Below, one piece after another: positions 1 through 64,000 of a stretch of 64,000 nt of DNA. Position 1 is the first letter of the stretch, and each line of letters opens with the position of its first letter. Under the pieces are notes generated by a model that did no database searches, was not told the origin of the DNA, and saw only the letters and a program-made list of their open reading frames with translations. The position numbers and the translations under genes are program-made. This stretch comes from Halovenus carboxidivorans (GTDB taxonomy: Archaea; Halobacteriota; Halobacteria; Halobacteriales; Haloarculaceae): assembly GCF_009831575.1 (NCBI RefSeq), contig NZ_WUUT01000001.1:891345-955344 (forward strand), read 5' to 3'.

Positions 1-67
1 CCGTAGCCTCGTTCGACCGACCCGCCCAGCTCTGGTTCTCCTCGCAGTAGCGCGGCAGACGCTGCAT
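1..67 (-). CDS. N-terminal end of an unidentified protein, cut by the window edge
   Basis: An open frame on the minus strand starts with ATG at 67 and runs off the left edge without a stop. The 22 visible residues begin MQRLPRYCEENQSW. Upstream is the gap before dpsA, which has a short A/T-rich stretch that could be a promoter. I do not recognise the family. The call rests only on an open frame with a plausible start, so confidence is low. Confidence 0.3.
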   Translation of the reverse strand, partial: MQRLPRYCEENQSWAGRSNEAT

Positions 68-155
68 ACTCGTCTCTCTCCGATCAGCGCCGAGAGGAAG
101 AGAATTTTCGCAGTGATCCGTCAGCTACGAATCCGTGGGTCGAGGCTGCACCCAG

Positions 156-701
156 TTAGTTCATCGTCTCCTCGGTGACCAGCGTGTCGTCGCCGAGGTA
201 GTGCTCGAGGTGGTGAGCGTCCTCCTCGACGTCGACGAGGATCTGTCGGAGAATCTCCGCAGTTGCGTGGTCACCGAGGTTCGTCGCGAGTTCGACGTGG
301 TCTCGCAGCGACTCGATGATGTCGCCGTAGATTTCGAGGTCGTGCGCGAGAGAGGTGCGGATGTCGTAGATGTCGTCGTCCTCCGGCTCGACCGGCGAGT
401 GCTCCTGAAGTTGACCGAGGCCGGCGACCGGCGTTCCGCCCAGGGCCTGCGCGCGCTCGGCGATCTCGTCGGCGGCCTCCTCGGCGCGCTCGGCGGCCTC
501 ACCGAGGAAGATGTGGAGGTCGCGGAACTCCGCGCCCTCGACGTTCCAGTGGTGTTTCCGGAGCTGGTGGTACAGCGTGAACGTCGCCGCGAGGTCCGTG
601 TTCAGTGCGTCGATGATCTGCTCGGATTTCTCCGTGTCGAGTCGCAGGTCGTTTTCTTCGACAGTACCGAATTCTCGCATCGCTTCCTTCTGGGTGCTCA
701 T
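156..701 (-). CDS. dpsA: DpsA, ferritin-like DNA-protection / iron-storage protein
   Basis: This 181-residue protein belongs to the Dps branch of the ferritin superfamily, which oxidises ferrous iron with peroxide and stores it as a mineral in a dodecameric shell. The family signature is visible as YHQLRKHHWNVEG (residues about 44-56). It is followed by DLHIFLGEAAERAEEAADEI and AERAQALGG, which carry the His/Asp/Glu ferroxidase ligands. The length matches haloarchaeal DpsA. The ATG at 701 lies about 27-33 bp from a TATA-like box at 728-734, so the mRNA is probably leaderless. A perfect-armed palindrome sits just upstream of that box (755-770), consistent with metal- or redox-responsive control, as is usual for dps genes. 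Confidence 0.96.
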   Translation of the reverse strand: MSTQKEAMREFGTVEENDLRLDTEKSEQIIDALNTDLAATFTLYHQLRKHHWNVEGAEFRDLHIFLGEAAERAEEAADEIAERAQALGGTPVAGLGQLQEHSPVEPEDDDIYDIRTSLAHDLEIYGDIIESLRDHVELATNLGDHATAEILRQILVDVEEDAHHLEHYLGDDTLVTEETMN

Positions 702-727
702 ACAGGACGTACTTCGACCGCCAAGGG

Positions 728-734
728 TATAAAT
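728..734 (-). promoter_or_regulatory. TATA-like box of dpsA
   Basis: The minus strand reads ATTTATA here, about 27 bp ahead of the dpsA start codon. That is the spacing expected for a haloarchaeal promoter driving a leaderless transcript. Confidence 0.6.
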
Positions 735-754
735 CTACCTGTTTAGAAAATATA

Positions 755-770
755 TTTTGGTGTACCAAAA
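755..770. promoter_or_regulatory. Palindromic operator candidate upstream of dpsA
   Basis: The sequence is TTTTGGTGTACCAAAA: two perfect 7-bp arms around a 2-bp centre, or equally TTTTGG-N4-CCAAAA. It lies about 20 bp upstream of the dpsA TATA-like box. A site of the same architecture, TTTCGG-N4-CCGAAA, occurs at 40327-40342 before sufS. Both neighbours handle iron, so a DtxR-type metal regulator is a reasonable guess. The regulator is not in this window. Confidence 0.55.
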
Positions 771-921
771 CCTATTATTCTAATCCACAGATTTCCTTTT
801 CGATATCCGGTATTCCTTTGGGAGCTAACAGCTGTTCAGAGCGACGCTCTCCCCCCGGAAACTGGCCTCCCTTCCGGGATCGAGCGGGGCAGTTTAGTGG
901 GTGTCGATCGTACCCGCGTGT

Positions 922-1242
922 ATGACCGCAACCGCGTTTCTGAGCGTCTCGCCGAAAGTCGACGGGAGCATGGCGCCCGAAATCGCGAAGGCCGTCGACG
1001 CCCTGGAGGAGTTCGACGTCGAGTACGAGACGACGCCGATGGGGACGATTCTGGAAGCACCGGAGGTGGACGACCTGTTCGCGGCCGCAGCGGCCGCACA
1101 CGACGCCGTCGACGCCGACCGCGTGGGAACGTTCCTCAAAATCGACGACAAGCGGACCGTCGAAGAGGCCGCCGAGCGGAAAGTCCAGAAGGTCGAGGAG
1201 CATCTCGGCCGAGACGCCACGAGCGAGGGTCGAAACCGCTAA
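922..1242 (+). CDS. MTH1187/YkoF-type thiamine-binding-like protein
   Basis: The 106-residue product starts MTATAFLSVSPKVDGSMAPEI and resembles the UPF0045/DUF77 family (MTH1187, YqgV), small ferredoxin-fold proteins reported to bind thiamine or related ligands. Family hallmarks visible are the early beta strand followed by 'EIAKAVDALEEF', then 'EYETTPMGTILEA', typical of this fold. ATG at 922 was chosen over an upstream GTG at 901 because the family begins directly at this strand. Thiamine synthesis genes lie about 25 kb away, so a role in thiamine handling is possible but only inferred. Confidence 0.8.
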   Translation: MTATAFLSVSPKVDGSMAPEIAKAVDALEEFDVEYETTPMGTILEAPEVDDLFAAAAAAHDAVDADRVGTFLKIDDKRTVEEAAERKVQKVEEHLGRDATSEGRNR

Positions 1243-1267
1243 GAGCCGCTGTCCCCACTGCTCAGCC

Positions 1268-2236
1268 GTGTCGACGCCGTCGAAGCGGATGCGCCGTCTC
1301 TGCGCCGCCGTGGCCGCCGTGCGGGCGGGCAACGGCCTCGCCCCAGTCGCGGGGCTGGCGGTCTCGATCTGTGCGATCAGCACCGGCGCGATTCTCGTTC
1401 GGCTGAGTTCGGCCCCCTCCTCGGTCGCCGCGATGTACCGCGTCCTGTTCACCACCCTTCCGCTGTTGCCGGTCGCAGCACTCCGGTACCGCGAGCAGTT
1501 TCGCGCCATGGACCGCCGCGATCTGCTGTTCGCCTGTGCCTCCGGTCTCGCGCTCGCGGTTCACTTCGCGTCGTGGTTCGAGAGTCTGGCGTGGACCAGC
1601 GTCGCGGCGAGTGTGACACTCGTCCAGTCACAACCGCTGTTCGTCGCCGTCGGTGCCTGGGCACTGCTCTCCGAGCGGGTCAGTAGACGCGTCGCCGCCG
1701 GGATTCTCGTTGCCGTCGCCGGCATCGTCACGATGTCGCTGAGTGATCTCGTCGGCGGCGTCGTCGGCGCGAACCCGTTGCTCGGAAACGCGCTCGCGTT
1801 GCTCGGGGCTGTCATGGCGGCCGGATACGTCCTCGCCGGTCGCTCGCTGCGCCAGCGGATGGCCCTGATCCCGTACGTCGTGGTCGTCTACTCGGTCTGC
1901 ACCGTCGGCCTGTTCGCGCTCGTCGTCTCTCAGGGCCACGCGCTCGGCGGGTATCCCCGCGGGGAGTGGCTCGTGTTCGCCGGCCTCGCACTCGGCCCCG
2001 GACTGTTCGGCCACACGGTGATCAACTGGGCGCTGGGTCATCTCGAATCCAGCGTCGTCTCCGTCTCCCTGCTCGGCGAACCGATCGGCGCGACCCTACT
2101 CGCGGCACTGCTGCTCGGGGAGACCCCGTCGATGTTGACCGTTCTCGGTGGCGCGGTCGTCCTCGCGGGCATCGTCACGACCGCGACCGCGCGGGACCGC
2201 CAATCGGCCGACGGTCCGAGCGACGCCGCCTCCTGA
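1268..2236 (+). CDS. EamA/DMT-superfamily transporter
   Basis: This 322-residue membrane protein has about ten hydrophobic segments in two repeated halves, the arrangement of EamA (drug/metabolite transporter) permeases. The second-repeat signature is clear near residues 250-290: LESSVVSVSLLGEPIGATLL followed by 'LLGETPSMLTVLGGAVVLAG'. The substrate cannot be told from sequence; relatives export amino acids, nucleosides or small organic compounds. The start is a GTG at 1268, 26 bp after the preceding gene. A short basic stretch before the first membrane helix fits a cytoplasmic N-terminus. Confidence 0.88.
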   Translation: MSTPSKRMRRLCAAVAAVRAGNGLAPVAGLAVSICAISTGAILVRLSSAPSSVAAMYRVLFTTLPLLPVAALRYREQFRAMDRRDLLFACASGLALAVHFASWFESLAWTSVAASVTLVQSQPLFVAVGAWALLSERVSRRVAAGILVAVAGIVTMSLSDLVGGVVGANPLLGNALALLGAVMAAGYVLAGRSLRQRMALIPYVVVVYSVCTVGLFALVVSQGHALGGYPRGEWLVFAGLALGPGLFGHTVINWALGHLESSVVSVSLLGEPIGATLLAALLLGETPSMLTVLGGAVVLAGIVTTATARDRQSADGPSDAAS

Positions 2237-2301
2237 CGGTCGGTAATCCCGGCCTACAGAGAGCCGAATCGTTATGCCTGCCGCGCGCGAACACGGAGAC
2301 A

Positions 2302-3552
2302 ATGAGTACCCCCGGAAACGAGATCGGAGCCGACGAACTGTCGACGTTCGAGACGGATCCCGACACGCTCAGGATCGCCGCGGAGACGCTTCTCCCGGCC
2401 TCGCGGACAGAGACGGAAGCGTTCGTCACGGAGCAACTGGCCGACCAGTCCGAGGCGCTGCGCACCTGTACGACGGAGTATTTCACGAACACGCTCCCGA
2501 ACGGCGACCCGGCCTACGAGAAACTCACGGATCTCGTCGCGGACAGAGATGTCGACCCCGGCGATCTGTTCAACGCGATTTCGACCGTCCAGGCGGCGCT
2601 CCTGTCGGGGGCGTACGACCTCACAGAAGAACCCACGGACGGGGCCGAGGCCGCGCTGGGTCGGGTCGTCACGACTGATACGGCCGCGCTGTCGACCCGT
2701 CTGGACGGCGGGGCCCGACAGCTCAGCACCGCCAAGGCCCGCGAGTCCGTCGAGGAACTCATCGACCGTGCGACCGAGATCGAGGAGAGCTCCTTCGAGA
2801 TCGAGACACTCGTCGAGCAACAGGCGGACAACACCGACAACATCGCGGGCGAGGTCAACGATATCAACGCCGCCACCGAGGAGATCGCGGCGACGGCTCA
2901 GGAGGTCAACGAGCAGTCAAACAGCGCGCAGGATCTCACACAGGAGGGCTACGAGCGCGCCGAGGAGATGACCGAGCGGATGGAGCGGATCAACGACAAC
3001 GCCGCACAGGTCCGCGAACAGGTCGACTCCCTGCAGGACCGGACTGACGAGATCGACGAGATCGTCGACGTGATCAACGATATTGCAGACCAGACGAACA
3101 TGCTCGCGCTGAACGCCTCCATCGAGGCGGCCCGAGCGGGCGGGGACAGCGAAGGCTTCGCCGTCGTCGCCGACGAGGTGAAAAACCTCGCGGAGGAGAG
3201 CAAGACACAGGCCGGCGAGATCGAGGAGCTAGTCGACAGCATCCAGGCCGGGACCGAGCAGGCGGCGGCGGAACTGGACGAACTCGAAGGCGAAACCAGC
3301 GAGGGCTACGAGGCGAGCAAACGCGCCTTGGAGACGTTTAGCGACATCGAGGAACTGGTGACGAACGTCTCGACGGCGCTCGAAGAGGTCAAGACGGCGA
3401 CCGAAGAGCAGTCCGAGAGCGCGGAGGAGTTGGCGATGATGATCGACGAGGCCTCTCGGAAGGCCTCCCGGATCTCCGAGGAACTCTCACAGATCGCACA
3501 GGCCAACGAGACCCAGCGCTCGGATCTCAAAACCTTCGCCCAGTCGCTGTAG
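2302..3552 (+). CDS. Soluble methyl-accepting chemotaxis transducer
   Basis: The 416-residue protein ends in a complete chemotaxis signalling domain. The conserved hairpin tip reads DQTNMLALNASIEAARAG, followed by 'EGFAVVADEVKNLAEES'. Long heptad-rich helices lie on both sides (about residues 150-410). No transmembrane segment is visible, so it should sense a cytoplasmic signal or couple to another sensor. The first 140 residues form a helical domain (ending near ALLSGAYDL) resembling the linker region found in globin-coupled haloarchaeal transducers, but I cannot identify a haem-binding globin. The frame is open further upstream; ATG at 2302 fits where homology begins. It would signal through CheW/CheA encoded elsewhere. 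Confidence 0.92.
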   Translation: MSTPGNEIGADELSTFETDPDTLRIAAETLLPASRTETEAFVTEQLADQSEALRTCTTEYFTNTLPNGDPAYEKLTDLVADRDVDPGDLFNAISTVQAALLSGAYDLTEEPTDGAEAALGRVVTTDTAALSTRLDGGARQLSTAKARESVEELIDRATEIEESSFEIETLVEQQADNTDNIAGEVNDINAATEEIAATAQEVNEQSNSAQDLTQEGYERAEEMTERMERINDNAAQVREQVDSLQDRTDEIDEIVDVINDIADQTNMLALNASIEAARAGGDSEGFAVVADEVKNLAEESKTQAGEIEELVDSIQAGTEQAAAELDELEGETSEGYEASKRALETFSDIEELVTNVSTALEEVKTATEEQSESAEELAMMIDEASRKASRISEELSQIAQANETQRSDLKTFAQSL

Positions 3553-3556
3553 CTTT

Positions 3557-3802
3557 TCAGCTGTACTGCCGGTCGAGGTAGGCGACGATGTCGCTGCTGT
3601 CCGCGAGAAACTCCTCGTCCATGTTCTCGTCGAACAGCACCGGGACCCCCGTCTGACCGGTCCGCTGTTCGACCTCGGTGCGGTCCCCGTGTGCGTCGGG
3701 GACGACCGTCTCCTCGTACTCCAGGTCGAGTTCGTGGAGTTTGTCTCTGACTTTCTGTGAGTACGGACACTGTTCTCTGTCGTAGAGCTCGATTGTCGGC
3801 AC
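3557..3802 (-). CDS. Glutaredoxin-like / GST N-terminal thioredoxin-fold protein
   Basis: The 81-residue product is a single thioredoxin-fold domain with the motif YDREQCPYSQKVRDKL, a monothiol-like CPYS active site, and later 'TGQTGVPVLFDENM', the cis-proline loop. This fits glutaredoxins or the N-terminal half of glutathione S-transferases. Haloarchaea use gamma-glutamylcysteine rather than glutathione, so the partner thiol is probably that (inferred). The GTG at 3802 is preferred because the fold starts there; the open frame extends upstream to 3886 with non-homologous residues. It converges with the transducer gene, with stops 4 bp apart. Confidence 0.88.
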   Translation of the reverse strand: MPTIELYDREQCPYSQKVRDKLHELDLEYEETVVPDAHGDRTEVEQRTGQTGVPVLFDENMDEEFLADSSDIVAYLDRQYS

Positions 3803-3918
3803 GTCCGGGGATTGTCCGCGGGCCGGGATAACCGTTCGCCGGATTGTATCAGCAGCGCAAGACCGCCAACGCGGCCACGGTTCCACAGAGTTAAGTGATG
3901 ACCTTTCTGAGAACAGGT

Positions 3919-4056
3919 ATGGAACTCCCGAACGAATTCACCCATCCCGCGTTCTTCACCGGCGTCGGCGCGATCATCGGATACGGACTGATCCTCGCCG
4001 TCCTGACGGCGGTCGTCTTCGGCCTCCCGTATCTCGTCTTCTCGCTGTTCCTGTAA
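3919..4056 (+). CDS. 45-residue small membrane protein
   Basis: A short frame (ATG 3919, TAA 4056) encodes MELPNEFTHPAFFTGVGAII followed by one long hydrophobic helix and a second short hydrophobic end (LPYLVFSLFL). It is preceded by an A/T-rich TTAAG stretch near 3891 that could be a TATA box. The codon use and the clean hydrophilic-to-hydrophobic layout make it look real. The function is unknown; similar tiny membrane proteins are common in haloarchaea and often annotated as hypothetical. Confidence 0.6.
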   Translation: MELPNEFTHPAFFTGVGAIIGYGLILAVLTAVVFGLPYLVFSLFL

Positions 4057-4097
4057 GCGGTCGCTGGCTTTTTGCTGACGGCTGGCCTCGATACGGT

Positions 4098-4268
4098 ATG
4101 GCCGAGCAGCGCTACGTCTACACGACGCACGCGACGGAAGCCCGCGGACGGAAGATGGGCAACATCGAGTCGGTGATCAACGAGTACGCAAGCGAGGGCT
4201 GGCGGCTCAGCGAGACCCTCGAACGCGACGGGACGACCATCGGGATGGTCTTCGAGCGCGAGGTCTGA
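4098..4268 (+). CDS. DUF4177-like small protein, 56 residues
   Basis: The product MAEQRYVYTT...IGMVFEREV has the beta-alpha-beta pattern of DUF4177-type proteins, with the characteristic stretch 'INEYASEGWRLSE' (residues about 27-39) and a final strand 'TTIGMVFERE'. ATG at 4098 follows a 41-bp gap after the small membrane protein, so the two may be co-transcribed. No enzymatic residues are evident and the biochemical role of the family is not known. Confidence 0.75.
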   Translation: MAEQRYVYTTHATEARGRKMGNIESVINEYASEGWRLSETLERDGTTIGMVFEREV

Positions 4269-4274
4269 CCCTGT

Positions 4275-4556
4275 TTACATTCCCATATCGTCCGCGGCCT
4301 CGGGTACCGGCAGGTCGTGCGGTGAGACGCCGAGTAACTCGCCGGCGTGATCCAGCGCCATGTCGAAGCCGTAGTACCGTTCGAGTTCGTCCCCGTCGGG
4401 GCCGTCGCGCACCTTGAGCATCGCGTAGCCCTCGATATTCTGTGCGACGACGGCCTCCGATCCGTCTCGCCGGAACACGAGCAGTCGCTCGGTCTCGGTC
4501 TCGCGGTACTCTGCAGTCACGCTCCCTGCCTCTGCCGTGGTCGCGTCCTCACTCAT
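4275..4556 (-). CDS. Conserved haloarchaeal protein of unknown function, 93 residues
   Basis: The protein begins MSEDATTAEAG and contains a compact alpha/beta core 'RLLVFRRDGSEAVVAQNIEGY' to 'ERYYGFDMALDHAGELLG', ending in an acidic tail. ATG at 4556 is chosen because residues encoded upstream in the same frame overlap the start region of the divergent gene at 4647 and look non-coding. It has no membrane segment or cysteine. I do not recognise a characterised family. Confidence 0.7.
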   Translation of the reverse strand: MSEDATTAEAGSVTAEYRETETERLLVFRRDGSEAVVAQNIEGYAMLKVRDGPDGDELERYYGFDMALDHAGELLGVSPHDLPVPEAADDMGM

Positions 4557-4646
4557 ACCCCACTGTTGGCTTGCCGATACCTTTGTGTGTCGGTTCCGGC
4601 CGTCGCTCCGACACGTTTTTTGCGGGGTCACGCGGTACTGTTCGGC

Positions 4647-5342
4647 ATGCGCGCACTCCGGAGCTGTGATTTCTGCGGTGACCAGGCCGCCGGGACCTTC
4701 GAGATCGTCCCCGACGAACTCGACCCGACCGAAGCCGAGCGACGCCGGACCGTCCTCTGTGAGTCCTGCAAGGACCGCCTCCAGACGCTGATCGAACCCC
4801 TCATCGAGCACGCGACGGCCGGTCGAGCGGACCGGACCGCCCGCGCCGGGACCGGGGACGTGAGCGACCCTGTCGAAGCCGACGAGCCAGTAGCCCCAGC
4901 CGACGAATCCACCGAGACCGACACGTCGCCCCCGAGTGACGGCGACGAGGACGGACTCATCGGTGCGGACTCCGAGGGCACCCTCTTGGGTGACTCCGGG
5001 ACGACGGAGGGTGACTCCGCCGGGTCCCGGCCGTCAGCGTCCGACTCCAGCGGCCCTCAGTCGCCGGACGCCGAGCAACCAGACGGCCCCGCCGACGGCG
5101 AGGACTCCGACGACGGTTCGTCGGTCGACGCACAGTCCGGGGACGACCAGAGTCCGCCCGACAACTACGGGAAGGTGCTCCGACTGCTGCGCAACCGCGA
5201 GTTCCCGATGAGCCGCGAGGAGGTCGTCACCATCGCGACCAGCGCCTATCAACTCGACGCCCGAAACGTCCAGGAGATCATCGACGAGTCGATCGAACGC
5301 GGGGAGTTCGTCGAGGCGAACGGGCAACTCGAACAGCGATGA
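4647..5342 (+). CDS. Zinc-finger protein with long acidic linker and C-terminal helical domain
   Basis: The 231-residue protein has three parts. The N-terminus carries a treble-clef-like zinc site with pairs CDFCGD (residues 7-12) and LCESCKDRL (about 37-45). The middle (about 55-170) is a low-complexity Asp/Glu/Ser/Gly linker, probably disordered. The C-terminus (about 172-231) is a helical domain with 'NYGKVLRLLRNREFPMSREE', resembling a small winged-helix. It overlaps the following winged-helix gene by 4 bp (ATGA), so the two are translated together and may act as a regulatory pair. The exact function is unknown. Confidence 0.8.
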   Translation: MRALRSCDFCGDQAAGTFEIVPDELDPTEAERRRTVLCESCKDRLQTLIEPLIEHATAGRADRTARAGTGDVSDPVEADEPVAPADESTETDTSPPSDGDEDGLIGADSEGTLLGDSGTTEGDSAGSRPSASDSSGPQSPDAEQPDGPADGEDSDDGSSVDAQSGDDQSPPDNYGKVLRLLRNREFPMSREEVVTIATSAYQLDARNVQEIIDESIERGEFVEANGQLEQR

Positions 5343-5617
5343 CGCAGTTTCTCCAGAGCGGGCGACGGCGGGACATCTGCGCACTGCTGGCCGGCGAGTC
5401 GATGCAGGCTCAGGCGCTGAAATCCAGGCTCGAATCGACCTACGATACCCGCATCGACCCGCAGTCGTTCTACGGGGCGCTCGATGCCCTCGAAGACCAG
5501 GGGTTCGTCGAGACGCGAACCGAGGGGATCCACGACGTGTACGAACTGACCGACGCGGGCGCTGCACGGCTGAACGAGCACGTCGACTGGCTGCTGTCGG
5601 AGACCGGACGGGCGTAG
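5339..5617 (+). CDS. PadR-like winged-helix transcriptional regulator
   Basis: The 92-residue protein is a single winged helix: 'RDICALLAGESMQAQALKSR', then a recognition helix region 'SFYGALDALEDQGFVE' and wing 'TRTEGIHDVYELTDAGAARL'. This layout matches PadR-type or similar minimal regulators. The ATG overlaps the stop of the zinc-finger gene upstream (ATGA), showing one operon. No ligand domain is present, so sensing may depend on the partner. The target genes are unknown. Confidence 0.8.
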   Translation: MTQFLQSGRRRDICALLAGESMQAQALKSRLESTYDTRIDPQSFYGALDALEDQGFVETRTEGIHDVYELTDAGAARLNEHVDWLLSETGRA

Positions 5618-5709
5618 CCGCCGGTATGTGAGATAGTCGCACGTATGTCTTTCGGCACCGGTACGGTCGTTACGTTCATTGTAGAGGGTATCGTAGTGTC
5701 GGCTACCGG

Positions 5710-6153
5710 ATGAGGCGAGACCACTTCACAGTCGCGGCCGAGAGCCTGGACCCAGCAGACGCCGACAGCCCGACGCTCGACATCGAATACGACGGACCCG
5801 AGGAGACACTGACAGCCCAACTCACCGAGGACGACGAGCAGATTCCGGCGACGGACATCGACGTAGCGTTCCGCTTTCAGGACGATCACGAATCTCCGGA
5901 CGCGACGGGCGTCTGTAGCCTGACCCACCGCGTAACCGGGGAGTATCTCCTCGAGTTCAACGCGGCCAGCGAGGAGATTCTCGACCTCGTGGCGGCCGCC
6001 AAGGAGGAACCCGACGACGGGAGCTATCGCATCTGCATCAACCGACGCGACGGCGAGCCGTTCGTCTACGACCTCGATGCCCTCCTGGTATACGACGCCG
6101 ACGGCAACCTCCTGCGCCAGCACAGCCTGATTCCCAGCGGCGTCGAACTGTGA
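5710..6153 (+). CDS. Conserved haloarchaeal protein, DUF5793-like
   Basis: This acidic 147-residue protein starts MRRDHFTVAAESLD and contains 'TLDIEYDGPEETL' and 'DIDVAFRFQDD', features I associate with a haloarchaea-specific family (DUF5793), although the assignment is from memory. The body looks mostly beta strand and ends with 'VYDLDALLVYDADGNLL'. It has a single Cys in each half and no membrane helix. The function is unknown. It stands alone between the winged-helix gene and the cis-prenyltransferase-like gene. Confidence 0.75.
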   Translation: MRRDHFTVAAESLDPADADSPTLDIEYDGPEETLTAQLTEDDEQIPATDIDVAFRFQDDHESPDATGVCSLTHRVTGEYLLEFNAASEEILDLVAAAKEEPDDGSYRICINRRDGEPFVYDLDALLVYDADGNLLRQHSLIPSGVEL

Positions 6154-6204
6154 GGCTCGGTCCGATCCCTTCACGTTTACTATCCTCCGGCCGAAGGGGT
6201 CGCC

Positions 6205-6813
6205 GTGGGTCTGTACGACAGGTATCTGGCGCTTCGTATCCGCCTCGCTGAGGAGTCACTCCCCGAGACGGTCGCGCTCGTCATCACCGAGCGGGACCTC
6301 TTAGAGGACGGGGCGTACGCGACGCTGGAATCGTTCTTCGAGTGGGCGCTCGGTTTCGGGGCCGAGCGCGTCGTCGTCTACGTCAGCGTCGGCAACGAAG
6401 AGGTGATTCCGACGCTCAGACGCGAGTTCGAGCGAATCGAGTCCCCGCGTTCGATCTCGGTCCGCTCGCCCGACGACGAGAGCCGGGCGACGTCACCGAT
6501 TCAGGTGAGTATCGGCCTCGGCGGCAAACACGAGTTCGCGACGGCCGTTCGCGGTATCGCGACAGCCGTCGCAAACGGAGAACTCGACCCGGCGGAGATC
6601 ACCGGCGAGGATATCGAACGGCGACTCGTCTTCCCCTCGGATCCGGATCTCATCATCAAGACCGGCGCCGAACGGCTCTCGGATTTCATGATCTGGCAGT
6701 CGGTGTACTCCGAACTGTACTTCACCGACGTGAACTGGCGGAACTTCCGCCGACGTGACTACCTGCGCGCACTGCGGGACTTCCAGCGCCGCCAGCGACG
6801 GTTCGGACGGTAA
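6205..6813 (+). CDS. Non-catalytic cis-prenyltransferase-like subunit with C-terminal RxG motif
   Basis: The 202-residue protein is homologous to undecaprenyl diphosphate synthase: 'DLIIKTGAERLSDFMIWQSV' and 'SELYFTDVNWRNF' match the substrate-binding and dimer regions, and it ends RRQRRFGR, containing the RxG motif (R-F-G) that completes the active site across the dimer. The N-terminal catalytic Asp-Gly-Asn loop is missing: where it should be, the strand reads VALVITERDLL. The helix after it is shortened. This is the pattern of NgBR/Nus1-type accessory subunits of heteromeric enzymes. The probable catalytic partner is at 7378-8274, which has DGNRR but no RxG end. The start is GTG 6205. Confidence 0.85.
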   Translation: MGLYDRYLALRIRLAEESLPETVALVITERDLLEDGAYATLESFFEWALGFGAERVVVYVSVGNEEVIPTLRREFERIESPRSISVRSPDDESRATSPIQVSIGLGGKHEFATAVRGIATAVANGELDPAEITGEDIERRLVFPSDPDLIIKTGAERLSDFMIWQSVYSELYFTDVNWRNFRRRDYLRALRDFQRRQRRFGR

Positions 6814-6856
6814 CAGCACCCAAACCGATTTATCGGGGCCGGGAGAACGGCCACCA

Positions 6857-7357
6857 ATGCCACCAGTCAAGGGCCCGTGGTCCCGCGAGCAACTGCGGCA
6901 GTTTCTCGAGGAGGCGCTGATGCCGCTCCGGATCGGCTGTCGACGGCCGAGCGGCGGGCTGTGGATGCTCTCGCTGTGGTACACCGTCGAGGACGATCAG
7001 TTTCTCTGCGCGACGAGCAGCGACTCCGACATCGCGGAGTTCCTCCGGGCCGACGACGCGGTCTGTTTCGAGCTGTCGACGAACCGGCCGCCCTATATGG
7101 GCGTGCGCGGCAACGGGACCGCCTCTCTCGAACCGGACGAGGACAAGGCGCTTCTCCGGGACTTGCTCGACCGGTATCTCGGGGGCACGGAGTCGGAGCT
7201 GGCAGATATGCTGCTCGACGACGACCGCGAGGAACTGGTCATCCGGGTCCGGCCCGACCGGCTGTACACCTGGGATTTCACCGACCGGATGCGGGCGGCC
7301 CGAACCGAGACGCCCGCCGGCCGGCGACCGGAGCCGGAGTCACCGAGATACGATTGA
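6857..7357 (+). CDS. Pyridoxamine 5'-phosphate oxidase-like flavin-binding protein
   Basis: The 166-residue product has the split-barrel fold of PPOX/F420-binding proteins: 'LWMLSLWYTVEDDQFLCATS' followed by 'DIAEFLRADDAVCFELSTNR' and 'YMGVRGNGTASLEPDE' (residues about 34-105). Such proteins bind FMN or F420 and carry out varied redox reactions; this one cannot be assigned a substrate. ATG at 6857 fits the domain start. It lies between the two cis-prenyltransferase genes, 43 bp after the first. Confidence 0.85.
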   Translation: MPPVKGPWSREQLRQFLEEALMPLRIGCRRPSGGLWMLSLWYTVEDDQFLCATSSDSDIAEFLRADDAVCFELSTNRPPYMGVRGNGTASLEPDEDKALLRDLLDRYLGGTESELADMLLDDDREELVIRVRPDRLYTWDFTDRMRAARTETPAGRRPEPESPRYD

Positions 7358-7377
7358 GGGGCCGACCGGCGATTCGG

Positions 7378-8274
7378 TCAGCCCGGTGATTCGACGGTCT
7401 GCTCCGCCGATTCGCCGTCTTCGTCACCCGAGACCACTCCCTTCCACCCGCCGGTAATCGTCTCCCGGAGGACGCCGGCGAACGCTCGGGCACGCCGAAC
7501 TCTGGTCTGCCGCCAGCTCGCCTCTCGGTAGTTGTAGGTTCTGAGCGCCCGCAGGAAGTCGATCCGCCGGAACTCCGGCCAGTACGGCGCCGTGAAGTAG
7601 ACGGCGGCCTCGTTGCCGTTTGCCTGCCAGGGGAGGAAATTCGAGGTCCGTTCGTCCCCGCCCGAGCGGATGATCAGGTCCACGCTCCGGCTCGGCCCGT
7701 CCGGAAGCGCCTGCTCTACCGTCTCGGGGGTGATCTCCGCCGGATCGATCTCGCCGCGCTGGACCGCGCGGGCGATATCGCGGGTCGCACCGAGCAGTTC
7801 CGCGCGCCCGCCGTAGGCCAGCGCGATGTTCAGGTAGAGTCTGTCGTAGCTCTCCGTCCGGGACTCGGCGTACTCGATTGCGTCCCGGACTCGCTCGGGG
7901 AGTTCGTCCGTCTCGCCGATTGCCCGGATCCGTACCTCCCGTTCGTGCACGTCGTCGGCGTCGGCAAAATCCCGGAGTTTCTCGGTGATGAGATCGAACA
8001 GCGCCTCTCGCTCGTCGGGCGGTCGCTCGAAGTTCTCCGTCGAGAAGGCGTACAGCGTCACCTCCTGAATGTCGAGATCCCCGCACCACTTGAGCAGTTT
8101 CTCCGTCGTCTGCGCGCCCTGCTTGTGACCGGTCGTCTTGTCGACACCGCGCTCGGCGGCGTACCGGCGATTGCCGTCCTGGATGACCGCGATGTGCGAG
8201 GGAGTCATCTCGAGTTCAGATTCGAGAACACGCGCGTACAACCGCTCGACCGGGCCGCGGAACCGACGGGACAT
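7378..8274 (-). CDS. uppS: Catalytic cis-prenyltransferase subunit (UppS family)
   Basis: The 298-residue protein extends an allylic diphosphate with isopentenyl units in cis configuration, giving the polyprenyl carrier for glycan assembly at the membrane. The catalytic motif HIAVIQDGNRRYA is at residues about 27-39, followed by the helix 'TGHKQGAQTTEKLLKWC', then 'LYAFSTENFERP' and 'DLIIRSGGDERTSNFLPWQ', all family signatures. After 'RALRTYNYRE' the usual RxG ending is absent, replaced by a basic tail and about 40 extra residues. The RxG function may come from the protein at 6205-6813. The two converge around a flavoprotein gene. Confidence 0.93.
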   Translation of the reverse strand: MSRRFRGPVERLYARVLESELEMTPSHIAVIQDGNRRYAAERGVDKTTGHKQGAQTTEKLLKWCGDLDIQEVTLYAFSTENFERPPDEREALFDLITEKLRDFADADDVHEREVRIRAIGETDELPERVRDAIEYAESRTESYDRLYLNIALAYGGRAELLGATRDIARAVQRGEIDPAEITPETVEQALPDGPSRSVDLIIRSGGDERTSNFLPWQANGNEAAVYFTAPYWPEFRRIDFLRALRTYNYREASWRQTRVRRARAFAGVLRETITGGWKGVVSGDEDGESAEQTVESPG

Positions 8275-8332
8275 ATCTGTAGTTCACCCCAGCGCGGTGT
8301 TGAATCTTGTGTTGTGGGTGGGGTGACCACAG

Positions 8333-8342
8333 ATTATTAATA
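8333..8342 (+). promoter_or_regulatory. TATA-like box of the cold-shock gene
   Basis: ATTATTAATA lies about 25 bp ahead of the ATG at 8368 in otherwise GC-rich sequence, the expected position for a leaderless haloarchaeal transcript. Confidence 0.5.
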
Positions 8343-8367
8343 CGGTGGCGACGTTTTTCCATATGCA

Positions 8368-8562
8368 ATGGCGAAAGGTACGGTCGATTTCTTCAACGAC
8401 ACAGGCGGTTACGGTTTCATCGATACTGAGGACGCGGACGAGGACGTTTTCTTCCACATGGAAGACGTCGGCGGGCCGGATCTCGAAGAAGGGCAGGAAG
8501 TCGAGTTCGAAATCGTCGAGGCCGACAAAGGGCCACGAGCCAAGAACCTCGAGCGGCTGTAA
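8368..8562 (+). CDS. cspA: Cold-shock domain protein (CspA family)
   Basis: The 64-residue protein is a single cold-shock domain that binds single-stranded RNA or DNA. Motifs are MAKGTVDFFNDTGGYGFI (RNP1-type strand) and 'EDVFFHMEDV' (RNP2-type FFH). It is a typical acidic haloarchaeal version. It stands alone with its own A/T-rich promoter, and an imperfect hairpin follows the gene at 8589-8610. Confidence 0.95.
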   Translation: MAKGTVDFFNDTGGYGFIDTEDADEDVFFHMEDVGGPDLEEGQEVEFEIVEADKGPRAKNLERL

Positions 8563-8588
8563 GCAGGCTCGAAGTGACTGGCTGTGGG

Positions 8589-8610
8589 GAGTCCGTTAGC
8601 TACTGGACTC
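8589..8610 (+). terminator. Hairpin after the cold-shock gene, possible terminator
   Basis: GAGTCC (8589-8594) and GGACTC (8605-8610) form a perfect 6-bp stem with a 10-nt loop. A T-run lies at about 8627-8631 and a second 7-bp stem (TTCGCGG/CCGCGAA) at 8630-8659. The placement between two co-directional genes fits a termination region, but archaeal termination is driven mainly by T-tracts, so the hairpin may be incidental. Confidence 0.3.
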
Positions 8611-8696
8611 GTCTCAACATTCTCAGTTTTTCGCGGTCGATCAGCGTCACCGCCGCGAACCGTGAGTGGTAAACACGCGCCGCAAGAATCTCCTGT

Positions 8697-9134
8697 ATGG
8701 CTGATATACTCGATGCGGAACTGCGGCGACGGACCTGGGAACTGCTCCAGCCGGGTGAGATCGAACTCGACGGGCTGGTCGTCCAGACCGAGTTCGACGG
8801 GAGCCAGGAACCGGAGATGCACCAGGCCACCGTCGAGATTGGCGAACTGATCGCCGAGCACGCGGGGTACGAGCCGACCGAGACGTTCGTCTACTCGGGG
8901 ACCGACGACCCCGAGTTCGCCTCGAACCAGCATCAGGGACTGACCCTCGACGACGAGTCGTTCGTCTGGGAGTGTCAGCAACTGCTCCGGGACGGCAGTT
9001 TTGATATCGTCTTCTACTTCGAGGCCGACGCGGACTCCGCGGCCCTGCTCGATGCCGTCCGCGAGGCGGGCCACGACGCGACGGTCATCCGCGGTGACGC
9101 GGACGACCCCGACGGCGCCGTCCTCGAAGCCTAA
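8697..9134 (+). CDS. Conserved haloarchaeal protein, DUF5778-like
   Basis: The 145-residue acidic protein begins MADILDAELRRRTWELLQPG and contains 'DGLVVQTEFDGSQEPEMHQA' and 'DIVFYFEADADSAALLDAVR'. I associate it with a haloarchaeal family of unknown function (DUF5778), an assignment from memory. It precedes the siroheme and hemA genes with a 36-bp gap and the same direction, so it may be part of that operon. No catalytic motif can be named. Confidence 0.75.
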   Translation: MADILDAELRRRTWELLQPGEIELDGLVVQTEFDGSQEPEMHQATVEIGELIAEHAGYEPTETFVYSGTDDPEFASNQHQGLTLDDESFVWECQQLLRDGSFDIVFYFEADADSAALLDAVREAGHDATVIRGDADDPDGAVLEA

Positions 9135-9170
9135 GAACGGCCGAGTCATTTAACCGGGTTAGCTCCCGAG

Positions 9171-9827
9171 ATGGACCCGACCCTGATGATCCCACTGGTA
9201 CACGATTTCACGGGCGAACGCGTGCTCGTCTTCGGTGGCGGTCCGGTCGGCGCGCGGAAGGCGCGGCGGTTCGCCCGCGAGGCCGATGTCGTCGTCGTGA
9301 GTCCGACCTTCGAGGGGGATTCGTACGGCGACAGCCAGCGGGTCCGGGCGGCGCCGGACCCGGCGGACGTTTCGGACTGGCTCGACCGGTTCGATCCGGC
9401 GCTGGCGGTCGCCGCGACGGACTCGACCGAGGTGAACGAGGCCATCGAGCGAGCGGCCGACCAGCGCGGCATCCTCTCGAACCGCGCCGACCGCTCCGGG
9501 GCGCGCGATCCCGGCCATGTCGTCGTCCCCGCGACGGTGCGGGACGATCCGGTCGTCGCCGCCGTCTCGACGGGTGCGAACAGCCCCGTGTTGAGCCGGC
9601 ATCTCCGACAGGAACTCGAATCGACGATCAGCGGTGCCGGTGGGATGGCCGAACTGACCGGCTCGTTGCGGGAGGAACTCGACGAGTTCGACTCCCAGAC
9701 CCGCCGAACTGCGCTCCGGGCCGTCGTCGATAGCGACGCCGTATGGAAGGCTTTAGATACCGAGAGTGCAAACGCCCACCAGGTAGCTATAGACGTGATC
9801 GCAGACGCAACCGGTGATTCACTATGA
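9171..9827 (+). CDS. Precorrin-2 dehydrogenase / sirohydrochlorin ferrochelatase-like (SirC/Met8 type)
   Basis: The 218-residue protein has an N-terminal NAD-binding Rossmann fold (VLVFGGGPVGARKARRF, residues about 17-33) and the family signature ending 'AATDSTEVNEAIERAADQRG'. It oxidises precorrin-2 to sirohydrochlorin on the way to siroheme and heme. The C-terminal half contains 'VVPATVRDDPVVAAVSTGAN' and 'SPVLSRHLRQELE', as in Met8-like proteins. Its stop overlaps the hemA start by 4 bp (ATGA), showing translational coupling. The product is needed by the siroheme reductase encoded at 55079. Confidence 0.92.
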   Translation: MDPTLMIPLVHDFTGERVLVFGGGPVGARKARRFAREADVVVVSPTFEGDSYGDSQRVRAAPDPADVSDWLDRFDPALAVAATDSTEVNEAIERAADQRGILSNRADRSGARDPGHVVVPATVRDDPVVAAVSTGANSPVLSRHLRQELESTISGAGGMAELTGSLREELDEFDSQTRRTALRAVVDSDAVWKALDTESANAHQVAIDVIADATGDSL

Positions 9828-11197
9828 CATCTAACTCCGGTCTCATCTCCGGTCTTAGTGTCTCCCATCAGCGCGCATCTCTCGACCAACTCGAAGCGGC
9901 TGCCGCCGACAGCCAGCAGTCGCTCGTGGCCGACCTCTGTGCGGAGTCGGCGGTTCGGGAAGCGTACGCCCTCCAGACCTGCAACCGGGTCGAGGCCTAC
10001 GTCGTCACCGACGGGGCCGAAACCGGCCGGGAACTGCTCGCCGAGCGGTTCGCGGAGACGCCCGAGGAGTGTATCCGGGAGCTGGGCCACGAGGAGAGCC
10101 TCGAACATCTCCTCCGGGTCAGCGCCGGGCTCGAATCGCTCGTCCTCGGCGAAGACCAGATCCTCGGACAGGTCCGGGACGCGTACGAAGATGCACGCAC
10201 GGTGGACGGTATCGGTCCCATCCTCGAAGATGGTGTAACGAAGGCAATCCACGTCGGCGAGCGCGCACGGACGGAGACGGCGATCAACGAGGGCGTCGTC
10301 TCGCTGGCCAGCGCCGCCGTCAGGCTCGCCGCCGAGAAACACGGTCTCGACGGCGCCAGCGCCGCCGTCATCGGTGCGGGCGAGATGGGCCAACTCGCCG
10401 CGAAACGGCTCGCTCCTCGCGTCGGCAAACTCGTCCTCGCGAACCGGACTATCGCCCGGGCCAACTCCGTCGCGAAGAGCATCGAGGAGCCGGTCGCGCT
10501 CGAAACGACGGGGCTCGACGACCTCGGCGACACCATCGACGGCGCCGATATCCTGATCGCCGCGACGGCCAGCACCGAGTGGATCGTCGAGGCAGACACG
10601 CTCGCGGACGTCAGCGAGACGTTCGTGATCGACATCACCCGTCCCCGAGATATCCCGCCGGCCGCCGACGAGTTCGAGCACCTGACGGTCTACGATCTCG
10701 ACCGGCTCGAAAGCGTGACCGAGAAGACCCGCCAGATGCGCCGCGAAGCCGCCGAGGAGGTCGAAGAGATCGTCGACGAGGAGTTCGAGTTGCTGCTCGA
10801 TCAGTACAAGCGCAAGCGGGCCGACCAGGTCATCTCGGCGATGTACGAGAGCGCCGAGCGCGTCAAGGCCCGCGAACTGGAGAAGACGTTCGCGAAACTC
10901 GACCTCGACGAGGAGAGCGAGGCGGTCGTCGAGTCGATGGCGGACACGCTCGTCTCCCAGTTGCTCGCGCCGCCGACCAACAGCCTCCGCGACGCCGCCG
11001 CCGACGACGACTGGACGACGATCCACACGGCGCTGCGGCTGTTCAACCCGAACATCGAGAGCGCCGAGGAGGCGGCGCTGGCGGGAATGGCTCCCGACGG
11101 GATGCCGGAGTCGGTCGACGCCTCCGATCCCGAGGCGATCCCGGATCACGTCCGCGAACAGCTCCCCGCCGGCCTGCTCGAGGAACTCGACGACTAG
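9824..11197 (+). CDS. hemA: Glutamyl-tRNA reductase
   Basis: HemA reduces glutamyl-tRNA(Glu) to glutamate-1-semialdehyde, the first committed step of tetrapyrrole synthesis. The 457-residue protein has the catalytic cysteine in LQTCNRVEAYVV (residues about 45-56), the NADPH domain 'AAVIGAGEMGQLAAKRLAPR' near residue 180, and a long C-terminal dimerisation helix region (about 300-400). The last 40 residues are an acidic tail. It overlaps the precorrin-2 dehydrogenase gene by 4 bp. Confidence 0.97.
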   Translation: MTSNSGLISGLSVSHQRASLDQLEAAAADSQQSLVADLCAESAVREAYALQTCNRVEAYVVTDGAETGRELLAERFAETPEECIRELGHEESLEHLLRVSAGLESLVLGEDQILGQVRDAYEDARTVDGIGPILEDGVTKAIHVGERARTETAINEGVVSLASAAVRLAAEKHGLDGASAAVIGAGEMGQLAAKRLAPRVGKLVLANRTIARANSVAKSIEEPVALETTGLDDLGDTIDGADILIAATASTEWIVEADTLADVSETFVIDITRPRDIPPAADEFEHLTVYDLDRLESVTEKTRQMRREAAEEVEEIVDEEFELLLDQYKRKRADQVISAMYESAERVKARELEKTFAKLDLDEESEAVVESMADTLVSQLLAPPTNSLRDAAADDDWTTIHTALRLFNPNIESAEEAALAGMAPDGMPESVDASDPEAIPDHVREQLPAGLLEELDD

Positions 11198-11235
11198 GCC
11201 AACTGTTTTGTCCGTCGCTGCCGATTGCCGCATGT

Positions 11236-11514
11236 ATGACAGACGTACTCTCTGACGAGGAGATCAGCGAACAGCTCCCCGACGGCTGGGACCGGGACGG
11301 GGACGAAATCGTCCGGACCTACGAGTTCGACTCCTATCTCGACGGGATCGGTTTCGCCTCCGGGGCGGCCGGCCTCGCTGAAGAGGCTTGGCATCACCCC
11401 GAGATGACGATCACGTGGGGTGAAGTCGAGGTCCGGCTCACGACCCACGACGCCGGGGGCCTGACAGCGAAGGACATGGATCTCGCGGCGCGGTTCAACG
11501 AGATCTACGACTGA
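11236..11514 (+). CDS. 4a-hydroxytetrahydrobiopterin dehydratase (PCD/DCoH family)
   Basis: The 92-residue protein is a complete pterin-4a-carbinolamine dehydratase domain. It shows the active-site signature EEAWHHPEMTITWGEVEV and the C-terminal helix 'GGLTAKDMDLAARFNEIYD'. It recycles oxidised pterin cofactor or acts as a pterin-binding protein. ATG at 11236 is chosen; an out-of-frame ATG lies 4 bp earlier. It follows hemA by 38 bp. Confidence 0.93.
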   Translation: MTDVLSDEEISEQLPDGWDRDGDEIVRTYEFDSYLDGIGFASGAAGLAEEAWHHPEMTITWGEVEVRLTTHDAGGLTAKDMDLAARFNEIYD

Positions 11515-11631
11515 CCGCGCGACCCGGAGACTCGCGCCAACGTCCCCGGCCCGGAACAGGTGGCGGCGACCGTTTCTGAGCCGGCAACCGAACCGAACTG
11601 ATTTTGCGGGCCGTTCGGAAACAGCCACACG

Positions 11632-12384
11632 ATGGAAACGTCTGGATCGGCGGCCATCACGGCCACAGGGTTGACAAAGCGTTTCGGCGAGACAGTCGCG
11701 GTCGACGGGGTCGACCTCGACATTCCTCGGGAGACGGTCTACGGCTTTCTCGGCCCCAACGGGGCGGGCAAGACGACGACAATCGAGATGCTCACGACGC
11801 TCACTCCACCGACGTCGGGGACGGCTCGGGTCGCGGGCGTCTCCATCGAGAACCGGGACCAACTGAAACAGCACATCGGCTATCTCCCTCACGACCCGCC
11901 AGTCTACGAATCGTTCACTGCCCGCGAGCAGCTGGCGTACGCGGCAGATATACGGCAGGTCGACCCCGACCGCGCCGACGAGCGCATCGACGCGATGCTC
12001 GAACGGGTCGACCTCCTCGGTGACGCGAACGACCGCATCGGCACGTACTCACAGGGGATGCGCCGAAAGGTCGGACTAGTCCAGGCCCTGCTTCACGACC
12101 CCGACGTGGTCTTTCTCGACGAACCCACCAGCGGTCTCGACCCCCGGTCGTCGCGGACCGTCATCGAACTGATAAACGAGCAGGTCGAAACCGGCACGAC
12201 CGCGTTTCTCTCCTCGCACATCCTCCCCGTGGTCGAGGAGTTAGCCGACACCGTCGGCGTGCTCTACCGCGGGCGACTCGTCGCCGAGGACAGCCCCGAG
12301 CGGCTGGTCGAACGGACCGAGGAGGGAACCGGCACGCTCGAAGAGGCCTTTCTCGATATCACGACCGAGGGGGGACCGGCCTGA
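11632..12384 (+). CDS. ABC transporter ATP-binding protein
   Basis: The 250-residue ATPase has Walker A GPNGAGKTT (residues about 42-50), the signature loop in the variant form YSQGMRRKVGL, Walker B 'VVFLDEPTSGLDP' and the H-loop 'FLSSHIL'. It matches the CcmA/NatA-type subunits of ABC-2 exporters. Its TGA is followed directly by the ATG of the permease gene, so both are one transcript and form one exporter. The substrate is unknown. Confidence 0.95.
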   Translation: METSGSAAITATGLTKRFGETVAVDGVDLDIPRETVYGFLGPNGAGKTTTIEMLTTLTPPTSGTARVAGVSIENRDQLKQHIGYLPHDPPVYESFTAREQLAYAADIRQVDPDRADERIDAMLERVDLLGDANDRIGTYSQGMRRKVGLVQALLHDPDVVFLDEPTSGLDPRSSRTVIELINEQVETGTTAFLSSHILPVVEELADTVGVLYRGRLVAEDSPERLVERTEEGTGTLEEAFLDITTEGGPA

Positions 12385-14757
12385 ATGTCGTCGCTGTGGA
12401 ACGACCTCCGGGTCGGCCTTCGCATCGGGCGAGCGAGCGTCCGTGACCGGTTCCGCCGACAGACCGATTCCCGCCGGGAGAAAGCGGCGTTCGTCCTGCT
12501 CGGACTGTTCATCCTCCCGGGGTTCGTCCTCTTCGTCCGTCAGGCCTACAGCCTGGGGGTGCTCAGCAGAGGTGGCATCGAGGCACCAGCGGTGCTCGCC
12601 GTCGCCCGAAACGCGCTGCTTCCGATGATGGGGGTTCTCACCGTCGTCGCGGGACTGGAGGCGGTCCAGCAACTCGGCGACGACTCCGTCCGGTCGTTGC
12701 TTCTCACCAGCGCGTCGACCCGCGCGATTGTCGTCGGGAAAATCGTCTCGCTTCTGGTCACGTGGTTCGTCCTGCTCGGGCTGGGGTTTTCGGTGCTGGT
12801 CGCGTACGCCGCCGGCGCCCGCACGCCGCTGTTTCCGGTCGCCGTGCTGGTCGCGCTGGTCCCCGTCTTCGTTCTCGTGTTGCTGGCTGGGCTGGCGCTG
12901 GGCTATCTGCTCTGGCTCGGCGTCGACCTGCTCGGCCTCTCGGAGGGCAGCCGACAGTTGGTCACGGCCGTGTTGTATCTCGGGGTCGTCATCGCGATGT
13001 TCGCCGGCGGGTCGCTCGTCGGCGGTGCCTCCGCCCGGGGCGGCATCACGGGACTCATCCCGACCGGCGAGCCGCTGACGCCGATCGGCTGGTACGCCGA
13101 CCTGTTTTTCGTCGGTTCCCCGATGACGCCGACGCTCGGCGCTCGGACTCTCCTCGCCGCGGCGCTCATCCTGGGTGCAGTCCCGCTTGCGCTCGGACTG
13201 GTCGTGCGGCTCGCCCCCCTGTACTGGTACGCGAGTCCGGCCGACGAGGGCTCCGAGCAGGAGACCGCGACGGCGTTCGAGAAGGCTCCGAGCGAACTCA
13301 TCGGGCGGACGCCGGGGACGCTGACAGGCAGATATCCGACCCTCCGCGTGTTGCTCGCAATCGTCCGAAACGCACGGAGACAGCCCAATCAGTACGTCTA
13401 TCTCTTCTATTATCTGTTTCCGATCCTCCCGATTCTCGTCCAGCAGCTGATCTCTACCCCGGAAGCGGTCCCGCTCTCCGTCGGCGCGAGCTTCGTCCTC
13501 CTCGGGGTCTGGCTGGCCGGCGGCGTCTTCTGTCTGAACCCGCTGGGGACCGAGGGATCGATGCTCTCACAGCTCGTTCTCGCGGAGCGGCGGGCAGAGT
13601 CGTTCGTCCACGCCCGGCTGCTCGCCGGCTCTCTCCTCGGCGTCACGTTGACGACCGCGGGCGTCGTGCTCTTCGCTGCCGCGAACGGTTCAATCGGCGT
13701 CCGGGTGGCGGTGCCGGCTGTGATCTTCGCCGCTGGGGCCGCCGTCACGAGCGCCGCCCTCGCCCTCGGTCTCGGCTCGGTCCTCCCGAAGTTCGAGGCC
13801 GTCGAAGTGTTCCAGAGCATCGAGACCGTCGCCCCGTCGATTATCGCCGCCATCGTCCACGCCGTCCTCTCGGCACTGCTGCTCGTCGCCGGGATTGCAA
13901 CCGCCTTGGGCGTCGGCTCGCCGGAGACGCCGCTGTCGGCGCTCCAGCAGGTCGGCGCTGTCGGCGGGTACGTCGTCACGCTCGGCTTTCTCGGGGACGC
14001 CTCGCGGCGCTACGCGGTTGCTCGCTTCCGAGACCACGGCTACGATGTCGTCCGGACGGACCGCCCGTTCGCCGTCTACGCCGCCGTCGGGTTGATGGTG
14101 CTGTCCTTCCTGATCGGGCAGGCGGTCTCGATCGCGGCGGTGCCGGTTCTCGGCCTCGACCAGGCACCGCTTGTCGTCTACCCGACGCTGTTCGTCGTCC
14201 AGTACGCCGGGTTCGCGCTGGTCGCGGTCGGATTCCTGTACGCCACACACCGCGGACTCGCGTACGTCGACCTCTCCCTGCCGTCGCCTCGACAGGTCGG
14301 GATCATCGTCGGCGGTGTCGTCGCCTCGTTCGTGATCTGGGCCGTCGCCTCGCTGATCGTCGCTAACCTGGGGCTGCCGGCGACCGACCACGCGTTGTTC
14401 GATCCCAGCGACGACGCCACGCCGACCCTCCTGTTGGTTCTCGTCCCGCTCGTACTGTTCGTCAACGGTCCCGTCGAGGAACTCCTCTACCGCAACGTCA
14501 TCCAGAAGTACCTCACCGAGCGGTTCTCGGTCCCGGTCGCAATCGTCATCGCGAGCGCGGTGTTCGCACTCGCTCACGTCCCCGCCTACTACTCGGCCGG
14601 GCTGACGGCGCTGTCGTTTACACTCACGCTGCTGTTCGTCATCTCCTGTCTGTGGGGGTGGATCTACGACTACACCGGGAGTCTCCTGGTCGTCTCGGCC
14701 ATCCACGGCCTCTACAACGCGGTGTTGATCGCCGGACTGTACGTCCAACTCACCTGA
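12385..14757 (+). CDS. ABC-2 type permease fused to a CPBP intramembrane protease domain
   Basis: This 790-residue membrane protein joins two modules. Residues about 1-560 form an ABC exporter permease with roughly twelve or more hydrophobic segments and a soluble loop after the first six or so. The C-terminal part (about 600-790) is a CPBP (Abi/CAAX-protease-like) domain with all three metal-site motifs: EELLYR in 'VNGPVEELLYRNVIQKY', 'FALAH' and 'HGLYNA'. The same frame runs through both without interruption. The fusion suggests that the exported substrate or a signal peptide is cut in the membrane. The ATPase is the gene immediately upstream. The natural substrate is unknown. Confidence 0.9.
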   Translation: MSSLWNDLRVGLRIGRASVRDRFRRQTDSRREKAAFVLLGLFILPGFVLFVRQAYSLGVLSRGGIEAPAVLAVARNALLPMMGVLTVVAGLEAVQQLGDDSVRSLLLTSASTRAIVVGKIVSLLVTWFVLLGLGFSVLVAYAAGARTPLFPVAVLVALVPVFVLVLLAGLALGYLLWLGVDLLGLSEGSRQLVTAVLYLGVVIAMFAGGSLVGGASARGGITGLIPTGEPLTPIGWYADLFFVGSPMTPTLGARTLLAAALILGAVPLALGLVVRLAPLYWYASPADEGSEQETATAFEKAPSELIGRTPGTLTGRYPTLRVLLAIVRNARRQPNQYVYLFYYLFPILPILVQQLISTPEAVPLSVGASFVLLGVWLAGGVFCLNPLGTEGSMLSQLVLAERRAESFVHARLLAGSLLGVTLTTAGVVLFAAANGSIGVRVAVPAVIFAAGAAVTSAALALGLGSVLPKFEAVEVFQSIETVAPSIIAAIVHAVLSALLLVAGIATALGVGSPETPLSALQQVGAVGGYVVTLGFLGDASRRYAVARFRDHGYDVVRTDRPFAVYAAVGLMVLSFLIGQAVSIAAVPVLGLDQAPLVVYPTLFVVQYAGFALVAVGFLYATHRGLAYVDLSLPSPRQVGIIVGGVVASFVIWAVASLIVANLGLPATDHALFDPSDDATPTLLLVLVPLVLFVNGPVEELLYRNVIQKYLTERFSVPVAIVIASAVFALAHVPAYYSAGLTALSFTLTLLFVISCLWGWIYDYTGSLLVVSAIHGLYNAVLIAGLYVQLT

Positions 14758-14798
14758 GCCGCGAAATTCGTAAGTATCGCGCTCGCAAACCCGATGGT

Positions 14799-15527
14799 GT
14801 GATCGTCGTCGCAACGGGGGATTTCGAGCTCTACCACGACGCCGTCGGTGAGTTACAGGACCGCGGCGTCGCCTTCACGACGGCCGAACCCGCCGAGGAG
14901 TTTCCCGAGGAGACCGAAGTCGTACTCACCGGCACGGACGACGACCTCTCGGTCGCACCTGATGTCGATGTCGTCCGTGCGGAGGGTGGGAACGCCAGGA
15001 GCGCGGTCGAAGACGTGATCGCGTTGCTCCGGGGCGACGACGGGCGGACCGTCATCGGGATCGATCCCGGCGAACAGCCCGGAATCGCCGTGCTCGCGGG
15101 CGATATGATCGTCGCGACGTTCCAGGTGCCGCCCGAGAAGGTCGCTGACGTGGTTCACGACGAGGCCGAGGGGGCGACCGACCCGCTCGTCCGGATCGGT
15201 GACGGCGCCCGCCTGATCGGCGCCCGCATCATCGACGACATCGAGGGGTTGCCGGTCGAACTCGTCGACGAGACGGGGACGACGCCGTATCTCGGCGCCG
15301 GGACCCGGGGCGTCTCGGACGTGCTCGCGGCGGCGAACATCGCGCGGATGGACGGCGAGCGGATCGACGAACGCGACGTCGAACCGACCGGGGGCGAACT
15401 CAAGCGGATCCAAGAGCGCTCCCGCGAACTGAGCGAGGAGAACCGGAGTATCGACGCCGACCTGGCCCGGGCGGTGGCAGTCGGTGAGATGACGATTCGG
15501 GAGGCTCTGGACACTCACCGCGACTGA
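14799..15527 (+). CDS. RNase H-fold (RuvC/YqgF-like) protein
   Basis: The 242-residue protein has an N-terminal Rossmann-like segment and then a strand RTVIGIDPGEQPGIAVLAGD (residues about 90-109), the hallmark first strand of RNase H-fold nucleases with its metal-binding Asp. A later 'VELVDETGTTP' resembles the YqgF/RuvC third-strand motif with an acidic residue. The C-terminus is helical and rich in Glu and Arg. GTG at 14799 is chosen because upstream codons lie inside the permease gene. Nuclease function is predicted by fold only. Confidence 0.75.
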   Translation: MIVVATGDFELYHDAVGELQDRGVAFTTAEPAEEFPEETEVVLTGTDDDLSVAPDVDVVRAEGGNARSAVEDVIALLRGDDGRTVIGIDPGEQPGIAVLAGDMIVATFQVPPEKVADVVHDEAEGATDPLVRIGDGARLIGARIIDDIEGLPVELVDETGTTPYLGAGTRGVSDVLAAANIARMDGERIDERDVEPTGGELKRIQERSRELSEENRSIDADLARAVAVGEMTIREALDTHRD

Positions 15528-15538
15528 GGGGAGGGCGG

Positions 15539-16846
15539 TCAGAGTTGCTCGCGGGCGGCGGCTTCGGCCCGGCGCATTAGCTCCCGGATCGGCTGTGTAG
15601 TGTCCGCGGCCGCGGACTGCGCGTCGTCGAACTCCGCGCTCACGTCGAACACCTCCTCGCCGATCCGGGCGACCTTCACGCCGATGTCCACCGATCCCGC
15701 GTCCGTCTCGACGCTGACAGTCCGCGTTTCCCGGTCAGCGATCAGACGGTGGCCCCGACCGTGTTCCCGAACGCCGAGTGTCCCCGTCTCGACGGCGAGA
15801 CGACGCGCCACTCGGTCGGCGTCTTCTGGCTTGACGATCACCTTCACCAGGTGTCCCGGCCGGGATTTTTTCATCGTCGCCGGGAGGACCGACACGTCGA
15901 GGGCCCCGGCCTCGGACAGCGTCTCCTGCAGACCGCCGAGTTCCTCCGGCGTCGCGTCGTCGAGATTCGTCTCCAGCACCGTCACGGGGTCGCGGCTGAG
16001 GCCCTCCGTGCCCGTCCCCCGGATAACTCGCAACACGTTCGGGTGGTCCTCGAAGGTGTATCCGCCGGCCCCGTAGCCCGACCCGTCGATATCGAGTGTC
16101 GGGAGTCGCTCGATACCGTCGGCGTAGGTGGCGAGAATCGCTGCGCCGGTCGGTGTCAGTAGTTCGGCGTCGACGGGACCGCTCCGGAGCGACCAGTCGG
16201 CCCCCTCCGCGAGTTCGAGCACCGCGGGAACTGGCACTGGGTAGGTGCCGTGGCTCATCGACACGTCACCCCCTCCAGTCGCGACCGGCGTCGTCACGAT
16301 CCGATCGGGGTCGAGGTCGTCGAACAGCAGCGCCGCCCCGACGATGTCGGCGATCGCGTCGTCAGCGCCGACCTCGTGGAAGTGCGTCTCCGCCAGATCG
16401 GTGCCGTGGACGCCCGCCTCCGCCTCCCCGAGTCGTCTGACGATGTCGAGGGCATCAGCCTCGACTGACGCGGGAAGGTCCATCTCCTCGATGATCGCGA
16501 CGACCTCGCCGTACGTTCGGGTCGGCCCGGCACCTTCCGCGTGGGTGTGGTCGTGGTCGTCGTGATCGTGGCTGTGTCCGTCGTGGTCGCCGTGGCTCTT
16601 GTTCTCGTGACCGCCATGATCGTGCTCGTGGTCGTGACTGTCGTGGTCGCCACCCCCCTCGTCGAGGAGGACGGTCACGTCTGTCGCGGCGATGCCGTTG
16701 CGAGTGGTGTTGCTGATCTCGTACGTGAGATCGAGCGACGCCTCGACGGGAGCGAGCGCGTCGGGGTCGGCCCCCACGTCGATCAGGGCCGCGAGGAGCA
16801 TGTCCCCGCTCGCACCCAGTCGAGGGTCGAACGCGAGTGTCTGCAT
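15539..16846 (-). CDS. larC: LarC, nickel-pincer nucleotide cofactor insertion protein
   Basis: LarC inserts nickel into pyridinium-3,5-bisthiocarboxylic acid mononucleotide, the cofactor of lactate racemase and related enzymes. The 435-residue protein has the family start MQTLAFDPRLGASGDMLLAA and later 'ETHFHEVGADDAIADIVGAA' and 'LLTPTGAAILATYADG'. A very His/Asp-rich stretch (about residues 67-103) is a likely nickel store. It is one continuous frame, whereas many bacterial genes need a programmed frameshift between LarC1 and LarC2. No larA, larB or larE is nearby. Confidence 0.92.
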   Translation of the reverse strand: MQTLAFDPRLGASGDMLLAALIDVGADPDALAPVEASLDLTYEISNTTRNGIAATDVTVLLDEGGGDHDSHDHEHDHGGHENKSHGDHDGHSHDHDDHDHTHAEGAGPTRTYGEVVAIIEEMDLPASVEADALDIVRRLGEAEAGVHGTDLAETHFHEVGADDAIADIVGAALLFDDLDPDRIVTTPVATGGGDVSMSHGTYPVPVPAVLELAEGADWSLRSGPVDAELLTPTGAAILATYADGIERLPTLDIDGSGYGAGGYTFEDHPNVLRVIRGTGTEGLSRDPVTVLETNLDDATPEELGGLQETLSEAGALDVSVLPATMKKSRPGHLVKVIVKPEDADRVARRLAVETGTLGVREHGRGHRLIADRETRTVSVETDAGSVDIGVKVARIGEEVFDVSAEFDDAQSAAADTTQPIRELMRRAEAAAREQL

Positions 16847-16896
16847 ACGAGCATCTGGGCACGCTCACCCCAATAGCCTGACGAACCGCCGAGGGA

Positions 16897-17322
16897 TCAG
16901 TACGACCGGACGAGGTGTACGTCGTACTTTCCGTCCGGCGAAATCGGGCCGAACGGCGTCGCGATGTCGTCGTCCTCGCTGTCCTCCGTGCCGACGAAAA
17001 GCACCGTGGCACCGACATCGTCCGCGACCTGCCGGATGCGTTCGGCCAGTCCCTCGTGGACGCCCGACGCGCCGGTCTCGTCGAAGGTCCGCTCGGCGCT
17101 GTCGGTCGTCTCCTCGATTTTCTCCTGCAGTCGTTCGCGCGCGCTGTCGGCGGCGAACTCCTCGCTCGGTTCGATCCACTTGCGCCGCTGTGCGTACTCC
17201 GAGCCCGTCGGGACGAAACTGACCGCGACGACCTCTTCGTCGAGCGCTTCCCCGTGTTCGACTGCGCGGTCCAGGGCCGCCTGCGCGACCCGCGAACCGT
17301 CGTACGGGACGAGAAACACCAT
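16897..17322 (-). CDS. Universal stress protein (UspA family)
   Basis: The 141-residue protein has the Usp fold: it begins MVFLVPYDGSRVAQAALDRA, the typical first strand and nucleotide-loop start, and ends with the last strand 'DGKYDVHLVRSY'. A strand 'GATVLFVGTEDSEDD' sits where ATP-binding Usps carry the GxxGx9GS motif; that motif is not intact, so this may be a non-ATP-binding type. ATG at 17322 is chosen over an upstream ATG at 17337. A TATA-like CATATACC on the minus strand precedes it at about 17344-17351. Confidence 0.88.
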   Translation of the reverse strand: MVFLVPYDGSRVAQAALDRAVEHGEALDEEVVAVSFVPTGSEYAQRRKWIEPSEEFAADSARERLQEKIEETTDSAERTFDETGASGVHEGLAERIRQVADDVGATVLFVGTEDSEDDDIATPFGPISPDGKYDVHLVRSY

Positions 17323-17464
17323 GCGGACCAATACCAAGGACAGGTATATGAATCCTCTGGGGCGTTTCAGCCGCTGGGTATCAGGTTACGGTCCCCCGGA
17401 TCACCGCCGGTAGCAAAAAACATATCTCCGGTGGTACCTGAATGTGTGCAAGGCACAGTCTACT

Positions 17465-19687
17465 ATGAATGAAGTGCAACTCGAGGTTGCAAAAGCGTAC
17501 CCGAACGACTCGGGCCGAGGTATCGCCCGATTAGACCCGGATACGCTGTTGCATCTCAAGCTCTCGCCGGGGGACATCATCGAAATCGAAGGTGCGGACA
17601 CGACGGCCGCGAAGGTCTGGCGTGCCGACCGTCAGGACTGGAACACCGATACAGTCCGAATCGACGGATTCACACGCCAGAACGCCGACGTCGGCATCGG
17701 CGAACGCGTCGAGATCCGCAAGGCCGAGGCCGAAAAGGCCGAGAAGCTCGTGTTGGCCCCGCCCGAGGAGGCGAGCGTCCAGTTCGGGAGCGACGCGGCC
17801 GGGATGGTCAAACGTCAGATCCTGAAACGACCCGTCGTCGAACGCGACATCGTCCCGGTAATGAGTTCGACGAACCACCCGTTCATGCGCTCGCCGGGAC
17901 AGGCGATCCCGCTGATCGCCGTCGAAACCGAACCGGACGGGGTCTGTCTCATCACCGAGGACACGGAGGTCGAACTCCGCGAGGAGCCGATCAGTGGCTT
18001 CGAGAAGACCGGCGGCGGCATCACCTACGAGGACATCGGCGGCCTCCAGAAGGAGATCCAGCGGGTCCGGGAGATGGTCGAACTGCCGATGAAACACCCC
18101 CAGATCTTCAAGAAACTCGGCATCGAGCCGCCACAGGGGGTGTTGTTGCACGGTCCGCCCGGCACCGGCAAGACCCTGCTGGCGAAGGCGGTCGCCAACG
18201 AGACATCTGCGAGTTTCTTCTCTATCGCCGGTCCGGAGATCATCTCGAAGTACTACGGCGAGTCCGAACAGCAGTTACGCGAGATCTTCGAGGACGCCAG
18301 CGAGGAGGCCCCCAGCATCATCTTCATCGACGAACTCGACTCCATCGCACCCAAGCGCGAGGACGTGACCGGTGAGGTCGAGCGCCGTGTCGTCGCCCAG
18401 TTGCTGACGATGATGGACGGCCTCGAATCCCGGGGCCAGGTCATCGTCATCGCGGCGACCAACCGCGTCGACAGCGTCGACCCCGCCCTCCGACGGCCCG
18501 GCCGGTTCGACCGCGAGATCGAGATCGGCGTCCCCGACGAGAGCGGTCGCCAGGAGGTGCTGCAGATCCACACTCGCGGTATGCCGCTGTCCGACGACGT
18601 GGATCTGGGCAAACTCGCCGAGGAGACCCACGGCTTCGTCGGCGCGGACATCGAGAGTCTCACCAAGGAGGCCGCGATGAAGGCGTTGCGGCGGTATCTC
18701 CCGGAGATCGATCTCGACGAGGAGGACATCCCGCCGAGTCTCATCGACCGGATGATAATCAAACGCGAGGACTTCCGCGGCGCGTTGAACGAGGTGAGTC
18801 CATCGGCGATGCGGGAAGTCCTCGTCGAGTTACCGAAGATCACCTGGGACGACGTGGGCGGCCTCCCCGGGCCGAAAAAGGAGGTCAAAGAGAGCGTCGA
18901 GTGGCCGATCAACTCCCCAGAGAAGTTCGACCGGATGGGGATCAACGCGCCCTCGGGCGTACTGCTGTACGGCCCGCCCGGAACGGGCAAGACGCTGATG
19001 GCGAAAGCCGTCGCAAACGAGACCGACGCGAACTTCATCAGCGTCCGCGGCCCGCAACTGCTCAGCAAGTGGGTCGGGGAGTCCGAGAAGGCGATCCGCC
19101 AGACCTTCCGCAAGGCCAAACAGGTCGCCCCGACGGTGATCTTCTTCGACGAACTCGACTCGCTCGCGCCGGGTCGCGGCGGCGAGGTCGGCTCGAACGT
19201 CTCCGAGCGGGTCGTCAACCAGCTACTGACCGAACTCGACGGCCTCGAAGAGATGGAGGAAGTGATGGTCATCGGTGCCACGAACCGGCCGGACATGATC
19301 GATCCGGCGCTGATCCGCTCCGGCCGGTTCGACCGACTGGTGATGATCGGTGAACCGGACGTCGAGGGGCGCGAGCAGATCCTCAAAATCCACACCGAGG
19401 ACATGCCGCTGAGTCCCGACGTGAGCCTGCGGGAACTCGCCGAGACGTCCTCGGGCTACGTCGGCTCCGATCTGGAATCGATCGCCCGCGAGGCCGCAAT
19501 CGAGGCGCTCCGACAGGACGAGGACGCGGAGGAAGTCGAGATGCGACACTTCCGGCAGGCGATGGACAACGTCCGTCCGACGATTACCGACGACCTGCGG
19601 GAGTACTACGAGGAGATGGAAGAGGAGTTCCGCGGCAGCGGTCCGGACCGAGACCAGCGCCGCGGCGGCCGGATCGGCTTCCAATAG
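17465..19687 (+). CDS. cdc48: CDC48/VCP-type AAA+ ATPase
   Basis: This 740-residue protein is a hexameric unfoldase feeding proteasomal degradation and complex disassembly. The N-terminal double-psi-barrel domain (about 1-90) and CDC48_2 domain (to about 185) are followed by two AAA+ modules. Walker [11 protein letters not shown] is at residue 230 and [10 protein letters not shown] at 503; Walker B is [13 protein letters not shown] and [13 protein letters not shown]. Arginine-finger regions '[13 protein letters not shown]' and '[13 protein letters not shown]' are intact. The C-terminus is short and ends RRGGRIGFQ. The gene is followed at once by the inverted-repeat element at 19692. Confidence 0.97.
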
Positions 19688-19691
19688 CCTA

Positions 19692-19753
19692 CCACCTTTT
19701 TCTGCGTCGGGTGCGCTTCGCGCACCGCTCCTCGAAAAACGTGGGCGAAAAAG
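19692..19753 (+). repeat. Left 62-bp arm of a large inverted repeat
   Basis: The segment starts CCACCTTTTTCTGCGTCGGG and matches the reverse complement of 20415-20476 at 61 of 62 positions by eye. It contains its own hairpin GTGCGC-TTC-GCGCAC at 19711-19725. It begins 4 bp after the cdc48 stop codon and contains T-rich runs, so it may also act as a terminator. Confidence 0.9.
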
Positions 19754-19755
19754 TC

Positions 19756-19835
19756 CTGAACGCTCGCTTTCGAGGTCTCACTCCGTTCGACCTCGCACCG
19801 CTCGCGTTCAGTGAACCGCGGCGCGAGCGCCGCGG
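19756..19835 (+). repeat. Two nested hairpins inside the element
   Basis: CTGAACGC (19756-19763) pairs with GCGTTCAG (19804-19811), enclosing the perfect stem CGAGGTC/GACCTCG (19771-19777, 19789-19795). A separate perfect stem CCGCGGCG-CGAG-CGCCGCGG spans 19816-19835. Such clustered palindromes resemble haloarchaeal repeat units rather than coding sequence. Confidence 0.7.
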
Positions 19836-19975
19836 ACAGTAGTTGCCCTTCTCCAGGGGTCGGGAGACGATGTCAACTGTAACTCTGTGACTGTCCGGCA
19901 GGCGATCAGTGTAGACAATGGACAAAATCCCAGTCGGGTGAACAGTTTTGACCTAACAGGCTAAAACGAAGTGAC

Positions 19976-20232
19976 ATGGTAGACTAGGACCCCCGCGAAG
20001 AGATGGCCCTCGTTGGATATCTGAAGCTCAAAACTGGCCAATAGGTCGAGGTTGATACAGTCCCAGACTGGGTATTAGATGCACACGATGGGCACTGAGA
20101 GGGATACGTCAACGACTATGGGCACAAACCGTACAACGAAGAAAAAATCTATACCGGCAATAATCTGCAGTACCGAGTTTTCCACAAGGCGATATCAGGA
20201 CAGAATTCTACGTACGGGTCAAACCGGACTAA
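19976..20232 (+). pseudogene. Decayed small gene inside the inverted repeat
   Basis: From ATG 19976 one frame reads as a protein-like sequence, including 'EEMALVGYLKLKTGQ', 'VEVDTVPDWVLDAHDGH' and 'EGYVNDYGHKPYNEEKIYTG', but is broken by in-frame TAG at 19985, TAG at 20042 and TGA at 20096. Near 20189-20191 the reading shifts frame and continues as 'GDIRTEFYVRVKPD' to TAA at 20230-20232. The intact ancestor would have been about 85 residues. The base composition is visibly lower in GC than the flanking genes, which suggests transfer. I do not recognise the family. The pieces join so sensibly that a pseudogene is more likely than chance. Confidence 0.65.
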
Positions 20233-20385
20233 CTGCCTATTCTGCAGTAGAACAAGCGAGCTGTCCAGTTCAAAAGGCTCGGGTAAGTGGTCCTAAAATA
20301 TACTTGATTTTCAGGGGGACTGTCGCTTCGATCAACGACTACGTTTACAAAGCCTACGGTGGCGGTGCGGGCTAGCCTGACTCTA
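20233..20385. other. Low-GC non-coding remainder of the element
   Basis: This stretch contains TAAAATATACTTGATTTTC near 20295-20313, which looks promoter-like. A plus-strand frame through it (from 20079) is out of phase with the decayed gene and has no recognisable protein character. I see no complete gene here. Confidence 0.4.
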
Positions 20386-20413
20386 CCGCGAGCGGGCCAC
20401 TGCACGCTCGCGG
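20386..20413 (+). repeat. Perfect 8-bp hairpin next to the right arm
   Basis: CCGCGAGC (20386-20393) pairs with GCTCGCGG (20406-20413) across a 12-nt loop. It mirrors the palindromes that follow the left arm and stands directly before the right 62-bp arm. Confidence 0.6.
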
Positions 20414-20414
20414 C

Positions 20415-20476
20415 CTTTTTCGCCCACGTTTTTCGAGGAGCGGTGCGCGAAGCGCACCCGACGCGGAAAAAGGTGG
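20415..20476 (-). repeat. Right 62-bp arm of the large inverted repeat
   Basis: The reverse complement of 19692-19753 with one mismatch. It ends GGTGG, 39 bp before the purN-purH start, so the repeat also borders the purine gene's promoter region. Together the arms bound a 785-bp unit. Confidence 0.9.
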
Positions 20477-20515
20477 ATCGCAAGCATTTAGCGACCGCCG
20501 GCCCCCCAATCGCAT

Positions 20516-22129
20516 ATGAAACTCGCCGGGATGGCAAGCAACCGCGGGCGAAACCTGATGAACATCGCCGACCGCGCGCCGGGCGGCGCGGAGTTCGCAG
20601 TCGTGCTCACGAACTCAGAGGACGCGCCGGTCGTCGAGAAGGCCGACAAACGCGGCATTCCGACCGAGACGGTCGTCCGGGAGGAGGGAGAATCGCGCAC
20701 GGAACACGAACAGCGCGTCGTCGAGGCGCTGGCCGACTACGACTTCGATCTGGTCTGTCTGGACGGCTACATGCGTATCCTCTCGGATACCTTCCTCGAC
20801 GAGATGCCCACGACGCTGAACGTCCACCCCGCCCTGCTCCCGTCGTTCCCCGGGATGGACGCCTGGGGCGACGCGCTGGATGAGGGCGTCTCGGTCACGG
20901 GCTGTACCGTCCACGTCGTCACCGACGCGACCGACGACGAGGGCAACGTCATCGAGTCCGAGGTCGACGGGGGTCCGATCGTCACTCAGGAGCCGGTTCC
21001 GGTCTACGAGGGCGACGACAGCGACGACCTCGCGGACCGAGTGCTCTACCAAGGTGAGTTCGCGGCCTATCCCCGGGCGATCAAGTTCTTCGCAGAGGAC
21101 CGCGTCGAGATCGATTACGACGCGAACGCCGTCGAAATCGACGGCGACGAAGGTGGGGACTTCCCGGAGCGGCGACTCATCAGCCACGACCGCGCCGCCG
21201 ATCTGCGGTACGGTGAGAACCCACACCAGGACGCCGCGCTGTACATCGACAACACCGTCGACGAAGCGAGCGTCGTCCACGCGGACCAACTCAACGAGGG
21301 CGCGAAGGCCCTGTCCTACAACAACTACAACGACGCCGACGGCGCGCTCAACCTCATCAAGGAGTTCGAAGAGCCCGCGGCGGCGGTAATCAAGCACACG
21401 AACCCGGCGGGCTGTGCGACCGCGGACACGCTCGCGGAGGCGTACGACCGGGCGCTCAGCACCGATCCGATGAGCGCCTTCGGCGGTATCGTCGCCCTGA
21501 ACCGTGTCTGTGACGAGGAGACCGCAACCCAGATCATCGACTCGTTCAAGGAGGTCGTCGTCGCGCCCGGCTACACCGACGACGCACTGGACGTGCTGTT
21601 CGAGAAGGACAACCTCCGGGTACTGGACGTCGGCGACCTCGGCCAGATCACGGAGCGGTTGACGGAGAAGCCGCTGGTCGGGGGTCGACTCGTTCAGGAA
21701 CGCGATTTGCAGAGCCTCGAGGAGTCCGATCTGGAGGTCGTCACGGACCGTGAGCCGACCGACGAACAGATCGAGTCGATGCTGTTCGGCTGGCAGACGC
21801 TGAAACACGTCAAGTCCAACGGCATCCTCTTCGCCAAGGGGACGGAGACGGTCGGCATCGGCATGGGGCAGGTCTCCCGCGTCGACGCCGTCCGACTCGC
21901 GGCGATGAAAGCCGACGAGCACGCGGAGGGGAAAGACGCCGAGGGCGCGGTGATGGCCTCGGACGCCTTTTTCCCGTTCCCGGACGGGATCGAACACGCC
22001 GCCGACGCCGGCATCGAGGCGGTCATCCAGCCCGGCGGCTCGCAGAACGACGATCAGGTGATCGAAGCCGCGAACGAACACGACATGGCGATGGTCTTCA
22101 CCGGCTCTCGGTCCTTCCGGCACGACTGA
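20516..22129 (+). CDS. purH: PurN-PurH fusion: GAR transformylase and AICAR transformylase
   Basis: The 537-residue protein fuses two formyltransferases of purine synthesis. Residues 1-200 are phosphoribosylglycinamide formyltransferase, starting MKLAGMASNRGRNLMNI with the active-site region NVHPALLPSFPGMDAWG. Residues about 215-537 are the AICAR formyltransferase part of PurH, with 'DLRYGENPHQDAALY', the catalytic 'KHTNPAGCA' and the C-terminal 'GGSQNDDQVIEAANEHDMAM'. The IMP cyclohydrolase domain that normally precedes it in bacterial PurH is absent, as expected where archaeal PurO does that step. ATG 20516 lies just after the inverted-repeat element. Confidence 0.95.
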   Translation: MKLAGMASNRGRNLMNIADRAPGGAEFAVVLTNSEDAPVVEKADKRGIPTETVVREEGESRTEHEQRVVEALADYDFDLVCLDGYMRILSDTFLDEMPTTLNVHPALLPSFPGMDAWGDALDEGVSVTGCTVHVVTDATDDEGNVIESEVDGGPIVTQEPVPVYEGDDSDDLADRVLYQGEFAAYPRAIKFFAEDRVEIDYDANAVEIDGDEGGDFPERRLISHDRAADLRYGENPHQDAALYIDNTVDEASVVHADQLNEGAKALSYNNYNDADGALNLIKEFEEPAAAVIKHTNPAGCATADTLAEAYDRALSTDPMSAFGGIVALNRVCDEETATQIIDSFKEVVVAPGYTDDALDVLFEKDNLRVLDVGDLGQITERLTEKPLVGGRLVQERDLQSLEESDLEVVTDREPTDEQIESMLFGWQTLKHVKSNGILFAKGTETVGIGMGQVSRVDAVRLAAMKADEHAEGKDAEGAVMASDAFFPFPDGIEHAADAGIEAVIQPGGSQNDDQVIEAANEHDMAMVFTGSRSFRHD

Positions 22130-22177
22130 CCGGTCACCGCATTTTTGTCCCCCGTGGGACAACCTCCGGAGTAGGTG

Positions 22178-23026
22178 ATGCGTCTCGAAGAGCAAAGCCG
22201 CTGGCTCTGGGAGCAGTTCCCCGAGCGGTATCTGGACGTGGCCGTCTTCGTCACCGATCTCGGAGACGTGACCGCCGTGATGGTGCTCCTGTCGGTGTTG
22301 TACTGGGTCGTCGACCGCGAGCGAAGCGCGCTGGTGGTGAGCTACATCGTCGCGGGGGCTTCTGTCGTCCTGCTGTTGAAAATCGGGTTCGGACTGCCGC
22401 GGCCGGAGGTGGAGTTGATCGCCCGCGAGTACGACCGGTACGGCTTCCCGAGCGGCCACGCCTTCACTGCGACGGTCGTCTACGGGGGGCTGCTCCGGAC
22501 GTTCGAGCGCCACCGCGACCCGGCGCTTGCGGCCGGGACTGCCGCGTTGATCGCCGCCATCGCGCTCTCGCGGGTCGTCATCGGCGTCCACTATCTCGCG
22601 GACGTGATCGCCGGGGTCGCGGTCGGTCTCGGCTTTCTGGTCGCGATGGACCGACTGACGGACCGGCGTCCTCGACGGGGGTTCGCCGTCGGACTGGTGC
22701 TCGCGGGCCCCGCCGTCGCCGTCGCGTTCGCGGCCGGTGCGGAGACCTCTCTCGCCGTCGTCGGTCTCGGGGCGGCGCTCGGTGGACTCGCTGGCACTGC
22801 CCGCCTGGAGCGAATTCCGGCGCTGCGCTCGCGGCGTGAAGGGGTCCTGCTGACCGTCCTCGGGCTCGGCTATCTCCTCGGCGTGAGTTCACTCGAATCG
22901 ACGCTCGGCCTGATCCACCCCGCTGTCGCCGTTGGACTGTTCGCCGTACTCACTGCCGGAATCCTGCTCGCGCCGCTCGTCCTCAACCGTGCCGTGCCGG
23001 ACCGGCTGGTCGCGCCGGACGCGTGA
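22178..23026 (+). CDS. PAP2-family membrane phosphatase
   Basis: The roughly 282-residue membrane protein carries the three PAP2 phosphatase motifs: K-x6-RP in 'KIGFGLPRPEV', PSGH in YGFPSGHAFTATVVYGG, and SR-x5-H-x3-D in 'SRVVIGVHYLADVIAGV'. Such enzymes remove phosphate from lipid phosphates or polyprenyl diphosphates at the membrane; recycling of the carrier lipid made by the cis-prenyltransferases is possible but unproven. About eight hydrophobic segments are visible. A GTG three bases earlier (22175) is an equally possible start. Confidence 0.9.
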   Translation: MRLEEQSRWLWEQFPERYLDVAVFVTDLGDVTAVMVLLSVLYWVVDRERSALVVSYIVAGASVVLLLKIGFGLPRPEVELIAREYDRYGFPSGHAFTATVVYGGLLRTFERHRDPALAAGTAALIAAIALSRVVIGVHYLADVIAGVAVGLGFLVAMDRLTDRRPRRGFAVGLVLAGPAVAVAFAAGAETSLAVVGLGAALGGLAGTARLERIPALRSRREGVLLTVLGLGYLLGVSSLESTLGLIHPAVAVGLFAVLTAGILLAPLVLNRAVPDRLVAPDA

Positions 23027-23031
23027 GGCGA

Positions 23032-23958
23032 TCAGTCCGCGTCGACACCGTCTAACTGCGTGAGCGTCTCCACGTCGGGAATCTCCTCGCTGGCGTCCGT
23101 GATCTGTTCCATCCGGTCGACGTGTTTCTCGCTGGCGAAGGCGCGCATCTCGTCCGGCGACGGCCCGAGGTTCTCGTTCTGTTCGCTCTCCTCGGCGGTG
23201 ATCCCGTTGACAAGCGGCATCAACTCCATTACCGTCTGGCTGAGCAGTTGCGGGTCGACACCTTCCTCGGTGATGAGTTCTTTGAGTTTGGTCATCCCGA
23301 ACCCGACGTGTCGGCCCTCGTCCTGTCTGATCTTCGTGAACCCCTGGTGTAACCCCGGCAGTGCGGGCAGTTCCGGGTGCGTGTCCTCTGCAAACGACTG
23401 TTGCATCCCGTAGTAGCCGGTCTGGGCCAGGATCCCCTCGATGGTCAGGTGGTAGTGGCAGTACGCCTCTGCGAAGGTCTCCGGCGTGGGGTCGTCGAGT
23501 AACGCTTCCATCGCGCGCTCGTTGCGCTCGAACAGTTCGTCGTAATCCTCGTTGTACCAGACCGGGTCGGTCGGTGAGGACCGCTCCGTGCCGAGTTCGT
23601 CCTCGGCGGCGTGGATCACTTCCCGCCAGTAGCGGTCGAAAAAGTCCGTGTGCTTGGCCTCCTCGTAGATCTGTGTCGTGACGAACATCTGGTCGTCGAT
23701 GTCGTCTAACGCCGTCGCGAGCGGCGCGAGGTCCTCCGTGACGGCCTGCTCGCCGGCCCCGAAGCGGGCGACGTTCTGCCGGAGCACGTCGAACACCTGC
23801 TCTCGATCCGAACTCTCCAGATACTCGATCAGCCGCTGGCGGTCCTCGGAGAGGTCGATCGCTCCCGGATCCCAGTGGCGTTCGACCGCGTTTCGGTAGT
23901 ACCGCATCCCCTTGCTCCCCCTGTCGAGCTGTAGTTCTCGACTGCTATCGAGCGACAT
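23032..23958 (-). CDS. R2-like ligand-binding oxidase / ribonucleotide reductase beta-like protein
   Basis: The 308-residue protein has the ferritin-like four-helix fold with two metal-binding E-x-x-H pairs: IYEEAKHTDFFDRYW (residues about 95-109) and 'KIRQDEGRHVGFGMTKL' (about 220), plus supporting glutamates in 'GEQAVTEDLAPL' and 'HLTIEGILAQTGYYG'. This fits class I reductase R2 subunits and especially the R2lox group, which holds a Mn/Fe site and a long-chain ligand instead of serving a reductase. No nrdA partner lies nearby, which favours R2lox. ATG 23958 is chosen; the frame runs further upstream with hydrophobic residues. Confidence 0.85.
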   Translation of the reverse strand: MSLDSSRELQLDRGSKGMRYYRNAVERHWDPGAIDLSEDRQRLIEYLESSDREQVFDVLRQNVARFGAGEQAVTEDLAPLATALDDIDDQMFVTTQIYEEAKHTDFFDRYWREVIHAAEDELGTERSSPTDPVWYNEDYDELFERNERAMEALLDDPTPETFAEAYCHYHLTIEGILAQTGYYGMQQSFAEDTHPELPALPGLHQGFTKIRQDEGRHVGFGMTKLKELITEEGVDPQLLSQTVMELMPLVNGITAEESEQNENLGPSPDEMRAFASEKHVDRMEQITDASEEIPDVETLTQLDGVDAD

Positions 23959-24023
23959 ACCACCCAATACGGCGACGGCCACTACAATCTTTTTGCTCAC
24001 TTCTCTCGAAGGAAGAAAGTCGG

Positions 24024-25064
24024 TCAGTCCGCGCCGCCGACGGCGTACGCGATCCGTTCGCCGGTATCGAGCCCGTTTCGCAGGGCCGCGTGTAGCCGCG
24101 CCTCCCCGACGACCCAGTCACCGAGACAGTACAGCCCCTCCGACTCTGCGGAGTCGACCGGACCGTTCGCGACGCTCTCCTCAGGGAGTGCGTACCGCCA
24201 GCCCTGGTGGTCGGTCCACGCCGGGTCTCGGAGGCGGTCCTCACCGATGATGTCGGCCGTCATCTCCGCCAGCGCGGCGACGTTCTCCTCGGCGGGATCG
24301 TCGTAGTGCTCGACCGACCACTCCTGGTTGGCCTGGACGATCAGCACCGATTCGCCGTCCGGGACGTGTCCGCCTTTGCACTCCTCGCGGGAGATCCAGC
24401 CGATTTCGTGGTCCTTGTCGGTGTTGACGAGCGCGTAGTACGGCACGTCCAACTCGGACTCGTAGCCGAGGACGGCCGTCCAGATAGTGCGGTACTCCAC
24501 ATCCCCGGCGGCCTCCGCGAGGGCGTCGCGGACCTCCGAGTCCCACTCGGCCTCCCGGAGTAGCGTCTCGGTCTGCGGGGCGGGCGGATTGCAGAGCAAC
24601 ACGTCGAAGGGGCCGTACCGCTCGCCGTCGGCGTCGGTCAACCGCCACTGCTCGCCGTCGCGGTGGATCGTCTCGACGCGCGTCCGGCGGTGGATCGTGG
24701 CGTCTGTGCCGCCGAACAGCCGTTTGGCGATCTGTGTCAACCCGTCCTCGTAGCTCCACTTCCGTTCGGTCTCGCGGCCCTCCGAGACGGTCCCCTCCTC
24801 GTCGAAGACGTAGATCGGTTCGTCGATAGCGACCATTCCCTCGTCGTCCAGCGTCTCGGTCAACAGTTCGACGACGCGCTCGTCGTCGTCTTTGACGTAG
24901 TTCGCGCCGTAGTCGTAGTATCGGCCGTCGCGGCGCCGGGTCGCGGCCCGGCCGCAGAGCCCGCCGGACTTTTCGAGGACGGTGATCTCCGCGTCGACGG
25001 TCTGATCGAGAACGTGTGTCGCTGCTGCGCTCGCCGCGCCGGCACCGATAACTCCGATTTGCAT
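24024..25064 (-). CDS. Renalase-like NAD(P)/FAD-dependent oxidoreductase
   Basis: The 346-residue flavoprotein starts MQIGVIGAGAASAAATHVLD, the FAD-binding Rossmann motif, followed by 'ITVLEKSGGLCGRAATRRR'. The C-terminal FAD region 'LYCLGDWVVGEARLHAALRN' resembles renalases and amine-oxidase-related enzymes. The substrate is unknown. ATG 25064 is chosen because the FAD motif begins immediately; the longer upstream frame overlaps thiC in antisense and is not homologous. It follows the R2-like gene by a 65-bp gap in the same direction. Confidence 0.88.
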   Translation of the reverse strand: MQIGVIGAGAASAAATHVLDQTVDAEITVLEKSGGLCGRAATRRRDGRYYDYGANYVKDDDERVVELLTETLDDEGMVAIDEPIYVFDEEGTVSEGRETERKWSYEDGLTQIAKRLFGGTDATIHRRTRVETIHRDGEQWRLTDADGERYGPFDVLLCNPPAPQTETLLREAEWDSEVRDALAEAAGDVEYRTIWTAVLGYESELDVPYYALVNTDKDHEIGWISREECKGGHVPDGESVLIVQANQEWSVEHYDDPAEENVAALAEMTADIIGEDRLRDPAWTDHQGWRYALPEESVANGPVDSAESEGLYCLGDWVVGEARLHAALRNGLDTGERIAYAVGGAD

Positions 25065-25164
25065 ATCTTCCTGTTGGACTCCGTGCGTAAAAAGCCACAA
25101 CGGGCGGCAATCACTGCGGGCGTTCACGACCGCTGGAGGGCCGAAAGTGGCGGGGCCGGCGGCG

Positions 25165-26634
<1,470 letters not shown>

Positions 26635-26687
26635 TCGGGTCACGGGGAAAAGAGAGGGGTTTAGTACTCCCCTACAAACAGAATCGT

Positions 26688-27623
26688 ATGGAAGCCGACG
26701 AAATCGATCCGCAAGCGAAGGCGGCGATGGAAGCCCAGGAGCGGATTCCGATGCCACACAGCCGCTGGGGGGTCAAACTCCTCCGCGGGTTCAGCAGCGT
26801 GACCGCGCGCATCCAGAACCGGACGGTCCCGGAGGTCGGGGCGGTGAGTGATCTGACCGTTCCCGGGCCGGACGGGGAATTAGACGCACGGCTGTACCTC
26901 CCGGACAGGGCGGGTACAGTCCCGACCGTCGTGTTCTTCCACGGCGGCGGCTACGTGCTGGGCAGTATCGCGACCCACGAACGGCTCTGTCGCCGTCTCG
27001 TCCAGGAGAGTGGCTGTGCCGTCCTCTCGGTCGAGTACCGACTCGCACCGGAACACCCGTTCCCGGCCGCCGTCGAGGACGCCTACGCCGCCGTCGAGTG
27101 GGTTGGCGACAATCCCGGCGAACTCCCCGGGGACGGTCGCCTGGCGGTCGCCGGCGACTCCGCGGGCGGAAACCTCGCGGCCGTCTCGGCGCTGATGGCC
27201 GCCGAACGCGGCGGTCCCGAGGTCGACTACCAACTGCTGCTCTACCCCAGCGTCGGTGTCGACCCGGACCACCCGTCGGTCCGCGATCACACCGGACTCG
27301 TCCTCTCGGAGGAGGACATGCGGTTTTTCCGGCAGTGCTACTTCCAGAACGAGATCCACCAGCGCAATCCCTACGCCGATCCGATCCACGCCCGCGACCT
27401 CTCCGACGTTCCGCCGGCGACCGTCCTGACGGCCGGGTTCGACCCGCTGCGGGACGGCGGGAAGGCCTACGCGGAACGCCTCGTCGACGAGGGGGTCGAC
27501 ACGCGCTACGAGAACTACGAAGACATGGTTCACGGGTTCCTGACGTTCCGCGACGTCGACCGGACCGAGGAGGCTATCGAGGACGTGGCGGGTGACCTCG
27601 CCGCGGCCCTCGACACCCGGTAG
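26688..27623 (+). CDS. Alpha/beta hydrolase of the hormone-sensitive lipase family
   Basis: The 311-residue esterase has the oxyanion motif HGGG in VFFHGGGYVLGSIATHERL (residues about 84-102), the nucleophile elbow GDSAGGN (about 155), an Asp region 'VLTAGFDPLRDGGKAYA' and the catalytic His in 'DMVHGFLTF'. It should hydrolyse short-chain esters in the cytoplasm. It diverges from thiC across an 86-bp gap and meets the SDR gene tail to tail with no spacer. Confidence 0.93.
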   Translation: MEADEIDPQAKAAMEAQERIPMPHSRWGVKLLRGFSSVTARIQNRTVPEVGAVSDLTVPGPDGELDARLYLPDRAGTVPTVVFFHGGGYVLGSIATHERLCRRLVQESGCAVLSVEYRLAPEHPFPAAVEDAYAAVEWVGDNPGELPGDGRLAVAGDSAGGNLAAVSALMAAERGGPEVDYQLLLYPSVGVDPDHPSVRDHTGLVLSEEDMRFFRQCYFQNEIHQRNPYADPIHARDLSDVPPATVLTAGFDPLRDGGKAYAERLVDEGVDTRYENYEDMVHGFLTFRDVDRTEEAIEDVAGDLAAALDTR

Positions 27624-28352
27624 TCAGAACTGCATACCGCCGTTGACGTCGACAATTTCGCCCTGCACGTAGTCGTTTTCGAGCAGGTACTCGATGGTGT
27701 GAGCGACCGCTTCCGGCTCACAGGCGTACTCCGGGAGGTGCGTGTCGACGTTCTCGTGGCCGCGGAAGTCCACGGATTCGAGATAGGCGAGGATGTCGTC
27801 GTTCATGTCCGTCTCGGCGGGACCGGGCGCGACGGCGTTGACCTGGACGCCGTCTTCGCCGTACTCGCGGGCCAGCGCGCGCGTGAGTCCGTGAAGGCCC
27901 GCCTTGCTCGCGGCGTAACTCGTGTCGACTGTCCCGGCCGTGCCGCCAATCGAGGAGACGAACACCACGTCTCCCCCGGGCTGGAGGTGCTCCATCGCGG
28001 CCCGGGTCACGTAGAAAGCACCCGAGAGGTTCGTCTCGATCACCCGCTGCCAGTGGTCGTCGTCGAGTTCCGTGAGTCTGGCCGGATCTGCGATTCCGGC
28101 GTTGTTCACGACGGCGTCGAGTCCACCCAGCGTCTCGACGGTCGTCTCGACCATCTCCTCGACAGCCGCGGAGTCACTCACGTCCGCCTGGACGGCCATC
28201 GCCGTCCCCCCGGCCTCCTGGATCTCGTCGACGACGGTTTCGGCCGCGGACTCGCTTTCGTTGTAGCCGACCGCGACCTCGTGTTCGGGGGCGAGCGCCT
28301 GTGCTGTTGCGCGTCCGATACCGCGACTCGCGCCAGTGATCAGAACCTGCAT
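27624..28352 (-). CDS. Short-chain dehydrogenase/reductase (FabG-like)
   Basis: The 242-residue SDR has the NAD(P) motif GASRGIGRATAQA (residues about 7-19), 'NNAGIA', the catalytic Ser in 'VVFVSSIGG' and Y-x3-K in 'TSYAASKAGLHG', with 'VNAVAPGPAETDM'. This is the layout of 3-oxoacyl-ACP or acetoacetyl-CoA reductases, the latter being used for polyhydroxyalkanoate in haloarchaea. The substrate is not settled by sequence. ATG 28352 is chosen; the frame continues upstream with low-homology residues. Confidence 0.92.
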   Translation of the reverse strand: MQVLITGASRGIGRATAQALAPEHEVAVGYNESESAAETVVDEIQEAGGTAMAVQADVSDSAAVEEMVETTVETLGGLDAVVNNAGIADPARLTELDDDHWQRVIETNLSGAFYVTRAAMEHLQPGGDVVFVSSIGGTAGTVDTSYAASKAGLHGLTRALAREYGEDGVQVNAVAPGPAETDMNDDILAYLESVDFRGHENVDTHLPEYACEPEAVAHTIEYLLENDYVQGEIVDVNGGMQF

Positions 28353-28422
28353 ATTCGTAGTTGTTACAACCGACTGATTACAGTTCTGCCTCCGGCATTC
28401 GCTGCAAAACGAGTCCGCGTGG

Positions 28423-29250
28423 TTACTCGTCGACCTCGAGCACTCGCTCGATGCGGTCCTCGGCGGCGTCGTACTCGGTGTCCCGGAGCCCAGCGACGGC
28501 GTCTTTGAACGCGACGTTGTAGCTGCCCGGGCCGTGGACCTCACCGAACTCCTCTGCCGCTGCGGCCTCGCCGGCGAGTCCGAACCCGACCGTCCCCGCG
28601 AGCGCGGCCGTCTCCGTGTCCTCGATCGCGCCGGCGAAGGTCGCGACGGTGGCGCCGAGCATGCACCCGGTGCCGACGACCGTCCCCATCCGCTCGTGTC
28701 CCGCCGTAATCTCGTAGGCGGCCTCGGCAGTCGCGACGACGTCGGTCTCGCCGGAGGCGACGACGACGGTGTCGAACTTCTGTGCGCAGGCGACGGCCGT
28801 GGTCGCGATATCGCTGTACTCGCCGACGGACTCGACGCCTCGGATCTCGGCGTCGTCCCCCGCGAGCATGGTTATCTCGCCGTAGTTCCCCTTGATCGCG
28901 GCCACGTCCAGTTCGCTCGCGAGTCGCTCGGCGACGCGGTCTCGCGTCGGTGTCGAACCGACGCCGACGGGATCGACGACCACCGGCACGCCGGCTTCGT
29001 TGGCCGACTCCCCCGCGGCCATCATCGTCGCCTCGCCGGCCTCGCTGACGGTCCCCATGTTGAGCAGACAGGCCTCAGAGGCCGCGACCATATCTCCGAC
29101 CTCCCGCTCGTCGTCGGACATCACCGGCAGTCCGCCCCAGTGCAGGATCACCTGGGCGACGTCGTTGACGGTGACGTTGTTCGTGACGGCGTTGACGAGC
29201 GGCGATTCGTCTGCGACAGCATCGAGGCTCTCTTCGAGATCTACAGTCAT
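28423..29250 (-). CDS. thiM: Hydroxyethylthiazole kinase
   Basis: The 275-residue ThiM phosphorylates hydroxyethylthiazole, salvaging the thiazole half of thiamine. Typical features are 'PLVNAVTNNVTVNDVAQVIL' near the N-terminus, 'VPVVVDPVGVGSTPTRDRVA' in the middle, 'IKGNYGEITMLAG' and the ATP-binding 'TVVGTGCMLGATVATFAGA'. The start overlaps the thiE stop by 4 bp, so the pair is one operon transcribed thiE to thiM. Confidence 0.96.
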   Translation of the reverse strand: MTVDLEESLDAVADESPLVNAVTNNVTVNDVAQVILHWGGLPVMSDDEREVGDMVAASEACLLNMGTVSEAGEATMMAAGESANEAGVPVVVDPVGVGSTPTRDRVAERLASELDVAAIKGNYGEITMLAGDDAEIRGVESVGEYSDIATTAVACAQKFDTVVVASGETDVVATAEAAYEITAGHERMGTVVGTGCMLGATVATFAGAIEDTETAALAGTVGFGLAGEAAAAEEFGEVHGPGSYNVAFKDAVAGLRDTEYDAAEDRIERVLEVDE

Positions 29251-29912
29251 GCTTCGCCCTCCAGTTCGTCCCGCCGACGTTTCCCTTGTTCGACTGCCTC
29301 CCCGAGTTCGCGGGTCGCCCGTTCGGGGTCGTCCGCCTGGGTGATCGCCGTGATGACCGCGACCCCGTCCGCACCGGCCTCGACGACATCCGGTGCCCGC
29401 TCGGGAGTGACACCGCCGATTCCCACGAAGGGAATGTCGACGGCGTTGGCAATCTCCCCGACGACATCGAGTCCGATCCCGTTCTCCTCGTCGTCGACGT
29501 CCTTGGAGGCGGTGGTGTAGACCGCACCGACGCCGAGGTAGTCGGCACCGGCTTCCTCGGCCTCACGGGCGGCCTCGACGGTCGAGACCGAGCGACCGAT
29601 GATCGCGTCCTCGCCGAGCTGTTCGCGGGCGACCGAAATCGGCAGGTCGTCGTCACCGAGGTGGACGCCGTCGGCGTCGGCGGCGAGCGCGATGTCGACG
29701 CGGTCGTTGATGATTAGCGGAACTCCGGCCTCGGCGGTGGGCTCACGGAGCGCCTCGGCGGTCTCCAGTTGCGTGCGGGCGGTCCGGTCTTTCTCCCTGA
29801 CCTGGACGACATCGACCCCCCCGGCGATGGCGTCCGCGACGATCGATTCCGTACTCCGTCCGGCCGACAGATCCTGCTGTGTGACCAGGTACGTATCCAG
29901 TGTGAGCGTCAT
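29247..29912 (-). CDS. thiE: Thiamine-phosphate synthase
   Basis: The 221-residue ThiE joins the pyrimidine diphosphate and thiazole phosphate to thiamine phosphate. The TIM-barrel shows 'VDVVQVREKD' (diphosphate binding), 'LIINDRVDIALAADADGVHL' and 'IIGRSVSTVEAAREAEEAGA', then 'PFVGIGGVTPERAPDV' near the end. ATG 29912 is followed immediately by the family start. It is translationally coupled with thiM and provides the coupling enzyme for the thiC product. Confidence 0.96.
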   Translation of the reverse strand: MTLTLDTYLVTQQDLSAGRSTESIVADAIAGGVDVVQVREKDRTARTQLETAEALREPTAEAGVPLIINDRVDIALAADADGVHLGDDDLPISVAREQLGEDAIIGRSVSTVEAAREAEEAGADYLGVGAVYTTASKDVDDEENGIGLDVVGEIANAVDIPFVGIGGVTPERAPDVVEAGADGVAVITAITQADDPERATRELGEAVEQGKRRRDELEGEA

Positions 29913-29964
29913 ACCCGTCGGTACGTATCACGCCGATATACCAGTGGCGAATTGTCCGGCTCTG

Positions 29965-30555
29965 CTACCCCGTGTAGCCGTCGACGAGGCTCTCGACGTA
30001 CTTCGCGATCACGTCGACTTCGAGGTGGACCGGGTCGCCGACCGACTTCTCCGACAGCGTCGTGATGTCGTAGGTCTCCGGGATGATCGCGACTGCGAAC
30101 TCCTCGCCGTCCTGTGCGGCGACGGTGAGGCTGATCCCGTCGACGGTGATCGACCCCTTGTCGACGACGTAGGGCGCGAGGTCGGCGGGCAACTCGAAAC
30201 TGAACTCCCAGTCGTCACCGAGTCGCTCGATACCCGTCACCGTCGCCGTCGCGTCGACGTGACCCTGTACGAAGTGGCCGTCGAAGCGGCCCTCGGCCGG
30301 CAGCGCCCGTTCGAGGTTGACCACGTCTCCGACCTCCAGTTCGCCCAGGTAGGTCTTCTCCAGGGTCTCCGTCGCGGTGAACACCTCGAAGTAATCGTCG
30401 CCGAACTCCTCGACGGTGAGACAGGCGCCGCTGACGCTGATACTCTGACCGACCGAGAGGTCCTCGAACGTCGTCGACAGGCGGAGTCGCTTGCCCTCCG
30501 GACTCTCCTCGACCCGACGGACTTTGCCGGTCTCCTCGACGATCCCAGTAAACAT
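29965..30555 (-). CDS. ribE: Riboflavin synthase, alpha type
   Basis: The 196-residue protein has two lumazine-binding repeats, starting MFTGIVEETGKVRRVEE and, in the second repeat, 'FVQGHVDATATVTGIERLGD'. It dismutates two 6,7-dimethyl-8-ribityllumazines to riboflavin. This bacterial-type trimeric enzyme is used in haloarchaea, unlike the unrelated RibC of methanogens. The downstream neighbour is the thiE-thiM pair on the same strand. Confidence 0.95.
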   Translation of the reverse strand: MFTGIVEETGKVRRVEESPEGKRLRLSTTFEDLSVGQSISVSGACLTVEEFGDDYFEVFTATETLEKTYLGELEVGDVVNLERALPAEGRFDGHFVQGHVDATATVTGIERLGDDWEFSFELPADLAPYVVDKGSITVDGISLTVAAQDGEEFAVAIIPETYDITTLSEKSVGDPVHLEVDVIAKYVESLVDGYTG

Positions 30556-30600
30556 ACGAGACAGTTGGGTCGGGCGGGCGAAAAGGTGACGATCCGACCC

Positions 30601-32445
30601 CTACTGCGTCGGCGTCGGGGCTTCCTGGATCTCCGCGATCAGATCTTCCAGGCTCTTTTCGGTCAGTTCGTTGTGCAACAGCACGTCGACCGGGAGCGTC
30701 GGCGCGCCGTCGACGAGATTTTCGAGGAGGACGAGCCGTTCGCGGGCGCGGGACATTCCCACGTAGAACACGCGGCGTTCGTTGTCCGTCAGCACCGGAA
30801 CGGGACTCGTGTGTTTGGTGAACTCCTCCGAGCCGGGAATCTCCGTCTCGCCTTGCTCGATGGAGGCGGCCATCTGCTCGACCACTTTCTCGGTGAGATC
30901 CGTCCCGACGAAGACGTGATCGGCCTCACGACCTTTCGCGGAGTGGATCGTTCCCAGCCGAACGCGGTCGTGCTCCATCCCCTGGTACGGGCCGTTGAAG
31001 TAGGCGTCGACGCTGCGCTCCTGGAAGCTCGTCACCTTCCGGAGCATATCTGCCGCGGCCGGCGGGTCCGGCGCGAACGGCGCGTGTTCCCGGACGACCT
31101 CGGGGTCGACGTCGAGGTTCGTCAGGTCGTCGACGTCGGCTTCTTCTTCCATCGCATCGAGTTCGTCGAAGAAGTCGTCGCGTTCGCCGGTCCCGAACGC
31201 CGAGTCAGCGAGCATGTCGGCGAGCCGACGGGCCTGCAGCCCGGTCAGCGGTTCGTCGGCGGCGAGGGCTTCGATCCCCTCGACGTACTGCGTGAGCCGG
31301 TCGGTCCACATCCGCTGGTCGGTCAGGCAACTGAACGGGATCCCCTCGTCGATGAACTCGTCGATGAACTGGAACATCTGGTACCGCGCCCGGAACAGCA
31401 CCATCACCGTCTCGTCGGTCTCCTCGACGGTGCCACGGACCTCCCGAGAGAGATCCAGCATCGAGCGGTTCCGAAGCGCCTCGACGGTCCCGCCTTCCTT
31501 TCGCGGTTCGAGGTCTTTCTCCTGGCGTTTCTCGATGTGACTCACCTCCTGGTTGACGGCGTTGAGAATCCGGGAGGGCAGGCGATACGAGTTCGGTAGT
31601 ACGATGTCGTCGTCGACGTCCTCTTCGAGCAGCAGGTCGGGGTCGGCGCCCTGCCAGGCGTAGACGACCTGATCGTCATCGCCGGCGATCAGCACCCGGT
31701 CCATGTGGGGACGCCACTCGGCGTAGACCTCGTACTGCAGCGTCGTGATGTCCTGGAACTCGTCGATGATGAGATAGTCGACGCTCGGCAGCAGCGACCG
31801 CTGGTGGACGCGCTCGAGCATGTCCGCGAAGCCGACGATGTCGTTGCTCCCCTTCCAGTTGCGCCAGGCGCGGATCGCCTCGGGGATGTCGAGGCGGTCG
31901 TCGTCGCTGGGCCAGGTCGGGGTGTACTTGTTGCCGGTCTGTGCGTTGTCGTCGATTTCCGGCGGGAGACGGACCTCCTCTTCGTCCCACTGGAAGGGCA
32001 CGTCGTACCAGTCCTCGACGTCGCGGCAGGTCCGCTGGAGCCACTGGCTCGTCGCGATGACCTTGTTTCCGAGAGTCGTCGAGCGGGCCGACCGCCGACG
32101 TGACCCCTCGTACTCGTCCTCGAACTCGAGGCCGTACTCCTCGCAGAACTCCTCCTTGTCAGATTCGCCGACGACGTCGCTCCGAGAGAGATTCAACAGA
32201 TCGTACGCCTTCGCGTGCATCGTGCTGACGTTCCCGCGGAGTGCGCGGGGCGTCGTGTCGAGTCGCTCCGCCAGTCGCTCGCGGATCTCTGCCGCGGCCG
32301 CTCGGGTGTAGGAGACGACCAGAATATCACGAACATCGAGGTCGTCGTTCGATTCGATCAGCTCCTCGACCCTATCGAGCAAGGCTGTCGTCTTCCCGCT
32401 TCCGGGACCGCCAAACAGACGGACAACCTCCGTTTCGTTGGTCAT
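30601..32445 (-). CDS. UvrD/Rep-type superfamily I DNA helicase
   Basis: The 614-residue ATPase carries all SF1A motifs: Walker A in FGGPGSGKTTALLDRV, motif II 'LIIDEFQDITT', motif III 'AGDDDQVVYAWQGAD', motif IV 'NSYRLPSRILNAV', motif V 'LGTIHSAKGREADHVFVG' and motif VI 'VFYVGMSRARERLVLLENL'. It should unwind DNA 3' to 5' in repair. It is shorter than bacterial UvrD (about 720), lacking part of the 2B subdomain. The upstream gap of 50 bp to the next gene contains its promoter. Confidence 0.93.
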   Translation of the reverse strand: MTNETEVVRLFGGPGSGKTTALLDRVEELIESNDDLDVRDILVVSYTRAAAAEIRERLAERLDTTPRALRGNVSTMHAKAYDLLNLSRSDVVGESDKEEFCEEYGLEFEDEYEGSRRRSARSTTLGNKVIATSQWLQRTCRDVEDWYDVPFQWDEEEVRLPPEIDDNAQTGNKYTPTWPSDDDRLDIPEAIRAWRNWKGSNDIVGFADMLERVHQRSLLPSVDYLIIDEFQDITTLQYEVYAEWRPHMDRVLIAGDDDQVVYAWQGADPDLLLEEDVDDDIVLPNSYRLPSRILNAVNQEVSHIEKRQEKDLEPRKEGGTVEALRNRSMLDLSREVRGTVEETDETVMVLFRARYQMFQFIDEFIDEGIPFSCLTDQRMWTDRLTQYVEGIEALAADEPLTGLQARRLADMLADSAFGTGERDDFFDELDAMEEEADVDDLTNLDVDPEVVREHAPFAPDPPAAADMLRKVTSFQERSVDAYFNGPYQGMEHDRVRLGTIHSAKGREADHVFVGTDLTEKVVEQMAASIEQGETEIPGSEEFTKHTSPVPVLTDNERRVFYVGMSRARERLVLLENLVDGAPTLPVDVLLHNELTEKSLEDLIAEIQEAPTPTQ

Positions 32446-32495
32446 TAGACACTAAATGACGCCGGGGGTTCATAAACGACGCGACTCGATTTTCA

Positions 32496-32792
32496 CTACC
32501 GATAGAGGGAGAGATACAGCATACTGAAGCCGATAATGAACGGCACCGTCTCGACCATCTGGAAGAACAGGAGGATCAGATCGTCGGCGTCAGCCCCGAG
32601 TTGGGTGATTACGCTGCTGATCGCGACCCCCATGCTGATGAACGCGAAGCCGACGAACGCGTACTGCAACCGCTCGGTCCGTTTCTGCTGGTAGGCCTGA
32701 AAACTGATGAGCGTGATCCCGAGCGTCAACCCAAACACCGTAAACCGCATCAGCGTGAGCAGGATCCTCGCCAGTGGCTCGACATCGACCAT
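32496..32792 (-). CDS. Small three-helix membrane protein next to an HTH regulator
   Basis: The 98-residue protein starts MVDVEPLARILLTLMRFTVF and has three hydrophobic segments separated by short loops ('AYQQKRTERLQYAF', 'LGADADDL'). It resembles a haloarchaeal family (DUF7521-like, from memory) usually next to winged-helix regulators, as here, where the regulator gene is 47 bp upstream on the same strand. It could be a membrane sensor or target of that regulator. ATG 32792 is chosen; the frame extends upstream with Cys-rich non-homologous residues. Confidence 0.75.
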   Translation of the reverse strand: MVDVEPLARILLTLMRFTVFGLTLGITLISFQAYQQKRTERLQYAFVGFAFISMGVAISSVITQLGADADDLILLFFQMVETVPFIIGFSMLYLSLYR

Positions 32793-32839
32793 CGATTCAG
32801 CGGTACTACAGCAACGGCTGTAATAAGCGTGACTACACG

Positions 32840-33187
32840 TCACTCCGCGCCCAGATCGTCCCAGAGTTGGCTGAACCGATCCGGGAGATTCTCCTCGCGG
32901 TAGATGCGCACCTTGTACTCGTCGTCTTCGAGGGTGATAACGGTGCTCTCGAAGTTCGACTCGTACACCTTGTAGTGGTTGCCGTCCTCGGCGACGAGTG
33001 TCTCGTCGGTCACGAGGTCGTACTCGTCGAGCATCTCGATGCGCCGATAGACGGTCGGCAGCGAGAGATCACACTCCTCCGCGAGCGCCTTCGCGGCTTT
33101 CGGCTCCCGGCTGATCGCGGCCAGCACCTCCCGAGCGTGCTGGTCACCGATGGTATCCAGGATGTCTTCGATACTGCGGTCGTCCAC
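32840..33187 (-). CDS. Winged-helix transcriptional regulator (ArsR/MarR-like)
   Basis: The 115-residue protein has a clear winged helix: 'ILDTIGDQHAREVLAAISRE', recognition helix 'CDLSLPTVYRRIEMLDEYDL' and a beta wing, then a C-terminal strand pair 'STVITLEDDEYKVRIYREEN'. It matches haloarchaeal ArsR-type regulators. GTG 33187 is preferred; an in-frame ATG lies much further upstream at 33268 and would overlap the promoter. The minus strand reads TTTATAG at about 33212-33218, a probable TATA box. It pairs with the membrane protein downstream. Confidence 0.85.
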   Translation of the reverse strand: MDDRSIEDILDTIGDQHAREVLAAISREPKAAKALAEECDLSLPTVYRRIEMLDEYDLVTDETLVAEDGNHYKVYESNFESTVITLEDDEYKVRIYREENLPDRFSQLWDDLGAE

Positions 33188-33290
33188 GTCCGACCAATCT
33201 GACTGCGGGGCTATAAACGTTATTGCAGGGGGCGAGCCCGAGCGGGCGGACACGCAAGCTATATTCACGCCTGGCGGCTAGGTCGAGCCA

Positions 33291-33734
33291 ATGGTTGGCG
33301 TCGACGATCTCGACACTTACAGACGGCACAACGACATCGGCCCGGACGACCCGGCACCGCGAGAGCCGAAAGGCGAGCCACACCGTCAGACCGAGGAACT
33401 CGACATCTGGCTGTTCGACGCGGAGGCCTCGGAGACGATTCCGGACACCTACGTCGTCGCGCGAGATCCCGAACCGCTCGATTTCCGGATGTGGGTCTTC
33501 GCCGGTCAGGGCACCGACTGCTATTTCATCATGCGGGCCTCCCACAAGTACAGCGAGGAGGAAGTCGCTGAACACGGCTACGACGACTGCTGTGAGGTGC
33601 TCATGGACGGCCAGTCACTCAAGGGTCGACACTGCCCGAGAGAAGTCGAGGAGGTCGTCTCCGAGTTAGTCGGCACGGACATCATCATGCCGCGGACCAC
33701 CTCCGACGACCAGGGCGGTCCGATCAACTACTGA
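33291..33734 (+). CDS. Conserved haloarchaeal protein of unknown function, 147 residues
   Basis: The protein starts MVGVDDLDTYRRHNDIGPDD and contains 'ELDIWLFDAEASETIPDTY' and 'DCYFIMRASHKYSEEEVAEH' before an acidic C-terminus. Cys residues occur at about 82, 102, 103 and 117 but do not form an obvious zinc site. No membrane helix or known motif is present. It is divergent from the winged-helix gene, sharing a 103-bp promoter region. Confidence 0.65.
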   Translation: MVGVDDLDTYRRHNDIGPDDPAPREPKGEPHRQTEELDIWLFDAEASETIPDTYVVARDPEPLDFRMWVFAGQGTDCYFIMRASHKYSEEEVAEHGYDDCCEVLMDGQSLKGRHCPREVEEVVSELVGTDIIMPRTTSDDQGGPINY

Positions 33735-33797
33735 TTCCGACGGCGGAGCTGTCGCTATCGCGCGACTGACCGAGTGAGAAAGAAGCGTGATGCGGCG

Positions 33798-33974
33798 TTA
33801 TACCGGTGACCAGCCACAGACTGTGCAGTGTGTCGCGTCGGCGTCGTGAAGCCCCCCGCAGTCGGGACACTGTTTCTTGTTGTAGTTGTCTTCCCATCCC
33901 GCGTCACTAGTCTCGTAGCCACGCTGCGACAGGAATTCGTCGAACACATCGTCTTCAGCCTGAGACTGGGCCAT
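33798..33974 (-). CDS. Small zinc-finger protein, HVO_0416-like
   Basis: The 58-residue protein ends with two Cys pairs: KQCPDCGGLHDADATHCTVC, a zinc-ribbon-like site preceded by 'DDVFDEFLSQRGYETSDAGW'. I associate this pattern with the HVO_0416 family of small haloarchaeal zinc fingers (from memory). ATG 33974 was chosen; an in-frame ATG at 34055 would add unrelated hydrophobic residues. Function unknown, possibly nucleic-acid or protein binding. Confidence 0.75.
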   Translation of the reverse strand: MAQSQAEDDVFDEFLSQRGYETSDAGWEDNYNKKQCPDCGGLHDADATHCTVCGWSPV

Positions 33975-34085
33975 ACATGCTATGGTATGACACACCAGTA
34001 TATATGCTTGGTGGTACTGGATCGTGTTGCCAGCTACCACGGGGGAGCGGAACATACTCCTCTATAGATCAGACGCGGGGGCAAC

Positions 34086-34604
34086 TCACAGCTCCCGGCG
34101 GGTCTCCGGGTCGTCGAGGTCCCAGAGCACGGCGGGAAGGAACGCGTCGAGGTGGTCGACGACGCGGCGCTCGCTGACGTTCAGCCCCTCGCAGTGCTCG
34201 TGGGCCGAGTCTCGCACCGAAACGTGAATGTCGCCGTCCTCGACGGAGACGGAAAGCGGGAAGACCGAACAGCGCGCCGGCTTCCAGTCCTCCTCCGCGT
34301 GGAGCGAACAGAGCCCGTCATCCCGGAGAAAAAAGCAGGCTTCGCCGTCCTCGCCGACGTGGTCCTCGCGGTCTTTCTCCTCCTTCCGGATGAAATCCTC
34401 GCCGCGGACCTGCGTCGTGGCCTCCGACAGCGACGCGCAGTTCGCGAGTTCGAGAAAGTCCGGTTCGTACAGCAGGACGCCGTGGTGACAACACCACGTA
34501 CACTCCTCGACGCACTCGAAGGTCAACTCGGGGTCGAACTCCACGACGGCCTCCTTGCCCGGGTGGACCTCGACGCGACGGGACGTGTCGCCTGACTGGC
34601 TCAC
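34086..34604 (-). CDS. YkgJ-family cysteine-cluster protein
   Basis: The 172-residue protein has the CxxxCxxCC-like start 'FECVEECTWCCHHGVLLYE' (residues about 29-47), then 'CFFLRDDGLCSLHAEEDWKP' and 'ARCSVFPLSVSV'. This fits the YkgJ/Fli-B zinc- or iron-cluster family, whose exact role is unknown. Eight cysteines in this order are the evidence. The frame ends 111 bp from the neighbouring small zinc protein; the upstream gene is transcription factor S. Confidence 0.88.
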   Translation of the reverse strand: MSQSGDTSRRVEVHPGKEAVVEFDPELTFECVEECTWCCHHGVLLYEPDFLELANCASLSEATTQVRGEDFIRKEEKDREDHVGEDGEACFFLRDDGLCSLHAEEDWKPARCSVFPLSVSVEDGDIHVSVRDSAHEHCEGLNVSERRVVDHLDAFLPAVLWDLDDPETRREL

Positions 34605-34652
34605 ATCCGACCTCCGGGGCTGAGCGCAAAGAATCCAGTGATCTCCGGAAGC

Positions 34653-34973
34653 TCAGTTGTAGTCTCGCCAGCGGTTGCCGCACTCCTTGCATTTGAAAAA
34701 GCGCGTCGGGGGTTCGTCGGCGGAGCCGGTCTGTTTGATCGTGTACCACGCTTCGCCGTGGCCGCAGTCCTCGCAGGTCACGTCGTCGTCGGTCGGCTTC
34801 CCCTCGAAGTTCGCGTCCTCCTCGGTCTCGATCAGTTCCTCTCCGGACTGTTCGGTCGTCGAGACGAACTCCTCGGAGTCGACCGTCTGCTCGGCGCTCG
34901 CACCACAGCTAGTACAGACCATGACGCCGTCCTGTTTTTTCATCATCGAACCGCAGTCGTCGCAGAATTGCAT
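34653..34973 (-). CDS. tfs: Transcription factor S (archaeal TFIIS-like)
   Basis: TFS stimulates the RNA-cleavage activity of archaeal RNA polymerase so that arrested complexes restart. The 106-residue protein has an N-terminal zinc ribbon (MQFCDDCGSMMKK...CTSCGA) and a C-terminal one 'DDVTCEDCGHGEAWYTIKQT' to 'FFKCKECGNRWRDYN'. The usual acidic hairpin tip that reaches the polymerase active site is DE in 'SADEPPTRFF'. The acidic linker (about 35-65) is typical for haloarchaea. Confidence 0.95.
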   Translation of the reverse strand: MQFCDDCGSMMKKQDGVMVCTSCGASAEQTVDSEEFVSTTEQSGEELIETEEDANFEGKPTDDDVTCEDCGHGEAWYTIKQTGSADEPPTRFFKCKECGNRWRDYN

Positions 34974-35018
34974 GTTCTGCTAGTTCGGGCTATCGGCCAA
35001 ATCAATCTTTCCTGTCTC

Positions 35019-35723
35019 TCACCCGGTCCCGAACCCGTCGTCGTCTTCGAGATTCTCCCGCTCGGTCACGACCGGGCAGTCGACGACTCTGACCGTCTCC
35101 ATATCCAGGAACTCGACGATTTCCGTCCCCTCGTGGGTACAGGTGACATCCGGCGGCGGCGAGAAGTGGGGACACTGCTCGCAGTAGCTGTGCTTCGAGA
35201 CTTCGGCGTAGGTCCGGCTCTGCGCGTCCCCCACCGACCCCCGCGATTCCGCGCTCGCCAACTCCTGCCAGACGACATCCGGATCGAGTTTGTCGACGTC
35301 CATCTCGTCGAAGGCGTCCCGAAACGAGTCGAACGGATCGCCGTCGCGCTGTCCCACGTCAGACAGCAGTTCGTCCTCCGGCAGGCTCTCCCCGTCACGC
35401 CGACCCACGTCGAATTCCATCTCCTCGAACGGTTCCCTCGGCTCGGGGCCGGCCCCGGAGTCGCTGCCGCTGGGGTCCTGCTCGGCCCGTCCGAACCCAG
35501 TCGTGGGTTCGTCAGATCCGTCGCCTTCCGCCGCTCGTGACGGCTCCGAGGAGTCCCGGCTGTCGAACGGTTCGCCAAACTCCTCCGGTGGCTCCTCCCG
35601 GCCGGACTGCTCCGCCGCGGACTGCTCGCGGCCCTCATCCAGTGCCTCGAAGGGGTCGCCGTCGCGGTCGGCAACCGCGTCGTCCAGCCGCTCGAACGGG
35701 TCGTCGGGGTCGTCGTCGCTCAC
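35019..35723 (-). CDS. Acidic haloarchaeal protein with C-terminal Cys site
   Basis: This 234-residue protein is mostly low-complexity Asp/Glu/Ser (residues 1-150) with repeated 'DGDPFE' or 'DGDPFDSF' elements, then a compact C-terminal domain with 'YAEVSKHSYCEQCPHFS' and 'VTCTHEGTEIVEFLDMETV', a three- or four-Cys site. It overlaps the next gene (35720-36610) by 4 bp and is translated after it, so both probably act together. No known family is recognised. Confidence 0.75.
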   Translation of the reverse strand: MSDDDPDDPFERLDDAVADRDGDPFEALDEGREQSAAEQSGREEPPEEFGEPFDSRDSSEPSRAAEGDGSDEPTTGFGRAEQDPSGSDSGAGPEPREPFEEMEFDVGRRDGESLPEDELLSDVGQRDGDPFDSFRDAFDEMDVDKLDPDVVWQELASAESRGSVGDAQSRTYAEVSKHSYCEQCPHFSPPPDVTCTHEGTEIVEFLDMETVRVVDCPVVTERENLEDDDGFGTG

Positions 35724-36610
35724 TGTCGCTCACCGGATTCGAGTTGCGCGGCGGTCAGAAGCGTCGGACTGCCGAACCACCCGTTCGCAGGTTCGACGTT
35801 GGTCACCGTCGCCGAGCAGTGCGGGCACTCGGGGTCGGTCAACAGCGACAGGGTCACTCCCTCGCCGCAGTTCTCGCAGTTCGCGCGTTCGATGTCCGCC
35901 TTCGCGGCCGCGCGTTTGATCCGCTCGACGGCTTCCAACCCGCCGCTCGACTCCCGGGCCTCGCGGAGATCACTGACCACCCAGGCGACGGTCTGCAAGC
36001 GGTCTTCCATCCGGTCGAGTCGCTCGTCGATCTCACCGATCTGCTCCTCGTGTTCCGGCACGTGATCGCTGACCTCCTCGCGTAGCTCCGTGAGTTCCGC
36101 CTCCAGGTCGGCGAGGCGCTGTTCGAGTTTCGGAATCGCGTCCAGTTGCGGGTGCGTGTGATCGGCCGGGGCCTTGCCGTCGGTCTCCTGTTTGATCTGG
36201 ATCACCCGGTCACGCACGTCGTCGATCTTCTCGTCGAACTCCGACTCGACCGAGTCGATCCGGTTCGAGAGCTGTCGCTGGACCGAGTTCGTCGCCTCCG
36301 AGAGCCGGTCTGTCACCACCTCCTCCGCGACCGTCTCGATGCGCGATTCGAGTTCGCCGTCGAGCCGTGCCGCCAACTGCTCGTCGACCTGTGCGCGGAC
36401 GGCGTCGCTGATTTCCGACTGCGTGAGTCCGAGCGAGTCGGCCTCCGGACCCCCCTCCTCCTCGGCGGTCATCCGGTAGGCGCTGAGCAGTTGGACCAGC
36501 AGTTCGTCGCGGTCCACCTCCGCGGCCGAGGCTTGCTGATCGAGCCACTCGTCGAGATCGGCCGGCAGCGTGATCGAAATCGTCTGCTCACCGCTCGACT
36601 CGCTCGCCAT
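35720..36610 (-). CDS. Ribbon-helix-helix, coiled-coil and zinc-ribbon protein
   Basis: The 296-residue protein has three parts: an N-terminal CopG-type ribbon-helix-helix (ISITLPADLDEWLDQQASAA, residues about 11-30); a central coiled coil of some 140 residues with heptad patterns such as 'KLEQRLADLEAELTELREEV'; and a C-terminal zinc ribbon 'NCENCGEGVTLSLL...CPHCSATV'. The layout suggests a DNA-binding dimer with a long rod, perhaps linking DNA to another protein. Only RHH features are firmly known. It is coupled to the acidic protein gene downstream. Confidence 0.8.
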   Translation of the reverse strand: MASESSGEQTISITLPADLDEWLDQQASAAEVDRDELLVQLLSAYRMTAEEEGGPEADSLGLTQSEISDAVRAQVDEQLAARLDGELESRIETVAEEVVTDRLSEATNSVQRQLSNRIDSVESEFDEKIDDVRDRVIQIKQETDGKAPADHTHPQLDAIPKLEQRLADLEAELTELREEVSDHVPEHEEQIGEIDERLDRMEDRLQTVAWVVSDLREARESSGGLEAVERIKRAAAKADIERANCENCGEGVTLSLLTDPECPHCSATVTNVEPANGWFGSPTLLTAAQLESGERQ

Positions 36611-36676
36611 ACCCGGTACTTTTCGGACCGGATAGTTAAGCGTTTGCCGCCGATTTCACCTCTCGTTACCGAGGGC

Positions 36677-37522
36677 CTACCGGATCTTCCGCACGTCGCT
36701 GATGTCGAAACCGGCGTCCCCGAAGTCGGTCTCGAACTTGACGATGTTCTCGGCCTCGATCTGTGAGAGCACGCCCCGGAAGTTCTTGACGACGAGCGTC
36801 CGCGCCCGGTTCGAGCCGCCGGTCTCCCACTCGAACTGTAAGGTTCCGCTGCAGGCGTCGATCAACTGGCCGTGTTGCGTGTCGGTCAGCGTCTCGTGGT
36901 TGACGTGGACGAGAATGAGTCCGCCCCAGTTGTAGCTCGCCTTCTCCAGCCCTTTGACGATGTAGCTCACGTCGGACCACTGCATCCCCTCGTCGTCGCC
37001 GACCGTACTGACCAGATCCGACAGCGAGTCGATGACGACCAGGTTGCCCGGCGCGCGGTCGTTGAGCGTGCCCCCGAGCGCGCTCAACAGCCCTTCTCTG
37101 TCCTCGTGGCGCTTCCGGAGGCTGGTGATGTCGGTCGTCTCCTCGGCGTACCAGTCCCGCGGCACCGGACTGACGTGAAAGAAGTTCTTCGACAGCGACT
37201 CGAACTCGACGGATTCCAGCCCCGAGTCGGCAATCTCCTCGTCCATCGTCATCGCAATCTCGTTGCGCAACTGGTCCTCCTCGGCGGTGAAGGAGACGTA
37301 GTGGATCTCTTCCGGGAGCGTCGCGTTGTCCGACAGATCGCCGTAGTGGAGATCGAACGTGTCGTGTCCGACGCTGGCGAGTCCGTTCATGACCGCGGTC
37401 GTGAACATGAACTCCCGGGCACCGGCCCCGGCCTCCCCCGAGAGGAGCACCACGCTCCCACGGGGTGCGCCCCCGCCGATCGTGTTGTCGAGCCGATTGA
37501 TCCCGAATGGTAGCCGCTCCAT
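36677..37522 (-). CDS. RecA/KaiC-like protein with degenerate P-loop
   Basis: The 281-residue protein resembles the RadA/KaiC core: start 'PFGINRLDNTIGGGAPRGSV', Walker B-like 'NLVVIDSLSDLVS' and C-terminal 'GVLSQIEAENIVKFETDF'. The Walker A region reads SGEAGAGAREFMF: the usual Lys-Ser/Thr that holds ATP is replaced by Ala-Arg-Glu, so ATP binding is doubtful. I connect this to the haloarchaeal 'HTR-like' group, probably a sensory or regulatory scaffold. The gene stands alone between the RHH gene and the uracil permease. Confidence 0.82.
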   Translation of the reverse strand: MERLPFGINRLDNTIGGGAPRGSVVLLSGEAGAGAREFMFTTAVMNGLASVGHDTFDLHYGDLSDNATLPEEIHYVSFTAEEDQLRNEIAMTMDEEIADSGLESVEFESLSKNFFHVSPVPRDWYAEETTDITSLRKRHEDREGLLSALGGTLNDRAPGNLVVIDSLSDLVSTVGDDEGMQWSDVSYIVKGLEKASYNWGGLILVHVNHETLTDTQHGQLIDACSGTLQFEWETGGSNRARTLVVKNFRGVLSQIEAENIVKFETDFGDAGFDISDVRKIR

Positions 37523-37617
37523 ACTCCCCTCTCAGCATCCCGCGTCGTAAAAATCGCCCGGCGAGCGAGCCGAGAGCCAACGTTTATCCGCGTCTGATCG
37601 GATACTGGAAAGCAGCA

Positions 37618-39276
37618 ATGGACGACTCACGCGCTGGCTCCACCGAAGACGCGACCGTCAGGACAGACGGCGGGTCGGAGGCGACGACCGAGGGCGGTCC
37701 CGCGGTCCCGGACCCGGGATCGGGCTCGGTCGAGTACGGCATGGACGACAAACCACCGATCGAGCAGTCGATCCTGCTCGGCTTCCAGCACTACCTGACG
37801 ATGATCGGCTCGAACATCGCGGTCCCGCTGGTCCTGGCGGGAGCGATGGGGATGCCCGCCGACGCGACGGCCCGACTCGTCGGCACCTTCTTCGTCGTCT
37901 CCGGCGTCGCGACGCTCGCCCAGACGACTATCGGGAACCGCTACCCGCTCGTTCAGGGCGCGAGTTTCGCGATCCTCGCACCGGCGCTGGCGATCATCGG
38001 CGTTCTCCGGGCCAGCGGCGCGGGCTGGGAGACGATGATCGTCGAACTCCAGGGGGCGATGATCGTCGCCGGCTTCGCACAGGTGGTGATCGGCTACCTC
38101 GGTCTGTTCGGCCGCCTGAAACGATACCTGAGTCCGGTCGTCATCGCGCCGGTCATCGCGCTCGTCGGACTCGCGCTGTTCGACGTGCCACAGATCACGA
38201 ATCCCGAGACACAGAGCCTCTGGCTGTTCCTGTTGACGCTCGGACTCATCATCGGCTGTTCGCAGTATCTCAGCGAGTACAGCAGCACACTCAGGCTCTA
38301 CCCCGTGTTGATCGGGCTCGCGGGGGCGTGGCTGTTCGCTGCGGTGCTGTCGGTCGGCGGCGTGATCGAACCGACCTCGAACGCGTACGTCGACCTCTCC
38401 GGTATTTCGGATGTCGCGCTCGTCCAGCCGATCGTCCCCTTCCAGTGGGGCATGCCACAGTTCACCTCCTCGTTCGTGATCGGCATCTTTGCCGGGGTGC
38501 TCGCCTCGATGGTCGAGAGCTTCGGCGACTACTACGCGGTGGCTCGGATCTCCGAGGAGCGGGCACCGAGCGGCAAGCGGATCAACCACGGGCTCGCGAT
38601 GGAAGGGTTCGGCAACGTCTTCGCCGGCATCATGGGCACCGGCAACGGCTCGACCTCCTACTCCGAGAACATCGGCGCAATCGGGATCACCGGCGTCGCC
38701 TCCCGGTTCGTCGTCCAGGTCGGGGCCGTCGTGATGCTGATCGCCGGCTTCGTCGGCGTCGTCGGGGCCGTCGTCACGACGATCCCGGACCCGATCGTCG
38801 GCGGCCTGTTCGTCGTGATGTTCGCCCAGATCATCGGTATCGGCCTCTCACAGCTCCAGTACGTCGATCTCAACGAGAACCGGAACGTCTTCATCGTCGG
38901 GACGACGCTGCTCAGCGGCCTCTCGATCCCGACGCTGATCGAGAACTTCGCCGGCGGGGAGGGGGCGGCGGCCATCGAATCCGCCCTCGCCGGTGTCGCC
39001 GTGGTCGGCCCGGCGCTCGAAGCGATCGGCGCCGTCCCCTATCTCGGCACGGTCGTCGGCCTCGAACCGGTCGCACAGATCGTGTTCGTCATCGGGACGA
39101 CCGGCATCGCCGTCGGCGGTATCGTCGGATTCGTCCTGGATATCACGATCCCGGGCTCCAGAGAGAGCCGCGGCCTCACAGAGTGGGACGACCTCACGGA
39201 GGCCGACAGCGAGTTCACGGCCGCCCACGAGCGGTTCCGGGCGGACGACTCCGGCCCCGAACCGAGCGACGACTGA
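37618..39276 (+). CDS. Uracil-xanthine permease (NCS2 family)
   Basis: The 552-residue permease has about 14 membrane segments. Typical NCS2 features are 'SILLGFQHYLTMIGSNIAVP' at the start, 'YPLVQGASFAILAPALA' and the signature GNGSTSYSENIGAIGITGVA, followed by the gate region. It imports uracil or purine bases with protons or sodium. The first 45 residues are an acidic hydrophilic extension. ATG 37618 is chosen; upstream residues overlap the divergent gene's leader. It ends 1 bp from the convergent beta-RFAP synthase gene. Confidence 0.93.
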   Translation: MDDSRAGSTEDATVRTDGGSEATTEGGPAVPDPGSGSVEYGMDDKPPIEQSILLGFQHYLTMIGSNIAVPLVLAGAMGMPADATARLVGTFFVVSGVATLAQTTIGNRYPLVQGASFAILAPALAIIGVLRASGAGWETMIVELQGAMIVAGFAQVVIGYLGLFGRLKRYLSPVVIAPVIALVGLALFDVPQITNPETQSLWLFLLTLGLIIGCSQYLSEYSSTLRLYPVLIGLAGAWLFAAVLSVGGVIEPTSNAYVDLSGISDVALVQPIVPFQWGMPQFTSSFVIGIFAGVLASMVESFGDYYAVARISEERAPSGKRINHGLAMEGFGNVFAGIMGTGNGSTSYSENIGAIGITGVASRFVVQVGAVVMLIAGFVGVVGAVVTTIPDPIVGGLFVVMFAQIIGIGLSQLQYVDLNENRNVFIVGTTLLSGLSIPTLIENFAGGEGAAAIESALAGVAVVGPALEAIGAVPYLGTVVGLEPVAQIVFVIGTTGIAVGGIVGFVLDITIPGSRESRGLTEWDDLTEADSEFTAAHERFRADDSGPEPSDD

Positions 39277-40245
39277 TCACTCCTGTATCTGTGCGCCCGA
39301 CGTGCTGGGCGCGACGATCCGAACCTCGCCGTCCAGCCCGCCCTCCGCGAGTGCCCGCTCGCCCGCGGCCGCCGCGCGCTCGGCGTGGTCGGCGTCGGTG
39401 ACGCCGTAAACCGTCGGCCCCCACGAGGACTGACCCGTTCCGAACACGGCCTGACTGGAGCCGAGCCGGTCGATGAGTTGGCCCGCTGGCGGCCGGTAAA
39501 CACCGCCCTGCTCGTCGGCGAACCACGCGCCGTTGAGCCGGCCCAGCCGCGAGACCGCCGCACCGAACGCCGGGAGATCACCCTCGACGACCGCGGGCAG
39601 GAGCCGCCGGGTGAGCAGCGTCGCGATGTCGTCGGCAATCGAGCCGTCGGCGCGTTCGACGATAGTCCGGATGCTCTCGTCTTCCTCCTCGCCGCTGCGG
39701 CCGGGGGACTCGTCCGGAGTCACCAGCAGAAACCGCCAGGAGTCGGGCAGCGTCCACCGGCCGAGCGGTTCGGGGACGGTCCACGACCCGGGGCCGGGCG
39801 GGGCGGTCGTGAACCGCTCGGTCGGGTGGCCGACGTCGACGACGAAGCCGCCGGACTCGAAGACTGCGACGCCGACGCCGCTCCGTCCCCCGCGACCCAA
39901 CTGCGGGGCCAGCGCCCGGGGGTCGACCCGCTCCCCGTGCGCCCGGGCGATGGCGACCAGCGCGCCGAGCGCGATCTGTGTGCCGCTGCCGAGACCGACG
40001 TGGCGGTCGTACCCCTCCGTCAGTTCGACGGCCGCGCCCTCGACACCGAGGGCATCGACGGCCTGCTCGACGTACGGACGGAGCGTCTCCGAACACTCGA
40101 CCGCGGCGGCCGGTTCGGCCTGGACGGTCAGTCCCGGCTCTGCGAGTCCGACGCCGACGCCCCCGTAGAGCCGTTCGTGCGCCAGCGAGAGGTTCTGAAA
40201 GCCGAAGTGCAGACGTGCCCCGGTCTCGACCGAAACGGTCGTCAT
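39277..40245 (-). CDS. Beta-ribofuranosylaminobenzene 5'-phosphate synthase
   Basis: The 322-residue protein belongs to the GHMP-kinase-fold beta-RFAP synthases (MptG), which join 4-aminobenzoate or 4-hydroxybenzoate to PRPP in methanopterin synthesis. Evidence: 'ETGARLHFGFQNLSLAHERL', the glycine-rich loop 'HVGLGSGTQIALGALVAI', 'LGRGGRSGVGVAVFESGGFV' and the C-terminal 'AVFGTGQSSWGPTVYGV'. Haloarchaea do not make tetrahydromethanopterin in the usual sense, so the product here is unclear. It diverges from sufS. Confidence 0.88.
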   Translation of the reverse strand: MTTVSVETGARLHFGFQNLSLAHERLYGGVGVGLAEPGLTVQAEPAAAVECSETLRPYVEQAVDALGVEGAAVELTEGYDRHVGLGSGTQIALGALVAIARAHGERVDPRALAPQLGRGGRSGVGVAVFESGGFVVDVGHPTERFTTAPPGPGSWTVPEPLGRWTLPDSWRFLLVTPDESPGRSGEEEDESIRTIVERADGSIADDIATLLTRRLLPAVVEGDLPAFGAAVSRLGRLNGAWFADEQGGVYRPPAGQLIDRLGSSQAVFGTGQSSWGPTVYGVTDADHAERAAAAGERALAEGGLDGEVRIVAPSTSGAQIQE

Positions 40246-40313
40246 GCCCGTCCGTTACGAGTCCCCGGGTATGAAACCACCGAGAGCCTCTCCGACCCCC
40301 GATATGAAGGGTG

Positions 40314-40354
40314 CGGACAACTTTGTTTTCGGCAAACCGAAATAATGTTGTCCG
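40314..40354. promoter_or_regulatory. Nested palindrome overlapping the sufS promoter
   Basis: An inner palindrome TTTCGG-CAAA-CCGAAA (40327-40342) is enclosed by perfect outer arms CGGACAAC (40314-40321) and GTTGTCCG (40347-40354), both centred near 40334. AAATAATG at 40340-40347, 28 bp before the sufS ATG, is the likely TATA box, so a bound protein would block transcription. The inner site has the same form as the one at dpsA (755-770). Confidence 0.6.
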
Positions 40355-40374
40355 TTCGTCCCCTGGTACTGGTA

Positions 40375-41619
40375 ATGGCAACGACTGAGCCCGACATCCT
40401 CGACATCGAGGCGATCCGCGCCGATTTTCCGATTCTCGAACGCGAGTTCGGGGACCAGCAACTCGTCTATCTCGATAACGCCGCGACGACGCAGACGCCC
40501 GACCAGGTGATCGACACCATCGCGGACTACTACCGGGAAATGAACGCCAACGTCCACCGGGGACTACACCAACTCTCTCAGGAGGCCTCCATCGCCTACG
40601 AGGAGGCCCACGACCGCGTCGCCGAGTTCATCGGTGCCGGCGGCCGCGAGGAGGTCATCTTCACGAAAAACACCACCGAGAGCATGAACACCGTCGCCTA
40701 CGCCTGGGGGCTGAACGAACTCGGTCCCGGCGACGAGGTGGTGCTGACGGAGATGGAACACCACGCCTCCCTCGTGACGTGGCAACAGATCGCCAAGCGG
40801 ACCGGTGCCGAGGTCAAGTACATCCGCATCGACGAGGACGGACGCCTCGACATGGATCACGCCCGCGAACTCATCACCGACGACACCGAGATGGTCTCCG
40901 TCGTCCACGTCTCGAACGTCCTCGGGACGATCAACCCGGTCGAGGAACTGGCCGATATCGCCCACGACCACGACTCGTACATCTTCGTCGACGGCGCTCA
41001 GGCCGTCCCGAACCGACCCGTGGATGTCGAGGCGATCGACGCCGACTTCTACGCCTTCTCGGGCCACAAGATGTGCGGCCCGACGGGAATCGGTGTCCTC
41101 TACGGCAAACAGCACATCCTCGAAGAGATGGAGCCGTACCTCTACGGCGGTGACATGATCACGAAAGTCACCTTCGAGGACGCGACGTGGAACGAACTCC
41201 CCTGGAAGTACGAGGCGGGCACGCCGATCATCGCCGGCGGCATCGCGCTCGCGGAAGCCGCCGACTACCTCGACGACATCGGCATGGAGAACGTCGAGCG
41301 CCACGAGAACGAACTCGCACAGTACGCCTTAGACCGGTTCGCGGAGTTCGACGACATCGAGGTCTTCGGCCCGCCGGCGGGCGAGCACCGCGGCGGACTC
41401 GTCTCGTTCAACGTCGAGGGCGTCCACGCCCACGACCTCTCGGAGATTCTCAACGACTACGCGGTGGCCGTCCGTGCCGGCGACCACTGCACGCAGCCGC
41501 TGCACGACAAACTCGGGGTCGCGGCGACGGCCCGTGCCTCCTTCTACATCTACAACACGAAATCCGAAATCGACACGCTGGTCGAGGCACTCGACGACGC
41601 CCGCCAGCTATTCGCCTGA
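40375..41619 (+). CDS. sufS: Cysteine desulfurase, SufS type
   Basis: The 414-residue PLP enzyme releases sulfur from cysteine as a persulfide for Fe-S cluster assembly. It shows 'VYLDNAATTQTPDQVIDTI', the PLP lysine in 'FSGHKMCGPTGIGVLYG' and the catalytic Cys in 'AVRAGDHCTQPLHDKLG' (residue about 365). ATG 40375 is preferred; an ATG 10 codons upstream (40345) is in frame but falls inside the operator. No sufBCD or sufE is nearby. Confidence 0.96.
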   Translation: MATTEPDILDIEAIRADFPILEREFGDQQLVYLDNAATTQTPDQVIDTIADYYREMNANVHRGLHQLSQEASIAYEEAHDRVAEFIGAGGREEVIFTKNTTESMNTVAYAWGLNELGPGDEVVLTEMEHHASLVTWQQIAKRTGAEVKYIRIDEDGRLDMDHARELITDDTEMVSVVHVSNVLGTINPVEELADIAHDHDSYIFVDGAQAVPNRPVDVEAIDADFYAFSGHKMCGPTGIGVLYGKQHILEEMEPYLYGGDMITKVTFEDATWNELPWKYEAGTPIIAGGIALAEAADYLDDIGMENVERHENELAQYALDRFAEFDDIEVFGPPAGEHRGGLVSFNVEGVHAHDLSEILNDYAVAVRAGDHCTQPLHDKLGVAATARASFYIYNTKSEIDTLVEALDDARQLFA

Positions 41620-41660
41620 GAGAGGCAAGCGTTATTTCTCGGCGGCCGGTGGCTCCCCAC

Positions 41661-42176
41661 ATGTCGAAGTCGCTGGTCGGTGTCGACCCGAACGAACTCG
41701 ATCCGTTCAGGGCCGGGACGCTGTTGTGCTGTCTCGCGATGGCCGCGAGCTATCTCCTCCCGTGGGCGACCGTCGACGGGATCGGACAGCGTATCGGCGA
41801 GGGCGGCGTCGTCAACGTCAGTACGACGGTCCAGGGATCGATCTCGGCCGGACAGCTCGGGTTCTTTCCGGAACTCGTCGTCGCCGTCGCCGTCGGTGCG
41901 GCGCTGGTCGCCGCCCTCCGGTGGACGGCCTTCTGGCAGTTCGCCGTTGGCGTGCTCGGGCTCGGCTCGGGCTTCGCGGCGCTGATCGCGTGGGCGGTCA
42001 TCGACGCCGACGGGCGGAGCGAACTCGTCGAAATCGGCCCGTTCGCGGCGACCCCCGCCGCCTTCGACCCGGCGGCGGGGCTGTGGGTCGCCATTTTCGG
42101 CTCGCTCGGTCTCATCGCCTGTGGTTTCGCCGCCGCGACGCGCACCTACGTCCGGATCAAAGAGCTCGCAGAGTGA
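41661..42176 (+). CDS. Four-helix membrane protein of unknown function
   Basis: The 171-residue protein begins MSKSLVGVDPNELDPFRAGT and has four hydrophobic segments: about 19-36, 65-87, 93-113 and 138-160. The extracytoplasmic loop between the first two contains 'NVSTTVQGSISAGQLGFFPE'. It is likely a small integral membrane protein of haloarchaea without a named family. It follows sufS by 41 bp in the same direction, so co-transcription is possible. Confidence 0.75.
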   Translation: MSKSLVGVDPNELDPFRAGTLLCCLAMAASYLLPWATVDGIGQRIGEGGVVNVSTTVQGSISAGQLGFFPELVVAVAVGAALVAALRWTAFWQFAVGVLGLGSGFAALIAWAVIDADGRSELVEIGPFAATPAAFDPAAGLWVAIFGSLGLIACGFAAATRTYVRIKELAE

Positions 42177-42232
42177 GCGGTCGCCCGACGGGATCGAAAC
42201 TGTTGACTACAGCCGTCTGCTGAGGCCCAACC

Positions 42233-43180
42233 GTGTCGCTGCTCTCGGTGCTCACGTCGGCCATTCTGCCGGTCGTCTCCGTCGCCGGTGTCGGCTACGT
42301 CCTCGGCTCGGTGCAGGATGTCGAGGCGGACACCCTCTCGACGGTCACCATCTACGTGCTGGCCCCGGCGCTGATCTTCTACAGCCTCGTGACCACCCCG
42401 ATTGCGGGGCCGACGGTGGCGCGGCTGGTCGTCGGTATCGTCGGCTTCATCGCCGTCATCGTCGGCCTCGCGGAGGGGGCCGGCCGACTGCTCGGCGAGG
42501 AGGAACCGATTCTCGGCGCGTTCGTCCTGACGAGTACGTTCTCGAACGCGGGCAACTACGGTATCCCGCTGTCGGCGTTCGCCTTCGGCGCGCTCGGGCG
42601 GAGCACGGCCGTCCTCTACATCGCCGTCCAGTCGGTTCTGATGTACACGGTCGGCGTCTACGTCGCCTCCCGCGGCCAGGCGGGGTCGATGCGGGGTGCG
42701 CTCGGCAAGGTCTTTCGTCTGCCGCTGGTGTACGCCGTCACCGCCGCGATGGTGGTCCGGGCGTTCGATCTCGCACCCGCGACTGACACGGCCGTCATGC
42801 AGACGATCCGCCTCACCGGCGACGCGGCCATTCCGGTAATGTTGCTGTTGCTCGGCATCCAACTCACCAACTCCGGCGGCAGCGGAACCGTCGGGCGCGT
42901 CCTCCCGGCCGCCGGATTACGGCTACTCGTCGCGCCGGTCGTCGCCGCCGGTATCGCGCTGGCGCTCGGCCTGACCGGGACCGTCGGCCGCGTGTTCGTC
43001 CTCGAGTGCGCGATGCCGGCCGCGATCACGCCGCTGATGCTCACCATCGAGTTCGGCACCGACCGGACGGGGCTGTCGGCGGCCGATTACGTCAGTACGA
43101 CGATCCTGGTCAGCACGCTCGCCAGTCTGGTCACCCTGACCGGCCTGATCGTGCTGTTGCAGTCCGGGGCCGTCGTCTGA
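42233..43180 (+). CDS. AEC-family (auxin efflux carrier-like) transporter
   Basis: The 315-residue membrane protein has about ten hydrophobic segments in two halves. 'TSTFSNAGNYGIPLSAFAFG' in the first half is the conserved signature of the family (malate/auxin efflux carriers). The second half includes 'ECAMPAAITPLMLTIEFGTD' before the last helices. The substrate may be an organic acid or amino acid. GTG 42233 is chosen because the hydrophobic core begins right after it. It ends next to the convergent enoyl-CoA hydratase gene with no gap. Confidence 0.88.
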   Translation: MSLLSVLTSAILPVVSVAGVGYVLGSVQDVEADTLSTVTIYVLAPALIFYSLVTTPIAGPTVARLVVGIVGFIAVIVGLAEGAGRLLGEEEPILGAFVLTSTFSNAGNYGIPLSAFAFGALGRSTAVLYIAVQSVLMYTVGVYVASRGQAGSMRGALGKVFRLPLVYAVTAAMVVRAFDLAPATDTAVMQTIRLTGDAAIPVMLLLLGIQLTNSGGSGTVGRVLPAAGLRLLVAPVVAAGIALALGLTGTVGRVFVLECAMPAAITPLMLTIEFGTDRTGLSAADYVSTTILVSTLASLVTLTGLIVLLQSGAVV

Positions 43181-43954
43181 TCACTCGAACTCCGGCTCCC
43201 TGTCCTCGACGAAGGCGGCCATCCCCTCGCGCTGATCCGGCGTCCCGAACAGGCTCGCGAACGCGCGTTGCTCGTACTCGAGGCCGGCGGTCTGGCTGGC
43301 CTGTGCCTGCTGTCCGATCGCCTGTTTCGCGGCCTGCAGCGCGAACGCGGGCTTTTCGGCCAGTTCCGTCGCGAGTTCGTCGACTCGCTCGGCCAGTTCG
43401 TCGTCGGGAACGACCTCCCCGACGAGCCCCTCCTCGCGGGCCGTCTCGGCGTCCAGCCGCTGGCCGAGATAGATCATGCGCCGGGCGGTCTCGTCGCCGA
43501 CCAACTGCGGGAGTCGCTGTGTCCCGCCCCAGCCGGGGATGATGCCCAGATCGATCTCTGTGTTGCCGATGACGGCGGACTCGCTGGCGACACGGAGATC
43601 ACAGGCGATAGCCATCTCACAGCCGCCACCGAAGGCGAAGCCGTTGACCGCGGCAATCGTCGCCCCGGGGAACGTCGCCAGGGCATCCGCGACCTCGTGG
43701 CCCAGCGCTCCCCACGCCTGGGCCTCCTCCGTCGAGAGGTCTCTCATGTACGCGATGTCAGCACCGGCGATGAAGGCGTCATCTCCCGCGCCGGTGACGA
43801 CGAGCACGCGGGCCTCGCCCTCCCGGGCCTCCTCGATCGCCTCGCCCATCTCCTCCAGCGTCTCGACGTTCAGCGCGTTGAGCGCCTCCGGTCGGTCGAC
43901 AGTCAGTGTTGCGACGTCTCCATCCCACTCCAGTTCGACGAACTGTGAAGCCAT
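43181..43954 (-). CDS. Enoyl-CoA hydratase/isomerase family protein
   Basis: The 257-residue crotonase-fold enzyme shows 'FIAGADIAYMRDLSTEEAQA' (oxyanion hole), 'GFAFGGGCEMAIACDLRVAS' and 'GNTEIDLGIIPGWGGTQRLP' with the usual catalytic Glu in the last motif. It hydrates trans-2-enoyl-CoA in fatty acid or amino acid degradation. ATG 43954 is chosen; the frame runs further upstream without homology. It is divergent from the aldo/keto reductase at 44062. Confidence 0.94.
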   Translation of the reverse strand: MASQFVELEWDGDVATLTVDRPEALNALNVETLEEMGEAIEEAREGEARVLVVTGAGDDAFIAGADIAYMRDLSTEEAQAWGALGHEVADALATFPGATIAAVNGFAFGGGCEMAIACDLRVASESAVIGNTEIDLGIIPGWGGTQRLPQLVGDETARRMIYLGQRLDAETAREEGLVGEVVPDDELAERVDELATELAEKPAFALQAAKQAIGQQAQASQTAGLEYEQRAFASLFGTPDQREGMAAFVEDREPEFE

Positions 43955-44061
43955 GTGCCAGTCCACACTCGGGAGTGCGATAAAGCTACTGTCAGGAATA
44001 CGACCACTCGTTCGAAACTCGAATCCGTACGTTTCTACATCGTGGGGGTGCATCTCCGAGT

Positions 44062-45063
44062 ATGGACGAGATCATCGACAGCGTACCGATGGGTCGCACG
44101 GGACTGGAAGTGAGCGAGATTGCCTTCGGAACCTGGCGGTTCGGCCGCGAGACCGCAGAGGGGAACCTGGAGACCGACCGCGAGCGGGCGCACGAACTGC
44201 TCGACACCTACGAGTCCGCCGGTGGTCGCTTCATCGATACCGCCGACGTGTACGGCGGCGGCGACAGCGAGCAGTGGATCGGCGAGTGGCTCGAAGACCG
44301 CGACCGCGAGGACTTCGTCATCGCCTCGAAGATCTACTGGCCGACCCGAGAGGACGACCCCAACGGCAACGGCCTCAGCCGGAAACATCTCCGGCGGCAG
44401 ATCGACCTGATGCTCGACCGCCTCGGCACCGACTACCTCGACGTGCTCTACATCCACCGCTGGGACGAGGCGACGCCGGCCCGCGAACTGATGCGGACGC
44501 TCGACGGCTTCGTGCAGGACGGCAAGGTCAACTACCTCGGCGCGTCGACGTTCGTCCCGAACACCTGGCGGATCGCCGAGGCGAACGAACTCGCTCGCCA
44601 GTACGGCTGGGAACCGTTCACGGTGACACAGCCGCGGTACAACCTCGTCGACCGCGAGATCGAGGGCGAGTACATGGACTTTTGCAGCGAACACGACCTC
44701 GCGGTGTTCCCGTGGAGCCCGCTCGCGCAGGGCTTTCTCACCGGCAAGTACGAACGCGGCGAGGGAACCCCCGAGGACTCCACGGCCTCCGACACCGACG
44801 GCTGGGAGGATCGGTACCTGACCGAGGAGAACTTCGACACGCTGGATGTCGTCCGCGAGGTGGCCGAGGAGGTCGACGCCTCCGAGGCACAGGTCGCACT
44901 CGCCTACCAGCGCGCCCATCCGGATCTGACCGCGCCCATCGTCGGCGCTCGCACCGTCGAGCAACTGGAGGAGAATCTCCGGGCGGCGACGGTCGATCTC
45001 TCCGACGAGCAGTTCGAGCGCCTCGAAGCGGCCGGTGACGGGCCGTTCGCTGACCTGGCATGA
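44062..45063 (+). CDS. Aldo/keto reductase
   Basis: The 333-residue TIM-barrel oxidoreductase begins MDEIIDSVPMGRTGLEVSEI and has the catalytic Asp/Tyr region 'FIDTADVYGGGDSEQWIGEW', 'FVIASKIYW' with the active-site Lys, and 'VLYIHRWDEATPARELMRTL'. The C-terminal NADP region 'APIVGARTVEQLEENLRAA' fits AKR family members such as YajO-type enzymes. It overlaps the next gene by 4 bp, so the two are one operon; the substrate is unknown. Confidence 0.92.
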   Translation: MDEIIDSVPMGRTGLEVSEIAFGTWRFGRETAEGNLETDRERAHELLDTYESAGGRFIDTADVYGGGDSEQWIGEWLEDRDREDFVIASKIYWPTREDDPNGNGLSRKHLRRQIDLMLDRLGTDYLDVLYIHRWDEATPARELMRTLDGFVQDGKVNYLGASTFVPNTWRIAEANELARQYGWEPFTVTQPRYNLVDREIEGEYMDFCSEHDLAVFPWSPLAQGFLTGKYERGEGTPEDSTASDTDGWEDRYLTEENFDTLDVVREVAEEVDASEAQVALAYQRAHPDLTAPIVGARTVEQLEENLRAATVDLSDEQFERLEAAGDGPFADLA

Positions 45064-46112
45064 GCGGGATCGTCGCGACCGACACCGAGCGCCTGACGCT
45101 TCCCGTCGACGGCTCTTTCACCATCTCCCGGGGCAGCAGCGAGACGACGACGGTCGTCGTCGTCCGACTCACCGACGAGGACGGCCGGCGCGGGATCGGC
45201 GCGGCCGCACCCGCGGCATACTACGGCGAGAGCGCCGACAGCGCCGAATCTGTGCTGCCGGAGTTGCTCGACATCGCGGCCGAGGTCGGTGATCCGAGCC
45301 GACAACAGACGGTCGAGCGAGCGATGCGCGAGCACGCTCCGGGGGAGGCCGCCGCGCGGGCAGCGGTGTCGGTCGCGATACACGACCTGGCGGCGACACA
45401 GGCGGGGGAGCCACTGTACCGGCGTCTCGGTCTCGACCCCGCCGCCGCGCCGGCCACCTCCTACACCGTCGGAATCGACTCGCCGGCCGGGATGGCGAGC
45501 GCGGCACAGAAAGCCGCCGGAGCGGGCTACCCGATCCTGAAGGTGAAACTCGGCACCGACGACGACCGCGCCCGGATCGACGCGATCAGGAAGACAGCCC
45601 CACAGGCTCGGATCCGCGTCGACGCGAACGGTGCGTGGACGCCCGAGGAGGCAATCGAGAAGATGGAGTGGCTCGCCAACGCGGGCGTGGAGTTCGTCGA
45701 ACAGCCCGTGGCGGCCGAGGATCACGCGGGCCTCGCTCGGGTCGGAGACGCGGGTTTTCTCCCGGTCGCCGCCGACGAGTCCTGCGTGACAGCCGAGGAC
45801 GTTCCAGCCGTCGCGGATGCGGTCGATATCGTCGTCGTGAAACTGATGAAATGCGGCGGTATCCGGCCCGCGATCCGTCAGATCGAGACCGCACGGGCCC
45901 ACGGACTGGAGGTCATGCTCGGCTGTATGGTCGAGAGTATGGCCTCGCTGGCGGGCGCGTGCCATCTCGCACCGCTGGTCGAGTACGCCGACTTGGACGG
46001 CTCACTTCTGCTCGCTGATGATCCCTACGAGGGGGTTTCGCTGCCGAGCGGACAGATCGACCTCTCTGCCGTCGAAGCGGGGACCGGCGTCGAGCGGGTT
46101 GACGAGGAGTAG
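45060..46112 (+). CDS. Dipeptide epimerase-like enolase-superfamily enzyme
   Basis: The 350-residue enzyme has the enolase-superfamily fold. The KxK motif is seen in 'YPILKVKLGTDDDRARIDAI' and metal ligands in 'IRVDANGAWTPEEA', 'VEFVEQPVA' and 'VAADESCV'; the second catalytic Lys is in 'VVVKLMKCGGIRPAI'. The late 'YADLDGSLLLADDPYEGV' matches the DxD feature of L-Ala-D/L-Glu and related dipeptide epimerases. The actual dipeptide cannot be predicted. Coupled to the aldo/keto reductase gene by ATGA. Confidence 0.88.
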   Translation: MSGIVATDTERLTLPVDGSFTISRGSSETTTVVVVRLTDEDGRRGIGAAAPAAYYGESADSAESVLPELLDIAAEVGDPSRQQTVERAMREHAPGEAAARAAVSVAIHDLAATQAGEPLYRRLGLDPAAAPATSYTVGIDSPAGMASAAQKAAGAGYPILKVKLGTDDDRARIDAIRKTAPQARIRVDANGAWTPEEAIEKMEWLANAGVEFVEQPVAAEDHAGLARVGDAGFLPVAADESCVTAEDVPAVADAVDIVVVKLMKCGGIRPAIRQIETARAHGLEVMLGCMVESMASLAGACHLAPLVEYADLDGSLLLADDPYEGVSLPSGQIDLSAVEAGTGVERVDEE

Positions 46113-46148
46113 GCTCTCGCCCTTCACGCCCGACCGCACTCCCCGGGT

Positions 46149-47072
46149 TCAGGCGAACGAGACCAACCGGTCCGGAGTCACTCGGTCGACCACCGGGCCG
46201 ACGAGTCCGCGCACCTTGTGAATCTCGCCGCCCTGTCGGTTCTGCCGGTACCAGAACGGTCCCTCTAACTCCGTGATCCGTCGCATCTCCGCGTCAGTAA
46301 GCTCGAAATCGAAGACCCGGATATTCTCCCGGATGTACTCGGGCGTGACGGACTTCGGGATCGTCACGACGTTCTCCTGCTGGATCAGCCACCTGATACT
46401 GACCTGCGCAGGTGTCTTCCCGTAGCGGCTACCGATCTCTCCGAGGGTCCCGTCGTCGACGGTCCGTCCCTCGGCCAGCGGGCTGTACGCGGTCAGTACG
46501 ATATCGTTCTCCTGGCAGAAACTGAGCAGTTCGGGCTGGCTCCAGTACGGGTGGTACTCGATCTGGTTCGTGAAAATCGGCGCGTCGGTGAACTCCATCG
46601 CCTGCTTGAGTTGGTCGACGGAGAAGTTGCTGACGCCGATGTGGTCGACCTTCCCCGCGTCGACGAGTTCGTCCATCGCGGCGAAGGTCTCCTCCATGTC
46701 GACGTCGGGATTCCACCAGTGTATCAACAGCAGGTCGATGTAATCGGTGTCCAGCCGTTCCAGACAGCCGTCTGCGGCTTCGAGTAACCGGTCGTGTTCC
46801 AGAAGCTCCGTGTACCCCTTGATCTTCGTGGTCAGGAACACGTCTTCCCGGGAAACCGACGACTGATCGATGGCCCGACCGACTGCGGCCTCGTTGTCGT
46901 AGGCCATCGCGGTATCGATATGCCGGTATCCCGCTTCGAGTGCCTTCGCGACGGCGTTGTAGCACTTGTAGCCGCCAGTCTGATACGTCCCGAACCCGAC
47001 GGGCGGAATCTCTGCGCTAGTTGTTGCCTCGATACGCTGCTGATTCTGTGAAACGAGCCGATGATCCGACAT
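46149..47072 (-). CDS. Aldo/keto reductase (2,5-diketo-D-gluconate reductase-like)
   Basis: The 307-residue reductase has 'GYRHIDTAMAYDNEAAVGRA' (catalytic Asp and Tyr), 'VFLTTKIKGYTELLEHDRLL' with the Lys, 'LLLIHWWNPDVDMEETFAAM' and 'VVTIPKSVTPEYIRENIRVF' for NADPH binding. It differs from the AKR at 44062 and belongs to the AKR5-like branch. It is transcribed alone with a strongly A/T-rich promoter at about 47085-47105. Confidence 0.92.
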   Translation of the reverse strand: MSDHRLVSQNQQRIEATTSAEIPPVGFGTYQTGGYKCYNAVAKALEAGYRHIDTAMAYDNEAAVGRAIDQSSVSREDVFLTTKIKGYTELLEHDRLLEAADGCLERLDTDYIDLLLIHWWNPDVDMEETFAAMDELVDAGKVDHIGVSNFSVDQLKQAMEFTDAPIFTNQIEYHPYWSQPELLSFCQENDIVLTAYSPLAEGRTVDDGTLGEIGSRYGKTPAQVSIRWLIQQENVVTIPKSVTPEYIRENIRVFDFELTDAEMRRITELEGPFWYRQNRQGGEIHKVRGLVGPVVDRVTPDRLVSFA

Positions 47073-47333
47073 CCACTCGGTACACGGTATAATACATATT
47101 TAGTAATTCGCCCAGTAAAATAGACATTGTTCGGTAATATTGCCGGTTTTGATGAAAATTGAATAATGGAGGCCCCTCGACTGGTGATTTCGGAGTGGTC
47201 TGCCCACGGCGTCTTCTGTTCGTCAGATAGATTGGCGCCGACGTTTTCCCACTCGGTCCGTCCCGACGCAGGCGATAGCTCTCAGTAACGCCGTCGTCTT
47301 GCTCACCGGTCCGTCCGCCGGCGGGCGTCCGGT
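47073..47333. promoter_or_regulatory. A/T-rich intergenic region upstream of the aldo/keto reductase
   Basis: The minus strand reads AATATGTATTATACC near 47089-47103, a likely TATA region for the reductase at 46149-47072. A near-palindrome CGGTAATATTGCCG lies at 47132-47145 (12 of 14 symmetric), a possible regulator site. The rest of the gap up to the RecA-like gene's stop at 47334 shows nothing gene-like. Confidence 0.4.
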
Positions 47334-48011
47334 TCAGGCGAGTGTGAACGATTGCCAACCGTTCGGCTGGTTCGGGAGTCCCCGGACCCGGAGTTCTCCC
47401 TCGTCGTCGCCCTCCTCGGGTTCGCGGACCTCGATGCGGCCGTCGGCGGCCTGGCTGAGCGTGTTGACCGTCTTCGTGTCGTGTGTCGTCGGATCGATTG
47501 CGAAGACTCCGAGACCGTCCGCGCTGTCGATACGCCCGGAGAGCGTCTGCACGAACTGGAAGAGCGCCCGCATGTCGACGTACATCGACAGCGAGGAGAG
47601 ACTGATCAGGCCCGTTCGGACTCGCCCATCTCTGACGGCCGGATACAGCGACTCGTACAGCGCGGAGAACTTCATCCCGATGCCCGTCAGGTCGCTCTGT
47701 GTCGAGACGTACTTGACCTCCGCGTCGAGTTGTGCGTTCCCGATGTCCTGGCCGCTGCAGTCGATGATCCCCATCCGGGTGGCGTCGACGCCGGGGTCGC
47801 TGCGTTCGCAGGACTGCAACAGCGTCTTGCAGGTCATATTCGTCGAGATGAACAGCGCACCCTCCCCGGAACTCGTCCCGTGGGCGACCATCGACCGTGC
47901 GAGGTCTTCCGCCGGGCTGAGCGCCGGCCCGGCCACGAAGACGCTCGTCCCCGGTTCGATGGGATCGATCGGCAACTCCCCGAACTCGTAACCGGTCTGC
48001 TCGTGGCTCAT
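47334..48011 (-). CDS. RecA-like (RAD55/KaiC-type) protein without P-loop
   Basis: The 225-residue protein has the size and layout of a single RecA-fold domain: 'GTSVFVAGPALSPAEDLARS', where a P-loop would stand but is missing, then 'ALFISTNMTCKTLL', 'TRMGIIDCSGQDIGNAQ' and a Walker B-like strand 'GRVRTGLISLSSLSMYVDM'. This fits haloarchaeal RAD55-type signal proteins that lie next to response regulators. It overlaps the receiver-GAF gene by 4 bp and is translated after it. ATP hydrolysis is unlikely. Confidence 0.78.
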   Translation of the reverse strand: MSHEQTGYEFGELPIDPIEPGTSVFVAGPALSPAEDLARSMVAHGTSSGEGALFISTNMTCKTLLQSCERSDPGVDATRMGIIDCSGQDIGNAQLDAEVKYVSTQSDLTGIGMKFSALYESLYPAVRDGRVRTGLISLSSLSMYVDMRALFQFVQTLSGRIDSADGLGVFAIDPTTHDTKTVNTLSQAADGRIEVREPEEGDDEGELRVRGLPNQPNGWQSFTLA

Positions 48012-48916
48012 CCTTTCCCCTCCGTCGTCGCGTCGAGTCGGCCGTGTAGGTCGATCAGATCCATCGCGGTCGCCGCGAGTTTCTGGAGGTACGCCTCGTC
48101 GGCCGCCGAGAACGACCGCGGCTCCGTGTCGTACACACACAGCGGTCCGATCACCAGCCCGGACGGCGCGACGAGGTTCGCACCCATGTACGACCGAATC
48201 CCCATCTCGATCAGCGTCTCGCTCCGGGACTCGAAACGCGGATCCTCGGTCACGTCCGGGACGGTCATCACGTTGTCCTCTTCGAGGATCGTGAACGTAC
48301 AGATCGAATCCTCCCGGTCCATCGACTCCCACTGTTCGGCCCGTCCGTAACAGGCCAGGAAGTCCTGGCTGTGTTCGCTGATGATGTTGATCGAGGCCTG
48401 CTCGACGTCGAAGTGCTCCGCGGCCAGGTCGGTGATCCTGTCGAGTGAGTCGAGCAGCGCCGGCTCGTCGAGGTCGTACGAGTGGAGCGCGGCCAGCCGC
48501 TCGTCTTCGGTCTGCGGCAGCGGGTAGGAGCTTTGGGTCCGCTCCTCGACGGTCGTTCGGACCAGTTCCGCGAGCCGCTCGGTCCCGAACACGGAGTCCT
48601 TGCCGACGTACTCGGTCACGGCCCCGCGTAGCTCCGCGGTGTCGATCAGATCCGGGTCGGTGTCCGTATAGAGGATCACGCCCGCGTCCGGGCAGCGTTC
48701 GTTCGCCTGTTCGATCACCTGGAACCCGTTTCCGTCGGGCAGGTCGTACTCCGTAACGACCACGGCGGTGTGCTGTGTCAGCGCCTCGGTCGCCGATGCG
48801 AGGTCGTCGGCCGTCTGGAAGACGGGATCGAGATCAGCTAGCTCCTCGCGCAACCGTTCGACTGCCTCCGTCCGGTCCCCCTCGTCCGGATCCACGCAGA
48901 GAATCCGATATGTCAT
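48008..48916 (-). CDS. Receiver-GAF protein with Glu in place of the phosphoacceptor
   Basis: The 302-residue protein combines a receiver domain (about 1-120) with a GAF domain (about 150-300). The receiver has the acidic pair (ILCVDPDEGDR), the Thr region 'ILYTDTDP' and Lys in 'EYVGKDS', but where the phosphorylated Asp should precede the LP turn, the sequence reads VVVTEYDLPDGNG, giving Glu. The GAF part has 'FDVEQASINIISEHSQDF' and 'GPLCVYDTEPRSFS'. It may be phosphorylation-independent or constitutively active. It is the first gene of a pair with the RecA-like protein. Confidence 0.82.
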   Translation of the reverse strand: MTYRILCVDPDEGDRTEAVERLREELADLDPVFQTADDLASATEALTQHTAVVVTEYDLPDGNGFQVIEQANERCPDAGVILYTDTDPDLIDTAELRGAVTEYVGKDSVFGTERLAELVRTTVEERTQSSYPLPQTEDERLAALHSYDLDEPALLDSLDRITDLAAEHFDVEQASINIISEHSQDFLACYGRAEQWESMDREDSICTFTILEEDNVMTVPDVTEDPRFESRSETLIEMGIRSYMGANLVAPSGLVIGPLCVYDTEPRSFSAADEAYLQKLAATAMDLIDLHGRLDATTEGKG

Positions 48917-48992
48917 ACAAGCTACGTCGCGTCTCGGGAGTATGTAGCTACCGTTCCCGCTATCACTGCCGAGAATGACTCTGTGGCGGCGG

Positions 48993-50045
48993 TCACAGTT
49001 CGGGCGGCTGTTCGAGCCCGACGGCGAGTTCGTAGGCCTCGATATCTTCGAGCGCGGCCAGTCGTCCGCCGACGTCGACGACGGTCTCGCCCGTGTCGAC
49101 GGTGATCGCGGCGGTCTCCCGGTTCGAGCCGACCGACACGTCGACGATTTCGCCGGCGACGGTCCGGTGGTCTCCCGATTCGACCGCACGGCCGCGGACC
49201 GTCGCGTAGAACCGCTCGTCACGGTCGAGGAGGTCACCGACACAGCGCCGCATCGTCGCGTACCGGCGGGGGAAGGGTCGGTCGTCCCGGCTGTCTGCCA
49301 GCGTCGTCCCGGAACTCCAGACCACGGTGTTGAGAAACCCCGACACCAGAAACCCGAGTTCGGACCGGTTGAAAATAACTCCGTAGCGGTCCTCGCCGTT
49401 GCCGGCGTCGTCCTGTGGCTTGTACACCGAGTACTCCCCGTCGGCAACCGCGACGACGGGGGTGGTCACCCCGCGGCGAGAGCGGGCCGTCGTGGCGACG
49501 CGGCTGTAATCGTACTCCTCGGGGTCGGGAATCTCCGCGGCCGGCGCGACGAGCAGTTCGATGGTGACTCCGGCCTCGCGGCGCCGTTCGAGCAACTCCT
49601 CGTACCGGCCGAGAAGCGTCGGCGTCAGCGCCAGAACGAGTTCGTACTCGGCCTCGGAGATGACCTCCTCGATGTACCGGAGGATCGTCTGGCGGGACTT
49701 GACCAGCGAGACGACCTCCTCCTCCCGGGCGGGGGTGACGTACCGCTCGGAGAGTCCGGAGACGAGGTCATCGAGCGTAGAGCGAACGTCGCGAAACGAG
49801 TCCTCCGGGTCGATCGCGATGACGCGCATCGGCCGGGATTCGTGGAGTTCGACCAACCCGCTGTCTGCCAGACTGCGGACCGTATCGTAGACGCGGGGCT
49901 GGGGGATGTCCGTCCGCTCGGCGAGTTCCGCGGCGGTGAGGTCGCCGTGTTCTAAAATCGTGAGATACGCCTCGGTCTCGTACTCACCGAAGTTGAACCG
50001 CTCCCCGACGGCGGCTAACTCGCGCTCGAGCGCGTCCCTGCTCAT
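48993..50045 (-). CDS. TrmB-family transcriptional regulator
   Basis: The 350-residue protein has an N-terminal winged helix (FGEYETEAYLTILEHGDLTA, then 'AELAERTDIPQPRVYDTVRS') and the TrmB middle domain 'SRQTILRYIEEVISEAEYEL', followed by the C-terminal sugar-sensing part typical of TrmB. In haloarchaea TrmB controls sugar and central carbon metabolism. Its own targets are not evident in this window. ATG 50045 follows the family start and the gene stands alone. Confidence 0.9.
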   Translation of the reverse strand: MSRDALERELAAVGERFNFGEYETEAYLTILEHGDLTAAELAERTDIPQPRVYDTVRSLADSGLVELHESRPMRVIAIDPEDSFRDVRSTLDDLVSGLSERYVTPAREEEVVSLVKSRQTILRYIEEVISEAEYELVLALTPTLLGRYEELLERRREAGVTIELLVAPAAEIPDPEEYDYSRVATTARSRRGVTTPVVAVADGEYSVYKPQDDAGNGEDRYGVIFNRSELGFLVSGFLNTVVWSSGTTLADSRDDRPFPRRYATMRRCVGDLLDRDERFYATVRGRAVESGDHRTVAGEIVDVSVGSNRETAAITVDTGETVVDVGGRLAALEDIEAYELAVGLEQPPEL

Positions 50046-50137
50046 ATCCCCGCTTCGTGGCAGACTCGTATTAGCTTGTTCATGCGCTCGATTCGGAGAG
50101 TCCGGAGTTTATAACCGCGCCAGCCCAACTGTCGGGT

Positions 50138-50593
50138 ATGAGTCTGGACGTGGCCGTCCCCGATCCTCCGGAACTGGAGGGCATCGACCCCAACGAGTAC
50201 GACGACGCCGAGGTAGTCGGCGACACCGACTACAAGCGCGACGAACTGGAGCAGTTTCTCGAAGACGGCGCCTGGGAGGAGGCGTTTCGGCAGTGGGCCG
50301 AGGAGACCGACATGGACGAGTCCGACTTCGAGATCATGCTCGATTTGGAGATGATCCAGCAGTTCGACTTCTTCTGGGACTCCTTCGCCGAGCGGGTCGG
50401 CTACCACGCGCCCGGCATCCCGGAGAACTGGAAGGAACGAAACTACCATCCCGACATCGAATCCTGGGGGACGGTATCGAGCATCAACGCTTCGCTGACT
50501 GAACTGGGACAGATCGTCTGTGACGTGCTGAAAGACGAGTACATCGACTGGGAGACGGAGTACGACGCCCCGGACGATCTGCCGGACTTCTGA
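50138..50593 (+). CDS. Conserved acidic haloarchaeal protein, 151 residues
   Basis: The protein starts MSLDVAVPDPPELEGIDPNE and has repeated acid and aromatic residues such as 'DFEIMLDLEMIQQFDFFWDS' and 'DVLKDEYIDWETEYDAPDD'. No cysteine cluster or membrane helix is seen. GTTTATAAC at 50107-50115 is a possible TATA box at the right distance. It lies upstream of IF-2 in the same direction with a 93-bp gap. The family is not recognised. Confidence 0.7.
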   Translation: MSLDVAVPDPPELEGIDPNEYDDAEVVGDTDYKRDELEQFLEDGAWEEAFRQWAEETDMDESDFEIMLDLEMIQQFDFFWDSFAERVGYHAPGIPENWKERNYHPDIESWGTVSSINASLTELGQIVCDVLKDEYIDWETEYDAPDDLPDF

Positions 50594-50686
50594 GCCGACC
50601 CGGCTGACGCCGGCTCCGACGAGGGGCGAGCCGATGTACTTAAATGGCAACGACGGCTGGTATCTACCAATTCTAGGTGAGACGGG

Positions 50687-52495
50687 ATGTCTGAACACCA
50701 CCAGACCGAGCAGGGCGAGGCGTCCTCGCTGCGGACGCCCATCGTCGCAGTGCTCGGCCACGTCGACCACGGGAAGACGAGCCTCTTAGACCAGATCCGC
50801 GGCTCCGCAGTGAGCGAGGGTGAGGCCGGCGCGATCACCCAGCACATCGGCTCGACGGCGGTGCCGCTCGATGTCATCTCGGGCATCGCCGGCGACCTCG
50901 TCGACCCGGACGACTTCGATCTGCCTGGCCTGCTTTTCATCGACACGCCGGGCCATCACTCCTTCTCGACGCTGCGCTCTCGGGGGGGCGCGCTCGCTGA
51001 CATCGCGATTCTCGTCGTCGACGTCAACGACGGCTTCCAGCCACAGACCCACGAGGCGGTCGATATCCTCAAGCGCACGTCGACGCCGTTCGTCGTCGCG
51101 GCGAACAAGATCGACACGGTTCCGGGTTGGAACCCCGAGGAGGGCCGTCCCTCGAAACTCGCGATCGAGGCCCAGAGCGACCGCGTGCAGAGCGACCTCA
51201 ACGAGAACCTCTACGAGATTATCGGGCAACTCTCCGACGAGGACTTCTCGGCGGATATGTACTGGCGCGTCCAGAACTTCCAGTCGAACATCGGCGTCGT
51301 CCCGGTCTCTGCGGAGACCGGCGAGGGCATCCCCGACCTCCTCACCGTCCTGATGGGGCTCTCCCAGCGGTACATGAAAGAGGAGATGGCGATCGACGTC
51401 GACGGTCCCGCGGCGGGGACGGTGCTGGAAGTCACCGATACGCAGGGGTTCGGCGCGACGATCGACGCCGTCATCTACGACGGCACGATCCGCGAGGACG
51501 ACCAGATCGTCGTCGGCGGACAGGCCGGTCCGATCGTCACCGACGTACGCGCGCTGTTGCAACCCCGACCGCTCTCGGAGATCCGCTCCGACGACGAGTT
51601 CGAGAAGGTCGACGAGGTCGTCGCCGCACAGGGCGTGAAAGTCGCCGCGCCGGATCTCGACGACGCGATGGCCGGCGCGCCGGTCCGTGTCGTGCGTGAC
51701 CGTCCGATCGAGGAGGTCGTCGCCGAAGTGAAGGCGGAACTCGAAGACATCCAGGTCTCCACCGAGGAGGAAGGCGTCACGGTGAAAGCCGACACGCTCG
51801 GCAGTCTCGAAGCGCTCGCGAGCACGCTCGAAGAGGCGGAGATTCCGATCATGTCCGCCGAGGTCGGCGATGTCGCCCCGCGAGACGTACGGATGGCCGA
51901 GACGGCCGACACCGAGAAACACCAGGCGATCCTCGGCTTCAACGTCGACGTGCTCGACGATGCACGCGAACTGGCCGAACAGGAGTCGGTCCGCCTGTTC
52001 GAGCACGACGTGATCTACCGGCTGATCGAGCAGTACGAGGAGCACGTCGAGGAGATCGAGCGGGCCCAGCAGGAGCAGGTTCTGGAGAACATCACCCGGC
52101 CGGCGCGGTTCAAGATCCTCGACGATCACACCTTCCGACAGTCCGACCCCGCGGTCGTCGGCGTCGAGATCCGCGGCGGTCTCCTGCGGCGAAACACCCG
52201 AATCGTCAACTTCGACGGCGACGAACCCGAACGGGTCGGCCAACTCAAATCCATCCAGGACGAGGGCGAGGACGTCGACGAGGCTCGGACCGGCGAGCGC
52301 GTCGCCGTCTCCATCGACGGCCCGACGGTCGGCCGCCAGATCAAAGAGGGCGACGAACTGTGGGTCGAGATTCCGGAGAAACACGCCAAGATCCTCGAAC
52401 AGGAACTCGGTGACGACATCTCCGCCGACGAACGCGAAGTGCTCTCGATGTATCTCGACAAGCATCGGAACCGCGACCCCTTCTGGGGAAAATAA
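50687..52495 (+). CDS. infB: Translation initiation factor IF-2 (aIF5B)
   Basis: The 602-residue GTPase promotes subunit joining in initiation. G motifs: VLGHVDHGKTSLLDQIRGSA near the start, switch II 'FIDTPGHHSFSTLRSRGG', and NKID in 'FVVAANKIDTVPGWNP'. Domain II, III ('TVKADTLGSLEALASTLEEA') and the C-terminal domain IV follow. The length is normal for the archaeal IF5B form, without the long bacterial N-terminus, and no intein interrupts it. A TATA-like 'ACTTAAATGG' precedes it by about 45 bp. Confidence 0.97.
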   Translation: MSEHHQTEQGEASSLRTPIVAVLGHVDHGKTSLLDQIRGSAVSEGEAGAITQHIGSTAVPLDVISGIAGDLVDPDDFDLPGLLFIDTPGHHSFSTLRSRGGALADIAILVVDVNDGFQPQTHEAVDILKRTSTPFVVAANKIDTVPGWNPEEGRPSKLAIEAQSDRVQSDLNENLYEIIGQLSDEDFSADMYWRVQNFQSNIGVVPVSAETGEGIPDLLTVLMGLSQRYMKEEMAIDVDGPAAGTVLEVTDTQGFGATIDAVIYDGTIREDDQIVVGGQAGPIVTDVRALLQPRPLSEIRSDDEFEKVDEVVAAQGVKVAAPDLDDAMAGAPVRVVRDRPIEEVVAEVKAELEDIQVSTEEEGVTVKADTLGSLEALASTLEEAEIPIMSAEVGDVAPRDVRMAETADTEKHQAILGFNVDVLDDARELAEQESVRLFEHDVIYRLIEQYEEHVEEIERAQQEQVLENITRPARFKILDDHTFRQSDPAVVGVEIRGGLLRRNTRIVNFDGDEPERVGQLKSIQDEGEDVDEARTGERVAVSIDGPTVGRQIKEGDELWVEIPEKHAKILEQELGDDISADEREVLSMYLDKHRNRDPFWGK

Positions 52496-52523
52496 TCGAC
52501 TGCCTCTCCGGGTTCACCCAGTC

Positions 52524-53252
52524 TCAGGGCGGCGTGGTCCGCTTCACGGCGTCCGCAAAGACATCGAGAAAGGCGGGATCGTACTCATCCTCGACGTGGT
52601 TCACGTTCCAGAGACCCGATTCTCGAATCTCCCGGCTCCGGCTGTACTTCCCCAACCAACCGTCGGCTCGCGGGTCGACTGTCTCCTCCGCGACGTTGCT
52701 GAGCAGGGCAATGGCGTTCTGTTCGATGTACGCTCGGTCACTGTCCGCGCTCGGTTCGTCGTCGACGTCGACCCACAGAAACGGTTGCTCGCGGATGTAC
52801 GTGCTCACGCGCCGTTCCAGGATGTACTCCTCGTCGCGTACCGCCGAGCGGTCGCGGTCGATGCTCGACCAGCGGTCGTCCCACGCTGGATACTCCTCGT
52901 GCAGATCGTACTTTGCGATGATCGCCTCGCCCACGCGTTTCCGGTAGACCGAGCCGCGGTGATTACCGCCGTGGGGATGGTCGCTGCTCCCGCTCCCGGT
53001 CCCGTAGTGTTGTTTGAGTCTGTCCCACAGCGACGTACCGCTCCCCGTCGAGACGGCGTGTGTTCCGACGCGGGTGACGCGTGACTGATCGCTCTCAGAT
53101 CGGCTCTCGCCCGGTTCGAGAAAGAAGTAGACGCCACGGTCGGGCCAGTCCATATACCCGGTGCAGCGCTTCAACCGCCGGGGACCGCCGACCCGGGCGG
53201 CAACTTTCCCGAGTAGATCGTAGAACCGATCGAGATCATCTCGTCGAGACAT
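52524..53252 (-). CDS. GIY-YIG-like nuclease-domain protein
   Basis: The 242-residue protein has a GIY-YIG-like core: 'RGVYFFLEPGESRSESDQSR' (variant of the GIY strand), then 'VTRVGTHAVSTGSGTSLWDR' (variant of YIG) and 'LKQHYGTGSGSSDHPHGG' with a basic continuation 'HRGSVYRKRVGEAIIAKYDL'. Such domains cut DNA, but the fit is partial and the catalytic Glu is not obvious. The C-terminal half (about 140-242) is specific to haloarchaea. ATG 53252 is chosen; the open frame extends upstream in antisense to the HAD gene. Confidence 0.6.
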   Translation of the reverse strand: MSRRDDLDRFYDLLGKVAARVGGPRRLKRCTGYMDWPDRGVYFFLEPGESRSESDQSRVTRVGTHAVSTGSGTSLWDRLKQHYGTGSGSSDHPHGGNHRGSVYRKRVGEAIIAKYDLHEEYPAWDDRWSSIDRDRSAVRDEEYILERRVSTYIREQPFLWVDVDDEPSADSDRAYIEQNAIALLSNVAEETVDPRADGWLGKYSRSREIRESGLWNVNHVEDEYDPAFLDVFADAVKRTTPP

Positions 53253-53375
53253 AGCCGGGACATCTGTTCGCAGGTACAAATACGTGGTACGTATCGATTC
53301 GTCGGCGGGCCGTACCAGGGGCCCGTCCACAGCAATATCTATGTCCCCGCACTCGGTAAGCAGGGACGGAAGCCG

Positions 53376-54053
53376 ATGATCGCAGACGACATCTCCGCTG
53401 TCACGTTCGACCTCGACAACACGCTCCTGGAGTACGAGCGTTCGCCCGGCGAGGTGCTCCAGCGGGCCTACGAGAACCTCGGTGTCGACCCGCTGTTTCC
53501 CGTCAGTGAGTACTACGACCGCTACGACGAGTTCGCAGCAAAATACGACTCGATGACGACACTCCGCGAGGAGTGTTTCGCGACGCTCGCGAGTGAGCGC
53601 GGCCACGAACCCGAACGCGGGCGGGCCGTCGCGAGGGAGTTCGAGGCCGAGCGCGACCAGTCCCGGGTCGCGTTTGTAGCCGGCGCGGAGCGGGTTCTGT
53701 CCGTCGCCTCCGATCGGTACCGGACGGCGATCATCACCAACGGCGCGGCCGACGCACAGCGGAAGAAACTCGCGGCGCTCGGTCTGGGCGAGCGAGTGGA
53801 TGCCGTCGTCGTCGCCGGTGCCGAGTGCCCGCCGAAACCGTCTCCGAAACCGTTCGAGCGGGCGCTTGCCACCCTCGGAGTCGAGCCGTCGACGGCCGTC
53901 CACGTGGGCGACTCGCTGGAAACCGACGTTGCGGGAGCGAACGCTGTCGGAGCCGCTTCCGTCTGGATCGGTGAAGGGGACCCGGACCGGTTCGATCCGA
54001 TCGCGACAGTCGGGTCCACCCAGGAACTGCTCGACCTTCCGTGGCTGTCGTGA
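53376..54053 (+). CDS. HAD-superfamily hydrolase
   Basis: The 225-residue phosphatase-like protein has motif I AVTFDLDNTLLEYERS (DxDxT, residues about 7-22), motif II 'AIITNGAADAQR', and motif III/IV 'PKPSPKPFERALATLGVEPS' with 'VHVGDSLETDVAGANAVGA'. This matches the phosphoglycolate phosphatase-like (GPH) class with a helical cap. The substrate is unknown. ATG 53376 is at the family start. It is divergent from the GIY-YIG-like gene. Confidence 0.92.
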   Translation: MIADDISAVTFDLDNTLLEYERSPGEVLQRAYENLGVDPLFPVSEYYDRYDEFAAKYDSMTTLREECFATLASERGHEPERGRAVAREFEAERDQSRVAFVAGAERVLSVASDRYRTAIITNGAADAQRKKLAALGLGERVDAVVVAGAECPPKPSPKPFERALATLGVEPSTAVHVGDSLETDVAGANAVGAASVWIGEGDPDRFDPIATVGSTQELLDLPWLS

Positions 54054-54282
54054 TGAGTCTCAGCGATTCGCCCACCAGTGCATCGGCGTTGCTCGGAGAC
54101 TCTGTCTGTCGCTACCAACTGGACGTGCTCCGGTAATCCGGAGTTACCGGCGCTCGTCAGAGACAGTCCGAACAATCACGCCGAAAAATACTCGTGCCCG
54201 GTGGTCCCCCCTGACTACGGGATATGCACACGACTTACGCGTGCCGTTCTGTCGTCGTCGATTCCGCAGAGTCGCTCCAGAA
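54054..54282. other. Intergenic stretch with a perfect inverted repeat
   Basis: The 229-bp gap between the HAD gene and the convergent zinc-finger gene contains CTCCGG-TAAT-CCGGAG at 54128-54143, a 6-bp stem with a 4-nt loop. An overlapping GGTAA...TTACC pair extends the symmetry. It may mark transcription ends from both sides. No gene is visible. Confidence 0.4.
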
Positions 54283-54519
54283 TTACGGCGTCTGTAGTCG
54301 TACGTCCGTTACCTGATGGATGTCGTCGCCGATTCCCTCTCCGTCACACTCCGGTTCGGGGCAGCGATAGTGCCAGCCGTCCTCCGTCGCAGTTCGCTCC
54401 GCGAACCGGCTCCCACACCGGTCACAGAACAGATCCCCGTCCTCGCAGTTGTCCCGGTGGAGGTCGAGTTCGAGTTCGGAGCTGAATGTCCGCTTGCAGT
54501 TACGGCAAGTATGTGGCAT
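54283..54519 (-). CDS. Small zinc-finger protein, HVO_2901-like
   Basis: The 78-residue protein has a C2H2-like start 'CRNCKRTFSSELELDLHRDN' (C-x2-C...H) followed by a second zinc site 'LFCDRCGSRFAERTATEDG' and 'WHYRCPEPECDGEG'. I associate it with the HVO_2901 family (from memory). The two-finger arrangement suggests nucleic-acid binding. ATG 54519 follows the family start. Confidence 0.8.
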   Translation of the reverse strand: MPHTCRNCKRTFSSELELDLHRDNCEDGDLFCDRCGSRFAERTATEDGWHYRCPEPECDGEGIGDDIHQVTDVRLQTP

Positions 54520-55078
54520 ATTAGATATCTACCGCATTCTCTCTTAAAATTGTACCGGAACGTTTACTGCTGTCGATTTTCGCTGAGTACGTCGAAAATC
54601 GCGGGACTGCGACGGGATAGTCCGTCGCCTGTGAATCGGTCACAGCCGACATAAATCCCTCCGGACTGTTTCACAGAACATCCGCGGTTCTTCGACAATT
54701 GTCAGGCTCGGGTAGCACCCCCTCCAGCGGTACTCGGCGGGAGTTGACTCCCTCGGGGTCGAATAGTCTGGTAGGTCAGCGTACGTGCGCGCGTATAGTT
54801 GATCCCGGCAACAATTTCTGGTAAGGCCTCTCTCGGATCCGTGCGTATCCCGGAAAATCGACCAGAATTGGCAGAATCAGGGGCTATCCTGTCGGTTTGA
54901 TAGAGTTCGGACGGGATGTACCGGCAACATAATCCGCCATAACTGAAGCGTGGCGGTATTCTCCGTGAGTGAGCGGATAAAGTATCCCGAAGTATTGGGG
55001 GTATACAAAGCGGCAGTTGCAAAAACTGTCGACGAGTTAACTTATGAATGCGCACAACTGCCGACGAGGTGTTCAGTC
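54520..55078. promoter_or_regulatory. Long regulatory gap before the nitrite/sulfite reductase
   Basis: This 559-bp stretch holds no convincing gene. It contains a perfect 9-bp inverted repeat CGATTTTCG/CGAAAATCG (54574-54582, 54593-54601). Near the reductase start a direct repeat AACTGTCGACGAG (55024-55036) and AACTGCCGACGAG (55056-55068) flanks TTAACTTATGAA at 55037-55048, the probable TATA region. A 117-codon minus-strand frame (54702-55055) has no protein-like character. Confidence 0.5.
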
Positions 55079-56785
55079 ATGAATACAGTCGAAGAGTGGA
55101 AAGAGCAGAAACACCCGCTCGACGTGATCGAGGACGTCAAGCGGTACGCCGAGGAAGGAATGTCCTTCGAGGAAATCGCCGAGTCCGAGGGCGACGGCGA
55201 GTTCGAGCGCCTGAAGTGGGCTGGCATGTACACCCACGGCGTTCACGACGACTACTACATGATGCGGACGAAAGTCCCCGGCGGCTACCTGACTCCCGAG
55301 CAGGCCGAGGTCATCGGCGAGATGGCGACGGAGTACGCCACCGCCCCCGAGGAGTTCGGCGGTGAGGAACAGAACGACATCTGGGGCGACGCCTTCCTCG
55401 ACATCACGACCCGCCAGGACATCCAGAAACACTGGATCGAAATCGAGGACGTGCCGGAGATCTGGGCCAAGTACGACGAGGTCGGGCTGACGACGATCCA
55501 GGGCTGCGGTGACTCCGCCCGGAACGTGCTCGGTTGTCCGGTCGCCGGCGTCTCCGATCACGAGGTTTTCAACGCACAGCCGGTCATCGACGCCGTCTCC
55601 GACTTCTTCACCGGCAACCGGGAGTTCGCCAACCTCCCCCGGAAGTTCAAGATGACGATCACGGGCTGCAAACACGATTGCGCCCAGTCGCAGATCAACG
55701 ACGTGGGCATGACCCCCGCCAAGAAGGAGATCGACGGCGAGTGGAAGTACGGTTTCCACGTCAAGGTCGGCGGCGGCCTCTCGGACGGTCCCCGTATGGC
55801 CTCGCCGCTGGACGTGTTCGTGCTGCCGGAGGACGCCGTCGAGTTCGCCCGCGCCACCGCACAGACGTTCAAGGAACTGGGCGACCGGAACAACCGCGGC
55901 GTCTGCCGAATGCGGTATCTCGTCCAGCAGATGGGCCCGGAGAACTTCGAGCAGGCTATCCGCGACCGCAGCGAGGTGGACTTCCACGAGCGCGGCATCG
56001 ACCTCACTGAGGGATACACCGGCGACCACGTCGGCGTCCACGACCAGAAACAGGACGGCCTGAAGTACGTCGGCTTCAACGTCATCGCCGGCCGGATGGG
56101 TGGCGACGAGTTCGCGGAAGCCGCCCGCGCGGCCGAGAAGTACGGCACCGACGAGGCCTCGGTCCGACTCGCGACCGACCAGAACTTCGTGCTGACACAC
56201 ATCAAAGAGGAGAACATCGGAGAGCTGATGAACGAGCCCTTTGCCCGCAAGTACAGGCCCGACCCGGGTCCGTTCTCCCGGGGCGCGGTCGGCTGTACGG
56301 GTTCGGAGTTCTGTAACTACGGCATCATCGAGACGAAAAACCGCGTCCGTCGGTGGGCGAAAGCCCTGGACAAGCGTATCGACACGCCCGACGACCTCGA
56401 CGTCGTCCGGATGCACATGTCCGGTTGCTCGGCGTCCTGTGCACAGCCGCAGGTTGCCGACATCGGGTTCCGCGGCGAGACGGTCCAACTCGACGACCCC
56501 GAAGGCACCACCAACGAGGAGGGCGACAACATCGTCGAAGGGATGGACTTCGGGCTCGGCGGCGCGCTCGGCACCGACAACGAGTTCATCGACTGGGTCG
56601 AACACGCCGTCCCGGCGGACTCGGTGATCCCGGCACTCGAACAGCTGTTCGACGCCTACACCGACGAGCGCCACGAGGGCGAGCGGTTCTACGAGTGGTG
56701 CCGTCGGACCGACAACGACCGGCTCCGCACCATCATGCAGGGAGCAGACGCCAACGTCGCCGGGGGTGTCGCACATGGCGACTGA
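55079..56785 (+). CDS. nirA: Siroheme-dependent nitrite/sulfite reductase
   Basis: The 568-residue protein reduces nitrite to ammonia (or sulfite to sulfide) with siroheme and a [4Fe-4S] cluster. The pseudo-twofold halves are visible: 'KMTITGCKHDCAQSQINDVG' in the first and 'SGCSASCAQPQVADIG' in the second. The cluster ligands are Cys 406, 412, 450 and 454 (GCTGSEFCNYGIIETKNR). ATG 55079 is preferred over extension upstream. The stop overlaps the next gene by 11 bp. Electron supply probably comes from that FrhB-like protein. Whether the substrate is nitrite or sulfite is not settled by these residues. The siroheme route is encoded at 9171. Confidence 0.93.
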   Translation: MNTVEEWKEQKHPLDVIEDVKRYAEEGMSFEEIAESEGDGEFERLKWAGMYTHGVHDDYYMMRTKVPGGYLTPEQAEVIGEMATEYATAPEEFGGEEQNDIWGDAFLDITTRQDIQKHWIEIEDVPEIWAKYDEVGLTTIQGCGDSARNVLGCPVAGVSDHEVFNAQPVIDAVSDFFTGNREFANLPRKFKMTITGCKHDCAQSQINDVGMTPAKKEIDGEWKYGFHVKVGGGLSDGPRMASPLDVFVLPEDAVEFARATAQTFKELGDRNNRGVCRMRYLVQQMGPENFEQAIRDRSEVDFHERGIDLTEGYTGDHVGVHDQKQDGLKYVGFNVIAGRMGGDEFAEAARAAEKYGTDEASVRLATDQNFVLTHIKEENIGELMNEPFARKYRPDPGPFSRGAVGCTGSEFCNYGIIETKNRVRRWAKALDKRIDTPDDLDVVRMHMSGCSASCAQPQVADIGFRGETVQLDDPEGTTNEEGDNIVEGMDFGLGGALGTDNEFIDWVEHAVPADSVIPALEQLFDAYTDERHEGERFYEWCRRTDNDRLRTIMQGADANVAGGVAHGD

Positions 56786-58460
56786 GGACGATCCGGAACT
56801 GGTCGAGGACGCCCCCGCCGTCGACGGCCGGGATCCGACCGTTGCCGAGACTGAAGCCGACTCCGAGCGGACCCTGCCCGGCGTTCCCGCCACCGACTCC
56901 GAGGGGACGAGCGTCCCGCCGATGTCCGGCGACGACGACCGGACGCGCGGACAGACGGAGACGATCTCCGCGGACGGCCCGGACGCAGACGACGGCTGCG
57001 GGCCGAGTTGTGGCTGTTCGAGCGGTACGGAGGCCGAACGGCCGGCGACCGACGGCGGCCGCGCGATTGCCGACGGTGCCGGCGCGGACGCCGCCGGCGG
57101 CACGCCGACGAACGTCGACGAAAACGGCGAACTCGGCGACATCGAGTTCACCGAGCCCGCGAGCGGCAAGAGCCAGCCCCTCCCCGGCGAGGGCCGCGGC
57201 GATCCGGAGCGACCGGACGAACGGGTCAACCTCCCCGGCGACGCGAAGCTTGAAACGCCGGGCTACGGCATCCGCGCCGAGATGAACGACATCGAGGAGC
57301 CGGACGACAAGACCTGGTTCATGGAACTGGACGAGGGCGTCATCGACGCCGGCCGCTGTATCCAGTGCGGCACCTGTGTCGCCGCCTGTCCGTCGGACTC
57401 CATCGGCATCGGTGACGACGGCCTGCCGGAACTCGTGAAGATGTGTACCGGCTGTTCGCTCTGTTGGGACTTCTGTCCCCGGGGCGGTCTGCGCTACGAG
57501 CGCCAGTGGAAGATCACCGGCGGCGAAGACAACGTCAAGGGCGCAGGCGACCCGATCACGGAGTTCTCCGCCCGCGTCGAGGAGGACTGGCGACACAACT
57601 CCCAGGACGGCGGTGTCGTCACGGGCGTCCTCATCCGGCTCATGGAGGAGGGCGAAATCGACGGTGCGCTCATCGCCAGCGAAAGCGACGAGGAACCCTG
57701 GAAAGCCGAAGGGTTCATGGCCACCTCTCCGGCGGAACTCAAGGAGAACACGGGCACCATCTACAACCAGACGATGGCGCTCGGTCACCTGGACTTCTCG
57801 AAGTGGGAAGACAAGTTCGAGAAAGACTGGGAGGACCTCTCGCTGGCGCTAGTCGGCACGCCCTGTGAGATCGAGGGCATCAGCGCGCTACAGGACTTCC
57901 AGTGGGAGTACGGCTCCCAGGAGGAGGGCGTCCGCGCCATCGACTACAAGATTGCGCTGATGTGCACGAAGAATTTCAACTACCAGCAGCTCATCGGCGA
58001 GAAGATCCAGGAAGAGCGCGACATCGACATCGACGACGTGGGCAAGATGGACGTGCTCCACGGCAAACTGATGATCGACGACCTGGAAGGCAACCGGATT
58101 CTCGAAGAGGACATCGAGAACTTCCACGACGCCGCACTCAAAGGCTGTGACGAGTGTGCCGATTTCACCGGCTTCTGTGCCGACCTCACCGTCGGCTCCG
58201 TCGGCTCCAGCGACGAGTACTCCTCGATCATCATCCGCTCCGAACAGGGCCTCGACGCCTGGAACCTGACGAAAGAACACCTCGACTACCACGACCTCGA
58301 AGACAAGTCCGCAATCGGGAAACTGCAGGGCTGGGACAAGAAGAAGGCCTTCGAGGCGCTCGAACGACCGTTCGATCCGGACGCGCCCCGGTTCATCGAG
58401 TACAGCGAGCACGTCGAGAACTACGGCGGCGAGCTGAACCCCCACGAAGCCGACCACTGA
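56775..58460 (+). CDS. F420-dehydrogenase beta-subunit-like (FrhB/FpoF) iron-sulfur flavoprotein
   Basis: The 561-residue protein has a disordered acidic N-terminus (to about 175) containing Cys 75, 79 and 81; then two [4Fe-4S] ferredoxin motifs (C195-C198-C201-C205 and C224-C227-C230-C234); then an FrhB-type domain with 'LVGTPCEIEGISALQDF', 'ALMCTKNFNYQQLIGEKI' and 'KGCDECADFTGFCADLTVGS'. FrhB-type proteins bind FAD and take electrons from F420H2. The overlap with the reductase (56775-56785) makes it the likely electron donor of that enzyme. A GTG nine bases upstream is an alternative start. Confidence 0.9.
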   Translation: MATEDDPELVEDAPAVDGRDPTVAETEADSERTLPGVPATDSEGTSVPPMSGDDDRTRGQTETISADGPDADDGCGPSCGCSSGTEAERPATDGGRAIADGAGADAAGGTPTNVDENGELGDIEFTEPASGKSQPLPGEGRGDPERPDERVNLPGDAKLETPGYGIRAEMNDIEEPDDKTWFMELDEGVIDAGRCIQCGTCVAACPSDSIGIGDDGLPELVKMCTGCSLCWDFCPRGGLRYERQWKITGGEDNVKGAGDPITEFSARVEEDWRHNSQDGGVVTGVLIRLMEEGEIDGALIASESDEEPWKAEGFMATSPAELKENTGTIYNQTMALGHLDFSKWEDKFEKDWEDLSLALVGTPCEIEGISALQDFQWEYGSQEEGVRAIDYKIALMCTKNFNYQQLIGEKIQEERDIDIDDVGKMDVLHGKLMIDDLEGNRILEEDIENFHDAALKGCDECADFTGFCADLTVGSVGSSDEYSSIIIRSEQGLDAWNLTKEHLDYHDLEDKSAIGKLQGWDKKKAFEALERPFDPDAPRFIEYSEHVENYGGELNPHEADH

Positions 58461-58507
58461 GCGCCGACCCGGCGGCTTCTGTCTTCACCTGTAACACCCG
58501 ACGCTAA

Positions 58508-58960
58508 GTGGCTCGGCCACGTACATCGACTGTGATCTATCTCACCGACGGGCTGGTCCAGACGCTGTTGCGGTTCGCCAGCGAGCGTGACCCCGATTCG
58601 ACGACGATTCCGCTCGCGGTGACCGACGCCGCGGATCTCCCCGACCTCGACTTGGACGACGAGACGCCGGTGTTCACACACTTTTATATGCCGAACGAGG
58701 GCTCGATCAACGCCGTCTTCGGCGTCGACCTCGGGACGCCCGCGGGCCAAACCCCCGGCGTGTTCGTCTCACACCCGCGCGGTGATCTCCGCGTCTCTAA
58801 ACGGGACGACCTCAGAGAAATCGTCTTCGTCGCGGTTCCGCCGTGGGACGTCGACTCATTTCGGGCGTTCGACCGGAAAGGCAACCGCATCGAGTACGAA
58901 ATCCTCGATGTCGAACCGCCGGAAGAAACAGCAGCGATGAACGGCGATCACTCGAGGTAG
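58508..58960 (+). CDS. JAMM/MPN-like protein with an altered metal motif
   Basis: The 150-residue protein resembles JAB/MPN-type proteins: 'VFTHFYMPNEGSINAVFGVD', then 'GVFVSHPRGDLRVSKRDDLR'. The JAMM pattern H-x-H-x7-S-x2-D is matched except that the first His is Val (V-S-H, then x7, S, x2, D), so metal binding and isopeptidase activity are uncertain. The C-terminal strand 'REIVFVAVPPWDVDSFRAFD' is as in the fold. GTG 58508 or GTG 58532 are possible starts. The gene's end overlaps the convergent RHH gene by 13 bp. Confidence 0.6.
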   Translation: MARPRTSTVIYLTDGLVQTLLRFASERDPDSTTIPLAVTDAADLPDLDLDDETPVFTHFYMPNEGSINAVFGVDLGTPAGQTPGVFVSHPRGDLRVSKRDDLREIVFVAVPPWDVDSFRAFDRKGNRIEYEILDVEPPEETAAMNGDHSR

Positions 58961-59157
58961 CCGAGATCCTGTAGCTGATCGGTGATCTCCTCGAAGTCCG
59001 CCTCTGTCAGTTCGTCGTGTTGCTGGTGCTGGATGACGATACTCCTGAGTAGAAACCGGACCAGATCGCTCGTGCTCTGAAAACTCGTCCCCTCGATAGT
59101 CTCCTCGACGCGATCGGCGAGATCTTTCGGGATCGAGACGGTGGTGTATTCGGTCAT
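58948..59157 (-). CDS. Ribbon-helix-helix (CopG-type) protein
   Basis: The 69-residue protein starts MTEYTTVSIPKDLADRVEE, the beta strand and first helix of an RHH fold, followed by 'STSDLVRFLLRSIVIQHQQH'. It is a likely DNA-binding dimer. ATG 59157 is chosen. The gene overlaps the JAMM-like gene tail to tail and diverges from the phosphate transporter gene, which it may regulate. Confidence 0.8.
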   Translation of the reverse strand: MTEYTTVSIPKDLADRVEETIEGTSFQSTSDLVRFLLRSIVIQHQQHDELTEADFEEITDQLQDLGYLE

Positions 59158-59245
59158 ACCTCCCGTGAAGTGAGACGGCCTCAAAGGCGTTGTGCTCCCG
59201 CCGAAACAGCACAGTTATCCTCCCGCGAGTAGTGGTGTCTACACA

Positions 59246-60424
59246 GTGACCGAACTCCTCTTCGTAATCGGTATTCTCGTCGCAATGTTCGTCGGATACA
59301 ATATCGGGGGTTCGACGACCGGTCCGGCCTTTGGGCCTGCTGTCGGCGCTGAAGTGATCTCGAAGGTCGCCGCCGCGGCGCTGTTTTCTCTTTCGTTCGC
59401 CATCGGTGCCGTGACGATCGGACCCGAAGTGATCGACACGCTCTCGGACGGCATCATCGACGGCGGGGGCGTCTTTACGCTCCGGACCGGCGTCGCGGTG
59501 TTGTTCTTTATCGGACTGGCACTGTTTATCGGAAACATCTTCGGCGTCCCCGCCTCGACGTCGATGACGACCGTCGGCGCGATTGCCGCGCTGGCGCAGG
59601 CGGCGGGGGCCTTGGAGTGGGCCGTTCTCGGCGAAATCGTCGTCTGGTGGATCGTCGCCCCGATCATCGGCTTCTGGGTCTCGGGGGTGATCGGCCGGTA
59701 TCTCTACCCCAAACTCAACCGGATGGTCGCTATCGACGCCAGCGAGGGGCCAATCGTCGAACTCGACCGGTCGGGGGCGGTTCCCCGGGTGGTTCGAGGA
59801 CCGGGAACGACCCGCCGTGAACTCACCGGCGTGGTGGTCGTCGTCGCTATCGGTTGTCTGATGGCTTTCGCCTCGGGCACCTCCAACGTCGCGAACGCGG
59901 TCGCGCCGCTGGTGGGTAGCGGTGATCTGGAGGTCGGCGTCGCGGTCGTGATCGGATCGGTCGCGGTCGCGCTCGGGTCGTTCACCATCGCTCGCCGAAC
60001 GCTGGACACCATGGGGAGTGACATCACGGCGCTTCCGCTGACGGCGGCGATCATCGTCGCGTCGGTCTCCTCGGTGCTGACCGTCGGTCTCTCCGCAATC
60101 GGCATCCCGGCGAGTTTCGTCATCATCGCGACCATGAGTATCGTCGGACTGGGATGGGGGCGAGCGACCCGGACGACGACCGCCGTCGAGGGCGTCCGCG
60201 GCGAGGAGTCGACCACGGTCTCGGTCGGGTCGCTCGCCGGCGACGAGGAGGGCGAACAACTGCCGGAGATCGGCGAGGAGGAACCGGAGGACATCCCCGG
60301 CGCGAGCGAACTGTTCAACCCGTCGACGACCGCGCGGGTCGTCATCATGCAGAATGTCGTCCCGCTGATCTCGACTGTCGGAGCGTACGTGACCTTCGAG
60401 TTCATCCCGATTTTCGGCCTATAG
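59246..60424 (+). CDS. PiT-family inorganic phosphate transporter
   Basis: The 392-residue transporter has two PiT repeats: 'GYNIGGSTTGPAFGPAVGA' near the N-terminus and 'FASGTSNVANAVAPLVG' in the second half, the PHO-4 signature. About ten membrane segments flank a hydrophilic loop (about residues 175-205), and another acidic insertion lies near the C-terminus. It imports phosphate with sodium or protons. GTG 59246 is chosen. It is divergent from an RHH gene and overlaps cheB by 6 bp at the end. Confidence 0.9.
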   Translation: MTELLFVIGILVAMFVGYNIGGSTTGPAFGPAVGAEVISKVAAAALFSLSFAIGAVTIGPEVIDTLSDGIIDGGGVFTLRTGVAVLFFIGLALFIGNIFGVPASTSMTTVGAIAALAQAAGALEWAVLGEIVVWWIVAPIIGFWVSGVIGRYLYPKLNRMVAIDASEGPIVELDRSGAVPRVVRGPGTTRRELTGVVVVVAIGCLMAFASGTSNVANAVAPLVGSGDLEVGVAVVIGSVAVALGSFTIARRTLDTMGSDITALPLTAAIIVASVSSVLTVGLSAIGIPASFVIIATMSIVGLGWGRATRTTTAVEGVRGEESTTVSVGSLAGDEEGEQLPEIGEEEPEDIPGASELFNPSTTARVVIMQNVVPLISTVGAYVTFEFIPIFGL

Positions 60425-61510
60425 GCGAGCGGAGTCGAGCGCGTCGAGGATCGCCTCGGGGAGTTTCTCCGGCGGATGGACCCCGTCGACGGCCCCCGTC
60501 TCAATGGCGTGTTCCGGCATCGATCCGATACTCGCGGTCTCCGGTTTCTGTGCCAGGACGGTCCCGCCAGCGTCGGCAATCCGTTCCGCACCGGCGGCAC
60601 CGTCCCGCCCCATCCCGGAGAGCACGACGCCGACGAGCCGTCCGTCGACGGCGTTCGCACCCGATTCGAGGGTCACGTCCGCGGCCGGGCGGACGCTGTG
60701 GACTGGCGGGTCGTCCGTCAGCGAGACGAGCAGGCGATCGCCCAGATCCCGGTCGAGTTCGAGGTGGTGGCCTCCCCGGGCGACGACCGCCTCGTTCGGC
60801 CCGACCCGGTCCCCGTCGGTGGCTTCCCGGACGTCTAGGGCGGCGATCTTGTCCAACCGAGCGGCGAAGCGGTCGGTGAACTGCTCGGGCATGTGCTGGA
60901 CGATGATCGTCCGCAGTCCGACGGTCCCGGGTAAGGCTCCGAGGACCGTCTGGATCTCCGAGGGGCCGCCGGTCGACGCCGCGACGAACAGCGTCGGCGG
61001 CGTCTTCCACTCGGCCGCGGCGAGATCCGGCGCGGAGAGCCGTTCGGGTGTCGTCACCGGTGCGGCGGCCTCGGCCGGCACCGACGCGCCACCCGACTCG
61101 GCCTGTGTCGGCCCGACGTCCGCCCGGGCGACGACGCTCACCAACTCGACGAGGTCGTCCGCGTACTCGACGAGGCTGGCGGTCACCTCGCCGTCCGGCT
61201 TTCGCATGAAATCGACGGCTCCCGCGTCCAGCGCGTCCAGCGTCGTGTCCGCCCCCTCTTCGGTGTATCGACTCAGCATCAACACCGGCGTCGGGTCGGT
61301 CGACATCAACTCACTCACCGCTTCGATGCCGTCCATCCCCGGCATCTTCACGTCCATCGTCACCACGTCGGGCCGGTGTTCGCGGACGGCCGCGACGCCT
61401 GTTTTCCCGTTTTCGGCCTCCGCGACGACTGTGTGGCCTCCTTCCTCCAGAATCTCGCGGATCTGCACCCGCATGAACTGCGAGTCGTCCACGACGGCGA
61501 CCTCAGCCAT
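60419..61510 (-). CDS. cheB: Chemotaxis protein-glutamate methylesterase
   Basis: The 363-residue CheB joins a receiver (phosphoacceptor Asp in VVTMDVKMPGMDGIEAV) to a methylesterase with the catalytic Ser in 'FVAASTGGPSEIQTVLGAL', His in 'TIIVQHMPEQFTDRFAARLD' and Asp in 'GVVLSGMGRDGAAGAERIAD'. It demethylates transducers such as the soluble one at 2302. No cheA, cheR or cheY is visible near it, though the neighbours are signalling genes. It is separated by 47 bp from the histidine kinase upstream. Confidence 0.95.
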   Translation of the reverse strand: MAEVAVVDDSQFMRVQIREILEEGGHTVVAEAENGKTGVAAVREHRPDVVTMDVKMPGMDGIEAVSELMSTDPTPVLMLSRYTEEGADTTLDALDAGAVDFMRKPDGEVTASLVEYADDLVELVSVVARADVGPTQAESGGASVPAEAAAPVTTPERLSAPDLAAAEWKTPPTLFVAASTGGPSEIQTVLGALPGTVGLRTIIVQHMPEQFTDRFAARLDKIAALDVREATDGDRVGPNEAVVARGGHHLELDRDLGDRLLVSLTDDPPVHSVRPAADVTLESGANAVDGRLVGVVLSGMGRDGAAGAERIADAGGTVLAQKPETASIGSMPEHAIETGAVDGVHPPEKLPEAILDALDSARL

Positions 61511-61557
61511 CGGTCACCTCTCGGGTCGGCGTGTGTCCCATCATCTTTGCCCCCCAG

Positions 61558-62688
61558 TCACCACGTCTCGGTTCTGATTTCGACCCGCGTGCCGGCAGAC
61601 TCACCGAGGCTCACCTCCCAGTCGAGCGCTCCCGCGGCTTCCTCGACGAGGGCGAGGCCGTTGCCTTCGCGCTCGGAGACAGTTGTGTAGCCGCGGCCGA
61701 AGACGTACTCCCGTTCGTCTTCGGGGATACCCGCCCCGTCGTCCTCGACGTAGAATCCCTCTCCGTCGGGTAACGGGCCGACTGTGACCGTCCTCTCTCC
61801 CTCCGTGTGCACGACGGCGTTCTCGAGCAGCTGGTTGAGCAACATCCGGAGTCGTTCCGGTTCGGCGTACACCGTCATCGGTTCGACCTCCAGCGAGGCC
61901 GCCGGATCGTCGAGCAGGTCCCAGCACTCCCGGGCGAGCACCTCCAGATCGAGTTCCGAGCGCTCGTCGAGTTCCCGACCGGCTTTGACGAAGAGCACCC
62001 CCTCGTCGGCCAGCCCCTCGATCTGTTCCAGCGCCGATTCGACGTGTTCGATATGCTCGCTCTCACAGTCCATCCGAACGAGATCGAGCCGTCCGGCGGC
62101 GACGTTGATCGGATTGCCGAGGTCGTGCGAGACCAGCGAGCGCAGATCTTCGAGTCGCTCGCGCTCCCTGTCGAGTTCTCGTTCGGCCGTCCGACACTCG
62201 AACCCGGTCGCGAGGAGGTCGCTGATTCGCTCGAACGTCTCGGCCGTCTCCCCGTGTGAGATGTCGCCGTCCGTGTACAGGTGCAAGACGGCAGTACCGT
62301 CGAACGCGGGCAGCGGAATCGCGACCACCGACGCGGCCCCGGCTATCTCGCCGGCACCGCGGAGTCGGTTGTACTCGGGACTGTCCTCGGCCGGGAGGAT
62401 CTGCACTGCTCCCGACGCCAGGGCGCTCTCGGTCGTCGAGTCGGTCAGCCCCGTAATCGTCTCGGGGACCGCCGGTGAACCCGCGTGAATCCTGACTGTC
62501 CCGTCGGTACGTCCGGTCCGCCCGATCCAGGCAGCCCTGTTTTCGGGTGGGTCGGTGAGTGCGTCCGGAACCGTGTGGCCGAGCGACGCCCTGTCGTCCG
62601 CCTCCGTCACGGCTCGGGAGACGGCGGTGAGCGTATCGAGGAGCCACGCTTCTGGCCGTCGGCCGCCCGATTCGTCGGCTGTTCCCAT
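61558..62688 (-). CDS. GAF-domain histidine kinase
   Basis: The 376-residue kinase has a GAF-type sensor (about 1-165), then the H-box 'LRSLVSHDLGNPINVAAGRL', N-box 'LLNQLLENAVVHTEGE' and G-box 'VEDDGAGIPEDEREYVFGRG'. The ATG at 62688 is preferred over one nine codons upstream. No membrane segment is visible, so it senses a cytoplasmic signal. Its product lies between the HalX regulator and cheB, so it may control motility. Confidence 0.9.
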   Translation of the reverse strand: MGTADESGGRRPEAWLLDTLTAVSRAVTEADDRASLGHTVPDALTDPPENRAAWIGRTGRTDGTVRIHAGSPAVPETITGLTDSTTESALASGAVQILPAEDSPEYNRLRGAGEIAGAASVVAIPLPAFDGTAVLHLYTDGDISHGETAETFERISDLLATGFECRTAERELDRERERLEDLRSLVSHDLGNPINVAAGRLDLVRMDCESEHIEHVESALEQIEGLADEGVLFVKAGRELDERSELDLEVLARECWDLLDDPAASLEVEPMTVYAEPERLRMLLNQLLENAVVHTEGERTVTVGPLPDGEGFYVEDDGAGIPEDEREYVFGRGYTTVSEREGNGLALVEEAAGALDWEVSLGESAGTRVEIRTETW

Positions 62689-62732
62689 GCTACAACTACC
62701 CGTCCCGAACGACAAAATACCCTTCCCTTGCG

Positions 62733-63302
62733 CTACTGCTCGGAACCGATCATCTCGAAGACATCGTCTAGCTCCGACCGTTCCATCTCCCCGACGAGGT
62801 CGTGTGTCTCCGCCCGGAGTCGGTCGCGCCTCTCGACGAGTGAGCTGTACTCCTCGTGGTGTTCGAGCCGGGAGTCGGTCATCTCCGCTTCCAGCGTGGC
62901 GATCTTCTGGGTGACGCGGTAGAGTTCGTTCAGCCGCTGGTCGTACGCCCCCATCTCCGCGAGTCGACCGACGACCTCCCGGAGTTCGGACTCGTCGACC
63001 GGCTTCGAGATGTAGTGGTCGAATGGCATCTCGACGATCTCGAACTCCGGCGCGACGGCGGTGACCATGGCCACACGGCAGTCGTACCCCTCGGCGCGGA
63101 TCCGCTCTAACACCTCGTCGCCGGACATCTCGGGCATGTGCCGGTCCAGCAACACCACGTCGACCTCGTCGCTGATCTGTTCGAGGGCCTCGGCGCCGCC
63201 GGTCGCCGTCAGCACCTCGAACTCGTCTCCCAGCCAGATATCGAACGCCTGGACGACGCGTTCCTCGTCGTCGACCGCGAGGACGAGCGGGCGCTCGCTC
63301 AT
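62733..63302 (-). CDS. HalX-domain response regulator
   Basis: The 189-residue protein has a receiver domain (VLAVDDEERVVQAFDIWL; phosphoacceptor in 'VVLLDRHMPEMSGDEVL') and a C-terminal HalX helix region (about 115-189, 'YDQRLNELYRVTQKIATLEA'). HalX is a haloarchaeal output module of unknown mechanism. The gene overlaps the partial histidine kinase by 4 bp, which is therefore its likely cognate kinase. Confidence 0.93.
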   Translation of the reverse strand: MSERPLVLAVDDEERVVQAFDIWLGDEFEVLTATGGAEALEQISDEVDVVLLDRHMPEMSGDEVLERIRAEGYDCRVAMVTAVAPEFEIVEMPFDHYISKPVDESELREVVGRLAEMGAYDQRLNELYRVTQKIATLEAEMTDSRLEHHEEYSSLVERRDRLRAETHDLVGEMERSELDDVFEMIGSEQ

Positions 63303-64000
63303 GTTCGCACCTCGAATCGCGCCCCGCCGGACGCGCTTTCGGTCGCGCTGATCTCCCAGCCGTGGGCCTCTGCGATCTCTGCGACGATGCTCAGCCCGAA
63401 TCCGGTCCCGTCCTCGTTGGTCGTGTAGCCGTACTCGAACAGCTGGTCGGCGTCGGTGTCACCGAACCCCGTGCCGTCGTCGGCGACGTAGAATCCTTCC
63501 CCGTCCGCGAGCGGGCCTATCTCGACGGTGAGCGTCGCCGGGTCGTCCGCCGCGGACGAGCGACCGTGCTCGACGGCGTTCCGGAACAGGTTTCCGAACA
63601 GCGCCTCCAACCGCTCCGGATCCGCCGAGACGGTCGGCAGTGACTCCCCGAACGTGAGCGTCGCGCCGTCGGTGTCGGCCGTCGACCACGCCCGTTCACT
63701 GACCTCGCGCAGATCGACTGGCTCCGTCTCGCCGACCGCCTGACCCTGCTTGGCCAGTGAGAGCACGTCTTCGATCAGCCGCTCCATCCGGTCGTGGATC
63801 TCGTCGAGTTCCTCCAGCGCCTCCTCGTCGCCCGCTTTCGCGACGGCCGTCGTCGCTTTGGCTGCCTGCAGGGGGTCTCGGAGGTCGTGTGAGACAAGAC
63901 TCGCGAACTGCTCTAGGCGCTCGTTCTGGCGTTCGAGTTCGCGCTGCTGCTCGACGCGCTCGGAGATGTCCCGCATGATCCCCGAGAAGATCCGTTTCCC
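63299..64000 (-). CDS. PAS histidine kinase, 5' end outside the window
   Basis: The visible 233 residues start at the window edge with GKRIFSGIMRDISERVEQQR, the end of a PAS domain. Then follow the H-box 'FASLVSHDLRDPLQAAK', N-box 'FGNLFRNAVEHG' and G-box 'VADDGTGFGDTDADQLFEYG'. The stop overlaps the HalX regulator start by 4 bp, so both form a two-component pair. The sensor region is outside the window. Confidence 0.93.
   Translation of the reverse strand, partial: GKRIFSGIMRDISERVEQQRELERQNERLEQFASLVSHDLRDPLQAAKATTAVAKAGDEEALEELDEIHDRMERLIEDVLSLAKQGQAVGETEPVDLREVSERAWSTADTDGATLTFGESLPTVSADPERLEALFGNLFRNAVEHGRSSAADDPATLTVEIGPLADGEGFYVADDGTGFGDTDADQLFEYGYTTNEDGTGFGLSIVAEIAEAHGWEISATESASGGARFEVRT

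Follow-up and report, generated by a model that had tools for sequence, protein, structure and literature searches.

An assimilatory-type F420-dependent sulfite reductase of haloarchaea, aFsr, was predicted and named as a putative enzyme in 2012 by Susanti and Mukhopadhyay (PMC3448663), and the 2022 study of FsrII reused the name, still with the word "putative" (PMC9295563). FsrII of ANME2c, which has an F420H2-oxidase half, carries out F420H2-driven reduction of nitrite, not sulfite (PMC9295563). In Group I Fsr, sulfite is bound by two arginines and two lysines, a set reported to be conserved among sulfite reductases (PMC10229431). Little is said to be known about sulfide formation in haloarchaea (PMC3402447), and as of 2021 reports from halophiles included a single F420-dependent reaction (PMC8305020). 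No experiment on aFsr was found in our literature search, which covered open-licence papers and is not exhaustive.

The window, i.e., the whole 64,000-nucleotide stretch of DNA that was analysed, contains a gene pair that is likely to encode an F420H2-dependent assimilatory-type sulfite reductase of this haloarchaeal kind (aFsr). An earlier interpretation made from the DNA letters (the sequence-only reading) had presented the F420H2 route as new, a claim that is preempted by the 2012 prediction and the reuse of its name in 2022. The architecture that it described was borne out: an assimilatory-type siroheme reductase with a match to NirA/SiR and a separate F420H2-oxidase-type subunit are encoded by two genes, unlike the fused, Dsr-type Fsr. 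The features of the locus, and of a second pair in the same genome, were as follows.

55079 to 56785, plus strand: aFsr-alpha, a siroheme reductase of the NirA/assimilatory-SiR type, 568 aa (Pfam, motifs)
56775 to 56785, plus strand: 11-bp overlap of the alpha and beta genes
56775 to 58460, plus strand: aFsr-beta, by sequence an F420H2-oxidase subunit of the FrhB/Fsr-N type, 561 aa
56775 to 57329, plus strand: acidic N-terminal tail of beta, ~185 aa, predicted to be disordered
56997 to 57017, plus strand: conserved three-cysteine motif within the tail: CGPSCGC at residues 75-81, an instance of C-x(2-4)-C-x-C
57357 to 57476, plus strand: dicluster ferredoxin domain in beta, with cysteines 195/198/201/205 and 224/227/230/234
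57567 to 58301, plus strand: FrhB_FdhB N and C domains of beta, putative FAD/F420 site
L009:9768-13390 (717.8-721.4 kb of G000 contig C1): another aFsr-like pair, a tandem-rhodanese reductase and its FrhB-like partner, with a 1-base gene overlap at L009:11003

The alpha gene starts at an in-frame ATG at 55079, and its stop codon ends at 56785; the mechanically defined open reading frame opens earlier, at a GTG at 54950, and the alignment of relatives begins at the Met encoded at 55079. The protein matched the Pfam families NIR_SIR (2.8e-51) and NIR_SIR_ferr (3.2e-29). Cys 406, 412, 450, and 454 were found at precisely the positions that had been read from the sequence, where they make up the CX5C...CX3C motif of a siroheme/[4Fe-4S] center. 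The 11-bp overlap with the FrhB-like gene that had been reported also agrees exactly with the coordinates (55079-56785 and 56775-58460).

The beta gene starts at an ATG at 56775 and ends with its stop codon at 58460. Pfam detected FrhB_FdhB_C (1.8e-31), FrhB_FdhB_N (1.7e-18), and a Fer4 dicluster in the product, in which the previously noted FrhB signature 'KGCDECADFTGFCADLTVGS' is present; the QDGGVVT motif (residues 277-283) lies within the FrhB_FdhB region. Beta has both the N and C domains of the F420-binding FrhB_FdhB family along with its four cluster cysteines, and it is predicted to bind FAD and F420. Because two complete CxxCxxCxxxC sets (residues 195-205 and 224-234) are present in addition to the four FrhB cysteines (residues 364, 397, 458, and 461), three [4Fe-4S] clusters are expected. 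The two ferredoxin clusters counted in the sequence-only reading are thus both complete, with the third, implied by the FrhB cysteines, missing from that count. All 12 cluster cysteines are conserved. The AlphaFold model of beta was weak overall (mean pLDDT, 48).

In a survey of 292 Halobacteria genomes, the window-type FrhB-like protein was detected in 82 and the window-type reductase (alpha-A) in the same 82. The partner gene lay directly downstream on the same strand for every alpha-A reductase (82/82), and no alpha-A without beta was found among the 292 genomes. Together with the loci from named genomes, 79/80 of which were paired, this arrangement is far beyond chance. The neighbourhood comparison across haloarchaeal genomes that had been proposed earlier therefore came out in favor of adjacent pairs, and such strict pairing in the examined genomes makes the aFsr prediction much stronger; the two products would be expected to form a complex. 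The 80 named relatives were all haloarchaeal, the nearest being those of Halovenus and Salinibaculum, and in the rest of the phylum identity fell to ~30 to 39% among the matches listed. In a control search, Haloferax volcanii yielded no FrhB_FdhB_C gene.

No sulfur-assimilation genes were found to be conserved beside the pair, and a conserved third operon member was rejected, with none across 39 loci. Natural fusion of alpha and beta was also rejected; the long open frames at three rhodanese-type loci contain a stop between the genes. In two Haladaptatus species (L182 and L190), the window-type FrhB gene and its reductase are located on a plasmid. Short, tail-less FrhB-like paralogues without a neighbouring reductase were observed at L062:7059-8342 and L063:7801-9084, the latter adjoining a flavoprotein that resembles fumarate reductase/FAD dehydrogenase (L063:9459-10886).

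The genome from which the window was taken encodes both pair types. In the second, type B, the reductase carries a tandem rhodanese at its N terminus (alpha-B) and is followed by a shorter FrhB-like protein (beta-B), and alpha-B was accompanied by its own beta-B in 24/24 of the cases listed. The catalytic rhodanese cysteine, within LYCNTARRLS, was present in 19 of the 20 sequences scanned, the scan having covered the 20th incompletely. Nineteen rhodanese-fused NirA proteins have been reported in Halobacteria, with no mention of an FrhB partner in the available part of that report (PMC11237513). A broken rhodanese-type FrhB partner in two fragments, for which no adjacent reductase was found, occurs at L061:7418-8265.

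The active site suggests that the substrate of the pair is probably sulfite rather than nitrite. Arg63, Arg148, Lys189, and Lys191 of alpha (PRKFK) align with the sulfite-binding residues and form a putative sulfite-binding set. In plant nitrite reductases, the fourth position is Asn in most of the alignments shown, one tobacco chain among them having Lys; this Asn/Lys switch has a role in tobacco nitrite reductase. The NirA of the window's genome has PRKFN and no FrhB partner, with genes for a molybdopterin oxidoreductase and a tetrapyrrole methylase nearby. The Lys-x-Asn active site of NirA, which reads KFN in that protein and in 17/17 readable loci of the haloarchaeal NirA group, is replaced in alpha by Lys189-Phe-Lys191. 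The paired type had KFK or KYK in 77/77 readable cases of one set, and a second, stand-alone reductase group had KWK in 12/12 loci.

The substrate cannot be deduced from family membership, because FsrII of ANME2c takes nitrite, not sulfite, with F420H2 (PMC9295563). It is conceivable that the pair likewise uses F420H2 to reduce nitrite, for ammonification or detoxification, as siroheme sulfite reductases often reduce nitrite and the best partial NCBIfam match of alpha, although under the cut-off of that model, was ferredoxin-nitrite reductase. This seems unlikely with a separate Asn-type NirA in the same genome and a Lys-type site kept by alpha-A in each of the 77 readable cases. From the initial assignment of alpha as a nitrite/sulfite reductase, the siroheme reductase was retained and sulfite is the more likely substrate, since the site is of the Lys type while the Asn-type NirA of the genome has no FrhB partner.

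Comparison of a profile of the partner proteins with solved structures points to F420H2 as the electron donor. F420 enzymes were matched with E values of 1e-37 to 1e-56, compared to 2.5e-4 for the ferredoxin-using HCAR. The matches included an F420-reducing CODH component (8riu, 2e-56; identity taken from the Foldseek search), Fsr (7np8, 4e-55), and FrhB (8.5e-41); F420 formate dehydrogenase was matched at 1e-13. Beta could instead receive electrons from ferredoxin, the usual donor of NirA-type enzymes, in the manner of HCAR/BciB-type members of the FrhB superfamily, and HCAR is structurally related to beta (Foldseek E, ~1e-13, obtained with a low-confidence model whose matches add little beyond sequence). 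However, F420 enzymes are ahead in the sequence profile by ~50 orders of magnitude in E value, and unpaired haloarchaeal NirA/SiR proteins do without an FrhB-like subunit. HCAR-type ferredoxin use by beta is thus disfavoured, and we consider it quite unlikely.

Electron supply from F420H2 is plausible in the window's genome, which encodes cofD (373 bits) and npdG (249 bits), so that F420 could be made and reduced with NADPH. F420 has been reported in halophiles only in small amounts (PMC8305020). In the reductase tree, a 100/100 branch separated both paired types from both unpaired types, the topology that a single origin of the F420 link would predict, although the root of the tree is not fixed.

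In the proposed aFsr mechanism, FAD in the FrhB domain would accept a hydride from F420H2 on beta. Electrons would then travel one at a time from the FrhB [4Fe-4S] cluster, via both ferredoxin clusters, to the [4Fe-4S]-siroheme center in alpha. There, sulfite would be reduced to sulfide with six electrons, at a cost of three F420H2 per sulfite, and the sulfide would feed cysteine synthesis. F420H2-driven sulfite reduction is favourable, at -135 kJ/mol (PMC9295563).

The distribution of the stand-alone Lys-type (KWK) reductase bears on the physiological role of the pair. This reductase was present in 39/82 genomes with alpha-A versus 165/210 without it (Fisher p, ~5e-7, uncorrected for phylogeny). 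Strict mutual exclusion between aFsr and the stand-alone reductase was rejected; the association is negative only. The stand-alone haloarchaeal KWK group (L102-L113) is probably a ferredoxin-type sulfite reductase. Although common in other haloarchaea, it is absent from the window's genome, in which NirA and the two pairs account for all siroheme reductases of the NirA/SiR family; the two pairs are therefore its sole Lys-type reductases. The same genome had a weak family match to PAPS reductase (53 bits) and matches to the molybdopterin sulfite-oxidase family.

A non-assimilatory function, such as detoxifying sulfite, reoxidizing F420H2 to keep redox balance, or reducing a different sulfur oxyanion, has precedent in the detoxification of sulfite by methanogen Fsr, and the 39 alpha-A genomes that also keep a stand-alone Lys-type reductase are consistent with it. 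However, a purely auxiliary role would leave the window's genome without an assimilatory reductase, since it has no further Lys-type reductase, and this function is regarded as very improbable. The lack of any other Lys-type reductase here shows that there are genomes in which aFsr could be tested cleanly by genetics. If the aFsr assignment is correct, F420 serves sulfur assimilation in a large proportion of haloarchaea, type A alone occurring in 82/292 sampled genomes.

Window-type partners typically have well over 100 residues, with ~25% Asp plus Glu, ahead of the ferredoxin domain. Model confidence for this tail in the window's beta was very low, as in disorder, in an AlphaFold model that is weak throughout. 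The C-x(2-4)-C-x-C motif sits roughly 100 residues N-terminal of the first cluster cysteine and was found in 38/41 distinct paired proteins of one set and 66/77 of a second, partly overlapping set. Some tails have an added His-rich stretch (L030, L067, and L078), and the rhodanese-type partners are without the motif. No description of a conserved three-Cys tail motif was found in the literature searched. Speculatively, and with little likelihood attached, the tail might act as a tethered arm that handles sulfur or metal in cooperation with the reductase and so be functionally analogous to the DsrC arm found in dissimilatory enzymes, with the fused catalytic rhodanese handling sulfur instead in the paralogous system.

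Among known systems, the ferredoxin-dependent plant nitrite reductase (2akj) and Mycobacterium tuberculosis NirA (1zj8) align with almost the entire length of alpha (E, 5e-83 and 3e-67), but these are single, ferredoxin-fed proteins, whereas alpha always occurred with beta in the surveyed genomes. FpoF/FqoF and FrhB share the FAD/F420 domain with beta, and its Fer4 and FrhB order is as in FpoF; their neighbours are Fpo or hydrogenase subunits, whereas beta has a siroheme reductase as its neighbour and an acidic, Cys-bearing tail. In Group I Fsr of methanogens (7np8/7npa), the Fsr-N half is homologous to the whole core of beta (E, 2e-33), and the four basic sulfite residues and the CX5C...CX3C siroheme cluster motif are shared. 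That enzyme is one polypeptide with a Dsr-type C-terminal half and extra clusters; here there are two genes and an aSir/NirA-type reductase, and neither the single fused polypeptide nor the Dsr-type half that mark Group I and II Fsr was found, alpha matching NirA/SiR with an E value of 5e-83 and Fsr-C weakly (7e-7). From aFsr the pair differs in nothing basic, although the available part of the 2012 text (PMC3448663) does not include the tail Cys motif or a rhodanese-fused paralogue with its own beta. As in that prediction, a separate aSir/NirA-type alpha is encoded next to an Fsr-N-type beta, with FrhB and two N-terminal ferredoxin clusters, in a haloarchaeal host.
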